A stretch of DNA of 64,000 nt from Amycolatopsis thermalba. GTDB lineage: Bacteria > Actinomycetota > Actinomycetes > Mycobacteriales > Pseudonocardiaceae. Position 1 is the stretch's first letter. Each line of letters begins with the position of its first letter. Location: the NCBI RefSeq assembly GCF_003385215.1, contig NZ_PQHW01000023.1, forward strand, positions 1 to 64,000. The letters run 5' to 3'. Below the pieces are notes generated by a model. That model was not told the origin of the DNA and ran no database searches. It worked only from the letters and a program-made list of their open reading frames with translations. Made by a program: the position numbers and the translations under genes. Of this stretch, positions 1-64,000 are shown in pieces.

Positions 1-7
1 TGGCAGC

Positions 8-82
8 GGGCACGTCGTTCTCCGTCTATCCGGTTTCTGTTCCTCGACAGCTCAGAAACCTAGACCCAGCAACGACGTGCCC
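8..82. repeat. Long imperfect inverted repeat (hairpin)
   Basis: A 12-bp arm at 8-19 (gggcacgtcgtt) pairs perfectly with 71-82. Inside it, gtcta at 24-28 pairs with 61-65 and ggtttctg at 32-39 pairs with 53-60. The result is one long bulged stem-loop. No U-tract follows, so it is not a standard intrinsic terminator. It could be the end of an upstream transcription unit or a small palindromic element. The rest of 1-285 shows no gene I can support. Confidence 0.55.
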
Positions 83-285
83 CTCCGCTACCTGGGCAGA
101 CCCACCCACACATCAGTACAAAGAGCCATTTTTTGCGGGGGTTTCCCGGAAAATGCTTCCTCCCACGATCGGGTGGGTCAACGTCCTCCCGGATCGCGGA
201 ACCGGCGTCGCTGAGCAGGCCGGAGTTTCGTTCACCGCTTGGGGAAACGTTGACAGGACGGCGGATCGGCGGTCAGGCTGCCCGG

Positions 286-624
286 GTGACCGACTTCCAG
301 CCGCTGACTTCCGTCGAAGGCCTCCCGCTTCTCGGCGGCTCCGGCCGTTTCCGCGTCCTGCAGAACTCCGAGCGGGGGCTGTTGCTCGAACTGGAGTACC
401 CGGCGGGGGTGGCCTCGCCGGAGCACTTCCACGACCACGACAGCTTCGTCTACGTGCTCTCGGGTGAGGTGACCGGCACGCTGGACGGGCAACCGGTGCG
501 GCTGGGCCCCGGCGGCACGGTGGTGCACCCACGCGGCGTGCGGCACACGATCAGCGCGGTGACGGACAGCCGGTGGCTGGAGTTCAAGGCGCCGCCACCG
601 GAGGTGGGGCGCGTGCTCAGGTGA
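286..624 (+). CDS. Small cupin-domain protein
   Basis: A 112-residue single-domain cupin. A GTG start at 286 fits the domain; the upstream open frame codes for low-complexity residues with no homology to the fold. Cupin motif 1 is seen around EHFHDHDSFVYVLSGE, giving three histidines as possible metal ligands, although the usual glutamate after the HxH pair is not obvious. Motif 2 is the HPRGVRHTI segment near the C-terminus. Such proteins usually bind a divalent metal and act as small isomerases, dioxygenases or sensors; the substrate here is unknown. The last codons and the stop lie inside a 27-bp direct repeat shared with the end of the convergent regulator gene at 807, so the C-terminus may have been remodelled by a duplication. 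Confidence 0.7.
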   Translation: MTDFQPLTSVEGLPLLGGSGRFRVLQNSERGLLLELEYPAGVASPEHFHDHDSFVYVLSGEVTGTLDGQPVRLGPGGTVVHPRGVRHTISAVTDSRWLEFKAPPPEVGRVLR

Positions 625-633
625 TGTCGGCGC
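607..633. repeat. 27-bp direct repeat, copy 1
   Basis: This 27-bp stretch (gggcgcgtgctcaggtgatg...) is identical to 797-823. Copy 1 carries the cupin stop codon (TGA at 622-624). The 163 bp between the copies contain no gene I can support. Confidence 0.85.
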
Positions 634-796
634 CGACACCGGAGCAGTGCCAGCAGATTTAGTGTGCGCGCTCATCGCACCCACTCGGCTCCCTCCGGCA
701 GGGAAATGCGGATGTCACCGCCGTCGTGGGCACGGGCCAACCACGCCGCGCCCGCCCCACGGCGCCGGCCATCACCCAGCCTGTCTTTTCGACCGC

Positions 797-823
797 GGGC
801 GCGTGCTCAGGTGATGTCGGCGC
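797..823. repeat. 27-bp direct repeat, copy 2
   Basis: Identical to 607-633. Read on the minus strand, this copy encodes the last residues (ADIT) and the stop codon of the winged-helix gene. The two copies therefore bracket the intergenic spacer and end two convergent genes. Confidence 0.85.
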
Positions 824-1211
824 GGCCGTCGAACCGGTAGCCGATCCCGCGGACCGTCGTGATCGAGAAGCGGTCGATCTTGCTGCGCAGCTTGCGGACG
901 TGCACGTCGATCGTGCGGCCGCGGCTCGGTCCGGGCAGGCGCCACACGTGTTCGGTCAGCGCCTCGCGGTCGAAGACCCGGCCGGGGTGGCTCGCCAGGA
1001 ACAGCAGCAGCTCGTACTCCAGGCGGGTCAGCTCCACCTCGGCGCCGTGCGAGCGGACCCGCCGCGACGTGGTGTCGATGCACAGCGCGGCATCCAGGGC
1101 GTCCAGCGCTTCGCCGATCACCGCGCCGATGCGGTCCGGATCGCCGTGGACGACGATGTGCAGCTCGACCGCGCCGTCCGGCCGGTCGACCCGGGTGAGG
1201 GACTGCGTCAT
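807..1211 (-). CDS. Orphan winged-helix (OmpR/PhoB-type) regulator
   Basis: A 134-residue protein starting at the ATG at 1211. The C-terminal ~90 residues form a typical OmpR/PhoB DNA-binding winged helix: LTRLEYELLLFLASHPGRVF, then REALTEHVW, a TIDVHVRKLRSKI recognition-helix segment and a GIGYRF wing. No receiver domain with its phospho-acceptor aspartate is present. The first ~40 residues are unlike a CheY fold, so the protein probably acts without a histidine kinase. It is divergent from the IclR gene at 1303, about 90 bp away, and converges on the cupin. Its target is unknown. Confidence 0.75.
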   Translation of the reverse strand: MTQSLTRVDRPDGAVELHIVVHGDPDRIGAVIGEALDALDAALCIDTTSRRVRSHGAEVELTRLEYELLLFLASHPGRVFDREALTEHVWRLPGPSRGRTIDVHVRKLRSKIDRFSITTVRGIGYRFDGRADIT

Positions 1212-1302
1212 GGACCCATGCAAGCCACGGGGCCACCGGGGGGTCAATCGCGTCCCGGTGCGTGGGCGCGGGTTGCCGCGCGCCGCGTGGCAGACTCGGG
1301 CC

Positions 1303-2064
1303 GTGGCAAGGCAGCCGACCGGTGAGTCCGTTCTCTCCCGCGCCGTGCGGATCTTCGAGGCCTTCACGCCGGACGAACCGGTCCTGCAGGTCTCCGAGAT
1401 CGCGCGGCGGACGGGTCTGCACCTGGCCACCGCGTCCCGCCTGGTGGCCGAGCTGACCAGCCACGGCCTGCTCACCCGCGACGACGACCGCCGGGTGCGG
1501 ATCGGCGTGCGGATGTGGGAGCTGGCCCTGCGCGCCTCCCCCACGGCCACGCTCCGCGACGCCGCGATGCCGTTCATGGAGGACGTCCACGCCGTCGTCG
1601 GGCACCACGTGCAGCTCGGTGTCCGCGACGGCGACGAGGTGATCTTCCTCGAACGCCTCTCCGCCCCGAAGGCGGTGATCAACTACACCCGGGTCGCCGG
1701 CCGGCTGCTGCTGCACGCGTCCTCCTCCGGGCTCGTCCTGCTCGCCCACGGGCCCGCCGACCTGCGCGAACGCGTGCTCGCCAGGCCGCTGCGGGCCTAC
1801 ACCGCCAACACCATCACCACACCGGACCGCCTGCGGGCCACGCTGGCCGACATCCGCAAACAGGGTTTCGCCTGGTGCCCGGGTCACATCCACGAGGAGG
1901 CGCTCGGGGTCGCCGTCCCCGTGAAGGACGCGCGCGGCATCGTCGTCGCGGCCCTGTCGGTCATCGTGCCCAACACCGCCGAGAGCAGGGCGGTCACCGG
2001 AATCCTGATGGCCGCCGCCCGCGGCATCACCCGCTCGCTCCCGGCCTCGCCTCTCATTCAGTGA
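1303..2064 (+). CDS. IclR-family transcriptional regulator
   Basis: A 253-residue IclR-type regulator, the usual length for the family, read from the GTG at 1303. The N-terminal winged HTH is around VSEIARRTGLHLATASRLVA (residues ~25-50). The rest is the IclR effector-binding domain, with LLLHASSSGLVLLAH and a C-terminal ALSVIVP strand. It lies 72 bp upstream of the reductase/P450 pair on the same strand. By family precedent (aromatic acid regulators such as PcaR and PobR) it probably controls that pair in response to an aromatic acid; this is inference from context. A divergent winged-helix gene shares the upstream region. Confidence 0.85.
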   Translation: MARQPTGESVLSRAVRIFEAFTPDEPVLQVSEIARRTGLHLATASRLVAELTSHGLLTRDDDRRVRIGVRMWELALRASPTATLRDAAMPFMEDVHAVVGHHVQLGVRDGDEVIFLERLSAPKAVINYTRVAGRLLLHASSSGLVLLAHGPADLRERVLARPLRAYTANTITTPDRLRATLADIRKQGFAWCPGHIHEEALGVAVPVKDARGIVVAALSVIVPNTAESRAVTGILMAAARGITRSLPASPLIQ

Positions 2065-2136
2065 GAACCCCGTCGCCACCCGGCGCCGCGGAAACGCATC
2101 CTTCGTGCCAGCAACCCAGCCGCAAGGAGGCGTCCG

Positions 2137-3078
2137 GTGAGCCAAGTCGTGACCCTGCAGGTCACCGCACGAGAACAACGCGCCGAGGGGGTGCTGGCGC
2201 TGACCCTGTCCCGCCCGGACGGCGGCCGGCTGCCGGACTGGACCCCCGGCGCGCACATCGACCTCGTGCTCCCCAACGGGGAAACCCGTCAATACTCGCT
2301 GTGCGGCGACCGGTGGGACGCCCACCGCTACCGCATCGGCGTGCTGCGGGAACCCGCCGGACGCGGCGGTTCGGCGTACGTGCACGACCACCTGCGCGTC
2401 GGCGACCGCGTCGGCGTCGGCGGGCCGCGCAACAACTTCCCGCTCGTGCCCAGCGACCGCTACCTGTTCGTCGCGGGCGGCATCGGCATCACCCCGCTGC
2501 TGCCGATGATCCACCAGGCCGACCTGCTCGGCGCGGACTGGACACTGCTCTACGGCGGCCGCCGCCGCGCATCGATGGCCTTCACCGACGAGCTGGCCGG
2601 GTACGGCGACCGCGTCCACCTGGTGCCGGAGGACGAGCACGGCCTGCTCGACCTCGCGTCCTGGCTGGGCACCCCGCGCCCGGGCACCAGGGTCTACTGC
2701 TGCGGGCCCGCTCCCCTGCTGGCCGCCGTGGAAACCGCTTGCCAGAGCTGGCCGCCGCACTCGCTGCACGTCGAACGCTTCACCGCGCGTGAGCAGGCCC
2801 CGGTGCGGGACGAGCCGTTCGAGGTCGAGCTGCGGCGGACCGGCGCGACCGTCACCGTCACCCCGGAGGTCTCGGTGCTGGACGCGGTGCGCGGCGCGGG
2901 CGTGGACGTGCTGTCCTCGTGCCGGCAGGGCACCTGCGGCACGTGCGAAACCGGTGTGCTGGCGGGGATTCCGGACCACCGCGACTCGATCCTCGCCGAC
3001 CACGAGCGCGCGGACGGCGATTGCATGTTCGTGTGCGTGTCCCGTTCCCGCACCGACCGCCTGGTCCTCGACCTGTGA
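2137..3078 (+). CDS. PDR/VanB-type FMN and [2Fe-2S] reductase partner of the P450
   Basis: A 313-residue phthalate-dioxygenase-reductase-type protein. It starts at GTG 2137, preceded by a clear ribosome site (aaggagg, 2124-2130). The order is a flavin domain with the RQYSLCGD motif, an NAD-binding domain with GGIGITPLLPM, and a C-terminal plant-type ferredoxin. The ferredoxin cysteines are C-x4-C-x2-C in CRQGTCGTC, with a distal cysteine in CMFVC. It should pass electrons from NADH through flavin and the iron-sulfur cluster to the P450 encoded 14 bp downstream, giving a two-component system with no separate ferredoxin. The same architecture serves VanB-type demethylases. Cytoplasmic. Confidence 0.9.
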   Translation: MSQVVTLQVTAREQRAEGVLALTLSRPDGGRLPDWTPGAHIDLVLPNGETRQYSLCGDRWDAHRYRIGVLREPAGRGGSAYVHDHLRVGDRVGVGGPRNNFPLVPSDRYLFVAGGIGITPLLPMIHQADLLGADWTLLYGGRRRASMAFTDELAGYGDRVHLVPEDEHGLLDLASWLGTPRPGTRVYCCGPAPLLAAVETACQSWPPHSLHVERFTAREQAPVRDEPFEVELRRTGATVTVTPEVSVLDAVRGAGVDVLSSCRQGTCGTCETGVLAGIPDHRDSILADHERADGDCMFVCVSRSRTDRLVLDL

Positions 3079-3092
3079 CCCGGAGGCCCCCA

Positions 3093-4280
3093 ATGATCAC
3101 CGACGACACCGACCCGTTCGCGCCCGAGGTCCTGGCCGAACCGGAACCCCTGCACGCGAAGCTGCGTGACGCCGGCCCGGTCGTGTACCTGAGCCGCTAC
3201 GACGTCTACGCCCTCGCCCGCTACGAACACGTGCACGCCGCGCTGGTGAACTGGCAGGACTTCTCCTCCGCCGCGGGCGTCGGACTGGCCAACTTCCGCG
3301 TGGAGAAGCCGTGGCGCCCGCCGAGCCTGCTGCTCGAGGCCGACCCGCCGCACCACGACGCCCCGCGTCGTGTGCTGTCCGGGATCCTCGGCCCGCGCGC
3401 GCTGCGGAAGCTGCGTCAGGACTGGTTCGCCGCGGCCGACGACCTGGTCGACAGCGTGCTGGACACCGAACTGGACGTCGTCCCCGCGCTCGCCGAGGCG
3501 TTCCCGCTGCGCGTCTTCCCGGACGCGGTCGGCATCGGCCGCGAGGGACGCGAGAACCTGTTGCCCTACGGCAACTTCGCCTTCAACGCGTTCGGCCCGC
3601 GCAACGAGCTGGTCACCGCACTGGCCGCCGACATGCCGAAGTGGTCGGCGTGGGTGAACGAGCAGTGCGCCCGCGACCGGCTCACCGGCGACGGGTTCGG
3701 CGCGGCGATCTGGGCCGCCGCCGACCGCGGCGAGATCACCCACGAGCAGGCTCCGCTGGTGGTCCGGTCGCTGCTCACGGCCGGGGTGGACACGACGGTG
3801 CACGGGCTGGCCGCCGCGCTCTACGCCTTCGCCACGCACCCCGGCCAGTGGGACCGGCTGCGCGCGCAGCCCCAGCTGGCCCGGGCCGCCTTCGACGAGG
3901 CGGTGCGGTGGCAGTCGCCGGTGCAGACGTTCTTCCGCACCGCCACGCGGGACATGCCCATCGCGGACGTGACCGTCCCGGCCGGGCACAAGATCCTGAT
4001 GTTCCTCGGCGCCGCCAACCGGGATCCGCGCCGCTGGGCCGATCCGGACGTGTTCGACCTCGGCCGCGACCCGTCCGGCCACGTGGGGTTCGGGATGGGC
4101 CTGCACCAGTGCGTCGGCCAGCACGTCGCCCGGCTGGAGGCCGAGGCGCTGCTGACCGCGCTGGCGAAGCGGGTGCGCCGGTTCGAACTGCTCGGCCCGG
4201 GCACCCGCCACCTGAACAACACGCTGCGCGCGTGGCGGTCGCTGCCGATGCGGCTGCACCTCAGTCCGCCGCGGCGGTGA
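3093..4280 (+). CDS. CYP199A-like cytochrome P450, probable para-substituted benzoate O-demethylase
   Basis: A 395-residue P450. The I-helix oxygen-activation motif is TAGVDTT (residues ~229-235), the K-helix ExxR is EAVR (~269-272), and the haem loop is GFGMGLHQC with the ligand Cys340. Segments such as EKPWRPPSLLLEADPP, ENLLPYGNFAFNAFGP and SPVQTFFRTATRD match what I remember of CYP199A4/A2, which oxidise 4-methoxybenzoate and related para-substituted benzoates. The Arg-Ser pair before the I-helix motif (R225-S226) corresponds to carboxylate-binding residues I recall in CYP199A4. Co-transcription with the reductase and the IclR regulator supports a lignin-derived aromatic acid role. It is not a GcoA-like (CYP255) guaiacol enzyme. 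Its 3' end overlaps the convergent permease gene by 20 bp. Confidence 0.88.
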   Translation: MITDDTDPFAPEVLAEPEPLHAKLRDAGPVVYLSRYDVYALARYEHVHAALVNWQDFSSAAGVGLANFRVEKPWRPPSLLLEADPPHHDAPRRVLSGILGPRALRKLRQDWFAAADDLVDSVLDTELDVVPALAEAFPLRVFPDAVGIGREGRENLLPYGNFAFNAFGPRNELVTALAADMPKWSAWVNEQCARDRLTGDGFGAAIWAAADRGEITHEQAPLVVRSLLTAGVDTTVHGLAAALYAFATHPGQWDRLRAQPQLARAAFDEAVRWQSPVQTFFRTATRDMPIADVTVPAGHKILMFLGAANRDPRRWADPDVFDLGRDPSGHVGFGMGLHQCVGQHVARLEAEALLTALAKRVRRFELLGPGTRHLNNTLRAWRSLPMRLHLSPPRR

Positions 4281-6105
4281 GCGACACCGGGGTGGGCCGG
4301 GTCGCGGACAGCGCCGTCCACGCGCTGGTCACCCCGACCACCGCGAACGCGCCCAGCACCAGGACGGCGACCAGCGGCCACGGCACCACCAGGACGGACT
4401 GCCCGGTGATGCGGCCGGCCGCCGACGAGATGCCGATCAGCGTCGCCGACGCGGCCAGGCCGCCCAGCACCAGGCCGATGCCGGTGACCGCGCCGGACTC
4501 GAGCACCGCGGCCCGCACCACCTGAGCGCGGGTCAGGCCGGTCACCCGCGCCACGGCGAACTCGCGGCGGCGGTCGGCGGCGGCGATCACCACGGCGTTG
4601 ATCACCGCGATCAGCGCGTACAGCCCGGCCAGGCCCATGATCACGGTCATGATGCCGGTGCTGACGTCCTGCTGCCGCGAGCTGGCGACGGCGATCCAGT
4701 CGTCCACTGTGGTCAGTTCGCCGCGGCCGGCCAGTGCGCTCGCGTCGGCGCCGGGTTCCAGTCGCACGATGGACTCGGTGGGTGCGCCTGCCAGCAGCGC
4801 GGCGGGCACGATCTCGCGCGGCACCAGGAACTCGGCGCCGCCGCCGAGGGATTCCGGCAGCTCGGCCACGACCCGCAGGTCCAGTTCGGACTCGCCGATC
4901 CGGGCGGTGACGGTGCTGCCGACCGGGGCGAAGCCGTCGGCGACGGCGATGGCGGGTCCGGTCAGGTCGGCGAGCGAGCCGCTCGCCGGGCCGCGGGTGT
5001 GGGTCGCGGCGTAGGCGGCGGGGTCGACCACGGTCGCGACGCCCTGTTCGGTGTCGGTGTCGTCGTCGGAGTAGGTGACGACCGAGACCGGCACCCGGGC
5101 CTGCGGGGACACCACGGCCACCCCGGGAACGTCCAGATCGGACGGTCCGGTGGTGGTGACGACGAGGTCGCCGCGGATGTCGGCGCGCTGCTCGATCTCG
5201 GCGCCCTTCCCGATGGTGGCGAGCGTGCCCGCCTGGGCAACCAGCAGCGCGACCAGCACGATCAGCGGGGCGGCGGTGGAGGCGCTGCGGCGGACCCCGT
5301 CGCGCAGGTTCGCCTCGGCCAGCCGTCCCAGCGGGCCGCGCAGCACCAGCCCGGCCGCGCGTCCGGCCAGGGGCACGACCAACGGGCTGAACGCGGTCAG
5401 CGCGACCGCGGCGGCGATGGCGGTGTTGATCGACAGCGCGATGGCGCCGTCGGGCGGGGCGAACGCGGACACGATGGCCATGGCGACCGCCCCGGCCAGG
5501 AACAGCACCCCGAAGAACCAGCGGGCGCCGGTCATCACGCGGGCCGCGGCGCCGGTTTCGCGCAGGGCTTCCAGCGGGCGGACCTGCGCGGCCCGGCGGG
5601 AGGCGGCGAGCACCCCGGCGACCGAGACGCCGAGCCCGATGCCCGCGGAGACACCAAGGATCCAGTCCTGCCAGCGCGGGGTGAACGTGGGCGGGACGAA
5701 CCCGAGGTCACGCAGCAGCCAGGTCTGGATCCGCATCACCAGCAGGCCGAGCGGCGCGCCGACGGCGGTGCCGAGCACCCCGAGCAGCAGGGCCTCGGAC
5801 AGCAGCAGGCGGCGGACCTGGCCGCGGCCGCCGCCGACGAGCCGCAGCAGCGCCAGGTCGCGGCGGCGCTGGGCGACGGTGAAGGCGAAGGTCGAGCTGA
5901 CGATGAACACCGCGAGGAACGCCGAGATGCCCAGGGTCAGCGCGAGCAGGGTGATCGCTTCGACGACCTCGCCGCCGGCGGTCGCCGCGGAAACCAGGAT
6001 CAGCAGGGACGACTGGACGAGCGCGACCCCGAGGCACACGGTGAGGATCGCGCCGAGGAACAGCGTCCAGCGGTCGGTGAAGGTGTTCCAGGACAGGCGC
6101 AGCAT
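4261..6105 (-). CDS. FtsX-like ABC transporter permease
   Basis: A 614-residue membrane protein of the MacB/FtsX class. A first transmembrane helix lies near residues 15-40. An FtsX core follows with several helices (LLALTLGISAFLAVFIVSST), then a large extracytoplasmic segment and a second FtsX block near the C-terminus (VINAVVIAAADRRREFAVAR). It forms one transcription unit with the ATPase gene just upstream (2 bp between the reading frames). Type VII ABC systems of this kind export or extract lipids, peptides or antibiotics rather than import nutrients. No specific substrate can be read from the sequence. Convergent with the P450 gene. Confidence 0.88.
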   Translation of the reverse strand: MLRLSWNTFTDRWTLFLGAILTVCLGVALVQSSLLILVSAATAGGEVVEAITLLALTLGISAFLAVFIVSSTFAFTVAQRRRDLALLRLVGGGRGQVRRLLLSEALLLGVLGTAVGAPLGLLVMRIQTWLLRDLGFVPPTFTPRWQDWILGVSAGIGLGVSVAGVLAASRRAAQVRPLEALRETGAAARVMTGARWFFGVLFLAGAVAMAIVSAFAPPDGAIALSINTAIAAAVALTAFSPLVVPLAGRAAGLVLRGPLGRLAEANLRDGVRRSASTAAPLIVLVALLVAQAGTLATIGKGAEIEQRADIRGDLVVTTTGPSDLDVPGVAVVSPQARVPVSVVTYSDDDTDTEQGVATVVDPAAYAATHTRGPASGSLADLTGPAIAVADGFAPVGSTVTARIGESELDLRVVAELPESLGGGAEFLVPREIVPAALLAGAPTESIVRLEPGADASALAGRGELTTVDDWIAVASSRQQDVSTGIMTVIMGLAGLYALIAVINAVVIAAADRRREFAVARVTGLTRAQVVRAAVLESGAVTGIGLVLGGLAASATLIGISSAAGRITGQSVLVVPWPLVAVLVLGAFAVVGVTSAWTALSATRPTPVSLTAAAD

Positions 6106-6107
6106 CG

Positions 6108-6878
6108 TCAGGCCTCCAGGCGGGCGAGGCGGTCGGCGACCTCGCGGGCGGTCGGGGCGGCGGCGTGGTCGACGATGCGGCCGTCGCGCAGGAACACCAC
6201 GGAGTCGGCGGCGGCCGCGGCGGCCGGGTCGTGGGTGACCATGACGATGCTCTGGCCCGCGGTGACGAGTTCGCGCAGCAGGCCGAGGACCTTGCGGGCC
6301 GCGGCCGAGTCGAGGGCGCCGGTGGGTTCGTCGGCGAACAGGACGCGGGGCCGGGTGACCATGGCCCGGGCGATCGCGACGCGCTGCTGCTGGCCGCCGG
6401 ACAGCTCACGCGGCCGGTGCCGGCGGCGGTCGTCGAGCCCGACGGCGGTGAGCACCGCGCGGACGTCCTTCGTGGACGGTCGTGCCCCGGCGAGCTTGAG
6501 CGGGAGCGCGACGTTCTGCTCGGCGGTGAGGGAGCCGATGAGGTTGAAGCTCTGGAAGACGAAGCCGATCTCGCGGCGGCGCAGCGCGGTGAGGTCGGCG
6601 TCCCCGGCGGTGGTGATGTCCTGGCCGCCGAGCAGGACCTGCCCGCTGGTGACGCGTTCCAGGCCGGCGGCGCAGTGCAGCAAGGTGGACTTGCCGGAGC
6701 CGGAGGGCCCCATCACGGCGGTCCAGGACCCGGCCGGGAAGGCGACGCTCACGCCGTCCAGGGCGCGAACCTGCTGCGGCCCCGCGGCGTAGGTGCGGGT
6801 GACGGCGCGGAGTTCGACGGCGGGCAGCCCGTGCTGGTGATCCGCGGCGGTCAGCACGGATTCCCGAGGTGTTGTCAT
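6108..6878 (-). CDS. MacB/LolD-type ABC transporter ATP-binding protein
   Basis: A 256-residue ATPase. Walker A is MGPSGSGKST, the Q-loop is VFQSFNLIGSLT, the ABC signature is LSGGQQQRVAIARAM, Walker B is VLFADEPTGALD, and the H-loop is MVTHDP. The FQSFNLI Q-loop and the DEPTGALD box are characteristic of the MacB/LolD branch that pairs with FtsX-like permeases, matching the gene that follows 2 bp later. The N-terminal ~20 residues are a non-conserved extension. The protein should power conformational pumping by the permease. Confidence 0.92.
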   Translation of the reverse strand: MTTPRESVLTAADHQHGLPAVELRAVTRTYAAGPQQVRALDGVSVAFPAGSWTAVMGPSGSGKSTLLHCAAGLERVTSGQVLLGGQDITTAGDADLTALRRREIGFVFQSFNLIGSLTAEQNVALPLKLAGARPSTKDVRAVLTAVGLDDRRRHRPRELSGGQQQRVAIARAMVTRPRVLFADEPTGALDSAAARKVLGLLRELVTAGQSIVMVTHDPAAAAAADSVVFLRDGRIVDHAAAPTAREVADRLARLEA

Positions 6879-6962
6879 GGATCAAATCCCATCGCGGAAC
6901 GCCTCGGCGGTCAGCGGTGCCGACCACCGGATCCGCGGTGGGGCTGGCCCTACCCCCGGCCG

Positions 6963-7817
6963 TCAGGCGGATCGCGGGCGCACCACCAGCACGGGACAGC
7001 CGGCGTGGTGGATCAGCGCCTGGCTCGTCGACCCCAGCACCAGCCCGCGGAACCCGCCGCGGCCGCGGCTGCCGACCACCACCAGCTGCGCGTTCCGGCT
7101 GCGGGCCAGCAACTCGTCCCGTGGGCGGTCCCGCACCACGACCCGCTCCACCCGCACGTCCGGGTACCGCTCGTGCCAGCCGGCCAACCGCTCGGCCAGC
7201 AGGCGCTGTTGCTCGCTCTCCACCTCGGCCCAGTCGAGGTCCGGGGCGGGCAGCGGGACGCCGTAGTCGGCGTCGCTCCAGGCGTGGACCGCCACCAGCG
7301 GCACCTCCCGCCACGCGGCCTCGTCGAACGCGACCGCCAGCGCCTGCTCGCTGGTCGGGCTGCCGTCGACGCCCGCGACCACCGGGCCGGTGGCGTCCGG
7401 GCGCCCGCGCACCACCGCGACCGGGCACGACGCGTGCGCGCTCACCGACACGGCCGTCGACCCGGCGAGCATCCCGGTGAACCCGCCCCGCCCGGACGAG
7501 CCGAGCACGATCATCCGGGCCGCGCGCGAGCACTCCAGCAGCAGCGACGCCGCCGGTTCCAGCGGCATCTCGGTGGACACCGGCACCTCGCCCGCCACCG
7601 CCGCCGCCTCGGCGAGCTGCTGCTGCCCGGCGCGCTGCAGCTCGTCGAAGAAGCTCTGCGGCACCGGCAGGCCGCCGTCGAACCGGCCGCCGGTGACGTC
7701 GGCCGCGTAGACCAGCCGCAGCGGCAGCTTGCGCAGTGCCGCCTCGCCCGCCGCCCACCGGACGGCGTCCAGCGCCGCCGGCGAACCGTCCACTCCGACC
7801 ACGATCTCCTCCGCCAT
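6963..7817 (-). CDS. Tandem universal stress protein (UspA family)
   Basis: A 284-residue protein built of two UspA domains. Repeat 1 begins EEIVVGVDGSPAALDAV and carries the ATP-binding GSSGRGGFTGMLAGS motif. Repeat 2 begins GPVVAGVDGSPTSEQAL and carries GSRGRGGFRGLVLGS. Both G-2x-G-9x-G(S/T) motifs look intact, so both domains probably bind ATP, as known for mycobacterial Rv1996/Rv2623-type proteins linked to dormancy, hypoxia and stress. Start at the ATG at 7817; the divergent oxidoreductase starts 57 bp away, so the two share an upstream region. Cytoplasmic. Confidence 0.9.
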   Translation of the reverse strand: MAEEIVVGVDGSPAALDAVRWAAGEAALRKLPLRLVYAADVTGGRFDGGLPVPQSFFDELQRAGQQQLAEAAAVAGEVPVSTEMPLEPAASLLLECSRAARMIVLGSSGRGGFTGMLAGSTAVSVSAHASCPVAVVRGRPDATGPVVAGVDGSPTSEQALAVAFDEAAWREVPLVAVHAWSDADYGVPLPAPDLDWAEVESEQQRLLAERLAGWHERYPDVRVERVVVRDRPRDELLARSRNAQLVVVGSRGRGGFRGLVLGSTSQALIHHAGCPVLVVRPRSA

Positions 7818-7874
7818 GCCTGCCACGCTACTCACGCTTGACCTCCAGCGCGGTGGAGGTTGCAGCCTGGGTCC

Positions 7875-8816
7875 ATGCGAGTGATCGAGGTGGAGCGGTT
7901 CGGCGGTCCCGAGGTGCTGCGGGTGAAGACGGTGCCCGACCCGCACCCGGGGCCGGGGCAGGTCGTGATCGAGGTGAAGGTGGCGGGCGTGTTGTCGATC
8001 GACACGGTGATCCGCCGGGGTGAGGCCGGGCACCTGTTCCCGGTGACGCCGCCGTACGTGCCCGGGGTGGGGGCGGCCGGTCAGGTCACCGAGATCGGCG
8101 AGGGGGTCGACCCGTCGTGGTGCGGGGAGTGGGTGCTGGCCGACGTCGACGGCGGCGGGTACGCCGAACAGGTGGTGGCGACGCCGGATCAGCTGATCCG
8201 CATCCCCGCCGGGGTGGGGCTGCGGGAGGCGATGGCGCTGCTGCACGACGGGTCGACGGCGCTGGCGGTGTTCGAACGGGTGGCCGTCCAGCGCGATGAG
8301 CGGGTGCTGGTGCAGCCGGCCGGGGGTGGGCTGGGCAGCCTGCTGGTGCAGCTCGCGCACGCGGCGGGCGCGCGGGTGATCGGCGCGGCGCGGGGCGCGG
8401 AGAAGCTGGAGACGGTGCGGGCGCTGGGTGCGGACGCGGTGGTGGACTACAGCGAGCCGGGGTGGGCTTCGCGGGTCGGCCCGGTGGACGTGGCGTTCGA
8501 CGGCGTGGGCGGCGACCTGGGCCGGGCAGCCGCGGAGCTGGTCGTGCCCGGTGGCCGGTACTCCAGCTACGGGTGGGCCGGGGGCGCGCCCGTCGCGGTG
8601 GACGAGGTGAAGCCGGACGTGACGGCCTACGGGCTGGAACAGCTGCACGACTACGCGCCCGGCCGCCACGACCGGGCGGAACGGATGCTGCGCCTGGCCG
8701 CCCGGGGCGCCGTGCGGACGGTCATCGGGCAGACCTTCCCGCTCACCCACGCCGCCGACGCGCACCGGGCGCTGGAAGACCGCGCCGCGAAGGGGAAGAC
8801 GCTGCTGCTGATCTAG
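7875..8816 (+). CDS. Zinc-independent quinone oxidoreductase (MDR family)
   Basis: A 313-residue medium-chain dehydrogenase/reductase of the quinone oxidoreductase (QOR) type. I chose the ATG at 7875 (MRVIEVERFGGPEVLRV), the canonical N-terminus. The N-terminal GroES-like domain lacks the zinc-ligand cysteines of alcohol dehydrogenases. The Rossmann fold carries an altered NADPH motif, QPAGGGLGSLLVQLAHAAGA, where AGxGGVG is usual, followed by the typical GAARGAEKLE strand. It probably reduces quinones or enals using NADPH. The upstream neighbour is the divergent universal stress gene, so a role in redox stress is plausible but not shown. Confidence 0.85.
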   Translation: MRVIEVERFGGPEVLRVKTVPDPHPGPGQVVIEVKVAGVLSIDTVIRRGEAGHLFPVTPPYVPGVGAAGQVTEIGEGVDPSWCGEWVLADVDGGGYAEQVVATPDQLIRIPAGVGLREAMALLHDGSTALAVFERVAVQRDERVLVQPAGGGLGSLLVQLAHAAGARVIGAARGAEKLETVRALGADAVVDYSEPGWASRVGPVDVAFDGVGGDLGRAAAELVVPGGRYSSYGWAGGAPVAVDEVKPDVTAYGLEQLHDYAPGRHDRAERMLRLAARGAVRTVIGQTFPLTHAADAHRALEDRAAKGKTLLLI

Positions 8817-8846
8817 CCACGGCGGTGACGCCTGCACCGGCCGGGC

Positions 8847-9881
8847 TCACTCGTCGCGGTGGAACTCCGCTCGCACGCCCAGCAGCCGCACCGGGCGGGT
8901 CCACTCGAAACGGTCCAACAGGGACAGTGCGGCGCGCTCGATCTCGGCGTGGTCGCTCGTCGGCGCGGGCAGGGTGACGCTGCGGGTGTAGGTGAGGAAC
9001 GGCTTGAACCGCACCTTGACCCCGATCCGCACCGCCGGGCGGCCCTCGGCCAGGACGTCCTCGGCGACCCGCGCCGCCAGCACCGACACCTGCGCCTCCA
9101 CCGACGCGCGGTCCTCCAGATCCGTCTGGAAGGTCGTCTCCCGGCTGCGTGAGCGCGCCAGGTACGGCGTCGCCGTCACCTCGGTGTCGCCGGCGCCCTG
9201 GGCGAGCAGCCGGTACCACGGCCCCATCGTCGGCCCGAAGCGCGCCGCCAGCTCGTCCGGGTCGGCGGTGCCCAGGTGCCGCACGGTGGTCAGCCCCGCC
9301 GCCGCGAGCTTCTTCGCCGTCTTGCGCCCGATCCCCCACAGCGCGTCGGTCGGCCGGTCGGCCATCACCTCGACCCAGTTCGCGCGCGTCAGCCGGTAGA
9401 TCCCGCCCGGCTTGGCGAACCCGGTCGCGATCTTGGCCCGCACCTTGTTGTCGCCGATCCCGACGGCGCAGGACATCCCGGTCCGCTCGGCCACCCGCTG
9501 CTTGACCTCCGCCGCCAGCGCCTCCGGATCGCCGGTCCGGGCCCCCAGGAACGCCTCGTCCCACCCGATCACCTCGACGACCACCGGGAAGGTCCGCAGC
9601 GTCGCCATCACGCGCTCCGAGACCTCTTCGTAGGCCTCCTTGTCGACCGGCAGGAACACCGCGTCCGGGCACCGCCAGGCCGCCAGCCGCAGCGGCATGC
9701 CCGACTGGATGCCGAACTCGCGGGCCTCGTACGAGGCGGTGGCCACCACGGCCCGCTCGGCCGGGTCGCCGGATCCGCCGACCACCACCGGCTTGCCGCG
9801 CAGCTCGGGGTGCCGCGCGACCTCGACCGCCGCGATGAACTGGTCCAGGTCCACGTGCAGGACCCAGTTGTCCGGGCACAC
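8847..9881 (-). CDS. dinB2: Y-family DNA polymerase IV, DinB2-like
   Basis: A 344-residue Y-family polymerase. The catalytic carboxylates are in HVDLDQF (near residues 9-15) and in VIGWDEAFLG, where GWDE replaces the common SxDE. The palm, fingers, HhH segment (DALWGIGRKTAKKLAAAG) and little-finger domain are all present. The sequence resembles M. tuberculosis DinP/Rv3056 and M. smegmatis DinB2 as I remember them. At the steric-gate position, normally Phe or Tyr, it has isoleucine (DLDQFIAAVE). Mycobacterial DinB2, with leucine there, is known to insert ribonucleotides, so this enzyme may share that property. The C-terminus ends without an obvious beta-clamp motif. GTG start. Confidence 0.88.
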   Translation of the reverse strand: MCPDNWVLHVDLDQFIAAVEVARHPELRGKPVVVGGSGDPAERAVVATASYEAREFGIQSGMPLRLAAWRCPDAVFLPVDKEAYEEVSERVMATLRTFPVVVEVIGWDEAFLGARTGDPEALAAEVKQRVAERTGMSCAVGIGDNKVRAKIATGFAKPGGIYRLTRANWVEVMADRPTDALWGIGRKTAKKLAAAGLTTVRHLGTADPDELAARFGPTMGPWYRLLAQGAGDTEVTATPYLARSRSRETTFQTDLEDRASVEAQVSVLAARVAEDVLAEGRPAVRIGVKVRFKPFLTYTRSVTLPAPTSDHAEIERAALSLLDRFEWTRPVRLLGVRAEFHRDE

Positions 9882-9891
9882 GCGGTCCAGG

Positions 9892-10200
9892 CTAGCCGGA
9901 CAGCTCGATCTCCAGCGACAGCAACCGCGAGCTCAGCCCCTTGCCGTGGGTGTCCAGCGCGAGCGACGTGGTGACCCCGCCGCCGAGCGCCTGCCGGCAC
10001 CGGAACTGCAGCGCGCACAGCTTCGGCAGCGCGTACCGGACGACCTCGCCGCGCACCTGGCCGGCCAGGTGCTCCCGGACCCGCTCCGCGGTCACCTCGC
10101 GCGCCAGGTCCGCGAAGTGCCGGTCGTCGTAGGGGAACAGCGACAGGATCGACGTGTCGCCCTTGTCGCCCGCCCGGCAGTGCGCGATCTCGTGCAGCAT
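9892..10200 (-). CDS. AtuA-associated small subunit (AtuA ferredoxin-like fold domain)
   Basis: A 102-residue protein beginning MLHEIAHCRAGDKGDTSILS. HCRAGDKGD is the hallmark start of the C-terminal domain of longer AtuA proteins. Here it is a separate gene whose ATG overlaps the stop of the AtuA-like gene by one base (TGATG), so the two are translationally coupled and presumably form one complex. It ends 11 bp before the dinB2 reading frame. There is no iron-sulfur cysteine pattern despite the fold name used for this domain. The biochemical reaction is not established to my knowledge. Confidence 0.75.
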   Translation of the reverse strand: MLHEIAHCRAGDKGDTSILSLFPYDDRHFADLAREVTAERVREHLAGQVRGEVVRYALPKLCALQFRCRQALGGGVTTSLALDTHGKGLSSRLLSLEIELSG

Positions 10201-11498
10201 CACCCGCACGGCGGACCTCCGAACACGGTCACCGCGGGCTCCACCCGGTCCCGGTCGATCAACGTGGACACGATCCCGATCACCTCCGTCACCGCCGTCC
10301 GGACGCCCCCGCCGCCGGCCGGCCCGTTCGTGTAGAGCGCCTCCACCTCGTGGCAGACGACCTCGGCCCCGGCCCGGTCCGCGGCCGACGCGGCGACCCG
10401 CAACCGGCACTCCGGCGACCCCTCCGCGCCGAGCACGTCGGCCCGGACCCGCACCGGCGCGCCCGCGAGCCGCCGCGCGACCACCTCCCCGGCCAGCTCG
10501 GCGCGGGCCCGGGCGCCCGGACCCTGGTAGGAGATCCCGGCCTCGGCCCGCCACCCGGCGCGGTAGCCGACGCTGACCTTCAACCGCTCGGGCCGCGCCC
10601 GGCCGGCCGCGCCGCGCACCGCCACCCGGTCCGGCCCGGTCTCGGTGACCGTCACCTCGCGCAGGTCGAGCGTGACGTCCGGGGTCAGGTAGGCGGTGGG
10701 GTCGGTGACCTCGTAGAGCAGCTGTTCCCGCACCGTCGCCCGCGACACCAGGCCGCCGGTGCCTGCCGGCTTGGACACCTCGACACCGCCGTCGGCACGC
10801 ACGTCGGCGAACGGGAAACCCAGCTCGGCCAGGCCGGGCACGTTCTTGCGGCCGGGGTCGGCGAAGTAGCCGCCGGTGAGCTGGCCGGCGCACTCCAGCA
10901 GGTGCCCGGCCACGGTCCCGGCCGCCATCGCCGCCGGATCGCGCAGGTCCCAGCCGAGCCGCTGGGCCAGGGGCGCGGTGAACAGCGACGGATCGGCGAC
11001 CCGGCCGGTGAGCACCACCTGGGCGCCGGTGTCCAGCGCGGGCAGGATCTGCTCGGCGCCGAGGTAGGCGTTGGCGGACACGAGCTCACCGTGCGCGGCG
11101 AGCGGACGGCCGGTCTCCAGGGCGGGGGCGGCCGGGTCGATCCGGTCGAGCACGTCGTCCCCGGTCAGCACCGCGACACCCAGCCCGAGCCCGAGGCGGT
11201 CCGCCAGATCCGCGGTCACCCGGCCGGCGGCGAGGGGGTTCGCCGCGCCCATGTTGGTGATCACCCGCACGCCGCGGGCGGCGGTGATCGGCAGCAGGCG
11301 TTCGAACCGGGCCACCAGCCGCGGATCGTAACCGGCTGACGGGTCGGCCAGCCGGCGCTGCTGGCCGAGCGCGATCGTCCGTTCCGCCAGGCACTCCAGC
11401 ACGAGGTCGGCCAGGTCCCCGTCGCGGGCGAGCGCCTCCGCGGGCTCGAACCGGTCCCCGGCGAACCCCGCTCCCCCACCGATCCGCACGCAGTTCAT
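10200..11498 (-). CDS. AtuA family protein (DUF1446), large subunit
   Basis: A 432-residue protein of the acyclic terpene utilisation AtuA family. Conserved elements are IGGGAGFAGDR at the N-terminus, ITNMGAANP near residue 85, the VLTGRVADPSLF segment near residue 170, and HLLECAGQLTGGYF. In Pseudomonas AtuA one ~600-residue chain carries this domain plus a ~100-residue C-terminal domain. Here those are two overlapping genes. The start at ATG 11498 overlaps the stop of the upstream CitMHS transporter by 4 bp. The family occurs in citronellol and acyl-CoA catabolism clusters, but its exact reaction is unclear. The pairing with a carboxylate transporter suggests breakdown of an organic acid. 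Confidence 0.82.
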   Translation of the reverse strand: MNCVRIGGGAGFAGDRFEPAEALARDGDLADLVLECLAERTIALGQQRRLADPSAGYDPRLVARFERLLPITAARGVRVITNMGAANPLAAGRVTADLADRLGLGLGVAVLTGDDVLDRIDPAAPALETGRPLAAHGELVSANAYLGAEQILPALDTGAQVVLTGRVADPSLFTAPLAQRLGWDLRDPAAMAAGTVAGHLLECAGQLTGGYFADPGRKNVPGLAELGFPFADVRADGGVEVSKPAGTGGLVSRATVREQLLYEVTDPTAYLTPDVTLDLREVTVTETGPDRVAVRGAAGRARPERLKVSVGYRAGWRAEAGISYQGPGARARAELAGEVVARRLAGAPVRVRADVLGAEGSPECRLRVAASAADRAGAEVVCHEVEALYTNGPAGGGGVRTAVTEVIGIVSTLIDRDRVEPAVTVFGGPPCG

Positions 11499-12787
11499 GC
11501 ACTCCCCTGGATCGCGCCCGTGGCGAGGGCGACGGCGGTCATGACGACAGTCGTGCCGAACGCCCACTTGAAGACGAACCGCTGGTGCTCGCCCAGATCC
11601 ACGCCCGTCAAGCCGAGCAGGATGAACGTGGACGCGGTCAGCGGGCTGAGCGGGAACCCGGTGGTCATCTGCCCGAGCAGCGCGGCGCGGGCGATCTCCG
11701 CCGGATCGCCGCCGAGCGCCGCGCTCGTCTCGGCGAGCACCGGCATCACCCCGAAGTAGTAGGCGTCCGGGGTGAACACCAGGCTCAGCGGCATCCCGGT
11801 CAGCGCGGTGAGCACGGGCAGCGCGCCACCGGCCCAGTCCGGCACGACGCCCACCAGCGCACGCGCCATCGCCTCGATCATCCCGGTGCCGGACAGGACG
11901 CCGGTGAACACCCCGGCGGCGAAGATCATCGTGGTCACCAGCACCACGTTGTGCCCGTGCCGCTCGAACAGCTCCTGCTGCCGGCTCCGCTTCGGATGGT
12001 TGACCAGCAGGGCGAGCACGAACGCGCCGACGAACAGCACCTCCAGCTTCGCCACCTGGGCCAGCAGGGCGGCGACCAGGGCGAGGGTCAGCACGACGTT
12101 GGCCCAGTACCGCACGCGATCGGCGCGGGTGCGCTCCACCGAAGCGGCCGGGATCTCGCCGTCGAGGTCGAGCACGCCGATCCGCCTGCGCTCGGCGCGG
12201 CCGATCAGCCACGCGGCGAGGAGCACCCAGGCGATCCCGGCCAGCATCGCGGGCAGCAGCGGCAGGAAGATCCGCCCGCTGTCGGCGTTCAGCGCCGCCA
12301 TCGCCCGCGCGGTCGGGCCGCCCCACGGGACCAGGTTCATCACGCCGGCGCCGAGGGCGACGACCCCGGCGAGCACCAGCCGCCGCATCCCGAGCCGCTG
12401 GTACAGCGGGAGCAGCGCGGACACGGTGATCAGGAACGTCGAGGCGCCGTCGCCGTCGAGGGCGACCAGCACGGTGAGCGCGGCGGTGCCGACCGTGATC
12501 TTCAGCGGATCACCCTTCGCCCACCGCAGGATCCGTCGCACGGCCGGGTCGAACAGGCCGGCGTCGATCATCAGGCAGAAGTACAGGACCGCGAAGGTGA
12601 TCATGATCGCGACCGGGGCGACGGTGGTGAGCCCCTTGCCGATCAGCTCGCCCAGACGCGGGGCCGCGCCCACGGCGAGCGCGGCCACCACCGGGACCAC
12701 GGTGAGCGCCAGCAGGACCGAGACGCGGCGCGAGAGCACCCCGGCGAGGAACACGCCGATCGTCAGAAAGCCCGCCAGGGCAAGCAT
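11495..12787 (-). CDS. CitMHS-family (citrate/divalent metal) transporter
   Basis: A 430-residue integral membrane protein with about 11-12 hydrophobic helices. CitMHS/ion-transporter superfamily features include VALDGDGASTFLITVSALLP in the first half and MPLSLVFTPDAYYFGVMPVL with FPLSPLTASTFILLGLTGVDLG in the second. Members such as Bacillus CitM take up citrate complexed with Mg2+ or other divalent cations using the proton gradient. I chose ATG 12787 (MLALAGFLTIGVF); a longer start at 12862 would add a polar, poorly hydrophobic tail. It is first in the operon with the AtuA pair and divergent from a LysR gene. The true substrate may be another hydroxycarboxylate. Confidence 0.85.
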   Translation of the reverse strand: MLALAGFLTIGVFLAGVLSRRVSVLLALTVVPVVAALAVGAAPRLGELIGKGLTTVAPVAIMITFAVLYFCLMIDAGLFDPAVRRILRWAKGDPLKITVGTAALTVLVALDGDGASTFLITVSALLPLYQRLGMRRLVLAGVVALGAGVMNLVPWGGPTARAMAALNADSGRIFLPLLPAMLAGIAWVLLAAWLIGRAERRRIGVLDLDGEIPAASVERTRADRVRYWANVVLTLALVAALLAQVAKLEVLFVGAFVLALLVNHPKRSRQQELFERHGHNVVLVTTMIFAAGVFTGVLSGTGMIEAMARALVGVVPDWAGGALPVLTALTGMPLSLVFTPDAYYFGVMPVLAETSAALGGDPAEIARAALLGQMTTGFPLSPLTASTFILLGLTGVDLGEHQRFVFKWAFGTTVVMTAVALATGAIQGSA

Positions 12788-12869
12788 CTCGGGGACCTCC
12801 AGTGCGCTGTCGACGATGACGCCTGCCGACTCTGCGGCATCACAGCTATCGAGGTCAAACAAGAGTTCC

Positions 12870-12883
12870 GCATAGACTCATGC
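12870..12883. promoter_or_regulatory. Possible LysR-type operator (GCAT-N6-ATGC)
   Basis: A short dyad, gcat at 12870-12873 and atgc at 12880-12883, lies in the 99-bp divergent spacer between the CitMHS transporter and the LysR gene, ending 3 bp before the regulator's start codon. Position fits autoregulation; the sequence match is short. Confidence 0.3.
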
Positions 12884-12886
12884 GTC

Positions 12887-13897
12887 ATGCGCATGGATCT
12901 GACGGTGCAGCAGCTCCGGGCCGTGGTCGAGGTGGCCGACGCCGGCGGGTTCACCACGGCCGCCCAGCGGCTGCACCTGGCCCAGTCGTCGCTGAGCCGC
13001 ACGGTCGCCGAGGTCGAACGCAAGGTGGGCGTGCCGCTGTTCGAGCGCACCACCCGGCGGCTGGTGCCCACCGCCGAGGGCGTGGAGTTCACCCGGATCG
13101 CCCGGGAGGTCCTGGTCTCGTTCGACGCCGGGCTGCGGCACTTCACCGGATTCCTCGCCGGCACGCGCGGGCACGTCCGGGTGGCGACCCTGCCGTCGCT
13201 GGCCGCGATCCTGCTGCCGCCGGTGATCGCCCGCTACCGGCGGGAGCTGCCGGACGTCGAACTGTCCATCGAGGACTGCCTGTCCGACGAGGTGCTCACC
13301 CGGGTCCGCTCCGGCGCGGTGGACCTCGCGGTCACGGTCGCCGGCGAGCCGCCCGGCGACCTGGAGGTGCGGCCGCTGGCGGCCGACGAGTGCTGCTGCG
13401 TCTTCCCGCCCGGCCACCCCTTCGCGGACGCGGAAACGCTGACCTGGCAGGACATCTCCGGTGAGCCGTTCATCGCGTTCTCCCCCGGCAGCAGCATCCG
13501 GCCGCTGGTGGACCACGCGCTCGCCGGGGCCGGGGTCGTGCCCGGCCGCACCATCGAGGCACGCAACATCGCCGCCGTCGCCGGGCTCGCCGCGGCCGGG
13601 CTGGGCGTGTCCGCGATCCCCGGCCTGGTGCTGCCGCTGGTCGCCTTCGCCGGGCTGCGCCACCGGCCGCTGGACGGGCCGCGCGCCGAGCGCACGATCG
13701 CCCTGGTGCGCGACCCGTCCCGGCCGCGGCCGCCGGCCGTCGCCGCGTTCACCGAAGCCCTGCTGCGGGCCCGGGACCGCGGCGACGGCCTGCCGGATCA
13801 CGCGTGCTGGCTCACCCGCCGTGGCAGTGGCCCTGCGCCGAGGGCGGCACGTCCAGCGTCGGGTTCCGGTCGAAGAAACCGACCGGCTTCAGCTTGA
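12887..13897 (+). CDS. LysR-family regulator of the CitMHS/AtuA operon
   Basis: A 336-residue LysR-type regulator starting at ATG 12887 (a second ATG at 12893 is possible). The N-terminal HTH is LTVQQLRAVVEVADAGGFTT to QSSLSRTVAEVE, and the effector-binding domain follows from about residue 95 (GHVRVATLPSLAAILLPP). It is divergent from the transporter/AtuA operon, the classic arrangement for a LysR regulator and its target. The C-terminus is ~35 residues longer than usual, an Arg/Ser/Pro-rich tail encoded opposite the 3' end of the copper amine oxidase gene (86-bp antisense overlap). The tail probably arose by loss of the original stop codon. Confidence 0.85.
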   Translation: MRMDLTVQQLRAVVEVADAGGFTTAAQRLHLAQSSLSRTVAEVERKVGVPLFERTTRRLVPTAEGVEFTRIAREVLVSFDAGLRHFTGFLAGTRGHVRVATLPSLAAILLPPVIARYRRELPDVELSIEDCLSDEVLTRVRSGAVDLAVTVAGEPPGDLEVRPLAADECCCVFPPGHPFADAETLTWQDISGEPFIAFSPGSSIRPLVDHALAGAGVVPGRTIEARNIAAVAGLAAAGLGVSAIPGLVLPLVAFAGLRHRPLDGPRAERTIALVRDPSRPRPPAVAAFTEALLRARDRGDGLPDHACWLTRRGSGPAPRAARPASGSGRRNRPASA

Positions 13898-15728
13898 ACC
13901 CGGTGTAGTCCACGGGCATCACCGGCCAGTCCTCCGGGCGCGGGAAGTGCGTCAGCCCGAAGGTGTGCCACAGCACGATGTCCTCGCCGTCGATGTCCCG
14001 GTCGGCCGCCGTCCACGCGGGCAGCCCGGCCCCGCCGGGGTTCTGGTTCACCAGGTCCCCGGCCGGATAGCGCTCGGCGGCGTCGTAGCGGGTCACCCAC
14101 AGGTGCTTCGTCGCGAACGTCGCCCGCGCGTGCACCGACGACGACTCGTCCGCCAGCAGCGTCGGCTGCCCCTCCGGGTACAGCACGTACGCCGGGTTGC
14201 GGCCGAAGCGGTTCCGCCGCTCCGGGTTGACGATGTGCCACACCCGGCCACGGGTGTTGTCGGCCGCACGCGCCGCCTCGGACTCCCGGGCCAGCCGCGT
14301 GCGGGCCTCGCGGAAGGCGTTGCCGTACGGGTTGGCCTCGCTCACCGGCACCCGCACCGCGTCGACCTCGTCCACCGCGTTGCGGTCACCGTCGACGCTG
14401 ACGTCCAGCCGCGCGCAGAACAGGTGCTGGTGGTAGGGCGCGCCCAGGCCGGGCGCCATCTCGGTCGCGTACTCGTGCCCCTCCGCCGGGTAGGCCGAGG
14501 TGAACGTGATGCCGGTGGCCTTCGCCTCCAGCTCGATCGTGCCGTCGAGGTAGAAGTACCAGTAGAAGCCGTAGTCGTAGTTGCCGATCGTGGTGAAGAA
14601 CGACACCACCAGCCGCCGCTGCCGCCGCGTCTCGTGCGAGCCGGCGAACATGTCGCTGTGCTTCCACAGCACGCCGAAGTCCTCTTCGTGCATGCAGATC
14701 GCGTTGCGGATGGTGCGCGGCTCGCCGAGGTCGTCGGCCACCACGGCGTCGAAGTAGCGGATCTCGCCCAGGCAGTCGCAGCCCAGCTCCAGCGAGTTGG
14801 TGTAGCGGGCGAACATGTACTCGCCGCAGTCGAAGTAGTTCTGCCAGAACCGCACCGGCGACGGGTCGGCGTAGGGCACCACCATCTCGGCCACCGACGC
14901 CCGGTACAGCACCGGCCGCTCGTGGAACGCGATCTGGTGCAGGGTCAGGCCTTCCCGCTCGTTGAAGCCCAGCCGCAGGTCCCAGTTCTCCCACCGCACC
15001 CGGCTGCCCTCGACCGTGAAGCTCGGGCCCTCGGGCTGGGTGATCTCGATCGGCTTGAGCGTGGTGCGGTGCGGCCCGGTCTGCGCCGGGTCGTCGAAGT
15101 TGCCCGGCTCGGCCGGCACCGGCAGGTCCCGGTGGTCGATCACCCGCGTCACCGCGCGGGCGGTCAGGTCGACGTAGGCGACCAGCCCGTCCACCGGGTG
15201 CGCCCACGGGTGGTCCTTGGCGTGCAGCTGCTGGAAGCCCAGCGCCCGCACCACGCGCCGCCCGGTCTCCTCCGGGTGGTCGTAGGCGCCCGCGGACAGC
15301 GGCACCGCGCGCACCGTGGCGGGGTCGAGGCCGCGCCTGCGCAGCGCCTCGGTCCACCGCGGTTCGGCGTTCAGGATGTCCTCGATCAGCTCGAACTCGG
15401 TGTCGATGATCGGCGGCTGGCCGTCGGTGACCGGGTCGATCTCCCGCAGCTCGTCCACAGTGGACCGGGTGACCGACACGACCACGTCCGTCGACGTGCC
15501 GTCGGCCAGGTCGAGCAGGATCGCCCGGAACCGGCGGTCCACGTCGTCGCCCGGCTGGTGGGCGCGCACCGCCGCCTTGTCCGGCTCCTCCAGCGCGAGG
15601 AAGGCGAACCGGGCGGATTCGCCCAGCAGCCCGGCGGCGGCGAGGATCTCGCGGACGGCGCGCACCTCCCCGGCGGTCATCGGGTCCAGCGGGTGCGCGG
15701 TGGTGATGCGTTCTTCGGCGAGTGTCAT
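13812..15728 (-). CDS. Copper amine oxidase (TPQ-containing primary-amine oxidase)
   Basis: A 638-residue copper amine oxidase, normal length for the bacterial enzymes. The topaquinone precursor tyrosine is in TIGNYDYGFYWYF (the first Y of NYDY). The copper ligands are seen in YHQHLF and in GLTHFPRPEDWPVMP. The catalytic-base aspartate lies in the YFDCGEYMF region. The enzyme deaminates primary amines such as tyramine, phenethylamine or histamine to the aldehyde, giving ammonia and H2O2. Many relatives lack a signal peptide and act in the cytoplasm, and none is visible here. The ATG at 15728 is 11 bp after the amine permease reading frame, so the two are co-transcribed. The C-terminus ends HCHGG, a histidine-rich tail. 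Confidence 0.93.
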   Translation of the reverse strand: MTLAEERITTAHPLDPMTAGEVRAVREILAAAGLLGESARFAFLALEEPDKAAVRAHQPGDDVDRRFRAILLDLADGTSTDVVVSVTRSTVDELREIDPVTDGQPPIIDTEFELIEDILNAEPRWTEALRRRGLDPATVRAVPLSAGAYDHPEETGRRVVRALGFQQLHAKDHPWAHPVDGLVAYVDLTARAVTRVIDHRDLPVPAEPGNFDDPAQTGPHRTTLKPIEITQPEGPSFTVEGSRVRWENWDLRLGFNEREGLTLHQIAFHERPVLYRASVAEMVVPYADPSPVRFWQNYFDCGEYMFARYTNSLELGCDCLGEIRYFDAVVADDLGEPRTIRNAICMHEEDFGVLWKHSDMFAGSHETRRQRRLVVSFFTTIGNYDYGFYWYFYLDGTIELEAKATGITFTSAYPAEGHEYATEMAPGLGAPYHQHLFCARLDVSVDGDRNAVDEVDAVRVPVSEANPYGNAFREARTRLARESEAARAADNTRGRVWHIVNPERRNRFGRNPAYVLYPEGQPTLLADESSSVHARATFATKHLWVTRYDAAERYPAGDLVNQNPGGAGLPAWTAADRDIDGEDIVLWHTFGLTHFPRPEDWPVMPVDYTGFKLKPVGFFDRNPTLDVPPSAQGHCHGG

Positions 15729-15739
15729 CGGCGATCCTT

Positions 15740-17140
15740 TCAGGCGAGGGCGGGTTCGGTGGCGGGCGAGCGCAGGACGGCCGAGAGCACGGCGCCGAGG
15801 GCGAACGCTCCGGCGAGCACGGCGAAGATGACGGCGGCCAGGCCGGACGAGCCGCCGATGAGCGTCGGGAAGTTGAGCACGGTCAGCACCAGGCACGTGC
15901 CCAGCCCGGCCAGGCCGAGCACCGGCGCGGCGAACGTGTGCCAGGCGCGCCGGTCCACCCGCGTGCGGCGGAAGAACACCACCACAGCCAAGCACGTCAG
16001 CGTCATCAGCACGAGCACGCCGAGGGTCGCGGTGCCGGCCATCCACGAGAACACCTGGGTCACCGGGTCCATCCCGGCCAGGGCGAACACCGCGATCAGC
16101 GCGACCGCGCTCGCCGACTGCGCCAGCGACGCGACGTGCGGCGAACCGTGGCGGGCGTGGCTGCGGCCGCACGCGGCGGGCAGCGCCCCGGAGTTGCCGA
16201 GCGAGAACGCGTACCGGGCGAGGACGTTGTGGAACGACAGCAGCGCGGCGAACAGGCTCGTGACCAGCAGGACCTGCACCACGTCGGCGCCGGCGGTGCC
16301 CAGGCAGCGGCCGACCGTGGTGATCAGCATGCCGCCCGGGTCGGCACCGGCCTGCTCGACCGCGCCCGCATCCCCCCACGCGGACACGACCGCCCAGCTG
16401 GACAGCGTGTAGAACCCGGCGATGAGCAGCAGCGACAGGTAGGTGGCGCGCGGGATCGTGCGGGCCGGGTCGCGGGCCTCGTCCCGGAAGACCGCGGTGG
16501 CCTCGAACCCGATGAAGCTCGCGATGGCGAACATGATCGCGATGCCCACCGAGCCGGAACCGATCTGCGCGGGCTGCAGGAACGCCGTGGACAGCCCGCC
16601 GTCCCCGCCGCGCACGGTGACGACCGCGTCGAAGACCAGCACGATCCCGGCCTCGCACAGCAGCAGCACGCCGAGCACCTTGCTGCTCAGGTCGATGTGC
16701 CGGTAGCCGAGCACGCCGACCACCGCGAGCGGTGCCAGCGACCACACCCACCACGGCAGCGCGGGACCGCCGTAGTGCTGGACCAGGCCGTCCAGGGCGG
16801 CGCCGAGGTAGCCGTAGACGGCCAGCTGCACCGCGGTGTAGGTGACCAGGGCGAGGAACGCCGCGCCGAGGCCGGGCGCGCGGCCCAGGCCCTCGCGGAT
16901 GTAGGCGTAGAACGCCCCGGCGTTGGGCACGTGACGGCTCATCGCGCAGAACCCCACCGCGAACAGCAGCAGGACCACGCAGCACAGCACGAAGGTGGCG
17001 GGGAAGGCGGCGCCGTTGCCGAGCGCGACGCCCAGCGGCACGCTGCCGGCGACGACGGTGAGCGGCGCGGCGGCCGCGACGACCATGAAGACGATGGAGC
17101 CGGCGCCCAGTGAACCGGTCAGCGACCGTGGCGTATCCAT
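15740..17140 (-). CDS. APC-family amino acid/amine permease
   Basis: A 466-residue APC-superfamily permease with about 12 hydrophobic helices. Helix 1 carries GAGSIVFMVVAAAAPLTVVA, the family's substrate-binding region. The consensus amphipathic loop SFIGFEATAVFRDEARDPAR lies between helices 6 and 7. It shares a transcript with the copper amine oxidase and so most likely imports the amine or amino acid that the oxidase consumes. The start is at 17140. A strong 41-bp dyad lies 34-74 bp upstream (17174-17214), suggesting that this unit is regulated. Confidence 0.88.
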   Translation of the reverse strand: MDTPRSLTGSLGAGSIVFMVVAAAAPLTVVAGSVPLGVALGNGAAFPATFVLCCVVLLLFAVGFCAMSRHVPNAGAFYAYIREGLGRAPGLGAAFLALVTYTAVQLAVYGYLGAALDGLVQHYGGPALPWWVWSLAPLAVVGVLGYRHIDLSSKVLGVLLLCEAGIVLVFDAVVTVRGGDGGLSTAFLQPAQIGSGSVGIAIMFAIASFIGFEATAVFRDEARDPARTIPRATYLSLLLIAGFYTLSSWAVVSAWGDAGAVEQAGADPGGMLITTVGRCLGTAGADVVQVLLVTSLFAALLSFHNVLARYAFSLGNSGALPAACGRSHARHGSPHVASLAQSASAVALIAVFALAGMDPVTQVFSWMAGTATLGVLVLMTLTCLAVVVFFRRTRVDRRAWHTFAAPVLGLAGLGTCLVLTVLNFPTLIGGSSGLAAVIFAVLAGAFALGAVLSAVLRSPATEPALA

Positions 17141-17173
17141 GAGACCTCCGGGGGCTCATCGGGGATTTCCGGT

Positions 17174-17214
17174 GACGGCTGCACAGCGTTGAGCAGCAAC
17201 GTTGCGCAGCCGTC
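17174..17214. promoter_or_regulatory. Candidate operator: 18-bp inverted repeat
   Basis: Left arm 17174-17191 (gacggctgcacagcgttg) pairs with right arm 17197-17214 at 16 of 18 positions across a 5-nt loop. It contains a perfect palindrome, gcaacgttgc, at 17196-17205. The site sits in the 242-bp divergent region between the two amine permease genes, closer to the permease/oxidase side. The IclR regulator at 18819 is the obvious candidate to bind it. Confidence 0.5.
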
Positions 17215-17382
17215 AGCCCCGGGTCAAACCCCGGTCTCCGGCACCGGGAACTCCCGCGGCGGCGTTCTCCCAACGCGGGAACGGGCCGGGGAAAATTCTC
17301 ATTCGGCGTCACGAGGCGTGTGCCGCGGCGTGACCCCGGAGTTACAGTGCCAGGCTACCGTCCACAGAGGAGGAAGAGCCGG

Positions 17383-18822
17383 ATGTCCCTGCCACCCCGG
17401 GTGCTGCCGCCGCTGCGGCGTGAGTCGCCGATGTCCGGGCTCGACCGCCGCAACCTCGGCCCGCTCCAGGTGTTCGCGCAGTCGATCTCGGCGGCGGCGC
17501 CGTCGGCGGCGATGGCGGCCGCGCCCGCGGTCGCCGCGGCCGGAGCCGGCACCGGGGTGCTGTGGTCGTTCGTCGTGGCGACCGTGCTCGCGCTGCTCAT
17601 CGGCCTGGGCATCGCCCAGTTCACGCGCCGCATGGCCGCGGCCGGGTCGCTGTACAGCCTGACCGCGAAGGGGCTCGGCCCGATCGCGGCCTTCGCGTGC
17701 GGCTGCGCGCTGCTGGTCGGCTACGGCCTGCTGACCATGGCCGCGCTCACCGGGTCCGGCGTCTACCTGCAGGACCTGCTGCGGCGGGCCGGGGCGGACC
17801 CGGGCTGGGGCCTGGTGGCGGTGCTGGTACTCGTGCTGGGCGCGCTGGCCACGGCGTGCGTGCTGCGGGGCGTGCGGTTGTCGGCCACGGTCGTGCTCGT
17901 CACCGAGGCGGTGTCGATCTCGCTGATGCTGGTGGTGTTCGGGCTGCTGCTGGCCCGCGTCGGGCCGGAGCTGGCGCCCGCCGCGCCGGACCGCGGCGTC
18001 GGCGGGATCGCGGCCGGGGTGCTGCCCGCGCTGGGCGCGTTCATCGGCTTCGAGGCGGCCGCGTCGTTCGGGGTGGAGGCCCGGCGGCCGTTCCGCACGG
18101 TGCCGCGCGCGGTGCAGGGCACGGCGGCGCTGTGCGGGGTGCTGTACCTGGTGGCGGCGTACACCCAGGTCGTCGGGCTGGGGGCGCTGCCGGGCGGGCT
18201 GGCGGGGCAGGCCGAGCCGGTGAGCACGCTGGCCGCGCGGCAGCAGCTGCCGTGGCTGTCCTACCTGCTGGACCTGGGCATCGCGGCGTCGTTCCTGGCG
18301 TGCACGCTGGCGACCGGCAGCGCGCTGGTGCGGGTGCTGCTGTCGATGGGGCGCGAAGGTGTGGCCCCGGCGGCGCTGGGCCGGACGCACCCGCGGTACC
18401 GGACGCCGCACGTGGCGATCCTGGCGGTGCTCCCGCCGGTCGCGGTGGTGCCGGTGGTGCTGATGGCGGCCGGGATGAGCACCACGTCGGTGTTCGTCAC
18501 GCTGCTCAACGTCGCGGTGTTCGGGTACCTGGTGGCGTACTTGCTGGTGTGCGTGGCGGCGCCGGTGTTCCTGTACCGGATCGGCGAGCTGACGCGCGGG
18601 GTGCTGGTGGTCAGCGCGATCACCGCGCCCGCCCTGCTGGCGGCGCTGGTGGTGTTCACGGCGGACAACCTGGGCGGGCCGTACCCGGCGGTGTTCGGGC
18701 TGTTCGCGCTCGGCGGCCTGGCGTGGTTCGCCTGGTTGCGGCGACGGCGGCCGCGGCAGCTGGCGCGGATCGGCATCTACGACGAGACCTCCGAGGCCGA
18801 TCTGCTGGGCGGTGCGCGGTGA
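17383..18822 (+). CDS. Second APC-family amine/amino acid permease
   Basis: A 479-residue permease with about 12 helices. I chose ATG 17383, preceded by agaggaggaag (17366-17376), an excellent ribosome site; the upstream in-frame extension lacks one. The helix-1 region reads QVFAQSISAAAPSAAMAAAP and the loop GAFIGFEAAASFGVEARRPF matches the APC consensus. It is divergent from the permease/amine-oxidase unit and overlaps the following IclR gene by 4 bp. It probably belongs to the same amine or amino acid utilisation cluster, as a second importer or as an exchanger for the product. Confidence 0.87.
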   Translation: MSLPPRVLPPLRRESPMSGLDRRNLGPLQVFAQSISAAAPSAAMAAAPAVAAAGAGTGVLWSFVVATVLALLIGLGIAQFTRRMAAAGSLYSLTAKGLGPIAAFACGCALLVGYGLLTMAALTGSGVYLQDLLRRAGADPGWGLVAVLVLVLGALATACVLRGVRLSATVVLVTEAVSISLMLVVFGLLLARVGPELAPAAPDRGVGGIAAGVLPALGAFIGFEAAASFGVEARRPFRTVPRAVQGTAALCGVLYLVAAYTQVVGLGALPGGLAGQAEPVSTLAARQQLPWLSYLLDLGIAASFLACTLATGSALVRVLLSMGREGVAPAALGRTHPRYRTPHVAILAVLPPVAVVPVVLMAAGMSTTSVFVTLLNVAVFGYLVAYLLVCVAAPVFLYRIGELTRGVLVVSAITAPALLAALVVFTADNLGGPYPAVFGLFALGGLAWFAWLRRRRPRQLARIGIYDETSEADLLGGAR

Positions 18823-19565
18823 GCCCGGAGACGCCGCTGTCGGGCCGCCAGCCGAAGGCGGTCCGCAGCGCGCTGGCCGTGCTGGAGGAGGTCGTGGCGT
18901 CCGGGCCGGGCGTGACGGCGAAGGAGATCTCGGCCGCGCTGAAACTGCCGCCGGCAACGACCTATCGGCTGCTGAACCTGCTGGTCGGCGAGGAGTACCT
19001 GGTGCGGTTGCCGGACCTGCGGGGGTTCGCGCTGGGCCGCCGCGCCGGACGGCTGGCGATGCCGGTGACGGTGCGCCCGCCCGCGGCGGCGCGGGCGATC
19101 GTGGAGCACCTGCGGCAGCGGGTGCGGTGGGGCGTGCACCTGGCGTCCTACCGGACGGGGCGGCTGACGCTGGCCGACCCGGACCCCGACCACCCGCCGT
19201 CGGACGGGGCGCTGCTCGCGCGGTACCCGCACGTGTCCGCGCTGGGCAAGCTGCTGCTGGCCGAGCAGGCCGACTGGCGGGCGGTGGTGCGGGAGCTGCG
19301 GTCGTTCACCGAGCGCACGATCGTCGACGCCGACCGGCTGGACGCCGAGCTGGCGGAGGTGGCGCGCAGCGGGATGGCGCGGCAGTGCGGTGAGCTGCTG
19401 GAGCGCAAGGGGTGCCTGGCGGTGGCGATCCGGGACGTGGTGACCGGCGAGCTGGTCGCCGGGCTGGCGGTGAGCGGCCCGGCGGAGCGGGTCGCCGAGC
19501 CGAACGCCGAGCTGGTGGCGCTGGTGCGCGACCACGCCGGGCAGCTGGCGCCGCTTCTGGCGTGA
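18819..19565 (+). CDS. IclR-family regulator of the amine cluster
   Basis: A 248-residue IclR-type protein whose GTG start overlaps the permease stop (GTGA). The HTH lies at VTAKEISAALKLPPATTYRL (residues ~26-45). The effector domain contains YPHVSALGKLLLAEQ and, near the C-terminus, VTGELVAGLAVSGPAERV. It is co-transcribed with the second permease and is probably the local regulator of both divergent amine units; the dyad at 17174-17214 is a candidate target. A short spacer with no other gene separates it from 19633. Confidence 0.85.
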   Translation: MSPETPLSGRQPKAVRSALAVLEEVVASGPGVTAKEISAALKLPPATTYRLLNLLVGEEYLVRLPDLRGFALGRRAGRLAMPVTVRPPAAARAIVEHLRQRVRWGVHLASYRTGRLTLADPDPDHPPSDGALLARYPHVSALGKLLLAEQADWRAVVRELRSFTERTIVDADRLDAELAEVARSGMARQCGELLERKGCLAVAIRDVVTGELVAGLAVSGPAERVAEPNAELVALVRDHAGQLAPLLA

Positions 19566-19632
19566 GCGATGTCGAGAACGCGGGGCCGGGTCCGTCCCTG
19601 GCGTGACACACCCCGAACCGGAGGAGACGGAC

Positions 19633-20121
19633 ATGGATGTCACCGCTGAACTGGCCAAGCCGATCGCGCGGGAGCTGCTGCGTTCGGACATCCCGGCGAG
19701 GCTGGCCTACGACGGGCTGGACGGTGTGCCGCGGGTGATCCCGATCGGCTTCTGGTGGGACGGTGAGCACCTGGTGATGGCGACCCTGCCGGCGTCGGCG
19801 AAGGTGGCGGCCCTGCGACGCAACCCGCGCGTGGCGATCACCATCGACCGCATGGCCCCGTGGCCCCCGCGCGTGCTGCTGATCCGCGGCACGGCGCGCC
19901 TGGAGCTGGTCGGCGGGGTGCCGGAGGCCTACATCGAGGCGTCCCGGAAGGTGACGCCCGCCGAGGTGTTCGAGTCCTGGGAGCAGAGCGTGCGCGCGCT
20001 GTACGAGCAGATGGTGGTCATCACGGTCACCCCGGACTGGGCGAAGCTGCTGGACTTCGAGACGACCCTGCCCAAGGCGGTCGAGGACCTGATCCGGGCG
20101 CGGAGTGCCGGCCCCGCCTAG
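19633..20121 (+). CDS. Pyridoxamine 5'-phosphate oxidase-fold (split-barrel FMN/F420) protein
   Basis: A 162-residue split-barrel protein. I chose ATG 19633 (MDVTAELAKPIAREL) because a ggaggag ribosome site lies just upstream; an in-frame start at 19603 would place that site inside the gene. It shows the PPOX pattern: GVPRVIPIGFWWDGEHLVMA, then AKVAALRRNPRVAITID, then VLLIRGTARLELV. Members bind FMN, haem or F420 and act as small reductases or oxidases; the family is large in actinomycetes. I cannot assign the cofactor. The next gene starts 9 bp downstream. Confidence 0.75.
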   Translation: MDVTAELAKPIARELLRSDIPARLAYDGLDGVPRVIPIGFWWDGEHLVMATLPASAKVAALRRNPRVAITIDRMAPWPPRVLLIRGTARLELVGGVPEAYIEASRKVTPAEVFESWEQSVRALYEQMVVITVTPDWAKLLDFETTLPKAVEDLIRARSAGPA

Positions 20122-20130
20122 GCTCGAACC

Positions 20131-21051
20131 GTGCGGATCGTGTCGTTGTTGCCCGCCGCGACGGACCTCGTGGCCGAGCTGGGGCTGCTCGGGGACCTCG
20201 TCGGCCGGACGCACGAATGCGACTGGCCGCCGGGCATCGAGGACGTGCCCGTCGTGACCGGCAGCGGTCTGGACACCACGATGAGCAGCCGCGAGATCTC
20301 CCAGGCCGTCGGGGGCGCGCACGCCGGCTCCGCGCTCTACGCCCTCGACGCGGCGAAACTCGCCGAGCTGCGGCCCGACGTCGTGCTCACCCAGGACCTG
20401 TGCGACCTCTGCGCGGTCTCCTACCGCCACGTCTCCGGCACCCTGCGCCTGATGGACGCCGGCCCCCGGGTGCTCAGCCTGGAACCCCGCACCCTGCCCG
20501 AGGTCCTGGACTGCGTGCGCCAGGTCGGCGACGTCCTCGGCGTGCCGGAGGTCGCCCGCGCCAAGCACGAGGAACTCCGCGCCCGCCTGGCGACCCTCCA
20601 GGAGCGGACCCGGCGCCTGCCCCGGCCGCGCGTCGCCGCGATCGAGTGGCTCGATCCGCTCTGGCCGGCCGGTCACTGGGTGCCCGAGCAGATCACCGCC
20701 GCCGGCGGGGAGCCCCTGCTCGCGCGCCCCGGCGAACACACGAAAGCCATCAGCTGGGCCGAACTGACCGCCGCCCGGCCGGACGTCCTCCTGCTGCTCC
20801 CCTGCGGCCTGCCGCCGGACCGCACCGAAGCCGAACTCGGCCTGCTCACCGGCCGCCCCGGCTGGAGCGACCTGCCCGCCGTGCGCGGCGGCCGGGTGTG
20901 GATCCTCGACGGCCCGTCCTACTTCAACCGTCCCGGCCCGCGCGTCGTGCGCGGCGCCGAAATCCTCGCCCACGTGCTGCACGGCATCGGGACCGTCGAG
21001 CCGGATCAGGCGAGGCGCACCTCGATCTCCGGTGGCGTCCGCAACGTCTGA
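20131..21051 (+). CDS. BtuF-like cobalamin-binding protein without signal peptide
   Basis: A 306-residue helical-backbone metal/cobalamin-receptor fold (class III substrate-binding protein). It begins MRIVSLLPAATDLVAELGL and contains the conserved CDWPP segment and DVVLTQDLCDLCAVSY. No signal peptide or lipobox is present and no ABC permease is nearby, so it does not look like a conventional transporter component. Such cytoplasmic paralogues are common in actinobacteria, and their function is not known to me. GTG start at 20131. The 3' end overlaps the convergent OsmC gene by 46 bp. Confidence 0.75.
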   Translation: MRIVSLLPAATDLVAELGLLGDLVGRTHECDWPPGIEDVPVVTGSGLDTTMSSREISQAVGGAHAGSALYALDAAKLAELRPDVVLTQDLCDLCAVSYRHVSGTLRLMDAGPRVLSLEPRTLPEVLDCVRQVGDVLGVPEVARAKHEELRARLATLQERTRRLPRPRVAAIEWLDPLWPAGHWVPEQITAAGGEPLLARPGEHTKAISWAELTAARPDVLLLLPCGLPPDRTEAELGLLTGRPGWSDLPAVRGGRVWILDGPSYFNRPGPRVVRGAEILAHVLHGIGTVEPDQARRTSISGGVRNV

Positions 21052-21509
21052 TACACCACGCAGTACCGCTCGGTGAGCTTGCGCAGCGTCGCCAGCTCGT
21101 CGGCGGAGGCGTCGGTGTCCAGGTCGAAGGACAGCCGGATCGACCGGAACCCGACCGGCGCCGTCTTGTCGACCCCGAGCGTGCCGCGGAAGTCCAGGTC
21201 GCCCTCGGCGCGCACGGTCCCGCCGCGGATCTCCAGCCCCAGCGACGTCGCGACCGCCCGCAGTGTCACCCCGGAGCACGCCACCAGGGCCTCCAGCAGC
21301 ATGTCGCCGGAGCAGGCGAGGCTGCCGTCCCCGCCGGTGGCCGGGTGCAGGCCCGCCTCGACCACCGCCCGGCCGGTCTCGACCTTGCACGAGATGCCCA
21401 GGCCGTCCAGTTCCGCGTTGGCGCGCAAGGTGATCAGCGCCCGTGACGGGTCCTCCCGGTAGCGCTCCTTGAGCGGCGCCTGCAGTTCCCTGAGTTCGGT
21501 CGCGTCCAT
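21006..21509 (-). CDS. OsmC/Ohr-family peroxiredoxin-like protein
   Basis: A 167-residue OsmC-family protein. The two reactive cysteines expected of the family are in LLEALVACSGVTLRA and ERYCVVYQTL. OsmC and Ohr proteins reduce organic hydroperoxides with thiol cofactors in the cytoplasm. This one resembles the general OsmC group rather than Ohr in its longer N-terminus (ELRELQAPLKERYREDP). ATG start at 21509. It converges on, and overlaps by 46 bp, the BtuF-like gene. Its upstream neighbour, lysA-like, is divergent. Confidence 0.85.
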   Translation of the reverse strand: MDATELRELQAPLKERYREDPSRALITLRANAELDGLGISCKVETGRAVVEAGLHPATGGDGSLACSGDMLLEALVACSGVTLRAVATSLGLEIRGGTVRAEGDLDFRGTLGVDKTAPVGFRSIRLSFDLDTDASADELATLRKLTERYCVVYQTLRTPPEIEVRLA

Positions 21510-21653
21510 GCCGCCAGTATGGCCGCGTGAACGGGGTCACGCCGGTGTCAAGGCCGGATCAAGACCGCGCCCGCGCGAGTCATGGCCGCGTCAGCCCCGG
21601 CCCCGCGCGAGCCGCCGCGGCGATCTCCTTCAGGGAAACCGAAGGAGGACGTC

Positions 21654-22970
21654 ATGACACTCGCCGAGGTGCTGCCCAGCGTGGGCCTCGCCGGTGAACC
21701 GCCGCTGGACGAGGGCCTGTGGCCGCGCACCACCCGTCTCGCCGAGGGCGGTGACCTGACCTGCGGCGGGGTGAGCCTGTCCCGGCTCGCCGCGCGGTTC
21801 GGCACGCCGGTGCAGGTGCTCGACGAAACCGAGATCCGGCACCGCGCCGAGACGCTGCGCGCCGCGTTCCCGGGCGCCGAGATCGCCTTCGCCACCAAGG
21901 CACTGCCCGTGCGCGGGGTGCTCCGGCTGCTGGGCTTCAGCGCGGACGTCTGCTCGGCCGGGGAGATCGCGATGGCGCGCTCGGCGGGCGTGCCGGGCGA
22001 CCGGATCCTGGTGCACGGCAACGTGAAGACCCCGGAGGACCTCAAGGCCGCGTTCACCGCGCGCGCCGGCCGGATCGTGGCCGACTCCGGCGACGAGATC
22101 GACCAGCTCGCCGCGCTCGCCCCCGCCGGGCAGCGGGTCCTCGTGCGGGTCACCCCGGGCGTCGACGCGCACACCCACCGCGCGCTGGCCACCGCCGTCG
22201 ACGGCCAGAAGTTCGGGTTCTCCCTCGCCTCGGGCGCCGCGCTGGACGCCGTGGGGCACGTCCTCGCCCAGCCGGGCCTGCGGGCCGCCGGGCTGCACTG
22301 CCACCTCGGGTCGCAGGTCCGCGACACCGGCGCCTACGCCGAAGCCGTACGGCGCATGGTGCACCTGCTCGCCCAGGTCCGCGACCGGCACGGGGTGACG
22401 CTCGACCAGCTCGACCTCGGCGGCGGGTTCGCCGTGCCCTACCGGCCGGGCGAGGCGGCCTTCGACCTGACCGGCGCCGCCCGCCGCATCCTGGGCACGC
22501 TGCGCCTGGAGTGCGACCGCCACCGGCTCGGAGTCCCGGCCCTGGTGCTGGAACCCGGCCGCTGGCTCGTCGCGACGGCCGGAATCACGCTGTACCGGGT
22601 GGCCGCGGTGAAGGACGGCTTCGTCGCGGTGGACGGCGGCATGAGCGACAACCCGCGCCCCGCGCTGTACGGCGCGCGCTACACCGCCCGGCTCGTCGGA
22701 CGGCACACCAGGGCGCCCCGCCGCCCGGTGACCATCGCCGGCCGGCACTGCGAGGCCGGGGACATCCTGGCCGAGGACGCCCCGCTGCCCGCCGACGTCC
22801 GCCCCGGCGACCTGCTGGCGGTGCCGGTGAGCGGCGCCTACCACCACGCGCTGGCGTCGAACTACAACCTGACCGGCCGCCCACCACTGGTCGCCGTCGC
22901 CGCCGGCGCGGCGCGGGTGCTGGTGCGCCGGGAGACCGAGGAGGACCTGCTGCGCCGCGACGTGGGCTGA
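21654..22970 (+). CDS. lysA: Diaminopimelate decarboxylase-type PLP enzyme
   Basis: A 438-residue fold-III (alanine racemase-type barrel) decarboxylase. ATG 21654 follows an excellent gaaggagga site (21641-21649). The PLP lysine is in IAFATKALPV, the phosphate-binding loops are in HCHLGSQV and DLGGGFAVPY, and the second active-site cysteine is in HCEAGDILAED. GAYHHALASNYN carries the conserved tyrosine. It converts meso-diaminopimelate to lysine if it is a true LysA. It stands alone here, not beside argS/hom/thrC as the main actinobacterial lysA usually does, so it may be a second copy or a related D-amino-acid or carboxynorspermidine-type decarboxylase. Confidence 0.8.
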   Translation: MTLAEVLPSVGLAGEPPLDEGLWPRTTRLAEGGDLTCGGVSLSRLAARFGTPVQVLDETEIRHRAETLRAAFPGAEIAFATKALPVRGVLRLLGFSADVCSAGEIAMARSAGVPGDRILVHGNVKTPEDLKAAFTARAGRIVADSGDEIDQLAALAPAGQRVLVRVTPGVDAHTHRALATAVDGQKFGFSLASGAALDAVGHVLAQPGLRAAGLHCHLGSQVRDTGAYAEAVRRMVHLLAQVRDRHGVTLDQLDLGGGFAVPYRPGEAAFDLTGAARRILGTLRLECDRHRLGVPALVLEPGRWLVATAGITLYRVAAVKDGFVAVDGGMSDNPRPALYGARYTARLVGRHTRAPRRPVTIAGRHCEAGDILAEDAPLPADVRPGDLLAVPVSGAYHHALASNYNLTGRPPLVAVAAGAARVLVRRETEEDLLRRDVG

Positions 22971-22987
22971 TCCGGGAAGCTCGGCAC

Positions 22988-23371
22988 ATGGTCTCGGTAT
23001 TGCAGAACGTCGCGATCGACTGCGCGGACGCCTACGAGCTGGCCCGGTTCTGGAGCGGGGTGACCGGCCGTCCGCTCCACCCGGACGACCGGCCGGGCGA
23101 TCCGGAGACGCAGGTGCTGCTCGCGGAGGGCCCGGTGCTGCACTTCAACCAGGTGCCCGAGCCCAAGACGATCAAGAACCGGATCCACCTGTGCCTGCGC
23201 CCGGAGACCTCGCGCGACGAGGAGGTGGCGCGGCTGCTGGGCCTCGGCGCCACGTTCGTCGCCGACCGCCGGAACCCGGACGGTTCCGGCTGGGCCGTCC
23301 TCGCCGACCCCGAGGGCAACGAGTTCTGCGTGCTGCGCAGCGAGTCCGATCGGGCCGCGGGGGAATCCTGA
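22988..23371 (+). CDS. VOC/glyoxalase-like superfamily protein
   Basis: A 127-residue protein with the paired beta-alpha-beta pattern of the vicinal-oxygen-chelate superfamily. It runs from VAIDCADAYELARFWSGVTG through VLHFNQVPEPK to the C-terminal module ending WAVLADPEGNEFCVL, which is the characteristic ending. This actinobacterial subgroup (Glyoxalase_6 type) has no proven general function; members are often resistance or detoxification proteins. ATG 22988 lies 17 bp after lysA, so co-transcription is likely. It converges on the LysR gene, 9 bp away. Confidence 0.8.
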   Translation: MVSVLQNVAIDCADAYELARFWSGVTGRPLHPDDRPGDPETQVLLAEGPVLHFNQVPEPKTIKNRIHLCLRPETSRDEEVARLLGLGATFVADRRNPDGSGWAVLADPEGNEFCVLRSESDRAAGES

Positions 23372-23380
23372 CGCGCCGGG

Positions 23381-24274
23381 TCAGTTCCGCGCCGCCAGTG
23401 TCGTGTCGATGAACGCGCGCGTCGCGGCGGTGACCGGGCCGCTGCGGTGCACCAGCCACTGCGGCAGCCGCTCCGGCGGGTCGAACCGGTAGACGTCCGC
23501 GCCCGCCCGGACGGCCAGGTCCGACCAGCCGTCCGGCATCAGCCCCGCCCCGATGCCCTTCAGCACCATCGGCAGCACCACGCCCCGGTCCCCGGCCTCG
23601 GCCGCGATCGTCATGTCCCCCACGGTCGCCGCCAGCCGGTCGAACAGCGCCCGCACCGCCGTGGCCGGCTTGGTGACCACGAACCGCATGCCGCGCAGCA
23701 TCTCCGGCGCCACCGCGGGCCCCGGCACGCCGAGCGCGCCGGGCGGCACGACCAGCAGGAACTCCTCGTCCCGCAGGTGGTGCGTCACCAGCCCCTGCCC
23801 GGACGGCCGCTCCGCGCTGCCGCACACCCCGACCTCGCACCGGCCCTGCAGCACCATCGCGACCACCTCGGCCGCCGACATCGCCGACGTCGTGCTGACC
23901 GTGACCCCCGGATGCCGCCGCGCCAGCTCGGCGATCACGCTGGTGACCGGTTCCAGCCCGGACGACGAGGTCGCGGCGACGTCCACCAGCCCGGCCGCGC
24001 CGTCCCCGATCGCGCCCGCCGCGGCCCGCAACGCGTCCAGGTCCCGCAGCACCAACCGGGCCCGGCCGGTCAGCGCCTCGCCCGCGGTGCTCAGCACGGC
24101 GTGGCGGCCGACCCGGTGGAACAACGTGACGCCCAGCTCGTGTTCGAGCTTGCCGATCGCGCGGGACAGCGACGGCTGCGCGACGTGCAACGCCTTCGCC
24201 GCCGCGGTGAACCCGCCGTGCTCGACGATCGCGACGAAGTACTCCAGCTGGCGGCGTTCCACCACGGCTCCCAT
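23381..24274 (-). CDS. LysR-family regulator divergent from ggt
   Basis: A 297-residue LysR-type regulator of normal length. The HTH is at RRQLEYFVAIVEHGGFTAAA to QPSLSRAIGKLEHELG (residues ~6-45). The effector domain starts near residue 90 (GLVDVAATSSSGLEPV). It is divergent from the gamma-glutamyltransferase gene. A perfect T-N11-A dyad lies immediately upstream of its start codon, so it most likely controls ggt and itself. The effector is unknown. Confidence 0.87.
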   Translation of the reverse strand: MGAVVERRQLEYFVAIVEHGGFTAAAKALHVAQPSLSRAIGKLEHELGVTLFHRVGRHAVLSTAGEALTGRARLVLRDLDALRAAAGAIGDGAAGLVDVAATSSSGLEPVTSVIAELARRHPGVTVSTTSAMSAAEVVAMVLQGRCEVGVCGSAERPSGQGLVTHHLRDEEFLLVVPPGALGVPGPAVAPEMLRGMRFVVTKPATAVRALFDRLAATVGDMTIAAEAGDRGVVLPMVLKGIGAGLMPDGWSDLAVRAGADVYRFDPPERLPQWLVHRSGPVTAATRAFIDTTLAARN

Positions 24275-24276
24275 CG

Positions 24277-24291
24277 ATAGCGAACGGCTAT
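24277..24291. promoter_or_regulatory. LysR-box operator (ATAGC-N5-GCTAT)
   Basis: A perfect 5-bp dyad with a 5-nt spacer matching the LysR consensus T-N11-A. It lies 2 bp upstream of the LysR start codon and 59 bp upstream of the chosen ggt start. A ggt start at 24290 would put the operator inside the coding region, which favours the GTG at 24350. Confidence 0.6.
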
Positions 24292-24349
24292 GGGGATGGT
24301 GTCACACATGTCTTGGACGTTCACCCGTTCGAGGGTGTCTACTCGATCC

Positions 24350-26137
24350 GTGTTCACCACCCGTCCCACGCTGCAGGGCACTCACGGCATGGTGTCGTCG
24401 ACCCACTGGCTCGCCTCCGCCACGGCGATGGCGGTGCTGGAGGACGACGGCAACGCCTTCGACGCGGCCGTGGCCGCCGGGTTCGTGCTGCACGTCGTCG
24501 AACCGCACCTCAACGGTCCCGGCGGCGAGGTGCCGATCATCCTCGCGCCCGCCGGCCAGGCGCCGCGCGTGCTGTGCGGGCAGGGCCCGGCCCCGGCGGG
24601 GGCGACGGTCGCGCACTACACCTCGCTCGGCCTGGACCTGGTGCCCGGCACCGGCCCGCTGGCCGCCGCCGTGCCCGGCGCGTTCGACGCCTGGATGCTG
24701 CTGCTGCGCGACCACGGCACCAAGACGCTGGCCGAGGTGCTGCGCTACGCCATCGGCTACGCCGAGCACGGGCACCCGGCGGTCGAGCGGATCGGCTCGA
24801 CCATCGCCAGCGTGCGGGAGCTGTTCGAGACCGAGTGGACCAGCTCCGCGGAGATCTACCTGCGCGACGCGCGCCCGCCGAAGCCCGGTGAGATGCTGCG
24901 CAACCCGGCGCTGGCCGCGACCTGGCGCCGGGTGATCGCCGAGGCCGAAGCCGCCGGCGCGGGCCGGGAGACCCAGATCGAGGCCGCCCGCCGGATCTGG
25001 CGCGAGGGCTTCATCGCCGAGGCGATCGCCGAGGCCGCCGCCCGCCCCACCCTGGACACCTCCGGCGAACGCCACGCCGGCACCCTGACCGCCGACGACC
25101 TCGCCGCGTTCGAAGCCGGCTACGAGGACCCGGTCACCTACGACTGGCAGGGCTGGACGGTCGCCAAGTGCGGCCTGTGGAGCCAGGGGCCGTCGTTCCT
25201 GCAGCAGCTCGCCCTGCTGCCGGACGGTCTCGAGTACGGCACCCCGGACTACCTGCACACGCTGATCGAGGGCACCAAGCTCGCCATGGCCGACCGCGAG
25301 GCGTGGTACGGCGACAGCACCGGCGTCTCGCTGGACACCCTGCTGTCCGCGTCCTACAACGACTCCCGCCGCGCCCTGATCGGCGAGCGGGCGTCGGCCG
25401 AACTGCGGCCCGGCTCGCCCGACGGCCGTCAGCCGCGGCTGAGCAAGCAGGCCGAACTGGCGCTCAGCGGCGCGGTCCCGCCGCCGCCCGCCGCGGGCGC
25501 CGGTGAGCCGACCGTCGCCAAGGACGGCGCCACCCGCGGCGACACCTGCCACCTCGACGTGGCCGACCGGTGGGGCAACCTGATCGCGGCGACCCCGAGC
25601 GGCGGCTGGCTGCAGTCCAACCCGGTCATCCCGGCCCTCGGCTTCCCGCTGGGCACCCGGCTGCAGATGGCCTGGCTCGACGAGGGCCTGCCCAACTCCC
25701 TGGTACCCGGCCGCCGCCCGCGCACCACGCTGTCGCCGTCGATGGCGCTGCGCGACGGGGTGCCGGTGATGGCGTTCGGCACGCCCGGCGGGGACCAGCA
25801 GGACCAGTGGAGCGTGCATTTCTTCCTCGCCGTCGCGCTGCGCGGAACGGTACGCGGAAGCCTCGACCTGCAGGGCGCGATCGACGCCCCGAACTGGCAC
25901 ACCGACAGTTTCCCGAGTTCGTTCTACCCGCGCGCGATGAAACCGGGCAGCGTCACCGTCGAATCGCGCATCGGCGATTCCGCGATAACCGAACTGCGCC
26001 GCCGTGGGCACGATGTCGAGATCGCCGACCCGTGGTCGGAGGGACGGCTCTGCGCGGTCGCCCGCGACCCGGAAACCGGTGTGCTGTCAGCGGGTGCGAA
26101 CCCGCGCGGCATGCAGGGCTACGCCGTCGGACGCTAG
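24350..26137 (+). CDS. ggt: Gamma-glutamyltransferase family Ntn-hydrolase, apparently cytoplasmic
   Basis: A 595-residue GGT-family protein. I chose GTG 24350 because the family usually starts at this point (FTTRPTLQGTHGMVSSTHW). Family features include GNAFDAAVAAGF, the NGPGGEVPI region, the autocleavage and nucleophile threonine in GDTCHLDVADRWGN, and GTPGGDQQDQW near the C-terminus. It should self-cleave into two subunits and hydrolyse or transfer gamma-glutamyl groups. No signal peptide is visible, unlike periplasmic or secreted GGTs, so it probably acts inside the cell. This fits the peptide importer encoded downstream. A strong terminator follows. Confidence 0.88.
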   Translation: MFTTRPTLQGTHGMVSSTHWLASATAMAVLEDDGNAFDAAVAAGFVLHVVEPHLNGPGGEVPIILAPAGQAPRVLCGQGPAPAGATVAHYTSLGLDLVPGTGPLAAAVPGAFDAWMLLLRDHGTKTLAEVLRYAIGYAEHGHPAVERIGSTIASVRELFETEWTSSAEIYLRDARPPKPGEMLRNPALAATWRRVIAEAEAAGAGRETQIEAARRIWREGFIAEAIAEAAARPTLDTSGERHAGTLTADDLAAFEAGYEDPVTYDWQGWTVAKCGLWSQGPSFLQQLALLPDGLEYGTPDYLHTLIEGTKLAMADREAWYGDSTGVSLDTLLSASYNDSRRALIGERASAELRPGSPDGRQPRLSKQAELALSGAVPPPPAAGAGEPTVAKDGATRGDTCHLDVADRWGNLIAATPSGGWLQSNPVIPALGFPLGTRLQMAWLDEGLPNSLVPGRRPRTTLSPSMALRDGVPVMAFGTPGGDQQDQWSVHFFLAVALRGTVRGSLDLQGAIDAPNWHTDSFPSSFYPRAMKPGSVTVESRIGDSAITELRRRGHDVEIADPWSEGRLCAVARDPETGVLSAGANPRGMQGYAVGR

Positions 26138-26164
26138 CCCGCGACATTTCCGAAAACGGAAATC

Positions 26165-26199
26165 AGCGGTCCGATCCATCCCCCCGGACCGCTGTTTTT
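26165..26199 (+). terminator. Rho-independent terminator after ggt
   Basis: A perfect 9-bp stem, agcggtccg (26165-26173) with cggaccgct (26185-26193), has an 11-nt loop and is followed by gttttt (26194-26199). It separates ggt from the peptide ABC operon. Confidence 0.88.
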
Positions 26200-26252
26200 C
26201 CTGCCCGCGCGGCGACCGTGATTCGTTACCGGAATTAACTCGCCGGAAATCG

Positions 26253-26282
26253 ATGACAAACCGCGGGAAACTACCGTAGGCT
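26253..26282 (+). promoter_or_regulatory. Sigma70-type promoter of the peptide ABC operon
   Basis: A -35 box atgaca (26253-26258), an 18-bp spacer and a -10 box taggct (26277-26282) match the actinobacterial consensus well. The predicted start is near 26289, about 25 bp before the lipoprotein gene. The local sequence is unusually AT-rich for this genome. Confidence 0.55.
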
Positions 26283-26314
26283 GCGCACACATTCGAACGC
26301 GCTGGAGTTTGCCC

Positions 26315-27955
26315 ATGCCCCACGAGAAGTCCCGGTGGCGCGTTTTCGCGTCACTCGCGGCGGTCACCGTGGCGCTCACCGCGTGCGTGCCGGTTCAGCA
26401 CGTGGCGAGCACCGCCGAGCACACCGACGACTACGGCACGCCGGTCGGCGCCCAGGCCGTGCAGGCCGGGGGCGAGCTCGTGATGGGCCTGTCGTCCGAG
26501 CCGGACCGGCTCGACCCGACCACGTCCAGCTCGCTCTACACGCGGTACGTGATGAGTTCGATCTGCGAGAAGCTCTACGACCTGGATGCGTCCGGGCAGA
26601 TCGTGCCGCAGCTGGCCACCGCGCTGCCGGCGCTGTCCGCGGACGGCCTCACGGTCACCATCCCGGTGCGCACCGGCATCACGTTCGCCGACGGCACCCC
26701 GTTCGACGCCGCCGCCGTCCGCACCAGCCTGCAACGCCACCTCACGCTCAAGGGCTCGCAGCGGGCCAGCGAGATGGGTCCCGTGCAGAGCGTCGAGGCG
26801 CCCGACGCGACCCACGTCGTGCTCACCTACAAACGCCCGTTCGCGCCGATCACCGCCGCGCTGGCCGACCGCGCCGGGATGATCCTGTCCCCCGCCGCGC
26901 TGGCGGCCGATGGCGCGAACTTCGGCGACCACCCGGTGTGCGTGGGGCCGTTCAAGTTCGTCAAGCGCGTGCCGCAGACCTCGATCGAGGTCGAGCGCGA
27001 CCCGCTGTACTACGACGCGGCGCACGTCCACTTCGACCGCATCCTGTACCGGATCATGCCCGACGCCAACATCCGCGCCGCGAACCTGCGCTCCGGTGAC
27101 ATCCAGGTCGCCGACCTGATCTCGCCGCAGGACGTCGACGCGCTGGCCAAGGACCCGGACCTGAAGGTGCTGCAGTCCCCGTCGCTGGGCTACCAGGGCG
27201 TCACCATCAACACCGGCAACGTCGACGGCGCCGGCACCCCGGCCAAGCCGATCGACACCCCGATCGCGCGCGATCGGCGGGTGCGGGAGGCGTTCGCCGC
27301 GAGCATCGACCGGCAGACCCTGGTCGACACCGTCTTCAACAACTGGTTCGACGTGGCCTGCTCCCCCATCGCGCCGCAGTCGCCGTACGCGACACCGGCC
27401 AGCAACGCCTGCCCCGCCTTCGACCCGGCGCGGTCGCGGCGGCTGCTGGCCGAGGCCGGCGTGCCGGTGCCCTACACCGTCACGCTGCAGGTGTCCAACA
27501 GCCAGGACCAGCTGCGCTACGCCCAGGCGCTGCAGGCCAGCGTCGCCGAGGGCGGGTTCGACCTGAAGATCGTCCCGGTCGAGTACTCGACGCTGCTGGA
27601 CGTGCAGAAGCGCGGCGCGTTCGAGGTGCTGCAGCTGGGCTGGTCGGGCCGCATCGACCCGGACGCCAACACCGCGCGGTTCCTGTCGTCGGGCTCGGCC
27701 GGCAACTACGGCGGGTTCGCCTCGCCCGAACTGGACGATCTGCTCGCCAGGGCCGCCCGCACCACCGACACCGCCGCCCGCGCCGAGCTGTACGGCCAGG
27801 CCACGCGGGTGATCCAGCGGGAGAACCCGATCGTCTACACCTACCGGCTGCGCAACCTCACCGTCCACTCGGCCCGGGTGGCCGGGGTCGAGGTGTACGC
27901 CGACGGCGTGGTCCGGCTCGGCAAGGCCGCCTTCCGCGCGGGCCAGGAGGGCTGA
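26315..27955 (+). CDS. Peptide ABC transporter substrate-binding lipoprotein
   Basis: A 546-residue family-5 (DppA/OppA/GsiB-type) binding protein. ATG 26315 gives a lipoprotein signal peptide ending LTAC with the lipid-modified Cys24. The mature protein shows GGELVMGLSSEPDRLDPTTS, the FADGTPFDAAAV motif and a C-terminal LGWSGRIDPDANTARFL segment. It captures oligopeptides or similar solutes at the outer face of the membrane for the two permeases encoded directly downstream. Its proximity to ggt suggests gamma-glutamyl peptides such as glutathione or its analogues. It ends 5 bp before the next gene. Confidence 0.92.
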   Translation: MPHEKSRWRVFASLAAVTVALTACVPVQHVASTAEHTDDYGTPVGAQAVQAGGELVMGLSSEPDRLDPTTSSSLYTRYVMSSICEKLYDLDASGQIVPQLATALPALSADGLTVTIPVRTGITFADGTPFDAAAVRTSLQRHLTLKGSQRASEMGPVQSVEAPDATHVVLTYKRPFAPITAALADRAGMILSPAALAADGANFGDHPVCVGPFKFVKRVPQTSIEVERDPLYYDAAHVHFDRILYRIMPDANIRAANLRSGDIQVADLISPQDVDALAKDPDLKVLQSPSLGYQGVTINTGNVDGAGTPAKPIDTPIARDRRVREAFAASIDRQTLVDTVFNNWFDVACSPIAPQSPYATPASNACPAFDPARSRRLLAEAGVPVPYTVTLQVSNSQDQLRYAQALQASVAEGGFDLKIVPVEYSTLLDVQKRGAFEVLQLGWSGRIDPDANTARFLSSGSAGNYGGFASPELDDLLARAARTTDTAARAELYGQATRVIQRENPIVYTYRLRNLTVHSARVAGVEVYADGVVRLGKAAFRAGQEG

Positions 27956-27960
27956 CGACC

Positions 27961-28917
27961 ATGCTGCGTTACCTGTTCCACCGGCTCTGGCAGTCCGCGG
28001 TCACGCTGGTGCTCGCCTCGATCGTGGTGTTCGCCGGGGTGCGCGCGCTGCCCGGCGACCCGGCGCTGGCGATGGCGGGCGAGGAGGCCGACGCCGAGAC
28101 GCTGGCCGCCGTGCGCGCCCAGCTCGGCCTCGACCAGCCGCTGCCGGTGCAGTACTTCAAGTTCCTCGGCAACGCGGTGACCGGCGACTTCGGCCGCTCG
28201 ACCCGCACCGGCACGCCGGTGACCGAGATGATCGGCACGACCCTGCCGGTCACCGTGCAGCTCGCGGTGTACGCGATGCTGATCGCGGTGCTGGCCGGCG
28301 TGCTGCTCGGCGTGCTCGCCGCGGTGTTCCGCGGCCGCTGGCCGGAGTGGGCCGCCAACGGGTTCTCGCTGTTCGCCCTGTCGGTGCCGACGTTCTGGCT
28401 CGGCATCCTCGCCGTGGTCTACCTGTCCGTCCAGCTGGGATGGTTCCCGGCGTCGGGATACGTGTCCCCGCTGAAGGATCCGCTGCGCGGCGTGTACTAC
28501 CTGACGCTGCCCGCGGTGATCCTCGGCCTGTCGCACGCCGCGGTGGTGCAGCGCCAGACCCGCGCCTCGATGACCGGCACGCTGACCGCCGACTTCGTGC
28601 GCACCGCGCGGGCGAAGGGCCTGGGCCGCGGCGCGGTGATCTTCCGCTACGGGCTGCGCAACAGCCTCATCGTGGTCACCACGATCGTCGGCCTGCAGCT
28701 GGGCGGGCTGATCGCCGGGGCGGTGGTCACCGAGCGGATCTTCAGCCTGCCCGGCATCGGCAAGCTCACGCTCGACTCGGTGTTCAGCCGGGACTACCCG
28801 GTGATCCAGGCCGTCGTGCTGGTGATCACCTTCGCCTACATCGTCATCAACCTGCTGGTCGACGTCCTCTACACGGTCATCGACCCGCGGGTCCGGGTGT
28901 CTGGGAGGGCCGCATGA
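27961..28917 (+). CDS. Peptide ABC transporter permease (DppB/GsiC type)
   Basis: A 318-residue permease with six predicted helices. The N-terminus LRYLFHRLWQSAVTLVLASI and the conserved block RTARAKGLGRGAVIFRYGLR (the EAA loop that contacts the ATPase) are typical of the DppB family. The C-terminus has SLPGIGKLTLDSVFSRDYP, also diagnostic. ATG 27961 lies 5 bp after the binding-protein gene, and its stop overlaps the next start by 4 bp. Confidence 0.93.
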   Translation: MLRYLFHRLWQSAVTLVLASIVVFAGVRALPGDPALAMAGEEADAETLAAVRAQLGLDQPLPVQYFKFLGNAVTGDFGRSTRTGTPVTEMIGTTLPVTVQLAVYAMLIAVLAGVLLGVLAAVFRGRWPEWAANGFSLFALSVPTFWLGILAVVYLSVQLGWFPASGYVSPLKDPLRGVYYLTLPAVILGLSHAAVVQRQTRASMTGTLTADFVRTARAKGLGRGAVIFRYGLRNSLIVVTTIVGLQLGGLIAGAVVTERIFSLPGIGKLTLDSVFSRDYPVIQAVVLVITFAYIVINLLVDVLYTVIDPRVRVSGRAA

Positions 28918-29795
28918 CCGCGCCCGAGGTCACTGCCGAAACCACGCTCGCTCCCGGGCGGGTCCGCGGCCGGGTGTGGCGCAACCTGCTGCGCAACCCG
29001 ATGGGCATCACCGGCGGCGTGCTGCTGCTGATCGTGCTCGTCGCCGGGATCTTCGCGCCGTGGCTGGCGCCCTACGCACCGTCCGAAGTGCACTTCACGA
29101 CGCCGTTCCAGCAGCCGGCGACGGTCGGGTTCGCCCTGGGCACCGACGACCTCGGCCGCGACGTGCTCTCCCGCGTGCTGTACGGGACGCGGACCTCGCT
29201 CGAGGTCGGGCTGCTGTCGGTGCTGCTCGCGATCGTCGTGGGCGTCCCGCTGGGGCTGCTGGCCGGATACTGGCGGTGGCTCGACGCGATCGTGTCCCGG
29301 CTGACCGACCTGATGCTGGCGTTCCCGTTCCTGCTGCTGGCGGTCGGGCTGGCCGCGATCAACGGCGGCGGGCTGACCAACGCGGCGATCGCGCTGGGCA
29401 TCGCCAACATCCCCACGATGATCCGCGTGGTGCGGGCGGAGACGCTGCGGCTGAAGGACAGCGATTTCGTGCTCGCGGCGCACACCATGCACGCCGGGCC
29501 GCTGCGCGTGCTCGGGCAGCACATCCTGCCGAACGCGATGTCGGCGATCATCGTGCAGGCGACGGTGATCATGCCGGCCGCGGTGCTCGGCGAGGCGATC
29601 CTGTCGTTCCTCGGGCTGGGCATCCAGCCGCCCGAGCCGAGCCTGGGCATCATGCTCTCCGACGCGCAGCAGTACCTGTTCCGCACCGTGTGGCCGGGGG
29701 TGTTCCCGGGCATCGCGCTGGCCCTGATCTGCCTGGGGTTCAACCTGTTCGGCGACGCGCTGCGCGACGCACTCGACCCGAGGAGCTCCCGATGA
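28914..29795 (+). CDS. Peptide ABC transporter permease (DppC/GsiD type)
   Basis: A 293-residue permease starting at ATG 28914 (ATGA overlap with the previous stop). It shows the DppC N-terminal region NPMGITGGVLLLIVLVAGI, the GTDDLGRDVLSRVLYGTRTS motif, and the EAA-like loop around HTMHAGPLRVLGQHILPN. It forms the transmembrane heterodimer with the upstream permease. The stop overlaps the ATPase gene start by 4 bp. Confidence 0.93.
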   Translation: MTAPEVTAETTLAPGRVRGRVWRNLLRNPMGITGGVLLLIVLVAGIFAPWLAPYAPSEVHFTTPFQQPATVGFALGTDDLGRDVLSRVLYGTRTSLEVGLLSVLLAIVVGVPLGLLAGYWRWLDAIVSRLTDLMLAFPFLLLAVGLAAINGGGLTNAAIALGIANIPTMIRVVRAETLRLKDSDFVLAAHTMHAGPLRVLGQHILPNAMSAIIVQATVIMPAAVLGEAILSFLGLGIQPPEPSLGIMLSDAQQYLFRTVWPGVFPGIALALICLGFNLFGDALRDALDPRSSR

Positions 29796-31375
29796 CCGAA
29801 CCGTTGCTGCGGGTCGAGGACCTGCGGGTGTCCTTCGGCGGCACCGAGGTCGTGCACGGCGCGGACCTGACGATCATGCCCGGGGAGCGGGTCGCCGTGG
29901 TGGGCGAGTCCGGGTCCGGCAAGTCGACGACGGCGCACGCGGTGCTGGGCCTGCTGCCCGGATCCGGCCGGGTGACCGGCGGGCGGATCGTGGTGCGCGG
30001 CGAGGACGTCACGCACGCCGGCGAAAAGCGGATGCGGCGGCTGCGCGGCCGGGAAATCGGCCTGGTGCCGCAGGATCCGATGACGAACCTGAACCCGGTC
30101 GCGCGGGTGGGCAGGCAGGTCGCGGAGACGCTGGTGACGCACGGGCTGGCGAACCGGCGGGAGGCGATGGCGCGGGCGGTGGAGATCCTCGGCGAGGCGG
30201 GGCTGCCCGATCCGGCGCGGCGCGCGCGGCAGTACCCGCACGAGTTCTCCGGTGGCATGCGGCAGCGGGTGCTGATCGCGATCGGGCTGGCGTGCCGGCC
30301 GGACCTGCTGATCGCCGACGAGCCGACCTCGGCGCTGGATGTCACGGTGCAGCGGCAGATCCTGGACCACCTGGACGGGCTCACCCGCGAGCTGGGCACG
30401 GCGATGCTGCTGGTCACGCACGACCTGGGGCTGGCCGCGGACCGGGCCGACCGGGTGGTGGTGATGTCGCAGGGCCGGGTCGTGGAGTCCGGTCCCGCGC
30501 GGCGGGTGCTGACGGCGCCGGAGCACGAGTACACGCGGCGGCTGATCGCGGCCGCGCCGTCGCTGAAGGAACCGCTGCCGGTGGCGGCCGCGGCCGCGCC
30601 GGTGCTCGAGGTCTCCGGGGTGTCGAAGGAGTACCGGATCCGCGGCGGCGGGGGCGTGTTCAAGGCGGTGGACGACGTGTCGTTCACGGTCGAGCGCGGC
30701 CGCACGACGGCGATCGTCGGCGAGTCGGGGTCGGGCAAGACGACGACGGCGCGGATGGTGCTCGGGCTGGTCCCGGTGACCGCCGGCACGATCCGGCTGG
30801 ACGGGGAGGACGTGCTGGGCCTGCGCGGGGCGCGGCTGAAGGCGGCGCGCCGGGCGATGCAGCCGGTGTTCCAGGACCCGTACGCCTCGCTCGACCCGCT
30901 GTTCACGGTGGAGCGGCTGATCAGCGAGCCGTTGCGGGTCTTCCGGATCGGCGACAAGGCGAGCCGCGCGGCGAAGGTGCGGGAGCTGCTGGACCAGGTG
31001 GCCCTGCCGTCGTCGGTGGCGCACCGGCACCCGAACGAGCTGTCCGGCGGCCAGCGGCAACGGGTGGCGATCGCGCGGGCCCTGGCGCTGGACCCCAGGC
31101 TGGTGGTGTGCGACGAGGCGGTGTCCGCGCTGGACGTCCTGGTGCAGGACCAGATCCTCACCCTGCTGCGGCGCCTGCAGGAGGAGCTGGGGCTCAGTTA
31201 CCTCTTCATCTCGCACGACCTGGCCGTGGTGCGCGCCATCGCGCACGACGTGGTGGTGATGCGCGCCGGGCGGGCGGTGGAGCAGGGCCCGGTCGGGAAG
31301 GTGCTGGCCGCCCCGGAGGAGCCCTACACGCAGGCCCTGCTGGACGCCATCCCGGGAACGGGCGTGTTCGCCTGA
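29792..31375 (+). CDS. Fused double ATP-binding protein of the peptide transporter (DppD-DppF/GsiA type)
   Basis: A 527-residue chain with two complete ABC ATPase domains. Domain 1 has VVGESGSGKSTTA, FSGGMRQRVLIAIGLA and LIADEPTSALDVT. Domain 2, from about residue 275, has IVGESGSGKTTTA, LSGGQRQRVAIARALA and VVCDEAVSALDVL. In most Dpp systems these are separate proteins; a fused form is known for E. coli GsiA, the glutathione importer ATPase. The C-terminal oligopeptide-type extension (EEPYTQALLDAIP) is present in the second half, and HEYTRRLIAAAPS ends the first. It completes a full four-gene importer. Confidence 0.93.
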   Translation: MTEPLLRVEDLRVSFGGTEVVHGADLTIMPGERVAVVGESGSGKSTTAHAVLGLLPGSGRVTGGRIVVRGEDVTHAGEKRMRRLRGREIGLVPQDPMTNLNPVARVGRQVAETLVTHGLANRREAMARAVEILGEAGLPDPARRARQYPHEFSGGMRQRVLIAIGLACRPDLLIADEPTSALDVTVQRQILDHLDGLTRELGTAMLLVTHDLGLAADRADRVVVMSQGRVVESGPARRVLTAPEHEYTRRLIAAAPSLKEPLPVAAAAAPVLEVSGVSKEYRIRGGGGVFKAVDDVSFTVERGRTTAIVGESGSGKTTTARMVLGLVPVTAGTIRLDGEDVLGLRGARLKAARRAMQPVFQDPYASLDPLFTVERLISEPLRVFRIGDKASRAAKVRELLDQVALPSSVAHRHPNELSGGQRQRVAIARALALDPRLVVCDEAVSALDVLVQDQILTLLRRLQEELGLSYLFISHDLAVVRAIAHDVVVMRAGRAVEQGPVGKVLAAPEEPYTQALLDAIPGTGVFA

Positions 31376-31389
31376 CCGGTGCGCGCGGA

Positions 31390-31430
31390 CCGGCCGACCA
31401 GCGCGACGAGTCAGCTCCGCGGTCGGCCGG
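31390..31430. terminator. Possible bidirectional terminator between convergent genes
   Basis: A 10-bp perfect stem, ccggccgacc (31390-31399) with ggtcggccgg (31421-31430), lies in the 111-bp gap between the converging peptide-ABC and ROK genes. There is no U-tract, so this is tentative. A second GC-rich imperfect dyad follows near 31458-31480. Confidence 0.35.
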
Positions 31431-31486
31431 GCGTCCTTGCGCCGCGCCACCGTCCAGGCCCCGCGGCGCGCCGCCGGGGCATGCCC

Positions 31487-32662
31487 TCAGCCGTCCGCGA
31501 GCACCGTCTCGAACGCCAGCTCCGCGGCGCCCAGCAGCTTCGCGTCCGTGCCCAGTGCCGAGGTCGCCACCCGGGTGCCGGCCAGGGCCCGGCTCACCAG
31601 GCTCCGCTCGCGCACCGAGCGCTCCACCTGCTCGACCAGCACCGGCGGCAGCGCGGTCAGCAGGTCGCCCAGCACGACCAGCTGCGGGCACAGCAGGTTG
31701 ACCACGTTGCCGAGCCCGAGCGCGAGCCAGTCGGTGAACTCGGCCAGCTTGTCCAGCGCCGCACCGTTCGCCGACAGCAGCCGCAGCTCGTGCACGATCG
31801 CGCCGACCGGGCTGTCCTCGTCCAGCCCCAGCGCCCGCGCCAGGGCCCGCTCCCCCACCTCGGTCTCCCAGCAGCCGCGCGAGCCGCAATAGCACTGCCG
31901 CCCCCGCGGCCGCACCACCATGTGCCCGACCTCGCCGACGTGGTGCCCGCCGGCGCCGCGCATCGACACCCCGTTGGAGATCACGCCGCCGCCGACGCCG
32001 ACGTCCGCGCTGATGTAGACCAGGTCGTCGAACCCGCGCGCCACGCCCCGCAGGTGCTCGGCCAGCGCGCCCAGCTCGGCGTCGTTGCCCATGTGCACCG
32101 GCAGGTGCAGCGCGCGCGACAGCCACGCGCCGAGCGGGATGTCCGTCCAGTGCAGGTTCGGCGCCTCGTGCACGAACCCGTCGGCGTGCCGCACCACACC
32201 CGGCACCGACACCCCGGCCGCGACCGGCTGGACGCCCAGCTCGTCGATCAGCGGGCCGGCCGTGTCGACGATCTTGGTGAACACCTCGCGCGGGTCGTTG
32301 GTGGTGGAGCGGATGTTCCACCCGCCCCGCCCGAGGATCTCGCCGCCGATCCCGACCAGCGCCATCCCGGCCCGCTCGACCCGGATGTCGATCGCCAGCA
32401 CCACCGCGGCCTGCGGCTGCGGCAGCACCAGCAGCGACGGGCGGCCGGCCCCGCTGCGCTGGGCCGGCACCCGTTCCTCGACGAGCCCGTCCTCGGCCAG
32501 CCCGTCCACCAGCGCCTTGATCGTGCTGCGGTTCAGCCCGAGATCGGTGGCGAGACTGGCCCGTGTGGACGGACCATGGACGTGCAGCCGGCGCAACAGG
32601 GCGGCCCTGTTGTGCCGGCGCACGTCGTCCGGGCGCGTGCCCGCGGTCGGTGTGGTCGTCAC
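31487..32662 (-). CDS. xylR: ROK-family transcriptional repressor of the xylose-type ABC operon
   Basis: A 391-residue ROK repressor. The N-terminal HTH is around TRASLATDLGLNRSTIKALV. A sugar-kinase-like ROK domain follows, with the ADVGVGGGVISNGV glycine-rich loop and the zinc motif CYCGSRGCWE. It lies 45 bp downstream of the permease gene in the same direction, so it is probably the last gene of the operon F-G-H-R. ROK repressors of this type (XylR/NagC) bind AT-rich dyads and release them on binding sugar. Two tandem dyads at 36156-36197 in front of the operon are the likely targets. Confidence 0.87.
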   Translation of the reverse strand: MTTTPTAGTRPDDVRRHNRAALLRRLHVHGPSTRASLATDLGLNRSTIKALVDGLAEDGLVEERVPAQRSGAGRPSLLVLPQPQAAVVLAIDIRVERAGMALVGIGGEILGRGGWNIRSTTNDPREVFTKIVDTAGPLIDELGVQPVAAGVSVPGVVRHADGFVHEAPNLHWTDIPLGAWLSRALHLPVHMGNDAELGALAEHLRGVARGFDDLVYISADVGVGGGVISNGVSMRGAGGHHVGEVGHMVVRPRGRQCYCGSRGCWETEVGERALARALGLDEDSPVGAIVHELRLLSANGAALDKLAEFTDWLALGLGNVVNLLCPQLVVLGDLLTALPPVLVEQVERSVRERSLVSRALAGTRVATSALGTDAKLLGAAELAFETVLADG

Positions 32663-32707
32663 CTGCGCTTCCCTGCTGGCCTGTGATCGGCGGTCCTCAC
32701 CCGTGCC

Positions 32708-34138
32708 TCAGCGCGCCACCGCGGCACGCTTGCGGGAGAGCGCGTCGACGGCTGCCGCCACCAGTAGGACCAGGCAGGTGATGATGTTAACCGTTGCCGC
32801 CTGGAATCCGAGCAGGCCGAGGCCGTTCTGGACGGTCGCCAGCACCAGACCACCGATCACCGCGTCCCGCAGCAGGCCGCGGCCGCCGAACAGCGACGTG
32901 CCACCGATCACCGCCGCGCCGACGGCGAACAGCAGCGTGTTGCCGCCACCGGAGTTGCCGTCCACCGCGCCGACCTTGGAGCTGTAGACGATCCCGCCGA
33001 TCGCGGCCACCGCCGAGCAGATCAGGAACACGCTCATCCGGATCTTGTCGACCTTGATCCCGGCGCGCCGCGCGGCCTCCTTGTTGCCGCCGACCGCGTA
33101 GATGTGCCGCCCGTAGCGGGTGCGGTCCAGCACGAACGTGCCGGCGACCAGCAGCACCAGCACGATCGGCACGACGTAGGGCACGCCGGCGATCGTGGTC
33201 AGGTCCGGGTTGGGCGAGCGGTTGGTGTTGAGCAGGTAGGTCGCGACCGCGCCGATCACCAGCACCGCGGCGGCCTTGACGAGCACGATCGTCGTCGGCT
33301 GCGCCACCAGCCCGCGGCGCAACCGTCCGAAGTGGCGGGTCAGGACGACCGCGGCGTACCCGCCCGCGGCGACGGCGAACATGATCCAGCCGCCCAGGAT
33401 GGACAGGTTGCCGTTGGCCACCTGGTAGAGCACGTCGCTCTGCCGGATGGAGATCGTGCCGCCCTCGCCGACCAGCTGCAGCAGCAGGCCGTACCAGCCG
33501 ATGAACAGCGCCAGGGTCACCACGAACGACGGGATGCCGATCTTGGCGACGATGGTTCCGGTCAGCGCGCCGATGACGACGCCGACGCAGATCGCCAGCA
33601 CGATCTCGATCCACGGGTTGGCCGCGAACCCGGCGAGCATGACGACCGGCACGACGAGCGAGAGCGCCGCGCCGATCCAGACGCGCATCCACACGCACAG
33701 CGCGGCCGCCACGATCGACCCGGCGATGAACCCGTAGAACACCGTGCTGCCGAAGTTGCCCAGCAGGTTGCCGTTCTGCGTGAAGTGCAGCGCCATCACC
33801 GACGCCGCGAGCCCGGAGGCGGTGCCCGCGGACAGGTCGATCTCGCCGAGCAGCAGCACCGGCACGATGCCCATCGCGATGATGGTCTGCCCGGCGCCCT
33901 GCGCGAACAGGTTCGCGATGTTGTTCAGCGACAGGAAGGTGTCGGACAGCCCGGTGAAGACCAGCACCAGCACGAGCAGGCCGAGCAGCGCGGGCAGGGC
34001 GCCCAGCTCGCCGCCGCGCAGGCGCCCGAAGTAGTCACCGATCGCCTCGCGGGTGGACCGCGAGGTGGTGTCGATGCCGAAGTCCGAGATCGCCGCCGGG
34101 GGCCGGCCCGAGCCGGGCTTGGTGGGGGTTTCAGTCAT
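32708..34138 (-). CDS. xylH: Xylose-type sugar ABC transporter permease
   Basis: A 476-residue permease with a long N-terminal cytoplasmic segment and about 12 hydrophobic stretches. Diagnostic blocks of the RbsC/XylH family are VLLLGEIDLSAGTASGLAAS, GIPSFVVTLALFIGWYGLLL, YAVGGNKEAARRAGIKVDKI and GGTSLFGGRGLLRDAVIGGL. The length, with an extra internal segment, is typical of XylH rather than RbsC. The start at ATG 34138 is 14 bp after the ATPase gene. It imports a pentose, most likely D-xylose, with the two upstream gene products. Confidence 0.9.
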   Translation of the reverse strand: MTETPTKPGSGRPPAAISDFGIDTTSRSTREAIGDYFGRLRGGELGALPALLGLLVLVLVFTGLSDTFLSLNNIANLFAQGAGQTIIAMGIVPVLLLGEIDLSAGTASGLAASVMALHFTQNGNLLGNFGSTVFYGFIAGSIVAAALCVWMRVWIGAALSLVVPVVMLAGFAANPWIEIVLAICVGVVIGALTGTIVAKIGIPSFVVTLALFIGWYGLLLQLVGEGGTISIRQSDVLYQVANGNLSILGGWIMFAVAAGGYAAVVLTRHFGRLRRGLVAQPTTIVLVKAAAVLVIGAVATYLLNTNRSPNPDLTTIAGVPYVVPIVLVLLVAGTFVLDRTRYGRHIYAVGGNKEAARRAGIKVDKIRMSVFLICSAVAAIGGIVYSSKVGAVDGNSGGGNTLLFAVGAAVIGGTSLFGGRGLLRDAVIGGLVLATVQNGLGLLGFQAATVNIITCLVLLVAAAVDALSRKRAAVAR

Positions 34139-34152
34139 GGCCACTTCTTTCC

Positions 34153-34926
34153 TCACACGGCCGCGGTCTCGGGGCGGGCCAGGCCGAGGTCGCCGGACCG
34201 GCCCGCGGTGATCAGTTCGACGACCTGGCTGTTCGTGACGTCCTTGGTGGCGACGTCGGCGGCCAGCCGGCCGAGGTAGAGGGTCGCGATGCGGTCGGCC
34301 ACCTCGAACACGTCGTTCATGTTGTGGCTGATCAGCACCACACCCAGGCCCTGCTCGGCCAGGCGCCGGACCAGGTCGAGCACCTGCCGGGTCTGCGCCA
34401 CGCCGAGCGCGGCGGTCGGCTCGTCGAGCAGCACGACCTTGCTGTTCCACAGCACGGCCTTGGCGATCGCGACCGTCTGCCGCTGCCCGCCGGACAACGA
34501 CGACACCGGGGTGCGCACCGACTTGACCGTGCGCACCGACAGCGACGCCAGAGTCTTGCGCGCGGCCAGCTCCATCGCCGCCTCGTCGAGCAGGCCGCGC
34601 TGGTTGCGCTCGCGGCCGAGGAACATGTTCTGGACGATGTCGAGGTTGTCGCACAGCGCGAGGTCCTGGTAGACGACCTCGATGCCCAGCGCGGCGGCGT
34701 CGCGCGGGTTGTGGATGTGGACCGGCTCGCCTTCGAAGACGATCTCGCCGCTGTCGATCGGGTGGATGCCGGCGATGCACTTGACGAGCGTGGACTTCCC
34801 GGCGCCGTTGTCGCCGACCAGCGCGGTGACCTCCCCCGCGCGCACCTGGAAGTCCACGTCGTGCAGGACGTGCACCGGCCCGAAGCTCTTGTTGACGCCT
34901 CGCAGCGCGAGGACGGGCTCGTTCAT
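34153..34926 (-). CDS. xylG: Sugar ABC transporter ATP-binding protein, single domain
   Basis: A 257-residue ATPase of the carbohydrate (CUT2) branch. Walker A is LVGDNGAGKSTLVKCI, the signature is LSGGQRQTVAIAKAV, Walker B is VVLLDEPTAALG and the H-loop is ISHNMNDVF. E. coli XylG and RbsA carry two ATPase halves in ~500 residues. Here only one half exists, so it should work as a homodimer, as in several actinobacterial sugar systems. It is separated from the binding-protein gene by 92 bp containing a stable hairpin, which may set a lower expression level than the lipoprotein. Confidence 0.9.
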   Translation of the reverse strand: MNEPVLALRGVNKSFGPVHVLHDVDFQVRAGEVTALVGDNGAGKSTLVKCIAGIHPIDSGEIVFEGEPVHIHNPRDAAALGIEVVYQDLALCDNLDIVQNMFLGRERNQRGLLDEAAMELAARKTLASLSVRTVKSVRTPVSSLSGGQRQTVAIAKAVLWNSKVVLLDEPTAALGVAQTRQVLDLVRRLAEQGLGVVLISHNMNDVFEVADRIATLYLGRLAADVATKDVTNSQVVELITAGRSGDLGLARPETAAV

Positions 34927-34964
34927 GGCAGAACCTCCGCTATCAGTGGCGTGACGCGCGTGCG

Positions 34965-35002
34965 GGGGACGCGCGGCCGGGGTCACCGGTCCGCGCGTCC
35001 CC
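34965..35002 (-). promoter_or_regulatory. Intra-operon stem-loop between xylF and xylG
   Basis: A perfect 12-bp GC-rich stem: ggggacgcgcgg (34965-34976) with ccgcgcgtcccc (34991-35002), 14-nt loop. On the transcribed (minus) strand no U-tract follows, so it is more likely an mRNA-stabilising or processing hairpin than a terminator. Confidence 0.65.
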
Positions 35003-35018
35003 AGCTCGATGCGCGCCG

Positions 35019-36137
35019 TCAGGAGATACCCAGCTGCTGGCAGACCGCGGCGGTGTCGCCGCCGCAGATCTCGCTCGCCTTGACGTAACCCTGGTCGACC
35101 ACCATCTTCACGTTCTCCTTGGTGATCGAGAACGGCTGCAGCAGCACCGACTTGACCGTGCGGTTGCCGGTCGGGTCGGTCGAAGTCTGCTTGGCGATCG
35201 CGTCGGCGCCGGCGGTGTCGCCCTTGACCAGCGCGGCGGCCAGCTGCGCGGTGGCGTCGGCCTCCTGCTGGATCGGCTTGAACACCGTCGAGTACTGCTG
35301 GCCCTGCAGGATGGACTTCAGGCCGGCGGCGCTGGCGTCCTGGCCGGTGACCGGGACCGAACCGGCGAGGCCGTTCTTCTGCAGCACCGTGATCACGGCA
35401 CCGGCCATGCCGTCGTTGGCGGCCAGCACACCGTCGACCTTGCCGCCGTTGGCGGACAGGAACTGCTCGAACGTCGCGCCACCGACCGCGTTGTCCCACT
35501 TGTCGATGCGCTGGCTGGCGACCTTCTTCAGCGCGCCCGAGCTGTAGAGCGGGCCGAGGACCTCCTGCTGCCCGTTGTAGAACAGGGTCGCGTTGTTGTC
35601 CGTCGGCGAGCCCTCGATCTCGATGACCTGGGCGCCGGGCTTGTTCTTCAGCGCGTCCGCGAGCGCCTGGCCCTGCAGGCGGCCGACCTGGACGTTGTCG
35701 AAGCTGACGTAGTAGTCGGCGCTGCCACCGAGGTTGAGGCGGTCGTAGTTGATGACCGGAACGCCCTGCTGCTTGGCCTTCTGCTCGACGGTGGCGCCGA
35801 CGTCCCCGCTGGGCGCGGCGATGATCAGGACCTTGACGCCCTGGCTGAGCATGCTGTCGGCCTGCTGCGCGAACCGCTGGTTGTCGCCCTGGGCGTTCTC
35901 GATGATCGGGCTGAGCCCGGCCTTCGTCAGCGCCGACTGGAGCATCGGCTGGTCGAAGCCGGCCCACCGGGCCGAGGTCGCGGTTTCGGGCAGGATCACG
36001 CCGACCTTCGGGCCGCCGTTGTCGGACCCGCCGCTCCCACCGCTTTCGTTGTTGGCGCTGTTCGCACCGCACGCGGTCAGCGCCAGGACGAGCCCGGTGC
36101 CCGCGGCGGCCAGCGCGAGGGTCTTTCTCCGCTTCAT
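35019..36137 (-). CDS. xylF: Xylose-type sugar-binding lipoprotein
   Basis: A 372-residue periplasmic-binding-protein-like domain of the XylF/RbsB class. ATG 36137 gives a lipoprotein signal (KRRKTLALAAAG to LALTAC), followed by a Gly/Ser/Asn-rich linker. The mature protein has KVGVILPETATSARWAGFD, NYDRLNLGGSADYYVSFDNV and VDGVLAANDGMAGAVI, closely matching the D-xylose-binding group (Tyr-Asp-Arg and Asn-Asp-Gly positions). It is the first gene of the operon and lies directly behind two tandem palindromic operators. It should deliver xylose or a similar pentose to the permease. Confidence 0.92.
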   Translation of the reverse strand: MKRRKTLALAAAGTGLVLALTACGANSANNESGGSGGSDNGGPKVGVILPETATSARWAGFDQPMLQSALTKAGLSPIIENAQGDNQRFAQQADSMLSQGVKVLIIAAPSGDVGATVEQKAKQQGVPVINYDRLNLGGSADYYVSFDNVQVGRLQGQALADALKNKPGAQVIEIEGSPTDNNATLFYNGQQEVLGPLYSSGALKKVASQRIDKWDNAVGGATFEQFLSANGGKVDGVLAANDGMAGAVITVLQKNGLAGSVPVTGQDASAAGLKSILQGQQYSTVFKPIQQEADATAQLAAALVKGDTAGADAIAKQTSTDPTGNRTVKSVLLQPFSITKENVKMVVDQGYVKASEICGGDTAAVCQQLGIS

Positions 36138-36155
36138 TGCGTCCCCTTGGCAGGA

Positions 36156-36197
36156 ATGTTGTGGCTCACAACATTTGAATGTTGTGGCCGACAACAT
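36156..36197 (-). promoter_or_regulatory. Two tandem ROK-type operators upstream of xylF
   Basis: Site 1 (36156-36174) is atgttgtg-gct-cacaacat, a perfect 8-bp dyad. Site 2 (36179-36197) is atgttgt-ggccg-acaacat, a perfect 7-bp dyad. The two 19-bp sites have centres 23 bp apart, about two helical turns, and lie 19-60 bp upstream of the lipoprotein start. The AT-rich, ACAAC-containing dyads fit a ROK/XylR-type repressor. Confidence 0.8.
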
Positions 36198-36262
36198 ACG
36201 TCGTAACCGCGTGTGAGGGAAGCCCGCTCCGACACGTTCCGGTAACAAAAGGGCCGCGATCC

Positions 36263-36561
36263 TCAAGTCTCGGACGGACGGGCAGGCCTTCCGGCCCTAC
36301 CGGGCAAAACGGGGTGGGCACCGGCGTAGCCGCCCCAGTCGATCACCGCGCACGGCACGTCGCCGACCACCCAAGCGTCGTGGCCGGGCGGGCAGATCAT
36401 GACGTCCCCGGGCCCGAAGCCGGCCTGGTCGCCGTCGTCCATGCGGATCGTCATCCGTCCGGACAGGACGTAGCCGGTGTGGTTCGCCTGACAGCTCTCC
36501 GTACCCGCGATCGGTTGATGTGCTGGGACCACCGCCAGCCCGGGTGGAACGTCGCGCGACC
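36263..36561 (-). pseudogene. Truncated, frameshifted cupin pseudogene
   Basis: Cupin-like sequence is split over two frames. GRATFHPGWRWSQHI (from 36561 downward) is in one frame. A single missing base near 36512-36518 shifts the rest (PIAGTESCQANHTGYVLSGR, then FGPGDVMICPPGHDAWVVGD) into another frame, which ends at 36263. Intact relatives I remember read ...GRATF.PGWRWS.H.KPIAGT.SCQ..HTGY.LSGRM continuously. The first ~25 residues and a start codon are also missing, because the M1 peptidase stop lies only 30 bp upstream. The gene is therefore broken twice. Confidence 0.75.
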
Positions 36562-36590
36562 CGCGGCTACGCCGGCTACGCCAAGCGGCG

Positions 36591-37832
36591 CTAGCCCAGC
36601 CAGGCGGCGAAGTCGTCGCGCAGCGAGACACCCGCCACGCGCTCCGCGTGCGCGACGAACTCCTCGGTCGTGACCGTGCCGTGCGCGTGCCCGGCCACCC
36701 ACGACCGCAGCAGGCCGAAGAACACCTCGTCGCCCACGCGGGCGCGCAGCCCGTGCAGCACCAGGGCCCCGCGCTTGTACACCTGCTCGTCGAACAGGCG
36801 CGCCACCCCGGGGTCGCCGATCGCGACGTCGGTGCCCACCCGCGCCCGCCAGTCACGCGCCAGCGCCGCTGCGGACGCGCCGCCGGAGGCCTCCGACCAC
36901 AGCCACTCCGCGTAGGTGGCGAAGCCCTCGTTGAGCCAGATGTGCCGCCAGCCGGCGACCGTGAGGCTGTTGCCGAACCACTGGTGCGCCAGCTCGTGCA
37001 CCACCAGCCGCTCGAACGTGCGACGGCCGTCGACGTGGTTGGCGCCGAAGATCGCCATCCCCTGCGCCTCGATCGGGTCGTCCAGGTCGTCGTCGGTGAC
37101 CACCACGACGTACTCGCCGAACGGGTACGGCCCGAACCACTCGGTCAGCCGCGCCATCATCTCCGGCTGGCGGCCGAAGTCGTGCGCGGCCGCCGCACGC
37201 AGCCGCCGCGGCACCGCGAGCCGTTGCCCCGCGCCGAGTTCCAGCTCGTCGTACCGTCCGATCTGGACACTCATCAGGTACGGCGCGGTCGGCTCGCGCC
37301 GCTCGAACACCCACGTCGTCGCGCTGCCCCCGGCCCGCCGGGCGACCAGGTCCCCGGTCACCAGCACGGTGTAGGCCGACGCGGTGGTCAGCGACACCCG
37401 GTAGGCCGCCTTGTCGCCGGGCCGGTCGTTGCACGGGAACCAGGACGGCGCCCCGGTCGGCTGGCTCGCCACGAGCGCGCCGTCGGTCAGCTCGTCCCAC
37501 CCGATCTCGCCCCACCGGCTCGCGACCGGACGCGGGTTGCCGGCGTAGCGCACCTCGACGGTGAACTCGCCGCGCACCGGGCGGGCCGGTGCGACCACGA
37601 GCTTGCCGCCGCGGTGGGTGAACCGCGCGGTCCGCCCGTCGACGCGCACGCCCTTGACGCTGAACCCGGCCAGGTCGAGCGGGATCCGGTTCAGCTCGTC
37701 CACCGCGACGGCGGACAGGACCGCCCGCGCGCTCAACCGGTTCGGCCCGATCTTGTAGTCCAGCTCCAGGTCGTAGTGCGTGACCCGGTAGCCGGTGCTG
37801 CCGTGGCCGAGCGTGTAGTCCGCGCGGCTCAC
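36591..37832 (-). CDS. M1-family zinc metallopeptidase coupled to the Pls/PosA synthetase
   Basis: A 413-residue M1 aminopeptidase-like protein. The zinc site is complete: HELAHQWFGN (HExxH), then 18 residues on the Glu in LNEGFATYAEW. The catalytic Tyr is probably in the YKRGALVLHGL segment. The exopeptidase motif GAMEN is replaced by EAQGMAIFGA, so substrate anchoring may differ. There is no helical C-terminal domain IV, making it shorter than PepN but like many actinobacterial members. The GTG at 37832 overlaps the synthetase stop by 4 bp (another GTG at 37841 is possible), so the two are translationally coupled. Streptomyces poly-lysine producers carry a zinc peptidase that degrades the polymer, which is the best analogy. 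Confidence 0.87.
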   Translation of the reverse strand: MSRADYTLGHGSTGYRVTHYDLELDYKIGPNRLSARAVLSAVAVDELNRIPLDLAGFSVKGVRVDGRTARFTHRGGKLVVAPARPVRGEFTVEVRYAGNPRPVASRWGEIGWDELTDGALVASQPTGAPSWFPCNDRPGDKAAYRVSLTTASAYTVLVTGDLVARRAGGSATTWVFERREPTAPYLMSVQIGRYDELELGAGQRLAVPRRLRAAAAHDFGRQPEMMARLTEWFGPYPFGEYVVVVTDDDLDDPIEAQGMAIFGANHVDGRRTFERLVVHELAHQWFGNSLTVAGWRHIWLNEGFATYAEWLWSEASGGASAAALARDWRARVGTDVAIGDPGVARLFDEQVYKRGALVLHGLRARVGDEVFFGLLRSWVAGHAHGTVTTEEFVAHAERVAGVSLRDDFAAWLG

Positions 37833-40800
37833 GCCCGCCACGCCGCGATCGGGTTGCCCAGCCAGCGGCTGTCGGCCGGGACGGCGTCGCCGCGGGTCAC
37901 CAGCGAACCCGGGCCCACGGTGGTGCGCGCGCCGATGCTGGCGCCGGGCAGCACGATCCCGTGCGGGCCGACGGTCGCGCCCCCGGCCACGGTCACCTCG
38001 CTCATGCGCATGATCCGATCATGGAACAGGTGGGTCTGCACGACACAGCCGCGGTTCACGGTCGCGCCGTCGCCCAGCCGCACCAGGTCCGTCTCCGGCA
38101 GCCAGTAGGTCTCCAGCCACACCCCGCGGCCGATCTTCGCGCCCATCGTGCGCAGCCAGCACGGCAGCAGCGGCGTGCCCGCGCTCCAGCCCACCAGCCA
38201 CGGCACGGCGAGCGTCTCGACGAACGTGTCGGCCAGCTCGGTGCGCCACACGAACGAACTCCACAGCGGGTGGTCCACCGCGCGGAACCGGCCGGTCAGC
38301 GCCCACTTCACCGCCGTGGTCACCGCACCCGCCACCAGCCCGGCGCCGAGCAGCACGACCGGCGCGGCGAGCGCGGCCACGACCAGCCCCGCCGCCGACC
38401 GCACGGCCGCCAGCGCCGCGAGCACCAGCACCGCGAGCGCGACCGCGCACATCACCGGCACGATCCGGCACAGCTCGACCGCCGCCCGCGCGACCTTCAG
38501 CCGCGACGGGGGCGCGAACGTGCGGCTCGCATCCGCCGTCTCGACCGCACGGCGCAGCGGCATCGGCGGCATGCCGAGGTAGGACGAGCCCTTCTTCGCC
38601 TTGCGCGGCGCGGAGGACAGCACCCCGACCAGGCCGCGCTTGGGCACCGCGCGCCCGGCCGCGGCCATGCCGGAGTTGCCGAGGAACGCCTGCTTGCCGA
38701 TGCGCGTCGGGGCGACGTGCAGCCAGCCGTGGCCCAGCTCGTAGGTGGCGACCATGGTGTCGTCGGCGAGGAACGCGCCGTCGTCGACCTGCGTCATCCG
38801 CGGCACCGCGAGCACCGTCGAAACCTCCGCGCCGCGGCCGACCTTCGCGCCCAGCAGCCGCCGCCACACCGGCGTGAACAGGCTCGCGTACAGCGGGAAC
38901 AGCACCTGGCGGGCCAGGTCCATCAGCCGCTCGGTGGCCCACACCTGCCACGCGATCCGGCCGTGCACCGGGTGGTAGCCCTGGTGCAGGCCCAGCCCGA
39001 GCAGCCGCACGGACACCAGCACCAGCAGCGCGTACGTGCCGAACGCGGCGAGCGTCGCCACCGGCACCGCCAGCAACGCGGCACCCAGCGCGGCGCCGAT
39101 GGTCGTCGAATCCGCGACCGCGGCGCCCAGCACCAGCAGGCCGGGCACGGCGGCGAGCACCGGGAACAGGCCCAGCACGAACGACGCGGCGCCGTAGGCG
39201 AAGGCCCAGAACCGCGACCGCGGCGGCCGGCTGGACGGCCAGCGCAGCGCGCCCTTGCCGTCGCGGCGGGCGGGCGAACCGGCCCAGCGCTGACCGGCCG
39301 GCACCGCGCCCAGCACGGTCGACCCGGCCGCGATCTCCGCGCCCTTGCCGATCCGCGCCCCGGGCAGCAGCACGCTGCGCGCGCCGACGCGGGCACCGGC
39401 GCCGATGCGGATCTTGCCGAGGTGCACGACGTCGCCGTCCACCCAGTGCCCGGACAGGTCCACCTCGGGCTCCACGGCCGCCCCGCGGCCCAGCTTGAGC
39501 AGCCCGGTGACCGGCGGCGGGGTGTGCAGATCGACGTCCTTGCCCACCTTCGCGCCCAGCGCGCGGGCGTAGAGCGTCATCCAGCTCGCGCCCGAAATCC
39601 CGGCCGCACCGGCGGCCTCGGCGAGCCGTTCGGCCGCCCACAGTCGCAAGTGGACCCGGCCACCACGCGGGTGGGTGCCCGGGCGGACCCCGCGCAGCAA
39701 CAGCCGGGCGCCGCCCGCCGCGATGCCGATGCGGCCCGGCGGGCTGAACAGCACCAGCCACGCCAGGGCGAGCGACCACCACGGCACCGCGGGCGCCCAC
39801 GCGACACCGGTCATCGAGAGCACAGTGGACAGTGCGGCCAGCGCGGTCAGCCAGCGCAGGCCGGTCAGGGCGAGCACCGGCACGGCCAGCACGGCCTGGA
39901 CGGCTCCCGCCCGGCGCGGCACCGGACGGACATCGCGCCGCCGGGCGGTTTCCCCCTCCAGGCCGTCCAGCAGCGCGGCGAGCTGCCCGAGCTTCGGGTG
40001 CCGGTAGAGGTCGGCGACCGAGACCTGCGGGTGCCGGGTGCGGATGCGCGCGACCAGCTGCGCCGCGGTGAGGCTGCCACCACCATTGGTGAAGAAGTCC
40101 GCGCCCGGATCGGTGACCGGCACGCCGAGGATCTCGGCCCAGCCCTCGGCGAGCCACGACTCGGTGGGCGTCAACGCCGCCACACTGTCCACTGTGGCCA
40201 GCGGCCAGGGCAGCGCGGCGCGGTCGACCTTGCCGGAGGTCCGGGTGGGCAGATCGTCCACGACCGCGAGCAGCGGCACCAGCGCGGCGGGCAGCCGGTC
40301 CCGGAGCAGAGCCGACGCCTCGGCGGTGCCGAACTCGCCCTGCGGCACGACGTAACCGACGAGGACCTGGTTGCCCGCCTTGGTGGTGCGGATCGCGGCG
40401 GCGGCTCCGGCGACGCCGGGCAGCGCCTGCAGCGCGGCGTCCACCTCGCCCAGCTCGATGCGGCGGCCGCCGAGCTTGACCTGCTCGTCGGCTCGGCCCA
40501 GGAAGACCAGCCCCGCGGGCTCGGCGCGCACCAGGTCGCCGCTGCGATAGGCGCGCTCCCAGCCCAGCGCGGGCAGCGGCGCGAACTTCTCGGCGTCCTT
40601 CACCGGATCCAGGTAACGGGCCAGGCCGGCGCCGCCGATCACCAGCTCACCGGACTCCCCCATCGCCACCGGCTCCCCGGCCGCATCGACGACCACGAGG
40701 TCCCAGCCGGCCAGCGGCAGCCCGATCCGCACCGGGCCCTCACCGGTCAGCGGCGCGGCGCAGGCGACCACCGTGGCCTCGGTGGGGCCGTAGGTGTTCC

Positions 40801-41689
40801 ACACCTCGCGGCCCTCGACGGCGACCCGCCCGGCCAGCTCCGGCGGGCACGCCTCGCCGCCGAAGATCAGCAGCCGCACGTCCTCCAGCGCCTCGGCCGG
40901 CCACAGCGCGGCCAGCGTCGGCACGGTGGACACGATCGTGATGCGCTGCGCGACCAGCCACGGCCCCAGGTCCACCCCGGTGCGCACGAGCGCGCGCGGT
41001 GCCGGCACCAGGCACGCGCCGTGCCGCCAGGCCAGCCACATCTCCTCGCACGAGGCGTCGAAGGCGACCGACAGCCCGGCCAGCACCCGGTCACCGGGCC
41101 CGATCGGTTCCTCGGTGAGGAACAGCCGGGCCTCGGCGGCGACGAAGGCGGCCGCCGAGCCGTGGCTGACCGCCACCCCCTTGGGTTTGCCGGTCGAGCC
41201 GGAGGTGAAGATGATCCACGCGTCGTCCTCCGGCGCGGGCGGCCCGGTGCGGCGGCCGGGCTCGGCGAGCATCGTCAGCCCGTCGTCCATCAGCACCGCG
41301 CACACCCCGGCCTCGCCGAACACCAGCTCGGCCCGCTCGTCCGGGTCGTCGGCGTCGACCGGCACGTACGCCGCGCCCGCGGCGAGCACGCCCAGGATCG
41401 CGACGTAGAGGTCGGCGGTGCCGGAGGAGATCCGCACGCCGACGCGGTCACCGCGGCCTACGCCCTCGGCGGCCAGCCGCCGGCCCAGCGCCTGCGCCTC
41501 CTCGGACAGCCTGCGGTAGCTCAGGACCCGCGCACCGTCGTCGAGCGCCGCCGCGTTCGGGTGCCGCGCGGCGGTGGCGGCCAGCACGTCCAGCAGCGTG
41601 CGCCGGGCCGCGGCGGGTCCACCCGGGAACAGGGCCCGCTCCGGGGCCAGCACCCCGGGCAGCATCGGATCGAGAACGGGCGCGCCCAT
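37829..41689 (-). CDS. Pls/PosA-family membrane-bound single-module NRPS
   Basis: A 1286-residue protein. It contains an adenylation domain (IIFTSGSTGKPKG at ~159-171, NTYGPTEATV at ~298-307, YRSGDLVR at ~381, K487 in TSGKVDR) and a carrier domain (FFTNGGGSLTAAQL, phosphopantetheine Ser539). These are followed by about six transmembrane helices alternating with three left-handed beta-helix acyltransferase-like blocks. There is no condensation or thioesterase domain. This is the layout of epsilon-poly-lysine synthetase Pls, in which the C-terminal blocks link amino acids. Manual alignment to PheA gives the pocket code D-A-E-S-I-G-T-V-V-K, with an acidic residue at position 239, consistent with a cationic substrate such as lysine. 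ATG 41689 follows ggaagg; a GTG at 41698 is possible. Confidence 0.88.
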   Translation of the reverse strand: MGAPVLDPMLPGVLAPERALFPGGPAAARRTLLDVLAATAARHPNAAALDDGARVLSYRRLSEEAQALGRRLAAEGVGRGDRVGVRISSGTADLYVAILGVLAAGAAYVPVDADDPDERAELVFGEAGVCAVLMDDGLTMLAEPGRRTGPPAPEDDAWIIFTSGSTGKPKGVAVSHGSAAAFVAAEARLFLTEEPIGPGDRVLAGLSVAFDASCEEMWLAWRHGACLVPAPRALVRTGVDLGPWLVAQRITIVSTVPTLAALWPAEALEDVRLLIFGGEACPPELAGRVAVEGREVWNTYGPTEATVVACAAPLTGEGPVRIGLPLAGWDLVVVDAAGEPVAMGESGELVIGGAGLARYLDPVKDAEKFAPLPALGWERAYRSGDLVRAEPAGLVFLGRADEQVKLGGRRIELGEVDAALQALPGVAGAAAAIRTTKAGNQVLVGYVVPQGEFGTAEASALLRDRLPAALVPLLAVVDDLPTRTSGKVDRAALPWPLATVDSVAALTPTESWLAEGWAEILGVPVTDPGADFFTNGGGSLTAAQLVARIRTRHPQVSVADLYRHPKLGQLAALLDGLEGETARRRDVRPVPRRAGAVQAVLAVPVLALTGLRWLTALAALSTVLSMTGVAWAPAVPWWSLALAWLVLFSPPGRIGIAAGGARLLLRGVRPGTHPRGGRVHLRLWAAERLAEAAGAAGISGASWMTLYARALGAKVGKDVDLHTPPPVTGLLKLGRGAAVEPEVDLSGHWVDGDVVHLGKIRIGAGARVGARSVLLPGARIGKGAEIAAGSTVLGAVPAGQRWAGSPARRDGKGALRWPSSRPPRSRFWAFAYGAASFVLGLFPVLAAVPGLLVLGAAVADSTTIGAALGAALLAVPVATLAAFGTYALLVLVSVRLLGLGLHQGYHPVHGRIAWQVWATERLMDLARQVLFPLYASLFTPVWRRLLGAKVGRGAEVSTVLAVPRMTQVDDGAFLADDTMVATYELGHGWLHVAPTRIGKQAFLGNSGMAAAGRAVPKRGLVGVLSSAPRKAKKGSSYLGMPPMPLRRAVETADASRTFAPPSRLKVARAAVELCRIVPVMCAVALAVLVLAALAAVRSAAGLVVAALAAPVVLLGAGLVAGAVTTAVKWALTGRFRAVDHPLWSSFVWRTELADTFVETLAVPWLVGWSAGTPLLPCWLRTMGAKIGRGVWLETYWLPETDLVRLGDGATVNRGCVVQTHLFHDRIMRMSEVTVAGGATVGPHGIVLPGASIGARTTVGPGSLVTRGDAVPADSRWLGNPIAAWRA

Positions 41690-41766
41690 GGAGTTCACCT
41701 TCCGCCAGCGGCCGGGCCGGAACTCGCGAAAAGAGTGAGGCGCCCGCGCGGGACGATCACTCTACC

Positions 41767-41825
41767 CGAGGTGAACACCGGGTGACCGGGCGGTCTCACC
41801 GGGGTGTCGCCGCCGTCACACCTCG
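41767..41825. terminator. Possible stem-loop between der and the NRPS
   Basis: An outer 7-bp stem (cgaggtg, 41767-41773, with cacctcg, 41819-41825) and a bulged inner stem (acaccgggtga near 41775 with tcaccggggtgt near 41796) form a hairpin directly after the der stop on the minus strand. No U-tract is present. It probably separates der from the synthetase unit. A -10-like tagagt lies just beyond it on the minus strand. Confidence 0.35.
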
Positions 41826-41830
41826 TTGCG

Positions 41831-43255
41831 TCACTTGCCCTTCTTGCCGGGCCGGGGCTTCTTTTCCCGCACCCGCACGTTGATCCGCACCGGGCTGCCC
41901 TCGAAACCGAAGCGCTCGCGGAACTTCCGCTCGATGAACCGGCGGTACCCGGCCTCCAGGAAGCCGGTGGTGAACAGCACCAGCGTCGGCGGGCGGATGC
42001 CGGCCTGGGTGGCGAACAGCACCTTCGGCTGCTTGCCGCCACGCACCGGCGGCGGGGTGGCCGCGATCAGCTCGGACAGCCACGAGTTCAGCTGCCCGGT
42101 CGGCACCCGCTGGTCCCACGACGCGAGCGCGGTCCGCAGCGCCGGCGCGAGCTTGCGCACCGAACGACCGGTGAGCGCGGAGATGTTGACCCGCTCGGCC
42201 CACGTGACGCGCACCAGGCCGCGGTCGAGTTCCTTCTCCAGCTGGTGGCGGCGGTCCTCGTCGACGAGGTCCCACTTGTTCAGCGCGAGCACACAGGCCC
42301 GGCCGGACTCCACGACCGACGTCAGCACCCGCAGGTCCTGTTCGGACAGCGGCTCGCTGGCGTCCAGCAGGACGATGACGACCTCGGAGGAGTCGATGGC
42401 CGCCTTGGTGCGCAGCGACGCGTAGTACTCGGTGCCGCTCGCGGTGTGCACCCGCTTGCGCAGACCGGCGGTGTCGACGAACCGCCACACCTGGCCGTCC
42501 AGCTCGACCAGCGAGTCGACCGGGTCGACCGTGGTGCCGGCGACCGAGTCCACGACGGACCGCTGCTCGCCGGTGAGCTTGTTGAGCAGGCTGGACTTGC
42601 CCACGTTCGGCTTGCCGACCAGCGCGACGCGGCGCGGCCCGGCCACGGCCTCGCGCTCCCGCGGCGCCTCCGGCAGCGCCTTGATGATCGCGTCGAGCAG
42701 GTCGCCCGAGCTGCGGCCGTGCAGCGCGCTCACCGGGTACGGCTCGCCCAGGCCGAGCGACCACAGCGAGGCCACGTCGGACAGCAGCCGCTCGTCGTCG
42801 ACCTTGTTGGCGGCCAGCAGCACCGGCCGCTTCGACCGGCGCAGCACCTTGGCCACCGCCTCGTCGGTCGCGGTCGCGCCAACCGAGGCGTCCACCACGA
42901 CCAGCACCGCGTCCGCGGTGTTCATCGCGAGCTCGGCCTGCGCCGCGACCGCGGCCTGCAGGCCGGTCGCGCTCGGCTCCCAGCCACCCGTGTCGACCAC
43001 GGTGAACCGGCGCCCGGCCCACTGCGCGTCGTAGGCCACCCGGTCCCGGGTCACACCGGGGGTGTCCTGCACGACCGCCTCGCGACGGCCCAGGATCCGG
43101 TTGACCAGGGTGGACTTGCCCACGTTCGGGCGCCCGACGACGGCCAGCACGGGCTGGCTCAGCTCGGCTTCCTCCTCGGACGCCGCGTCGTCGGCCTGGT
43201 TGTCGAGCGCGGTGAACTCCGCCTCGTCCGACCAGGTCCCGTCAAGCTCCGTCAT
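41831..43255 (-). CDS. der: Ribosome-assembly GTPase Der (EngA)
   Basis: A 474-residue double-GTPase protein. G-domain 1 has [23 protein letters not shown] and NKVD. G-domain 2 has [10 protein letters not shown], the altered [18 protein letters not shown] and NKWD. A C-terminal KH-like domain ends in a basic tail ([12 protein letters not shown]). Der binds the 50S precursor and is essential in most bacteria. I chose ATG 43255, which overlaps the acyltransferase stop by 4 bp. The acidic N-terminal extension of ~30 residues is common in actinobacteria. Confidence 0.95.
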
Positions 43256-43929
43256 AATTCCGCTTTCTTCCCGCGCACGGACTCGCCCTGCGCTGCACGC
43301 CATTCGTCGAGGGTGCGGACCAGGCCCGCGAGCTCGTCCCGCAGCCGCCCGGTCGCCTCGTCCAGCCCGGCCCGGCCGCGGCCGACCTCGAGCGTGAACG
43401 GTTCACCCACCAGGATGTCCACCCGGGGCCGGAACCGCCGCCCGCTGCCGGCGGGACGCCGCGTCCCGCGCACCGCGATCGGCAGGACCACCGCGCCCGA
43501 GGCCCGGACCAGCCAGGCCGCGCCGCGTTCGGCGCTGGCCACGTCACCGTCGCCGCGGGTCCCCTCCGGGAACACCGCGACCACTCCGCCGTCGGAGAGC
43601 ACGTTCGCCGTGGTCAGCAGGGGCGCCCGGCCGGGTTCGCCCCGGCGCACCGGCACCTGGCCGATCCGCCGGAGGAACCACCCGACGGCCCCGGTGAACA
43701 TCTCCTCCTTGACGAGGAACACCGAACGCCGCGGCAACATTCCGAAGATGATCTGCGGTTCGACCATCGAGCTGTGGTTGGCCACCACCAGCACCGGCCC
43801 GGTCCGCGGCACGCGCTCCAGCCCGCGGATCCGCAGCCGGTAGGCCGGCTTGAACAGGTGCGTCCCGACGAACCGCGCGGCGTCGTGCAGCCACGCCGAC
43901 GCACCCGCAGGCAGACCGGCAGGGCTCAC
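43252..43929 (-). CDS. 1-acylglycerol-3-phosphate acyltransferase-like protein (PlsC family)
   Basis: A 225-residue PlsC-family acyltransferase. The catalytic block I is [10 protein letters not shown]. The usual NHxSxxD has Glu in place of the catalytic Asp, which is unusual. Block III is the [13 protein letters not shown] segment, and block IV (VLPIAVRGT) is also present. It would acylate lysophosphatidic acid or a related glycolipid at the membrane. The GTG start overlaps the cmk stop (GTGA) and its stop overlaps the der start, so cmk-plsC-der is one tightly coupled operon. The Asp-to-Glu change may lower or alter activity. Confidence 0.87.
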
Positions 43930-44648
43930 CGCGTGACCTGCGCGCACTCGCCCAGCAGCCCGCGGCGCCCGGCCAGCTCGGACAGGGCGACCAGCACCTG
44001 GTCGATGGACAGTTCGGTGGTGTCCAGGTGCACGGCGTCGTCGGCGGCCTTCAGCGGCGCGACCGCGCGGGTCGAGTCGAGCCGGTCCCGCCGGTCGACC
44101 GACGCCAGCGCCTCGGCCTGGCTGCTCTGCCGCCCGGCCGCGGTGTCCTGGGCGCTGCGGCGCGCGGCCCGCACCGCCGGGTCCGCGGTCAGGTAGACCT
44201 TGAGCGGGGCGTCCGGCGCGACGACCGTGCCGATGTCCCGGCCCTCGACGACGATGCCGCCGACCTCGCCGAGCACCTCGCCGATGATCCGCCGCTGACG
44301 GGCCACCAGCAGCTCGCGCACCTCCGGCACCGCCGAGACCGGCGACACCGCGTGGTTGACCTCGGCGCCGCGGATCTCGGCCGCCACGTCCTCACCGGCC
44401 AGGTGCACGCTCGGCGCCGACGGATCGGTGCCCAGGGTGAAGTCGGTGGTGCGGGCCAGCTCGGCGACCGCCGGGCCGTCGGCCGGGTCGACGACCGCGT
44501 GCAGCACGGCCAGCGTCACCACCCGGTACATCGCACCGGTGTCGAGGTACCCGGCCGACAGCCGGCCGGCGAGCTTGCGCGCCACCGTGGTCTTCCCGGT
44601 TCCCGAGGGTCCGTCCAGAGCGACCACGCCGCGTAGGGCTCCCGCCAC
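43926..44648 (-). CDS. cmk: Cytidylate kinase
   Basis: A 240-residue CMP/dCMP kinase. The P-loop is ALDGPSGTGKTTVARKLA and the NMP-binding region starts at YLDTGAMYRV. The VEGRDIGTVVAPDAPLKVYL block is diagnostic. The LID/CORE segment runs through QSSQAEALASVDRRDRLDST. GTG 44648 was chosen for the gaggaga ribosome site just upstream; an ATG at 44697 would add 16 residues not typical of Cmk. It catalyses ATP + CMP to ADP + CDP in pyrimidine salvage. First gene of the cmk-plsC-der operon. Confidence 0.94.
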   Translation of the reverse strand: MAGALRGVVALDGPSGTGKTTVARKLAGRLSAGYLDTGAMYRVVTLAVLHAVVDPADGPAVAELARTTDFTLGTDPSAPSVHLAGEDVAAEIRGAEVNHAVSPVSAVPEVRELLVARQRRIIGEVLGEVGGIVVEGRDIGTVVAPDAPLKVYLTADPAVRAARRSAQDTAAGRQSSQAEALASVDRRDRLDSTRAVAPLKAADDAVHLDTTELSIDQVLVALSELAGRRGLLGECAQVTR

Positions 44649-44742
44649 CGATGCTCTCCTCGCCGTCTCGATCGGTCCGTACCTGCGGTTCTCCATTGTG
44701 CCTGGCCCGCCAGGTGGCGGCCGCACCGGTACCGTGGCGGTC

Positions 44743-45225
44743 GTGAACGTGGAAGTGACACCCCTGCCGGGCATCGGCGTGCGGAAGGACTTCGCGACCC
44801 GGAACGGCCGCCGCATCGGCGTCGTCACGCACCGGGACGGGCAGATCGAGCTGATCGTGTCCAAGTCCGACGACCCCGACGCGTGCCTGGCGTCCCTGCC
44901 CCTGACCGCCGACGAGGCCGGCGCACTGGCGAACCTGCTCGGCGCCCCGCAACTGGTCGCGCAGCTCACCGAGGAGCACCGCGAGGTCCCCGGCATCAAC
45001 ACCAAGCAGCTGCCCATCAAGGCGAACTCACCGTTCGACGGCCGCACCCTCGGCGACACGGCGATGCGGACCCGGACCGGCGTGTCCGTGGTCGCCGTCA
45101 TGCGCGCCGGCCAGGTGCACCCCTCCCCCACCCCGGACTTCACGTTCACCGCCGGTGACGTGCTGGTCGCGGTCGGCACGTCGGAAGGCCTGGAGGGCGC
45201 CCTCAAGATCCTGAAGAACGGCTGA
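44743..45225 (+). CDS. Cation:proton antiporter regulatory subunit (TrkA-C, KhtT-like)
   Basis: A 160-residue protein with an N-terminal ~80-residue domain (LPGIGVRKDFATRNGRRIGV) and a C-terminal TrkA-C (RCK-C) domain (INTKQLPIKANSPFDGRTLG to DVLVAVGTSEGLE). In Bacillus, KhtT is the cytoplasmic regulator of the K+/H+ antiporter KhtU. The same gene pair is seen here, with the antiporter starting 4 bp downstream. RCK-C domains bind nucleotides such as c-di-AMP or ATP to gate transport; which ligand applies here is unknown. GTG start, divergent from cmk. Confidence 0.87.
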   Translation: MNVEVTPLPGIGVRKDFATRNGRRIGVVTHRDGQIELIVSKSDDPDACLASLPLTADEAGALANLLGAPQLVAQLTEEHREVPGINTKQLPIKANSPFDGRTLGDTAMRTRTGVSVVAVMRAGQVHPSPTPDFTFTAGDVLVAVGTSEGLEGALKILKNG

Positions 45226-45229
45226 GCCC

Positions 45230-46426
45230 TTGGAGCACACCGCACTGGCCCTGATCGAACTCGGGGCCGTCTTCTTCGTGCTCGGCGTCCTGGGGCGCCT
45301 CGCCGGGAAGATCGGCCTCTCCCCCATCCCGCTCTACCTCCTCGGCGGCCTGGCCTTCGGGCAGGGCGGCCTCATCCCGCTCGGCGACATCGGCGACTTC
45401 ACGCACCTGGCCAGCGAGATCGGCGTCGTGCTGCTGCTGTTGCTGCTGGGCCTGGAGTACTCGGCGGCCGAGCTGTTCACCGGGCTGAAACGCTCGTGGA
45501 TGGCCGGGCTGCTGGACATCGTGCTCAACGCCGCACCCGGCGCGGCCGTCGCGCTGCTGCTCGGGTGGGGCCCGATCGGCGCCATCGTGATGGCCGGCGT
45601 CACCTACATCTCCTCGTCCGGGATCATCGCGAAGGTGCTCGGCGACCTGGGCCGGCTCGGTAACCGGGAAACCCCGGTCGTGCTGTCGATCCTGGTGTTC
45701 GAGGACCTGGCGATGGCGCTGTACCTGCCGATCCTGACCGCGCTGCTGGGCGGCGTGAGCTTCCTCGGCGGGCTGGAGGCCGTCGGCATCTCGCTGCTGG
45801 TGATCACCGTGGTGCTGGTGATCGCGCTGAAGTACGGCCGGTACGTGTCGGCGATCGTGGACTCCGACGACCGCGAGGTCTTCCTGCTCAAGGTGCTGGG
45901 CGCGGCGCTGCTGGTGGCCGGGCTCGCCTCGGCGATGCAGGTGTCCGCCGCGGTCGGCGCGTTCCTGCTCGGCATCGCGATCTCCGGGTCGACCGCCCAC
46001 AACGCGACCCGCCTGCTGGAGCCGCTGCGGGACCTGTTCGCCGCGGTGTTCTTCGTGGTGTTCGGGCTCAACACCAACCCGGCGTCCATCCCGCCGGTGC
46101 TCGGCTGGGCGGTGCTGCTGGCCGTGCTGACCACCCTGACGAAGGTGGCGACCGGCTGGTGGGCCGCGCGGCGGCAGGGCGTCGGCAAGCTGGGCCGCGC
46201 CCGCGCCGGTGCGGCGCTGGTGGCGCGTGGTGAGTTCTCGATCGTCATCGCCGGGCTGGCCGTGTCGGCCGGCGCCGTGGTCGACGAGCTGGCCGCGCTG
46301 GCCACCGCGTACGTGCTGCTGATGGCGATCCTCGGCCCCATCGCGGCCCGGGTGGTGGAGCCGCTGGCGAAGGGCATGCAGCGGCGGCGCGGGCACGGTC
46401 ACGAGCCCGCCACCACCGCGAGCTGA
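45230..46426 (+). CDS. CPA2-type cation:proton antiporter (KhtU-like)
   Basis: A 398-residue membrane protein of the Kef/NhaA-fold CPA2 family with about 12-13 helices. Motifs include GLEYSAAELFTG, the broken-helix region ISSSGIIAKVLGDLG, VLVFEDLAMALYLPIL (the conserved ED), and GARGEFS-like ALVARGEFSIVIAGLAV in the last third. It likely exchanges K+ (or Na+) for H+, controlled by the small TrkA-C protein encoded just upstream. The start is TTG 45230, 4 bp after the previous stop. It is followed at once by a strong terminator. Confidence 0.9.
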   Translation: MEHTALALIELGAVFFVLGVLGRLAGKIGLSPIPLYLLGGLAFGQGGLIPLGDIGDFTHLASEIGVVLLLLLLGLEYSAAELFTGLKRSWMAGLLDIVLNAAPGAAVALLLGWGPIGAIVMAGVTYISSSGIIAKVLGDLGRLGNRETPVVLSILVFEDLAMALYLPILTALLGGVSFLGGLEAVGISLLVITVVLVIALKYGRYVSAIVDSDDREVFLLKVLGAALLVAGLASAMQVSAAVGAFLLGIAISGSTAHNATRLLEPLRDLFAAVFFVVFGLNTNPASIPPVLGWAVLLAVLTTLTKVATGWWAARRQGVGKLGRARAGAALVARGEFSIVIAGLAVSAGAVVDELAALATAYVLLMAILGPIAARVVEPLAKGMQRRRGHGHEPATTAS

Positions 46427-46431
46427 GCGCT

Positions 46432-46459
46432 CCGGCGACAGTGTGGTCGCCGGGCTTTT
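46432..46459 (+). terminator. Rho-independent terminator after the antiporter gene
   Basis: An 8-bp perfect stem, ccggcgac (46432-46439) with gtcgccgg (46446-46453), has a 6-nt loop and is followed by gctttt. It starts 5 bp after the antiporter stop codon. Confidence 0.8.
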
Positions 46460-46561
46460 CGTGGCTGCGCGGCTTCAAAGATCAAGGGATTGTCCTCGCC
46501 GGACGGGCAGGCTCCGGGATGACCTAGGGGTGCCTCGGCTCACCTCGGGTGGGTGGTCGCT

Positions 46562-46708
46562 GGGTGGTCATCCCGTCGCCTTCCGGTTTGTGCCTATCAC
46601 CTTGAGCCAGGGCCGCAAGGTTGACATCTCCGGCCGGCGGTTGGCGGCCTGGGTTGCGGCCCTGGCTCAAGGTGATCGTTCCGGTGTCAGGCGACGGGAT
46701 GACCACCC
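46562..46708. repeat. 147-bp palindromic element (two-part inverted repeat)
   Basis: Outer arms of 19 bp (46562-46580 with 46690-46708, gggtggtcatcccgtcgcc) and inner arms of 23 bp (46596-46618 with 46654-46676, starting atcaccttgagcc) are both perfect. Internal loops of 15 and 13 nt separate them, with a 35-nt central loop. No gene is supported in 46460-46747. It lies between two converging transcription units and could be a miniature mobile element or a bidirectional terminator. A first terminator already follows the antiporter. Confidence 0.85.
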
Positions 46709-46747
46709 GGCTACCTTGGGTTCAAAGAAGCGTGGCGCGGTGCGCCG

Positions 46748-47104
46748 TCAGGGCAGAACCGAGCGCACCGCCTCTGCCGTCCGTCCCACCACCGTCGTTC
46801 CGTCGTCGGCGGTGATGATCGGGCGCTGGATCAGCTTCGGGTGCTCTGCCAGCGCCTCCAGCCAGCGGCCGCGGGTCGCCTCGTCGCGCGGCCAGCTCTT
46901 GATGCCCAGTTCGGCCGCCTCGGGCTCCTGCAGGCGCGCGATGTCCCACGGGTCCAGGCCCAGGCGCTTCAGCACCGCGTCCAGCTCGGCGACCGTCGGC
47001 GGCTCCTCCAGGTACCGGCGCACCTCGTAGGACACGCCGGCCTCGTCCAGGATCGACAGCGCCGAACGGCACTTCGAGCACCGCGGGTTGACCCAGATCT
47101 CCAC
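46748..47104 (-). CDS. ArsC/Spx-family thioredoxin-fold protein
   Basis: A 118-residue ArsC-like protein. It has a CxxC at the N-terminus (VNPRCSKCRSALSILDE) and the family core YLEEPPTVAELDAVLKRLGL, and ends in the ArsC-type LIQRPIITADDGTTVVGR segment, whose Arg is important in YffB/ArsC folds. True arsenate reductases of this family use a single Cys plus three Arg. This could instead be a general glutathione- or mycothiol-linked reductase. The GTG start shares one base with the recQ stop (TAGTG), so the two are co-translated; a functional link is not obvious. Confidence 0.83.
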   Translation of the reverse strand: MEIWVNPRCSKCRSALSILDEAGVSYEVRRYLEEPPTVAELDAVLKRLGLDPWDIARLQEPEAAELGIKSWPRDEATRGRWLEALAEHPKLIQRPIITADDGTTVVGRTAEAVRSVLP

Positions 47105-48936
47105 TACTCGCCTCCCGCCAGTGTCGCCAGCACCTGCTCGCCGTACTTGGCGAGCTTGTTCTCCCCGACCCCGCTCACGCCGGCCAGTTCGTCCAAGGTG
47201 GACGGCTGTTCGGTGGCGATCTGCCGCAGGGTGGCGTCGCTGAAGACGATGTAGGCCGGCACGCCCTGGTTCTTCGCCTCCTCGAACCGCCAGGCGCGCA
47301 ACCGCTCGAACACCGGGCGCGCCTCCTCCGGCATCTCCGCCGCCGGCTTGCGCTTGGCCGCCGCGGCGGCACGGGCGGCGCGCTTGGGCTCGCGGCGCAT
47401 CCGCACCTCGCGCTTGCGGCCCAGCACCTCGGCGCTGGCCTCGGTCAGCAGCAGCGTCCCGTAGTCGCCCTCGACGGCCAGCAGCCCCTGCGCCAGCAGC
47501 TGCCGCACCACGCCGCGCCACTCGCTCTCCGACAGCTCCTGCCCCACGCCGAACACGGTCAGCTGGTCGTGCCGGTGCTGCGTCACCTTCGGGGTCTGCT
47601 TGCCCAGCAGGATGTCGATGACCTGCCCGGCGCCGAACTTCTGGCCCCGCTCGTGCTGCAGCCGGTACACCGCCGACAGCAGCTTCTGCGCGGCGATCGT
47701 GCCGTCCCACGACTCGGGCGGCGTCAGGCAGGTGTCGCAGTTGCCGCACGGCTGCCCGGACTGGCCGAAGTAGTTCAGCAGCTGCACGCGACGGCACTCG
47801 ACGGTCTCGCACAGCGCCAGCATCGCGTCCAGGTGCTGCGACAGCCGGCGGCGGTGCGCGTCGTCGCCCTCGGAGGTCTGGATCATCCGCCGCTGCTGCA
47901 CGACGTCCTGCAGCCCGTAGGCCAGCCACGCGGTGGACGGCAGCCCGTCGCGGCCGGCGCGGCCGGTCTCCTGGTAGTAGCCCTCGACGGACTTCGGCAG
48001 GTCCAGGTGCGCCACGAACCGCACGTCCGGCTTGTCGATGCCCATGCCGAACGCGATGGTGGCGACCACGACCAGCCCGTCCTCGCGCAGGAACCGCGCC
48101 TGGTTGCGCGCGCGGGTGCGGGAATCCAGGCCCGCGTGGTAGGGCACCGCGCTGATCCCGTTGGCCACCAGGAACTCGGCGGTCTTCTCCACCGAGTTGC
48201 GCGACAGGCAGTACACGATGCCCGCGTCGCCGGGGTGCTCGGTGCGGATCAGGTCGAGCAGCTGCTTCTTCGGCTCGGCCTTCGGCGCGATGCGGTACTG
48301 GATGTTGGGCCGGTCGAAGCTCGCCACGAACTGGCGGGCCTCGCCGAGGTTGAGCCGGGACACGATCTCGGCGTGCGTGGCCTTCGTGGCGGTCGCGGTC
48401 AGCGCGATGCGCGGCACGTCCGGCCAGCGCTCGTGCAGCTCGGACAGGCCCAGGTAGTCGGGCCGGAAGTCGTGGCCCCACTGGGACACGCAGTGCGCCT
48501 CGTCGATCGCGAACAACGCGACCTTCCCGCGGTCCAGCAGGTTCCGGGTGGACTCCATGGACAGCCGTTCCGGCGCCAGGTACAGCAGGTCCAGCTCGCC
48601 CGCGACGAACGCGGCCTCGACCTCGCGGCGCTGCTCGAAGTCCTGCGACGAGTTGAGGAACCCGGCGCGCACGCCGACCGCCAGCAGCGCGTCGACCTGG
48701 TCCTGCATGAGCGCGATCAGCGGCGAGACGACCACGCCGGTGCCCGGGCGCACCAGGGACGGGATCTGGTAGCACAGGGACTTCCCGCCGCCGGTGGGCA
48801 TCAGCACGACCGCGTCACCACCGCCGATCACGTGCTCGACGATCGCTTCCTGGTCACCGCGGAAGGAGTCGTAGCCGAAGACGCGCCGCAGCGCCTGCAG
48901 CGCGTCGCTCACGGGGATGGTTTCAGCGGATGCCAC
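47104..48936 (-). CDS. recQ: ATP-dependent DNA helicase RecQ
   Basis: A 610-residue RecQ helicase with the standard three-part layout. The helicase core has Walker [16 protein letters not shown], the DEAH box in [17 protein letters not shown], and motif [15 protein letters not shown]. The zinc-binding RecQ-C region has its cysteines in [13 protein letters not shown] and CGNCDTC, and a winged helix follows. The C-terminal HRDC domain ([20 protein letters not shown]) is intact. It unwinds recombination intermediates and acts with RecF-pathway proteins. Start near 48936. Confidence 0.95.
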
Positions 48937-49124
48937 GCCGCGATCCTAGGGGCTCGCCGCGACCGCCGGGCGCCGCCACACGAGATGCCCGGTCACGCGG
49001 CCCGGAGCGTTCATTCTCACCGGGCTGGCGCGCACTACCCGAGAAACTGCACGGCCCAGCCCATCGAGTGGAGATCACGTCATGTCTTTCCCCCAGGTGG
49101 AGGCTGGGCTCGGCAGCCCTGAGC

Positions 49125-49640
49125 CGGATCATCACGGCCACTACACCTGCCCCACAGGAGTGGCTGGTGGTGCTGACCGGGCTGTTCGCAGTGGCCGTCA
49201 CCGCGTCGACATTCCTGTCGATCACCACCGGGCAACGCCAGATCCTGCTCGACGTCAACGTGCTCGGTACGAGCATCCACGAGGCTGGGCATGCGCTCGT
49301 CAGCTGCCCGACCGGGGGCGGAGTTTACCGATTCACCATCCTCGGGCCCGGCTCAGGGGTGGTGCACACCTGGTACGGCTCACGGTTCTCGGACATCGCC
49401 GGTGATGGGCTCGTCCAGCTCCGGGTCGATCACGGTGTCCAGCGCGCTACGGTGGTCACCCTCGCCCTGCGGTGGGGCACCGGTTGGTTGCCGAACCTGG
49501 TCGCTTACACGAGACCCGGCTACTGCTCACCAAACCGACCGCGACGACGCCGGGGACCCTTGCCGATTCCACCCGCATCCCGGATCTCATCTGGATCGGC
49601 GGCTGGTACGCCCTCATCGGGTGGGGAGTCGCGTTGCCCG
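49125..49640 (+). pseudogene. Decayed M50-type site-2-protease-like gene
   Basis: Readable M50B-like pieces occur in different frames. RIITATTPAPQEWLVVLTGL and the zinc motif GTSIHEAGHALVS (HEAGH at 49278-49292) are in one frame, ending in unrelated sequence near 49410. The C-terminal piece DSTRIPDLIWIGGWYALIGW (about 49568-49627) is in another frame. Intact relatives have roughly 100 residues of membrane helices between these parts, which are missing here. The 3' end runs into the rluB gene. I read it as a deleted, frameshifted remnant. The upstream bases 48937-49124 hold nothing I can support. Confidence 0.7.
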
Positions 49641-49644
49641 GTCG

Positions 49645-50388
49645 CTACAGGCCGACGCGCCGGTACAGGCTGCCGACCTCGTCGCGGTTGAGCTTGCGGA
49701 TCGTGCCCGGCTTGCCGTTGCCCAGCTGGACGTCGCCGATCGCGGTGCGCACCAGCTTGCGCACCGGGAACCCGACCTCGGCCAGCAGGCGCCGCACGAT
49801 GTGCTTGCGGCCCTCGTGCAGCACGATCTCCAGCAGGGTGCGCCCGCCCATGCTGTCCTTGACCCGGAACGCGTCGACGCGCACCGGACCGTCCTCCAGC
49901 ACGATGCCGTCCTTCAGCTCCTTGCCCAGGCCGCGCGGCACCTTGCCGTCGACCTCGGCCAGGTAGGTCTTGGGCACGTGGTAGGAGGGGTGCATCAGCC
50001 GGTGGGCGAGGTCCCCGTCGTTGGTGAGCAGCAGCAGGCCCTCGGTGTCGGCGTCCAGGCGGCCGACGTGGAACAGGCGCTCGCTGCGGTCGCGCACGTA
50101 GTCGCCGACGCACGGGCGGCCCTGGTCGTCGTACATCGTGGTGTGCACGCCGCGGGGCTTGTTGAGCGCCAGGTGGATCAGGTCCTCGCGGAGGATGACC
50201 CGCGTGCCGTCGACGTGGATCACGGCGCTGTCCGGGTCGACGCGCCGGCCGAGCTCGCGGACGACCTTGCCGTCGACGCTCACCCGGCCCTGCACGATCA
50301 GCTCTTCGGCGGCGCGGCGCGAGGCCACGCCCGCCTTGGCGAGCACCTTCTGCAGGCGCACGCCCTCGGCTTCGGGCTCAGATGTCAT
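49645..50388 (-). CDS. rluB: 23S rRNA pseudouridine synthase, RluB family
   Basis: A 247-residue RsuA/RluB-type enzyme. The N-terminal S4 domain (VRLQKVLAKAGVASRRAAEE) binds RNA. The catalytic Asp is in HVGRLDADTEGLLLLTNDGD, and KTYLAEVDG and HEGRKHIVRRLL are conserved RNA-contact segments. It isomerises a uridine of the large-subunit rRNA (position 2605 in E. coli). The ATG at 50388 lies inside the end of scpB (11-bp overlap), so it belongs to the parA-scpA-scpB-rluB operon typical of actinobacteria. Confidence 0.93.
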   Translation of the reverse strand: MTSEPEAEGVRLQKVLAKAGVASRRAAEELIVQGRVSVDGKVVRELGRRVDPDSAVIHVDGTRVILREDLIHLALNKPRGVHTTMYDDQGRPCVGDYVRDRSERLFHVGRLDADTEGLLLLTNDGDLAHRLMHPSYHVPKTYLAEVDGKVPRGLGKELKDGIVLEDGPVRVDAFRVKDSMGGRTLLEIVLHEGRKHIVRRLLAEVGFPVRKLVRTAIGDVQLGNGKPGTIRKLNRDEVGSLYRRVGL

Positions 50389-51079
50389 CGATGGAGTCCA
50401 CTTCCGGCAACAGGGGGGCGATCGGCGGCAGGTCGGTCAGCGAGGACAGGCCCAGCCGCTCGAGGAACAGTTCGGTCGTCACGTACAGGGTGCCACCCGT
50501 CTCCGGGTCGGCGCCGCTCTCCTCGATGAGTCCGCGGGCGAGCAGGGTGCGGATCACACCGTCGACGTTGACCCCGCGCACGGCCGCGACGCGGGAACGC
50601 GTGACGGGCTGGCGGTAGGCGATCACGGCGAGGGTTTCCAGGGCGGCCCTGGTCAGCTTGGCGCGCTGCCCGTCGAGCAGGAGCTTCTCGACGAACGGCG
50701 CGTAGGTGTCGCGGGTGAACAGGCGCCACCCCTCGCCGACCCGCCGCAGGTCGATGCCGCTGCCGCGCTCGGTGAGCTCGGCGGCCATGACCTGCAGCGT
50801 CTGCGTGACGCGGGCCTCGGGCTGGTCGAGCGCGCCGGCGAGCGCTTCTTCGCTGACGGGCGAGTCGACGACCAGGAGGAGGGCTTCCAGCGCCGCGGCC
50901 AGCGCGGAGTGCTCGGAGAGATCCGGCAGCCCATCGCCCACGGCGACGAGGTCTTCGGGCTCGTCCAGTTCGTCCGGGACCGGCACCTCCGCCGCGGCAG
51001 GCGCCTCCACCGCGGGCGCCTCCCGGGTCCCGGGCACCTCGGCGGCCTCGGTCTCGACCGGCTCCTGTTCGGGGCTCAC
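50378..51079 (-). CDS. scpB: Segregation and condensation protein B
   Basis: A 233-residue ScpB. A ~60-residue acidic, Pro/Glu-rich N-terminal tail precedes two winged-helix domains. The first begins ALAAALEALLLVVDSPVSEE and the second has ALETLAVIAYRQPVTRSRV with GGTLYVTTELFLERLGL, all diagnostic. It forms the kleisin-associated dimer of the SMC-ScpAB condensin that organises the chromosome. The GTG start overlaps the scpA stop (GTGA). The acidic tail is not conserved between species. Confidence 0.93.
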   Translation of the reverse strand: MSPEQEPVETEAAEVPGTREAPAVEAPAAAEVPVPDELDEPEDLVAVGDGLPDLSEHSALAAALEALLLVVDSPVSEEALAGALDQPEARVTQTLQVMAAELTERGSGIDLRRVGEGWRLFTRDTYAPFVEKLLLDGQRAKLTRAALETLAVIAYRQPVTRSRVAAVRGVNVDGVIRTLLARGLIEESGADPETGGTLYVTTELFLERLGLSSLTDLPPIAPLLPEVDSIDDI

Positions 51080-51930
51080 CCGTACTCCTCTTCCTCGACG
51101 CGGGCCCGCTCCATCTCCGCGGCGGCCTCGGCCTCCGAGACCGACCCGCCGATCCACCGCACCCGCAACATGGTCAGCGGCTCGTCCTGCTCGAACTGCA
51201 CGCTGGACTCCCGGTAGAGCTCCAGCAGCGCCAGGAACCGGGCCACCACCTCGACCGTGTGCTCGCAGTCCTCGACCAGCTCGGTGAACGTCGCGTCGCC
51301 CCGCTCGGCCAGCTTCAGCCGCAGCAGCGCCGCGTGTTCCCGCACCGACACCCGGTGCGCGTGGATGTGGTCCAGCGACACCGTCGGCGGCGGCTTGGGA
51401 CGGAACACCGCCAGCGCGATCTCCGCGAACTTCGCCGCGTCCACGCCGAGCATCACCTCGGGCAGCAGCCCGACGAACCGCTCCTCCAGCGACACCGACC
51501 GCGGGTAGCGCCGCAGCGCCCCGGCCTCCAGCTCCGCGAACAGCGCCGCGACCTGCTTGTACGCCCGGTACTGCAACACCCGGGCGAACAGCAGGTCCCG
51601 TGCCTCGAGCAACGCCAGGTCGTCCTCGTCCTCGACCTCGGCGGCGGGCAGCAGCCGCGCCGCCTTCAGGTCGAGCAGCGTCGCCGCGATGACGAGGAAC
51701 TCGGTCACCTCGTCCAGGTCCCACTCCGGCCCCAGCGCCCGCGTGTAGGCGATGAAGTCGTCGGTGACCTGGTGCAACGCGACCTCGGTGACGTCGAGCT
51801 GGTGCTGCGAGATCAGCTGCAGCAACAGGTCGAACGGCCCCTCGAAGTTGTCCAGCCGGACCTTGAACTTCGGCGCCGCCGATTCCTCGACGGGCTGGGC
51901 CCCGTCGACCGGAGCCCCGTTCTCGCTCAC
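51076..51930 (-). CDS. scpA: Segregation and condensation protein A (kleisin)
   Basis: A 284-residue ScpA. After ~20 variable residues comes the kleisin N-terminal domain FKVRLDNFEGPFDLLLQLIS, which binds the SMC neck. The region DEVTEFLVIAATLLDLKAAR follows, then the ScpB-binding middle part and a C-terminal winged helix (FLALLELYRESSVQFEQDEP). It bridges SMC heads in the bacterial condensin. ATGA overlap with the upstream small gene and GTGA overlap with scpB show strict co-translation. Confidence 0.94.
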   Translation of the reverse strand: MSENGAPVDGAQPVEESAAPKFKVRLDNFEGPFDLLLQLISQHQLDVTEVALHQVTDDFIAYTRALGPEWDLDEVTEFLVIAATLLDLKAARLLPAAEVEDEDDLALLEARDLLFARVLQYRAYKQVAALFAELEAGALRRYPRSVSLEERFVGLLPEVMLGVDAAKFAEIALAVFRPKPPPTVSLDHIHAHRVSVREHAALLRLKLAERGDATFTELVEDCEHTVEVVARFLALLELYRESSVQFEQDEPLTMLRVRWIGGSVSEAEAAAEMERARVEEEEYG

Positions 51931-52352
51931 GGCCCGGCGGCTTCCTCGGAGTCGAGGCCGCCCTCGCGCAGCCGGCGCACCAGCACCGAGTCGGCGCCGT
52001 GCTCGTCGAAGTCCGCCAGCAGCACCGCCACCGCCTCGCGCACGAGACGGCCGCGGTCGATGGCCAGGCCGTGCTCGGCCCGCAGGCTCAGCCGGGCCTG
52101 CTCCATCGCGACCAGCTCGTCACCGGAGACGTAGACGGTGATCTTCGAGTCGTGCTTCTGCCGTCCGCTGCCGCGGCGCCCGGCGGCGCTGCGCTCCAGC
52201 TGCTCGCGGTGCCCGGAGTTCTGCCCGTGGCCCGGCCGCTGCGCCTCCGGGCGCTGCGGGGCGGGCGTGGGCGGCGCGGGCACGTCGAGGGCCGGGCTGC
52301 TGGTCAGGCGGAAGAGTTCCGAAGCCCCGGGGAGGGAGGCTCGCCTGCTCAC
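51927..52352 (-). CDS. Hypothetical ribbon-helix-helix-like protein between parA and scpA
   Basis: A 141-residue protein I cannot name. Residues 1-60 are a Pro/Gln/Gly-rich, probably disordered region. Residues ~66-115 (SKITVYVSGDELVAMEQARL to GRLVREAVAVLLADFDEHG) have the beta-strand/helix/helix rhythm and ITVYVS strand of a ribbon-helix-helix DNA-binding fold. Both ends overlap neighbouring genes by 4 bp (ATGA), so it is translated together with the ParA-like ATPase and ScpA. A DNA-binding partner for this ParA is the simplest guess. ParA homologues elsewhere use ParB or RHH proteins; this is inference from context. Confidence 0.75.
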   Translation of the reverse strand: MSRRASLPGASELFRLTSSPALDVPAPPTPAPQRPEAQRPGHGQNSGHREQLERSAAGRRGSGRQKHDSKITVYVSGDELVAMEQARLSLRAEHGLAIDRGRLVREAVAVLLADFDEHGADSVLVRRLREGGLDSEEAAGP

Positions 52353-53320
52353 CGAGCGATCACCTCGCGGGCCAGCGCGCGATAGGCCTGCGCGCCGGCG
52401 GATTTGGGGGCCCAGCGGGTGATGGGCTCACCGGCCACGGTGGTCTCCGGGAACCGCACGGTGCGGTTGATCACCGTGTCGAACACGGTGTCGCCGAAGG
52501 CCTCCACGACCCGTGCCATGACCTCCCGTGAGTGGAGGGTCCGCGGGTCGAACATGGTGGCCAGGATGCCGGTGATATCCAGTTTGGGGTTCAAGCGTTC
52601 GCGTACCTTCTCGATCGTGTCGATCAACAAAGCCACGCCACGCAAGCTGAAGAACTCGCACTCCAGCGGGATGATCACGCCGTCGGCGGCCGTGAGCGCG
52701 TTCACCGTGAGCAACCCGAGCGATGGCTGGCAGTCGACCAGAACATAGTCGTACTCCGAGATGAGGGGTTGCACGACCCGGAGCAACGTGTGCTCGCGGC
52801 CCACCTCGGCGACCAGCTGCACCTCGGCGGCCGACAGGTCGATGTTGCTCGGCAGCAGGTCCATGCCCTCGACACTGGTGTGCCGCAGGATGTCCTGGGC
52901 GGTCACGGAGCGCTCCATGATCGCGTTGTAGACCGTCTGGTCCAGCTCGTGCGGCTGCACGCCGAGCCCCACCGACAGCGCGCCCTGCGGGTCGAAGTCC
53001 ACCAGCAGCACCCGTCGGCCGTACTCGGCGAGCGCGGCGCCCAGGTTGATCGTCGACGTGGTCTTGCCGACGCCGCCCTTCTGGTTGCACATCGCCAGCA
53101 CCGTGGCCGGGCCGTGCTTGTCCAGCAGGGGCGGTTCGGGAATCTCACGCAACGGTCTGCCGGTCGGGCCGAGCCTGGGCTTGCCGTTCGCTTCGGCGCC
53201 CACGGCCACGACAGAGTCCACGGTGTCGGGCTCCCCCTCGGTCGCGATGGTCAACTGGTCGAGGTTCGCGGCAGCCGATGCGGCTGTGACCGATCTGGTC
53301 GAGGGCTGCGGTGTCGACAT
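52349..53320 (-). CDS. parA: ParA-family ATPase (orphan, scp-linked)
   Basis: A 323-residue ParA/Soj-type ATPase. The deviant Walker A is NQKGGVGKTTSTINLGAAL (with the signature Lys), Walker A' is VLLVDFDPQGALS and Walker B is DYVLVDCQPSLGLLT. A ~70-residue N-terminal extension precedes the domain. It is not next to parB, gidB or the origin, so it is the second, scp-linked ParA common in actinobacteria rather than the chromosome-origin ParA. It starts the parA-RHH-scpA-scpB-rluB operon and lies 86 bp downstream of xerD on the same strand. Confidence 0.9.
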   Translation of the reverse strand: MSTPQPSTRSVTAASAAANLDQLTIATEGEPDTVDSVVAVGAEANGKPRLGPTGRPLREIPEPPLLDKHGPATVLAMCNQKGGVGKTTSTINLGAALAEYGRRVLLVDFDPQGALSVGLGVQPHELDQTVYNAIMERSVTAQDILRHTSVEGMDLLPSNIDLSAAEVQLVAEVGREHTLLRVVQPLISEYDYVLVDCQPSLGLLTVNALTAADGVIIPLECEFFSLRGVALLIDTIEKVRERLNPKLDITGILATMFDPRTLHSREVMARVVEAFGDTVFDTVINRTVRFPETTVAGEPITRWAPKSAGAQAYRALAREVIAR

Positions 53321-53406
53321 GGCGCGAAACTCCTCGTTCGACGGGTTGGCCGCAGCCTATTCGGCGAGCCGTTTGTCGCCAAAGCAACTCGCCGGAGGCG
53401 ATCAGG

Positions 53407-54333
53407 TCAACCCAGCGCCCGAGGATGCGCCGTAGCATATACCTCACGCAGAGTGTTCATCGTGACCAGGGTGTACACCTGCGTCGTCGTCACCGAAGCG
53501 TGGCCGAGCAGCTCTTGGACCACCCGGACGTCCGCCCCGCCCTCCAGCAGGTGGGTGGCGAAACTGTGACGCAGCGTGTGCGGGGACACGGCGGTGGAGA
53601 TCCCGGCGCGCTCGGCGGTGGTCTTGAGCACCTGCCACGCGCTCTGCCGGGACAGCCGCGTGCCGCGCGCGTTGAGGAACAGCGCCGCGGTGCCCCGGCC
53701 GCGCCGCGCCAGCACCGGGCGGGCCCGCACCAGGTAGGCCTCCAGCGCCTCGACCGCGGGGCGGCCGATCGGCACCAGCCGCTGTTTGCCGCCCTTGCCG
53801 TCGAGCAGCACAGTGCGCTCCTCGCGGTCGACGTCGTCGAGGTCGAGCCCGACCGCCTCGGAGATCCGGGCCCCGGTGGAGTACAGCAGCTCCAGCAGGG
53901 CCCGGTCGCGCAGCGGCCGCTCCCCCTCGGCGGGCGGCACGGCCAGCAGCCGCAGCACGTCGTCCACCGGCAGCGCCTTGGGCAGCCGCTTGGCCGCCGC
54001 CGGGGGCCGCACCTCGCGGGCCGGGTCGTCCTCGATCAGCCCGTCGAGGTGCGCGAAGCGGTGCAGCCCGCGCACGGCCACCAGCGCCCGCGCCGCCGAG
54101 GACGCCGCCAGCGGCGGGTGCACCTCGTCGCCCTCGCGCAGCGCGGCGCCGAACCCGGTCACGTGGGCCTCGGTGATCCGCCGGAAGTCCCGGATCCCGG
54201 CCTGCTCCAGGTACCGCAGGTACCGGCGCAGGTCGCGGGCGTAGCTGTCCAGGGTGTTGCGTGCCGTCCCGCGCTCCACGGCGAGATGATCGAGATAGGC
54301 CGTGACCACCTCGGCAGCCGGCAGAACGTGCAC
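53407..54333 (-). CDS. xerD: Tyrosine recombinase XerD
   Basis: A 308-residue site-specific recombinase. The N-terminal SAM-like domain has [20 protein letters not shown]. The catalytic residues are Arg in [12 protein letters not shown], Lys in [12 protein letters not shown], HxxR in [17 protein letters not shown], His in [11 protein letters not shown], and the nucleophile Tyr in QVYTLV. With XerC it resolves chromosome dimers at dif. Linkage to parA-scpAB is conserved in actinobacteria and Bacillus-like orders. GTG start at 54333; the NUDIX gene ends 22 bp upstream of it. Confidence 0.95.
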
Positions 54334-54355
54334 GCCGACACCCTAGAGCGTGACG

Positions 54356-56748
<2,393 letters not shown>

Positions 56749-56776
56749 TCAGACGTTCGCGCGTGAAAGAGGCACC

Positions 56777-58063
56777 GTGTCCCAGCCCACCGCTTCCCAG
56801 CCCACCTGGACCGCTCCGGTCGCGTCCGGCCCGCTCGACGCGACGGTGCGCGTCCCCGGCTCCAAGTCGATCACCAACCGGGCGTTCGTGCTGGCTGCGC
56901 TGGCGGACGAGCCGACGCTGGTCCGCGCCCCGCTGGACTCCCGCGACGCCCGGCTGATGCTCGGCGCGCTGGAGGCGCTCGGCGGCGGCTCCGAGCGGCG
57001 CGGCGACGACGTGCTGGTGCGCCCGCTGGTGCACGGCTCCACCGAACCGGCGTCAGTGGTGCTGGGCAACGCCGGCACGGTCGCGCGGTTCACCCCCGCG
57101 CTGGCCGGGCTGGGGTCGGCGCCGGTGACGTTCGACGGGGACGAGGCGATCCGCCGCCGCCCGATCGCGCCGCTGCTGGCCGCGCTGCGCGAGGCGGGCG
57201 CGGACATCGACGACGCGGGCCGCGGCGCTCCCCCGTTCACCGTGATCGGGCACGGTGGCCTGCCCGGCGGGAAGGTCGATCTGGACTCGAGCGCGTCCAG
57301 CCAGTTCCTGTCGGCGCTGCTGCTGGCCGGCCCCGCGTTCGAGGCCGGGGTGACGGTGCGGCTGACCGGCGGGACCCCGCCGAGCGAGCCGCACATCGCG
57401 ATGACCCTGGACATGCTGAAGCGGTTCGGCGCGGCGCCGGAGCGGGACGGGCAGGAGTTCCACGTCGGCCCGGCGCGGTTGTCCTGCCCGGACTTCACGG
57501 TCGAGCCGGACCTGTCCACCGCGGCGCCGTTCGTGGTGGCCGCGGCAGCCGCGGGCGGCACGGTGCGCATCCCCGGCTGGCCGGAGTACTCCACCCAGCC
57601 GGGTGACTGGCTGCGCAGCCTGATGGCCGAGCTGGGCCAGCGCGTCGAGCTGACCCCGGATGGCCTGACCGTCACCGGAACGGGCGAAATCCCGGGCGCC
57701 CGGCTCGACCTGCACGAGGTGGGCGAGCTGACCCCGGTGATCGCCGCGCTGCTGTGCTTCGCCGACGGGCCCTCGGTCATCTCCGGTGTCGCGCACCTGC
57801 GCGGGCACGAGACCGACCGGCTGGCCGCGCTGGCGGCCGAGCTGTCCGCGCTGGGCGCCGGGGTGACCGAGACCGCGGACGGCCTGGCGATCACCCCGGC
57901 CCCGATGCACGGCGGCGTCTTCCACACCTACGAGGACCACCGGCTGGTGATGGCCGGCGCGGTGCTGGGCCTGCTGGTCGCCGGGGTGGCGGTCGAGGAC
58001 CCGGCGACGGTCGGCAAGACCTTCCCCGGCTTCACCGGTGCGTGGGCGGCGATGCTCAGCTGA
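56777..58063 (+). CDS. aroA: 3-phosphoshikimate 1-carboxyvinyltransferase (EPSP synthase)
   Basis: A 428-residue EPSP synthase. The substrate-binding motifs are VPGSKSITNRAFVLAALAD, LGNAGTVARF (the glycine of GNAGT is the class-I glyphosate-sensitive residue), GDEAIRRRPIAPLL, and RGHETDRLAALAAEL near the C-terminus. It makes 5-enolpyruvylshikimate-3-phosphate in the shikimate pathway. The GTG at 56777 gives MSQPTASQPTW, a normal variable start. The stop overlaps the convergent F420 oxidoreductase gene by 8 bp. Confidence 0.94.
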   Translation: MSQPTASQPTWTAPVASGPLDATVRVPGSKSITNRAFVLAALADEPTLVRAPLDSRDARLMLGALEALGGGSERRGDDVLVRPLVHGSTEPASVVLGNAGTVARFTPALAGLGSAPVTFDGDEAIRRRPIAPLLAALREAGADIDDAGRGAPPFTVIGHGGLPGGKVDLDSSASSQFLSALLLAGPAFEAGVTVRLTGGTPPSEPHIAMTLDMLKRFGAAPERDGQEFHVGPARLSCPDFTVEPDLSTAAPFVVAAAAAGGTVRIPGWPEYSTQPGDWLRSLMAELGQRVELTPDGLTVTGTGEIPGARLDLHEVGELTPVIAALLCFADGPSVISGVAHLRGHETDRLAALAAELSALGAGVTETADGLAITPAPMHGGVFHTYEDHRLVMAGAVLGLLVAGVAVEDPATVGKTFPGFTGAWAAMLS

Positions 58064-58883
58064 CCACGTCGGCCAGCCGGTCCACCTGGCCCGGGTCGGT
58101 GCCCCAGCAGTAGAGGATCAGCTCGTCGGCGCCGAGGTCCGCGAAGTGCTTCGCCGTTTCGCGGATCTGTTCCGGTGTGGTGAGCATGCGCTCGGCGGTC
58201 TGGTTCGCCCAATCACCGGCGAATCCGTAGTAGCCGAGAATCGCCGCGCGTGCGTCGTCCACATCGGACCCGAGCGCGACGTTGACCTGGGCGACCATGC
58301 GCGGGCTGCCGTCGCGGCCTTCGTCGGCCCAGAACCGCTCGACCTTGGCGAACAGGTCGCCGGCCCACTGCGGCGGCGCGGCGCACAGGAACCCGTCCCC
58401 GTGCCGCGCGACCCGGCGCAGGGCGGGGTCGGCGAAGGCGCCGAACAGGACCTCGGGGCCGCCGGGCGTGGCCGGGGCGGGGCCGATTCCTTCGGCGCCG
58501 GACCAGATCCGGCGCATGCGGGCCATCTGCTCGTCGAGGATCCGGCCGCGGTGGCGCGGGTCGGTGCCGGTGGCCCGGTGGTCGTCTTCCCGGCCGCCGA
58601 CGCCGAGACCGAGGGTGAAGCGGCCGCCGGAGAGGCGGTCCAGGGTCGCGGCCTGCTTGGCGAGCAGGGCGGGTTCGCGCAGCGGGGCCAGCAGGACCTC
58701 GGTCTGCAGCCGGACGCGCGTGGTGGCGCCGGCGAGCGCGGCGAGGGTGACCAGCGGCTCGGGGTTGTCGTAGACGATCCGGTCGAGCAGGCCGAGGGTG
58801 CGGAACGGGCCGTCGTCGGCGCGGCGAGCCCAGCCGATGAGCTGCTCGGGGCGGCCGACGGGCAGACCGAGACCGTAGTGCAT
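58056..58883 (-). CDS. LLM-class, probable F420-dependent oxidoreductase
   Basis: A 275-residue bacterial luciferase-like TIM-barrel protein. The start MHYGLGLPVGRPEQLIGWAR, the ATTRVRLQTEVLLAPLREPA block, LDRLSGGRFTLGLGVGGRED and the helix around RMRRIWSG are typical of F420-linked members of actinobacteria. The GGRF-x-LGLGVG loop binds the deazaflavin phosphate. The substrate is unknown. ATG start at 58883. It converges on, and overlaps by 8 bp, aroA. A small dyad (gatctt-N5-aagatc, 58996-59012) lies upstream. Confidence 0.87.
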   Translation of the reverse strand: MHYGLGLPVGRPEQLIGWARRADDGPFRTLGLLDRIVYDNPEPLVTLAALAGATTRVRLQTEVLLAPLREPALLAKQAATLDRLSGGRFTLGLGVGGREDDHRATGTDPRHRGRILDEQMARMRRIWSGAEGIGPAPATPGGPEVLFGAFADPALRRVARHGDGFLCAAPPQWAGDLFAKVERFWADEGRDGSPRMVAQVNVALGSDVDDARAAILGYYGFAGDWANQTAERMLTTPEQIRETAKHFADLGADELILYCWGTDPGQVDRLADVVS

Positions 58884-59036
58884 GAGTTACCTCCGGAGGG
58901 TGTGACGGATGGACGTGCCGCCCGCTCCGGGCCGGTCGTGACGCTGCCTCGGCGGCAGGACTGCTGCGGCAGGCGTGGCCCCGTCGAGTACATTCGATCT
59001 TAGCCGAAGATCACCTGGGGGAAGGACGGATTTTCC

Positions 59037-59099
59037 ATGGCCGATCGCCGTGTCCGGTTCGGGCCGGCCCGCCGCGTCGAGGACCTCGGTTCCGGATGA
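59037..59099 (+). CDS. Possible 20-residue ORF overlapping the SUKH-4-like gene
   Basis: An ATG at 59037, preceded by gggggaagga, opens a 20-residue frame rich in Arg whose stop overlaps the next start as ATGA. It may be a coupling leader or the surviving tail of a lost upstream gene. It shows no recognisable domain. Confidence 0.3.
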   Translation: MADRRVRFGPARRVEDLGSG

Positions 59100-59644
59100 T
59101 CACGCACCAGGAGATGGTCGATCTCTACGGTCCCGACAACGTCGTCACTTTGGCCCACCAGGAGGTGGACCGGCTTGGGGTCGCACCCCAGGACGCAGAG
59201 GTTCTGGCGAATGTCGGACTTCCCTGCATCAGTGCGCCGTTCTTCACGACCCGGATCCACGGAGGACCCGAGTTCCTCCGAGTCATCGACGTGACCACGC
59301 GCGACGCAACGAAGCATCGCGAGGTGATCGTCGGTGGTCCCCCTGGGGATTCGGGGATGCGGTTCTCACTCTCCGCATACGAGAGATTCGTGACGTTGAT
59401 GGACTTGGGCGGGACGAAGCCTCGTGGCGAGGTGGTGAACAACAACCTCGTCGAATTCGTGGAGTTCCTCTACCGCATCGAGATGTTCACTCAGCGTGTC
59501 ACCGCCGACCCTGCCGTCAAGGAAGCACGATTCGACGATCTTCAGCGCGCGCTGACGGGCATCGACCCGTTCTCCTTCGAGCTGCCGGAGAACTGGTGGG
59601 CCATGGCGCTTCGTCAACTCGGCGGAGACGATCCGGAGATCTAG
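59096..59644 (+). CDS. SUKH-4-like immunity protein, orphan
   Basis: A 182-residue protein resembling SUKH-4 (SMI1/KNR4 superfamily) immunity proteins. It starts MITHQEMVDLYGPDNVVTLA, continues VLANVGLPCISAPFF, has the middle ANLVEF-like VNNNLVEFVEFLYRIEMF helix, and ends with DPFSFELPENWWAMALRQL. SUKH proteins neutralise polymorphic nuclease or deaminase toxins in the cytoplasm. No toxin gene lies nearby. Two 60-base lines I counted by eye are about 58% GC, clearly below the ~72% surroundings, which suggests recent transfer. It is therefore an orphan immunity gene, perhaps protecting against toxins of competing strains. Confidence 0.65.
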   Translation: MITHQEMVDLYGPDNVVTLAHQEVDRLGVAPQDAEVLANVGLPCISAPFFTTRIHGGPEFLRVIDVTTRDATKHREVIVGGPPGDSGMRFSLSAYERFVTLMDLGGTKPRGEVVNNNLVEFVEFLYRIEMFTQRVTADPAVKEARFDDLQRALTGIDPFSFELPENWWAMALRQLGGDDPEI

Positions 59645-59853
59645 CCGAGGGCCAGGTGATGGACACGCGGCGCAGCCGCCGGAACGTGAGCGCTCAAGGC
59701 CCCGCGGTATAGGTCGTTATACACAGCCGCGCCGTGACCGTCCCCGGCGAGCAGATCCGGAGGCCGGCTGCCGGACCCCGCGCCCTCCAGGCGCACGCCC
59801 GGCAGAACCGCCGGCCACAGCTCGCGGCTCGCACTGCCAGCCGGGGCCACCAC
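59641..59853 (-). pseudogene. Possible glycosyltransferase remnant downstream of mctB
   Basis: A 70-codon fragment with VVAPAGSASRELWPAVLPGV and an AVYNDLYRGALSAHVPA segment. It looks like an internal or C-terminal piece of a larger enzyme. In related genomes, as I recall, a glycosyltransferase gene follows mctB at this point on the way to pyrG, so this may be its remnant after an insertion. The start is only a GTG without a ribosome site. The stop shares two bases with the SUKH-4 stop on the other strand. Confidence 0.35.
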
Positions 59854-59868
59854 CGCGGCCCGCGCCCG

Positions 59869-60816
59869 TCAGCTCCCGGGCTGTGCCACCCCGGGCGCCG
59901 GCGACTGCGCGTTGCCCGCGAAGCCGTACCGCCCGGTCCCGCCGTCGAGCTGTTCCTTCAGCGCCAGCACGGTGCTGACCCGCCCGGCGGCCGTGTTCGC
60001 GTTGTCCACAGTGGACAGGATAGACGTCGCCGAGGTGTCGGCCCGCACGAAGCCGATCGCGCCGGTGCCCTCAGCCGAAGCCGGGTCACCCGCGAGCACC
60101 GTCCCGGCGCCCGAGCGGTCCAGCTGCGCCGCGAACCGGGCCAGCGTCGCGGCCTTGTCGCCCGCCCCGTCACCCGTCGCCTGGCCGCCGGTCAGCACCA
60201 GCGCCAGCTGGCCCGGCGCGATGCCCGGGCTGGCGTTGGCGAACCCGCCGTCCTGCAGCCCCGCGATCGCCGCCGCCAGTTCGTCCGTTGTGGACTGCGG
60301 CTGCGCGGTGTCCTTGTTGAGCAGCAGCACCGAACCGACCAGCGCCCCGGCCAGCGTGCCCGGGTCGCCCGCCGTCGGGAACGTCGAGCCGGCCGGCTGC
60401 AGCCGGGTCACCACCTGGCGCAGCTGGTCGGCCTTCACCGGATCGGTGAACGAATCGGTCAGCTGCAGCTCCCCCGACACCCGCGCGCCGGACTGCTCGA
60501 TCAGCTGCCGCAGCGCGTCGCGGTCGGCCGGGTTCGCCTCCTGCGTCGTGATCAGCACGACCGAGCGCCGGTCCAGGGCGCCCGCGACCACCTTCGGGCC
60601 GACCGACCCGGCGAAGGCGTCCGCATCGGACAGCCGCGCGTTCAGCTCGTTGCGCTGGGCCTGGAGATCGGACACCTGCGTGGCGAGCTTGCCCTTCTCG
60701 TCGGACAGCCCGGACAGCAGCGACCCGTTCAGCGCCGTCGACCCGAGCACGACGCCCACGGCCAGCGCCAGGAACACCGCCGCGATCGAGACGATGTGGT
60801 ACCGCAGAGAAATCAC
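59869..60816 (-). CDS. mctB: Copper transport protein MctB-like
   Basis: A 315-residue protein with an N-terminal membrane anchor or signal (SLRYHIVSIAAVFLALAVGV VLG region), then a coiled-coil stretch (KLATQVSDLQAQRNELNARL) and an extracytoplasmic globular domain rich in Ala/Gly. It matches the MctB family (M. tuberculosis Rv1698), reported in copper efflux across the outer membrane of mycobacteria. The GTG start overlaps the steA stop (GTGA), so the two are co-translated, as in mycobacteria (Rv1697-Rv1698). The copper role in this genus is inferred. Confidence 0.87.
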   Translation of the reverse strand: MISLRYHIVSIAAVFLALAVGVVLGSTALNGSLLSGLSDEKGKLATQVSDLQAQRNELNARLSDADAFAGSVGPKVVAGALDRRSVVLITTQEANPADRDALRQLIEQSGARVSGELQLTDSFTDPVKADQLRQVVTRLQPAGSTFPTAGDPGTLAGALVGSVLLLNKDTAQPQSTTDELAAAIAGLQDGGFANASPGIAPGQLALVLTGGQATGDGAGDKAATLARFAAQLDRSGAGTVLAGDPASAEGTGAIGFVRADTSATSILSTVDNANTAAGRVSTVLALKEQLDGGTGRYGFAGNAQSPAPGVAQPGS

Positions 60817-61997
60817 GTGAAGAGCCCCTTGACCCAGCTTGTGAACGAATCCCAGGTGGAGCGCGCCCAGTCCAGGTACGCCCCGCCGACGTCGGACATG
60901 AGCAGCGCGACCGCGACCGCGACGAGCGCGGCGACCACGAGCAGCACCACCGCGCCCAGCGACACGCGGCTGCGGTGCAGCGCGGCGACCGCCTTGCCGT
61001 CGACCAGGCGCGTGCCGAGCTTGAGCCGGGTCAGGAACGTCGACGGGTTCGACCCGGACCGGCCGTGGTCGAGGAACTCCCGCAGCGTCGCCTGGAACCC
61101 GACGGTGACCACGAGCCCGGCCTCGTGGGCGTCGGCGAGCAGCAGCGCCAGGTCCTCCGGGTTGCCCGACGCGGGGAAGGTGACCGCGCCGATGCCCAGG
61201 TCCTGGATGCGCGCCACACCCGGCGCGTGCCCGTCCGGCTGGGCCGGGACGACGACCTCGGCGCCGCACTTGAGCGTCTCGGCGTCGATGCCGAACGGGT
61301 CGCCGACGATGATGTCCGGCTGGTACTTCTGCGCGCGCAGCGTGTCCGCGCCGCCGTCCACGCCGATCAGCACCGGCCGGTGCTCGGCGATGTACTTCTT
61401 GAGCGCCCTGAGGTCTTCGGCGTGCCCCTTGCCGGGCGCGACGACCAGCACGTGCCGGTCGCGCAGCGGCACCCGCACCTCGGGCACGCCGACGCCGTCG
61501 AGGATCAGCGTGCGCTCCCGGCGCAGGAACTCGATCGTGTTCGCGGAGAAGGCCTCCAGCTGGGTGGACATCCCGGCCTTGGCCTCGATCATCTGGTCGG
61601 CCACGCTGTCCGGCGTCTGCTCGCTGCCGCCGGCGATCTGCCGGTCGCCGACGTACACGACGCCCTCGTGCAGGCGGACGCGGCTGCCGTCCTTGATCCG
61701 GCGCAGCACCTCGCCGCCGACGTTGTCGACCAGCGGGATGCCGGCGTTGACCAGGATCTCCGGGCCCAGGTTGGGAAACCGCCCGGAGATCGACGGCGAG
61801 GCGTTCACCACGGCGGCGACCTCGGCTTCGACGAGCGCGTCGGCGGTGGCGCGGTCCAGGTCGATCTGGTCCAGCACCACGATGTCGCCGGGGCCGACGC
61901 GCCGGAGCAGGTCGCGCGTGCGCCGGTCCACCCGGGCGACGCCGACGATGCCGGGGAGGGCCTCGGTGTTGCGGTTGAGCAGACCGGGAAGCTTCAT
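60813..61997 (-). CDS. steA: SteA-like membrane-anchored septal protein
   Basis: A 394-residue protein similar to M. tuberculosis Rv1697 and corynebacterial SteA. It begins LPGLLNRNTEALPGIVGVAR and contains LDQIDLDRATADALVEAEVA, VVNASPSISGRFPNLGPE and a thiamin-pyrophosphokinase-like domain (HRPVLIGVDGGADTL, PDIIVGDPFGID). A single transmembrane helix near residue 350 (LGAVVLLVVAALVAVAVALL) anchors it. With its partner SteB, SteA controls septal peptidoglycan cleavage by RipA in corynebacteria. The usual aspartates of the TPK motif are partly replaced. It sits between recN and mctB, as in mycobacteria. Confidence 0.9.
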   Translation of the reverse strand: MKLPGLLNRNTEALPGIVGVARVDRRTRDLLRRVGPGDIVVLDQIDLDRATADALVEAEVAAVVNASPSISGRFPNLGPEILVNAGIPLVDNVGGEVLRRIKDGSRVRLHEGVVYVGDRQIAGGSEQTPDSVADQMIEAKAGMSTQLEAFSANTIEFLRRERTLILDGVGVPEVRVPLRDRHVLVVAPGKGHAEDLRALKKYIAEHRPVLIGVDGGADTLRAQKYQPDIIVGDPFGIDAETLKCGAEVVVPAQPDGHAPGVARIQDLGIGAVTFPASGNPEDLALLLADAHEAGLVVTVGFQATLREFLDHGRSGSNPSTFLTRLKLGTRLVDGKAVAALHRSRVSLGAVVLLVVAALVAVAVALLMSDVGGAYLDWARSTWDSFTSWVKGLFT

Positions 61998-62100
61998 GTG
62001 TCCGATGGTGACAAACGAACACCGGATGTCCGCTCGCAACACGCCGTGCACAATCCGGTTTCTCGCGGTGATGCCCGGCGGCACCGGTGCGTGTGGACGG

Positions 62101-63891
62101 TCAGCGCTTGGGACGCTTCCCCGGCTTGCGGCGGGGTTTGGCGGCCGCCTGCTTGTCCGCGTCGGCCACCGCGAGCAGTTCCTCCGCGTGCGCGCGCCCG
62201 GTCTCGGTGCTCTCCATCCCGGCGAGCATCCGCGCCAGCTCGACCACCCGCTCGGACTTCTGCAGGGTCTTCACGTCGCTGCGCGTGACGCCCTCCGCGG
62301 TGCCCTTGTCGACCACCAGGTGCCGGTCGGCGAACGCGGCCACCTGCGGCAGGTGGGTCACCACGAGCACCTGGTGGGTGCGGGCCAGCCGGGCCAGCCG
62401 CCGCCCGATCTCGATCGCCGCACGGCCGCCGACCCCGGCGTCGACCTCGTCGAACACCAGCGTCTGCACGGTGTCCGCGTCGGCCAGCACGACCTCGATC
62501 GCGAGCATCACGCGGGACAGCTCACCGCCGGAGGCGGCCTTGTGCACCGGCATCGCCGGCGCGGCCGGGTGCGCCTTGAGCATCAGCTCGACGTCGTCGA
62601 CGCCGGAGCCGCCCGCGTGCACCAGCTCGCCGTCCACGCGCAGCGCCTGCGGATCGGACGCGTCGGTGGCGCGCCGCTTCACGGTCACCTCGATCTGGGC
62701 CTGGCCCATCGCCAGGCCGGACAGCTCCTCGGTGACCGCACCGGCCAGCTCCGCGGCCGCGGCCGAGCGGGCCTTCGACACCGCGGCGGCGTGCCCGGCC
62801 AGCTGCTCCGCCAGCTCGTCCCGCCGCGCGGCCAGCGCCGCCAGGGCCTCCTCGGAGGTGTCCATCGACGCCAGGCGCGAGTTCGCGTCCTCGGCCCAGG
62901 CCAGGACGCCGTCGACGTCGGCGGCGTACTTGCGGGTCAGGGTCTTCAGCTCGGCCTGCCGGGCGAGGATCTGCTCCAGCAGGCCCGGATCGGCGTCCAG
63001 CCCGTCGAGGTAGCCGCCCAGCTCGGCGCCCACGTCGTTGAGCAGCATCTCGGCCTCGGCCAGCCGGGGCTCCAGGTCCCGCAGCGCCGAGTCGTCCGCG
63101 CCGGACAGCCGGCGGCGCGCCTCGCCGATCAGGCCGAGCGCGCCGGGCTGGTCCGGGTCGCCGTCCGCGGCCCCGGACACCGCCGCCTGCGCGGCGCTGG
63201 CCGCGGCCCGCAGCTCCTCGGTCGCGGTGAGCCGCTTGACCCGCTCGGCCAGCTCCGCGTCCTCCCCCGGCTTCGGGTCGACGGCGGCGATCTCGTCCAG
63301 CCCGTGCTTGAGCAGGTCGGCCTGCTGCGCCATCTCGCGCGAGCGGCTGGTGCGTTCGGCCAGCTCGGCGACCACGGCGAGCCACTCGTCGCGGACCGCC
63401 CGGTACTCGCGCAGCGGCTCGGCGACGTCGTCCCCGGCGAACCGGTCGAGCACGTCGCGCTGCTCGGCCGGGCGCAGCAGCCGCAGCTGGTCGTTCTGCC
63501 CGTGCACGGCCAGCAGCCGGTCGGCCAGGTCGGACAGCACGCTGACCGGCACCGAGCGGCCGCCCAGGTGGGCGCGGGAGCGCCCGTCGGCGCCCACCGA
63601 GCGCAGCGCGATGAGGCTGCCGTCCTCGTCGGTCTCGCCGCCGGCGTCGGCGACGATCCGGGCGACGTGCTCGGCGAACACGCCTTCGAAGCGTCCCTCG
63701 ACGCTCGCCCGGCCCGAGCCGTTGCGGACCTTCGACGCCTCGGCGCGTCCCCCGGACAGCAGGTGCAGCCCGGTGACGACCATGGTCTTGCCGGCGCCGG
63801 TCTCGCCGGTGACCACGGTGAATCCCGGGTGCAGTTCGAGCAGGGCGTCCTCGATCACTCCGAGGCCCTGGATGCGCATCTCGGCCAGCAC
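62101..63891 (-). CDS. recN: DNA repair protein RecN
   Basis: A 596-residue SMC-like repair ATPase. The N-terminal half has LAEMRIQGLGVIEDALLELH and Walker A VVTGETGAGKTMVV (Thr where Ser is common). Long coiled coils follow (about residues 150-370). The C-terminal half has the signature SGGELSRVMLAIE and Walker B TLVFDEVDAGVGG. It acts early in double-strand-break repair. I chose GTG 63891 (VLAEMRIQG); a GTG further up at 63921 would add 10 residues. The basic C-terminus (KPRRKPGKRPKR) is an actinobacterial feature. Confidence 0.94.
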   Translation of the reverse strand: MLAEMRIQGLGVIEDALLELHPGFTVVTGETGAGKTMVVTGLHLLSGGRAEASKVRNGSGRASVEGRFEGVFAEHVARIVADAGGETDEDGSLIALRSVGADGRSRAHLGGRSVPVSVLSDLADRLLAVHGQNDQLRLLRPAEQRDVLDRFAGDDVAEPLREYRAVRDEWLAVVAELAERTSRSREMAQQADLLKHGLDEIAAVDPKPGEDAELAERVKRLTATEELRAAASAAQAAVSGAADGDPDQPGALGLIGEARRRLSGADDSALRDLEPRLAEAEMLLNDVGAELGGYLDGLDADPGLLEQILARQAELKTLTRKYAADVDGVLAWAEDANSRLASMDTSEEALAALAARRDELAEQLAGHAAAVSKARSAAAAELAGAVTEELSGLAMGQAQIEVTVKRRATDASDPQALRVDGELVHAGGSGVDDVELMLKAHPAAPAMPVHKAASGGELSRVMLAIEVVLADADTVQTLVFDEVDAGVGGRAAIEIGRRLARLARTHQVLVVTHLPQVAAFADRHLVVDKGTAEGVTRSDVKTLQKSERVVELARMLAGMESTETGRAHAEELLAVADADKQAAAKPRRKPGKRPKR

Positions 63892-63938
63892 GCAGACCAC
63901 CGTAGCGGTCCGCCCCGACAATCCGCGCCCGCCTCGCC

Positions 63939-64000
63939 TCAGCGCGCGTGCCGTTCCCGCCAGCTCTTGACGGGCAGCGAGAACTTGTGGACCAGCCGGT
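63939..64000 (-). CDS. nadK: NAD kinase, C-terminal end (partial)
   Basis: Only the last ~19 codons are in the window: RLVHKFSLPVKSWRERHAR and a TGA at 63939. This matches the C-terminal end of NAD kinases (...RLV.KF.LPV.GWR), and nadK lies directly upstream of recN in most actinobacteria. The gene runs off the right edge of the window. Confidence 0.75.
   Translation of the reverse strand, partial: RLVHKFSLPVKSWRERHAR

Follow-up and report, generated by a model that had tools for sequence, protein, structure and literature searches.

A Pls-type synthetase gene overlapping an M1 peptidase gene in Amycolatopsis thermalba: a probable homolog of the Streptomyces albulus pls-pldII operon

What is built, and what is taken apart, by a locus of Amycolatopsis thermalba in which the gene of a large synthetase runs directly into that of an M1 zinc peptidase? 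The 64,000-nucleotide stretch of DNA that we analysed (the window) carries both genes on its minus strand, and we consider it very probable that they are a two-gene operon homologous to pls-pldII of Streptomyces albulus, making and degrading epsilon-poly-L-lysine. Epsilon-poly-lysine is a food preservative, produced industrially with Streptomyces. The two genes, the parts of their products and the upstream neighbour are as follows; both genes lie where an earlier note on this DNA had placed them, and each is an open frame on the minus strand.

36591..37832, minus strand: M1 zinc peptidase, PldII-like, 413 aa, GTG start (PF01433, PF17900)
36927..36998, minus strand: zinc-binding and catalytic motif of the M1 peptidase, HELAHQWFGN...E (residues 279-302)
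37829..41689, minus strand: predicted Pls-type epsilon-poly-L-lysine synthetase, 1286 aa (TIGR02353, 7WEW match, pocket code)
37832..39937, minus strand: predicted membrane polymerisation region of the synthetase, three long-helix pairs with a beta-helix after each (AlphaFold2)
39968..40156, minus strand: carrier (thiolation) domain, phosphopantetheine Ser539 in GGGS (PF00550)
40202..41689, minus strand: adenylation domain, residues ~1-496 (PF00501 and PF13193, 7WEW alignment)
41831..43255, minus strand: der (EngA GTPase), the upstream neighbour, outside the system (MMR_HSR1, KH_dom-like)

The synthetase frame more likely opens at ATG 41689, with GGAAGGTG directly 5' of it, than at the alternative GTG 41698, and its stop codon is 37829-37831. 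Pfam finds AMP-binding (PF00501), AMP-binding_C (PF13193), PP-binding (PF00550) and hexapeptide repeats in the product, and no condensation or thioesterase domain at E 0.001, in agreement with the adenylation and carrier layout free of both domains that the earlier note had described. The terminal-domain model of the Pls/PosA family (TIGR02353, NCBIfam) matches residues 600-1284, numbered from the GTG start, at 732.3 bits against a curated cut-off of 423.1, and the window synthetase is the sole match above that cut-off in the whole genome. Its best PDB match is 7WEW, the adenylation domain of the S. albulus epsilon-poly-lysine synthetase (674-679 bits; the matches ranking next score 346-402), with 333 of 484 aligned residues identical (69%). 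The synthetase is a member of the Pls/PosA family, and it is not a chance open reading frame, because orthologs occur in many genomes and dN/dS is low. Two samples of relatives were compared with it: a search of 41 genomes gave 25 close-ortholog loci (60-100% identity, the window's own record included), and a genome scan gave at least 583 confirmed relatives, of which the best 80 form a sample biased to high similarity. Together these make 105 ortholog rows, two of them (L017 and L042) identical, and the carrier-domain serine is conserved in all 105 (25 loci and the best 80 of at least 583). A scan of 36100-42000 for promoters and terminators, a weak test in a high-G+C actinobacterium, found none.

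How might such an enzyme be arranged in the membrane? The membrane architecture of the synthetase is a modelled one: AlphaFold2, given residues 585-1286 and 27 aligned sequences (mean pLDDT 88.9, pTM 0.89), returns three repeats, each built from two long helices, some shorter ones and a beta-helix, with the long pairs at residues ~592-664, 826-898 and 1076-1131, and the triple beta-helix layout claimed from the sequence beforehand is what this model displays. Six membrane helices in three pairs and three beta-helix regions, C1-C3, are predicted, the insertion of the helices being judged by a hydropathy check only, alongside the model. The same layout of helix pairs and beta-helices has been predicted for PosA (PMC10522769). 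Foldseek places the model nearest to hexapeptide acyltransferases (E about 1e-4 to 1e-3, query TM-scores of only 0.11-0.15); its best 50 matches include no solved homolog of the entire membrane region, and a literature search for a Pls cryo-EM structure found none.

Which amino acid, then, would be activated? The pocket residues 211, 212, 215, 254, 275, 277, 299, 307, 308 and 487 read DAESIGTVVK; the earlier note had arrived at this code by hand, with its own mapping to PheA, and an alignment to 7WEW confirms it, all ten residues being the same in the window and in S. albulus. The code recurs in 103 of the 105 ortholog rows (25 loci and the best 80 of at least 583), the other two carrying DAESVGTVVK (I to V), and its alanine at position 2 and glutamate at position 3 agree with the lysine enzymes described in PMC10522769. 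By analogy with these enzymes, epsilon-poly-L-lysine is the likeliest product of the locus. The earlier proposal of a poly-lysine-like or short cationic oligomer is supported, and the evidence favours epsilon-poly-L-lysine over an unspecified oligomer.

The peptidase gene begins within the last letters of the synthetase gene, GTGA at 37829-37832 being shared between the M1 start GTG 37832 and the synthetase stop; this is the 4-bp overlap already claimed for the pair, and an alternative start at GTG 37841 would make it 13 bp. Pfam finds both M1 domains, N-terminal and catalytic, and the two histidines and two glutamates of the HEXXH...E motif are identical in 106 of 106 aligned M1 rows, a set that includes partners of the best 80 of at least 583 scan relatives and in which the window peptidase occurs twice. 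Loss of the M1 exopeptidase glutamate was considered and rejected: the GxMEN segment reads PIEAQG here, and its glutamate aligns and is identical in 106/106 rows. The window peptidase shares 52-59% identity with the M1 proteins encoded next to pls in Streptomyces and Kitasatospora. On a crude hydropathy scan the window protein peaks at 1.26 and shows no membrane segment; values above 1.6 occur in 2 of the 106 rows. Where the enzyme acts is uncertain, because the protein has no membrane segment here whereas one paper puts PldII outside the cell membrane (PMC9223678). The genome has two further M1 matches elsewhere, with 40% and 32% identity to the window peptidase; the former (L037, G000:C35:60411-61655) may be a counterpart of the S. 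albulus PLD.

Is the pairing of the two genes a lasting one? The earlier note had singled out the adjacency as worth following across relatives, and a co-directional M1 gene does lie directly downstream of the synthetase in 105 of the 106 close-ortholog loci, which come from many families (26 loci and the best 80 of at least 583). Every one of the 25 loci of the 41-genome search has a same-strand M1 gene after the synthetase, and 21 have a start codon that permits the 4-bp overlap. Among the best 80 of at least 583 scan relatives, the M1 match is likewise downstream on the same strand in 80/80, with a spacing that runs from a 33 bp overlap to a 685 bp gap; a start codon falls within -60 to +150 bp of the synthetase stop in 77 of these 80, and a 4-bp overlap is available in 42. 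The sole exception is a synthetase of another genus on contig G024:C23 (L130, G024:C23:60000-73000), 57% identical and with the code DAESIGTVVK, which has no M1 match within its ~4.9 and ~4.4 kb of flank; genome G024 also holds a paired copy (L019). An M1 partner is thus not strictly required, since the same pocket occurs there with no M1 neighbour, and L130 may be an instance in nature of polymer synthesis not tied to the peptidase. Two apparent pseudogenes, a match split in two in G004 and one with a reported TGA in G007, were rejected as such, the re-extracted frames being open and free of internal stops.

The window pair has close published relatives. The pls and pldII genes of S. albulus overlap by 4 nt within a single operon (PMC4361855), so the parallel with the Streptomyces zinc peptidase that the earlier note had drawn holds for gene order and overlap; pldII has been called the principal degrading enzyme, and its repression is reported to give lower polymer tolerance and longer polymer (PMC9223678). 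The two systems are alike in the ten pocket residues, gene order, overlap and peptidase partner, and unlike in that the adenylation domains are 69% identical and the window pair lies beside der; the peptidases are a 413-aa protein and the product of a 1404-bp gene (PMC9223678), and the likeness is drawn from the 7WEW domain and the published gene order. A synthetase from Corynebacterium, which shares 51% identity with S. albulus Pls and has an operonic peptidase, yielded epsilon-poly-lysine of 26-35 residues when its pls was expressed in S. coelicolor, a species whose strain M145 has no pls of its own (PMC8117764); this Pls-peptidase operon of C. variabile resembles the window's, belongs to another lineage and is compared by description. 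PosA, the delta-poly-L-ornithine synthetase of Acinetobacter baumannii, shares the family layout and the glutamate at pocket position 3, shows 36% core identity to 7WEW, and, unlike the window enzyme, has methionine and not alanine at position 2; the portion of its report that we cite mentions no M1 partner (PMC10522769). Epsilon-poly-lysine clusters have been annotated in all compared Amycolatopsis strains, thus in the same genus and from genome annotation, with der and the peptidase going unmentioned in the part of that account used here (PMC11004387), and in three Lentzea strains (PMC11092160); the part used of a report on two Amycolatopsis strains (PMC5859366) held nothing on Pls. Given these published operons and clusters, the window pair is a known system, and the earlier note was therefore a correct recognition of it. 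The synthetase-peptidase system is widespread and already well described.

By analogy with these relatives, we picture the adenylation domain activating L-lysine with ATP and loading it onto the carrier domain. Next, the triple beta-helix region in the membrane would link the lysines through bonds between epsilon-amino and alpha-carboxyl groups, and the same region would release or export the epsilon-poly-L-lysine, all without a condensation or thioesterase domain. The overlapping M1 gene would be co-expressed with the synthetase, presumably by translational coupling, and its product would hydrolyse the polymer and in this way set its length, protect the producer or recycle lysine. The window locus may be silent, because C. 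variabile, whose pls is functional, made no polymer detectable in its own culture (PMC8117764).

Within the genus, the synthetase has a fixed place. It is present in 18 of the 19 Amycolatopsis genomes, and der lies upstream of it in all 17 same-genus loci whose flank reaches far enough (that of L025 is too short), at a gap of 141 bp in the window, measured from the der end at 41831. In the scan, der falls within the fetched flank of eight of the best 80 of at least 583 relatives, namely all seven that are titled Amycolatopsis and one of Prauserella endophytica; in A. anabasis it is ~2.6 kb from the synthetase. The one genome without the synthetase, G011, has a different gene after der, and tblastx of the window against its der region gave only noise among the first 60 matches listed. 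Compared with ten relatives by the Nei-Gojobori method, the synthetase gives dN/dS values of 0.083-0.295, by which measure it is under purifying selection, and the peptidase gives values of 0.185-0.520. Presence in 18 of 19 genomes, der adjacency in 17 of 17 loci and purifying selection are the mildly new part of our results.

Phylogeny points the same way as the pocket. In the adenylation-domain tree, 7WEW, the only proven Pls in it, falls with the window inside a clade of 106 rows (the best 80 of at least 583 relatives included) at support 100, away from three distant Pls-like proteins on very long branches, so the grouping with Pls that the earlier note had staked its reading on is what the tree returns; the exact placement of 7WEW is unsure, because long branches meet there, as the tree program warns. 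The full-length tree groups the rows of Micromonosporaceae (in part), Mycobacteriaceae, Nocardia and Amycolatopsis and splits both Streptomycetaceae and Pseudonocardiaceae, with 33 of 104 inner branches weak. Because of these splits and weak branches, the full-length tree suggests long-term vertical descent within the genus and does not extend the case beyond it.

Could the enzymes be as we describe them and the purpose be another? Low-level polymer might be recycled by a cytosolic M1 enzyme and serve physiology, as a nitrogen or lysine store or in the envelope or stress, and not antibiosis; the near-constant presence of the synthetase in the genus, the adjoining der, the purifying selection, the peptidase with no membrane segment in the crude scan and a Pls homolog common to 7/7 Nocardia strains in one survey (PMC4035055) all speak for such a role, but one genus genome lacks the synthetase, and the lower tolerance and shifted chain length that follow pldII repression fit self-protection (PMC9223678), and we regard this reading as unlikely. 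Slightly less likely again is the fuller claim that the Amycolatopsis pair is fixed, selected and locked beside der, with an intracellular peptidase and a poly-lysine that is physiological and not mainly antibiotic: fixed position and purifying selection allow a physiological role and do not demonstrate one, and our literature searches brought up no phenotype in Amycolatopsis.

The two remaining readings each alter one of the enzymes. Members of the broad Pls/PosA family do activate other diamino acids (PMC10522769), and the ten distant Pls-like genes that we found (29-36% identical) have other codes, among them DFECLSCVSK, DSECYGGVTK, DFEYLGTVTK and DGESVSVVNK, so one may ask whether the substrate of the window synthetase is ornithine, diaminobutyrate, diaminopropionate or beta-lysine, and its cationic product accordingly a different one. 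With 10 of 10 pocket residues as in S. albulus Pls, with alanine at position 2 as in lysine enzymes, where ornithine enzymes have methionine and those for shorter diamino acids phenylalanine, and with a poly-beta-lysine code that differs (DGESISVVNK; PMC10522769), we find this very improbable. Equally improbable is that chance has placed a common housekeeping aminopeptidase beside the synthetase. The peptidase does belong to the general M1 family, its best solved match (6a8z, a putative zinc metalloprotease) is unrelated in its naming, and the G024:C23 synthetase does without an M1 neighbour; against this stand the 105 of 106 close-ortholog loci (best 80 of at least 583 included), the absence of a directly downstream M1 gene at all nine distant Pls-like genes that could be judged, the tenth (L133) running to the contig end, and the two further M1 matches elsewhere in the genome. 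We thus keep, as by far the more probable reading, to a synthetase and peptidase of the pls-pldII type that would make and degrade epsilon-poly-L-lysine. The finding alters no current view; a further intact pls-peptidase pair kept in nearly the whole genus adds to enzyme diversity and lends itself to the question of why actinobacteria retain both genes even when no production is seen in culture.

Several smaller observations accompany these results. The distant Pls-like gene of G011 (G011:C25, L027 / L136) has the code DSECYGGVTK, which is also that of a Bdellovibrionales enzyme with modest L-arginine activation (PMC10522769), and is a candidate for another polymer; the distant gene L133 (G024:C47), with DGESVSVVNK, is one residue off DGESISVVNK of the same report, and at another, L138, an M1 match of 33% identity sits on the opposite strand, ~2.4 kb upstream. 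On the 3' side of the window peptidase there follow a small cupin-like remnant and then sugar ABC transporter-like open reading frames, named by reading their translations. No cupin match was found at the corresponding end of L002, L004 and L007. In G010, the cupin gene is convergent with the peptidase and encodes 121 aa, and its first part is missing in the window, where the cupin frame (36263-36561) looks like a remnant; the segment 36322-36561 is inverted relative to L003, L006, L008 and L009, in the last case partially.
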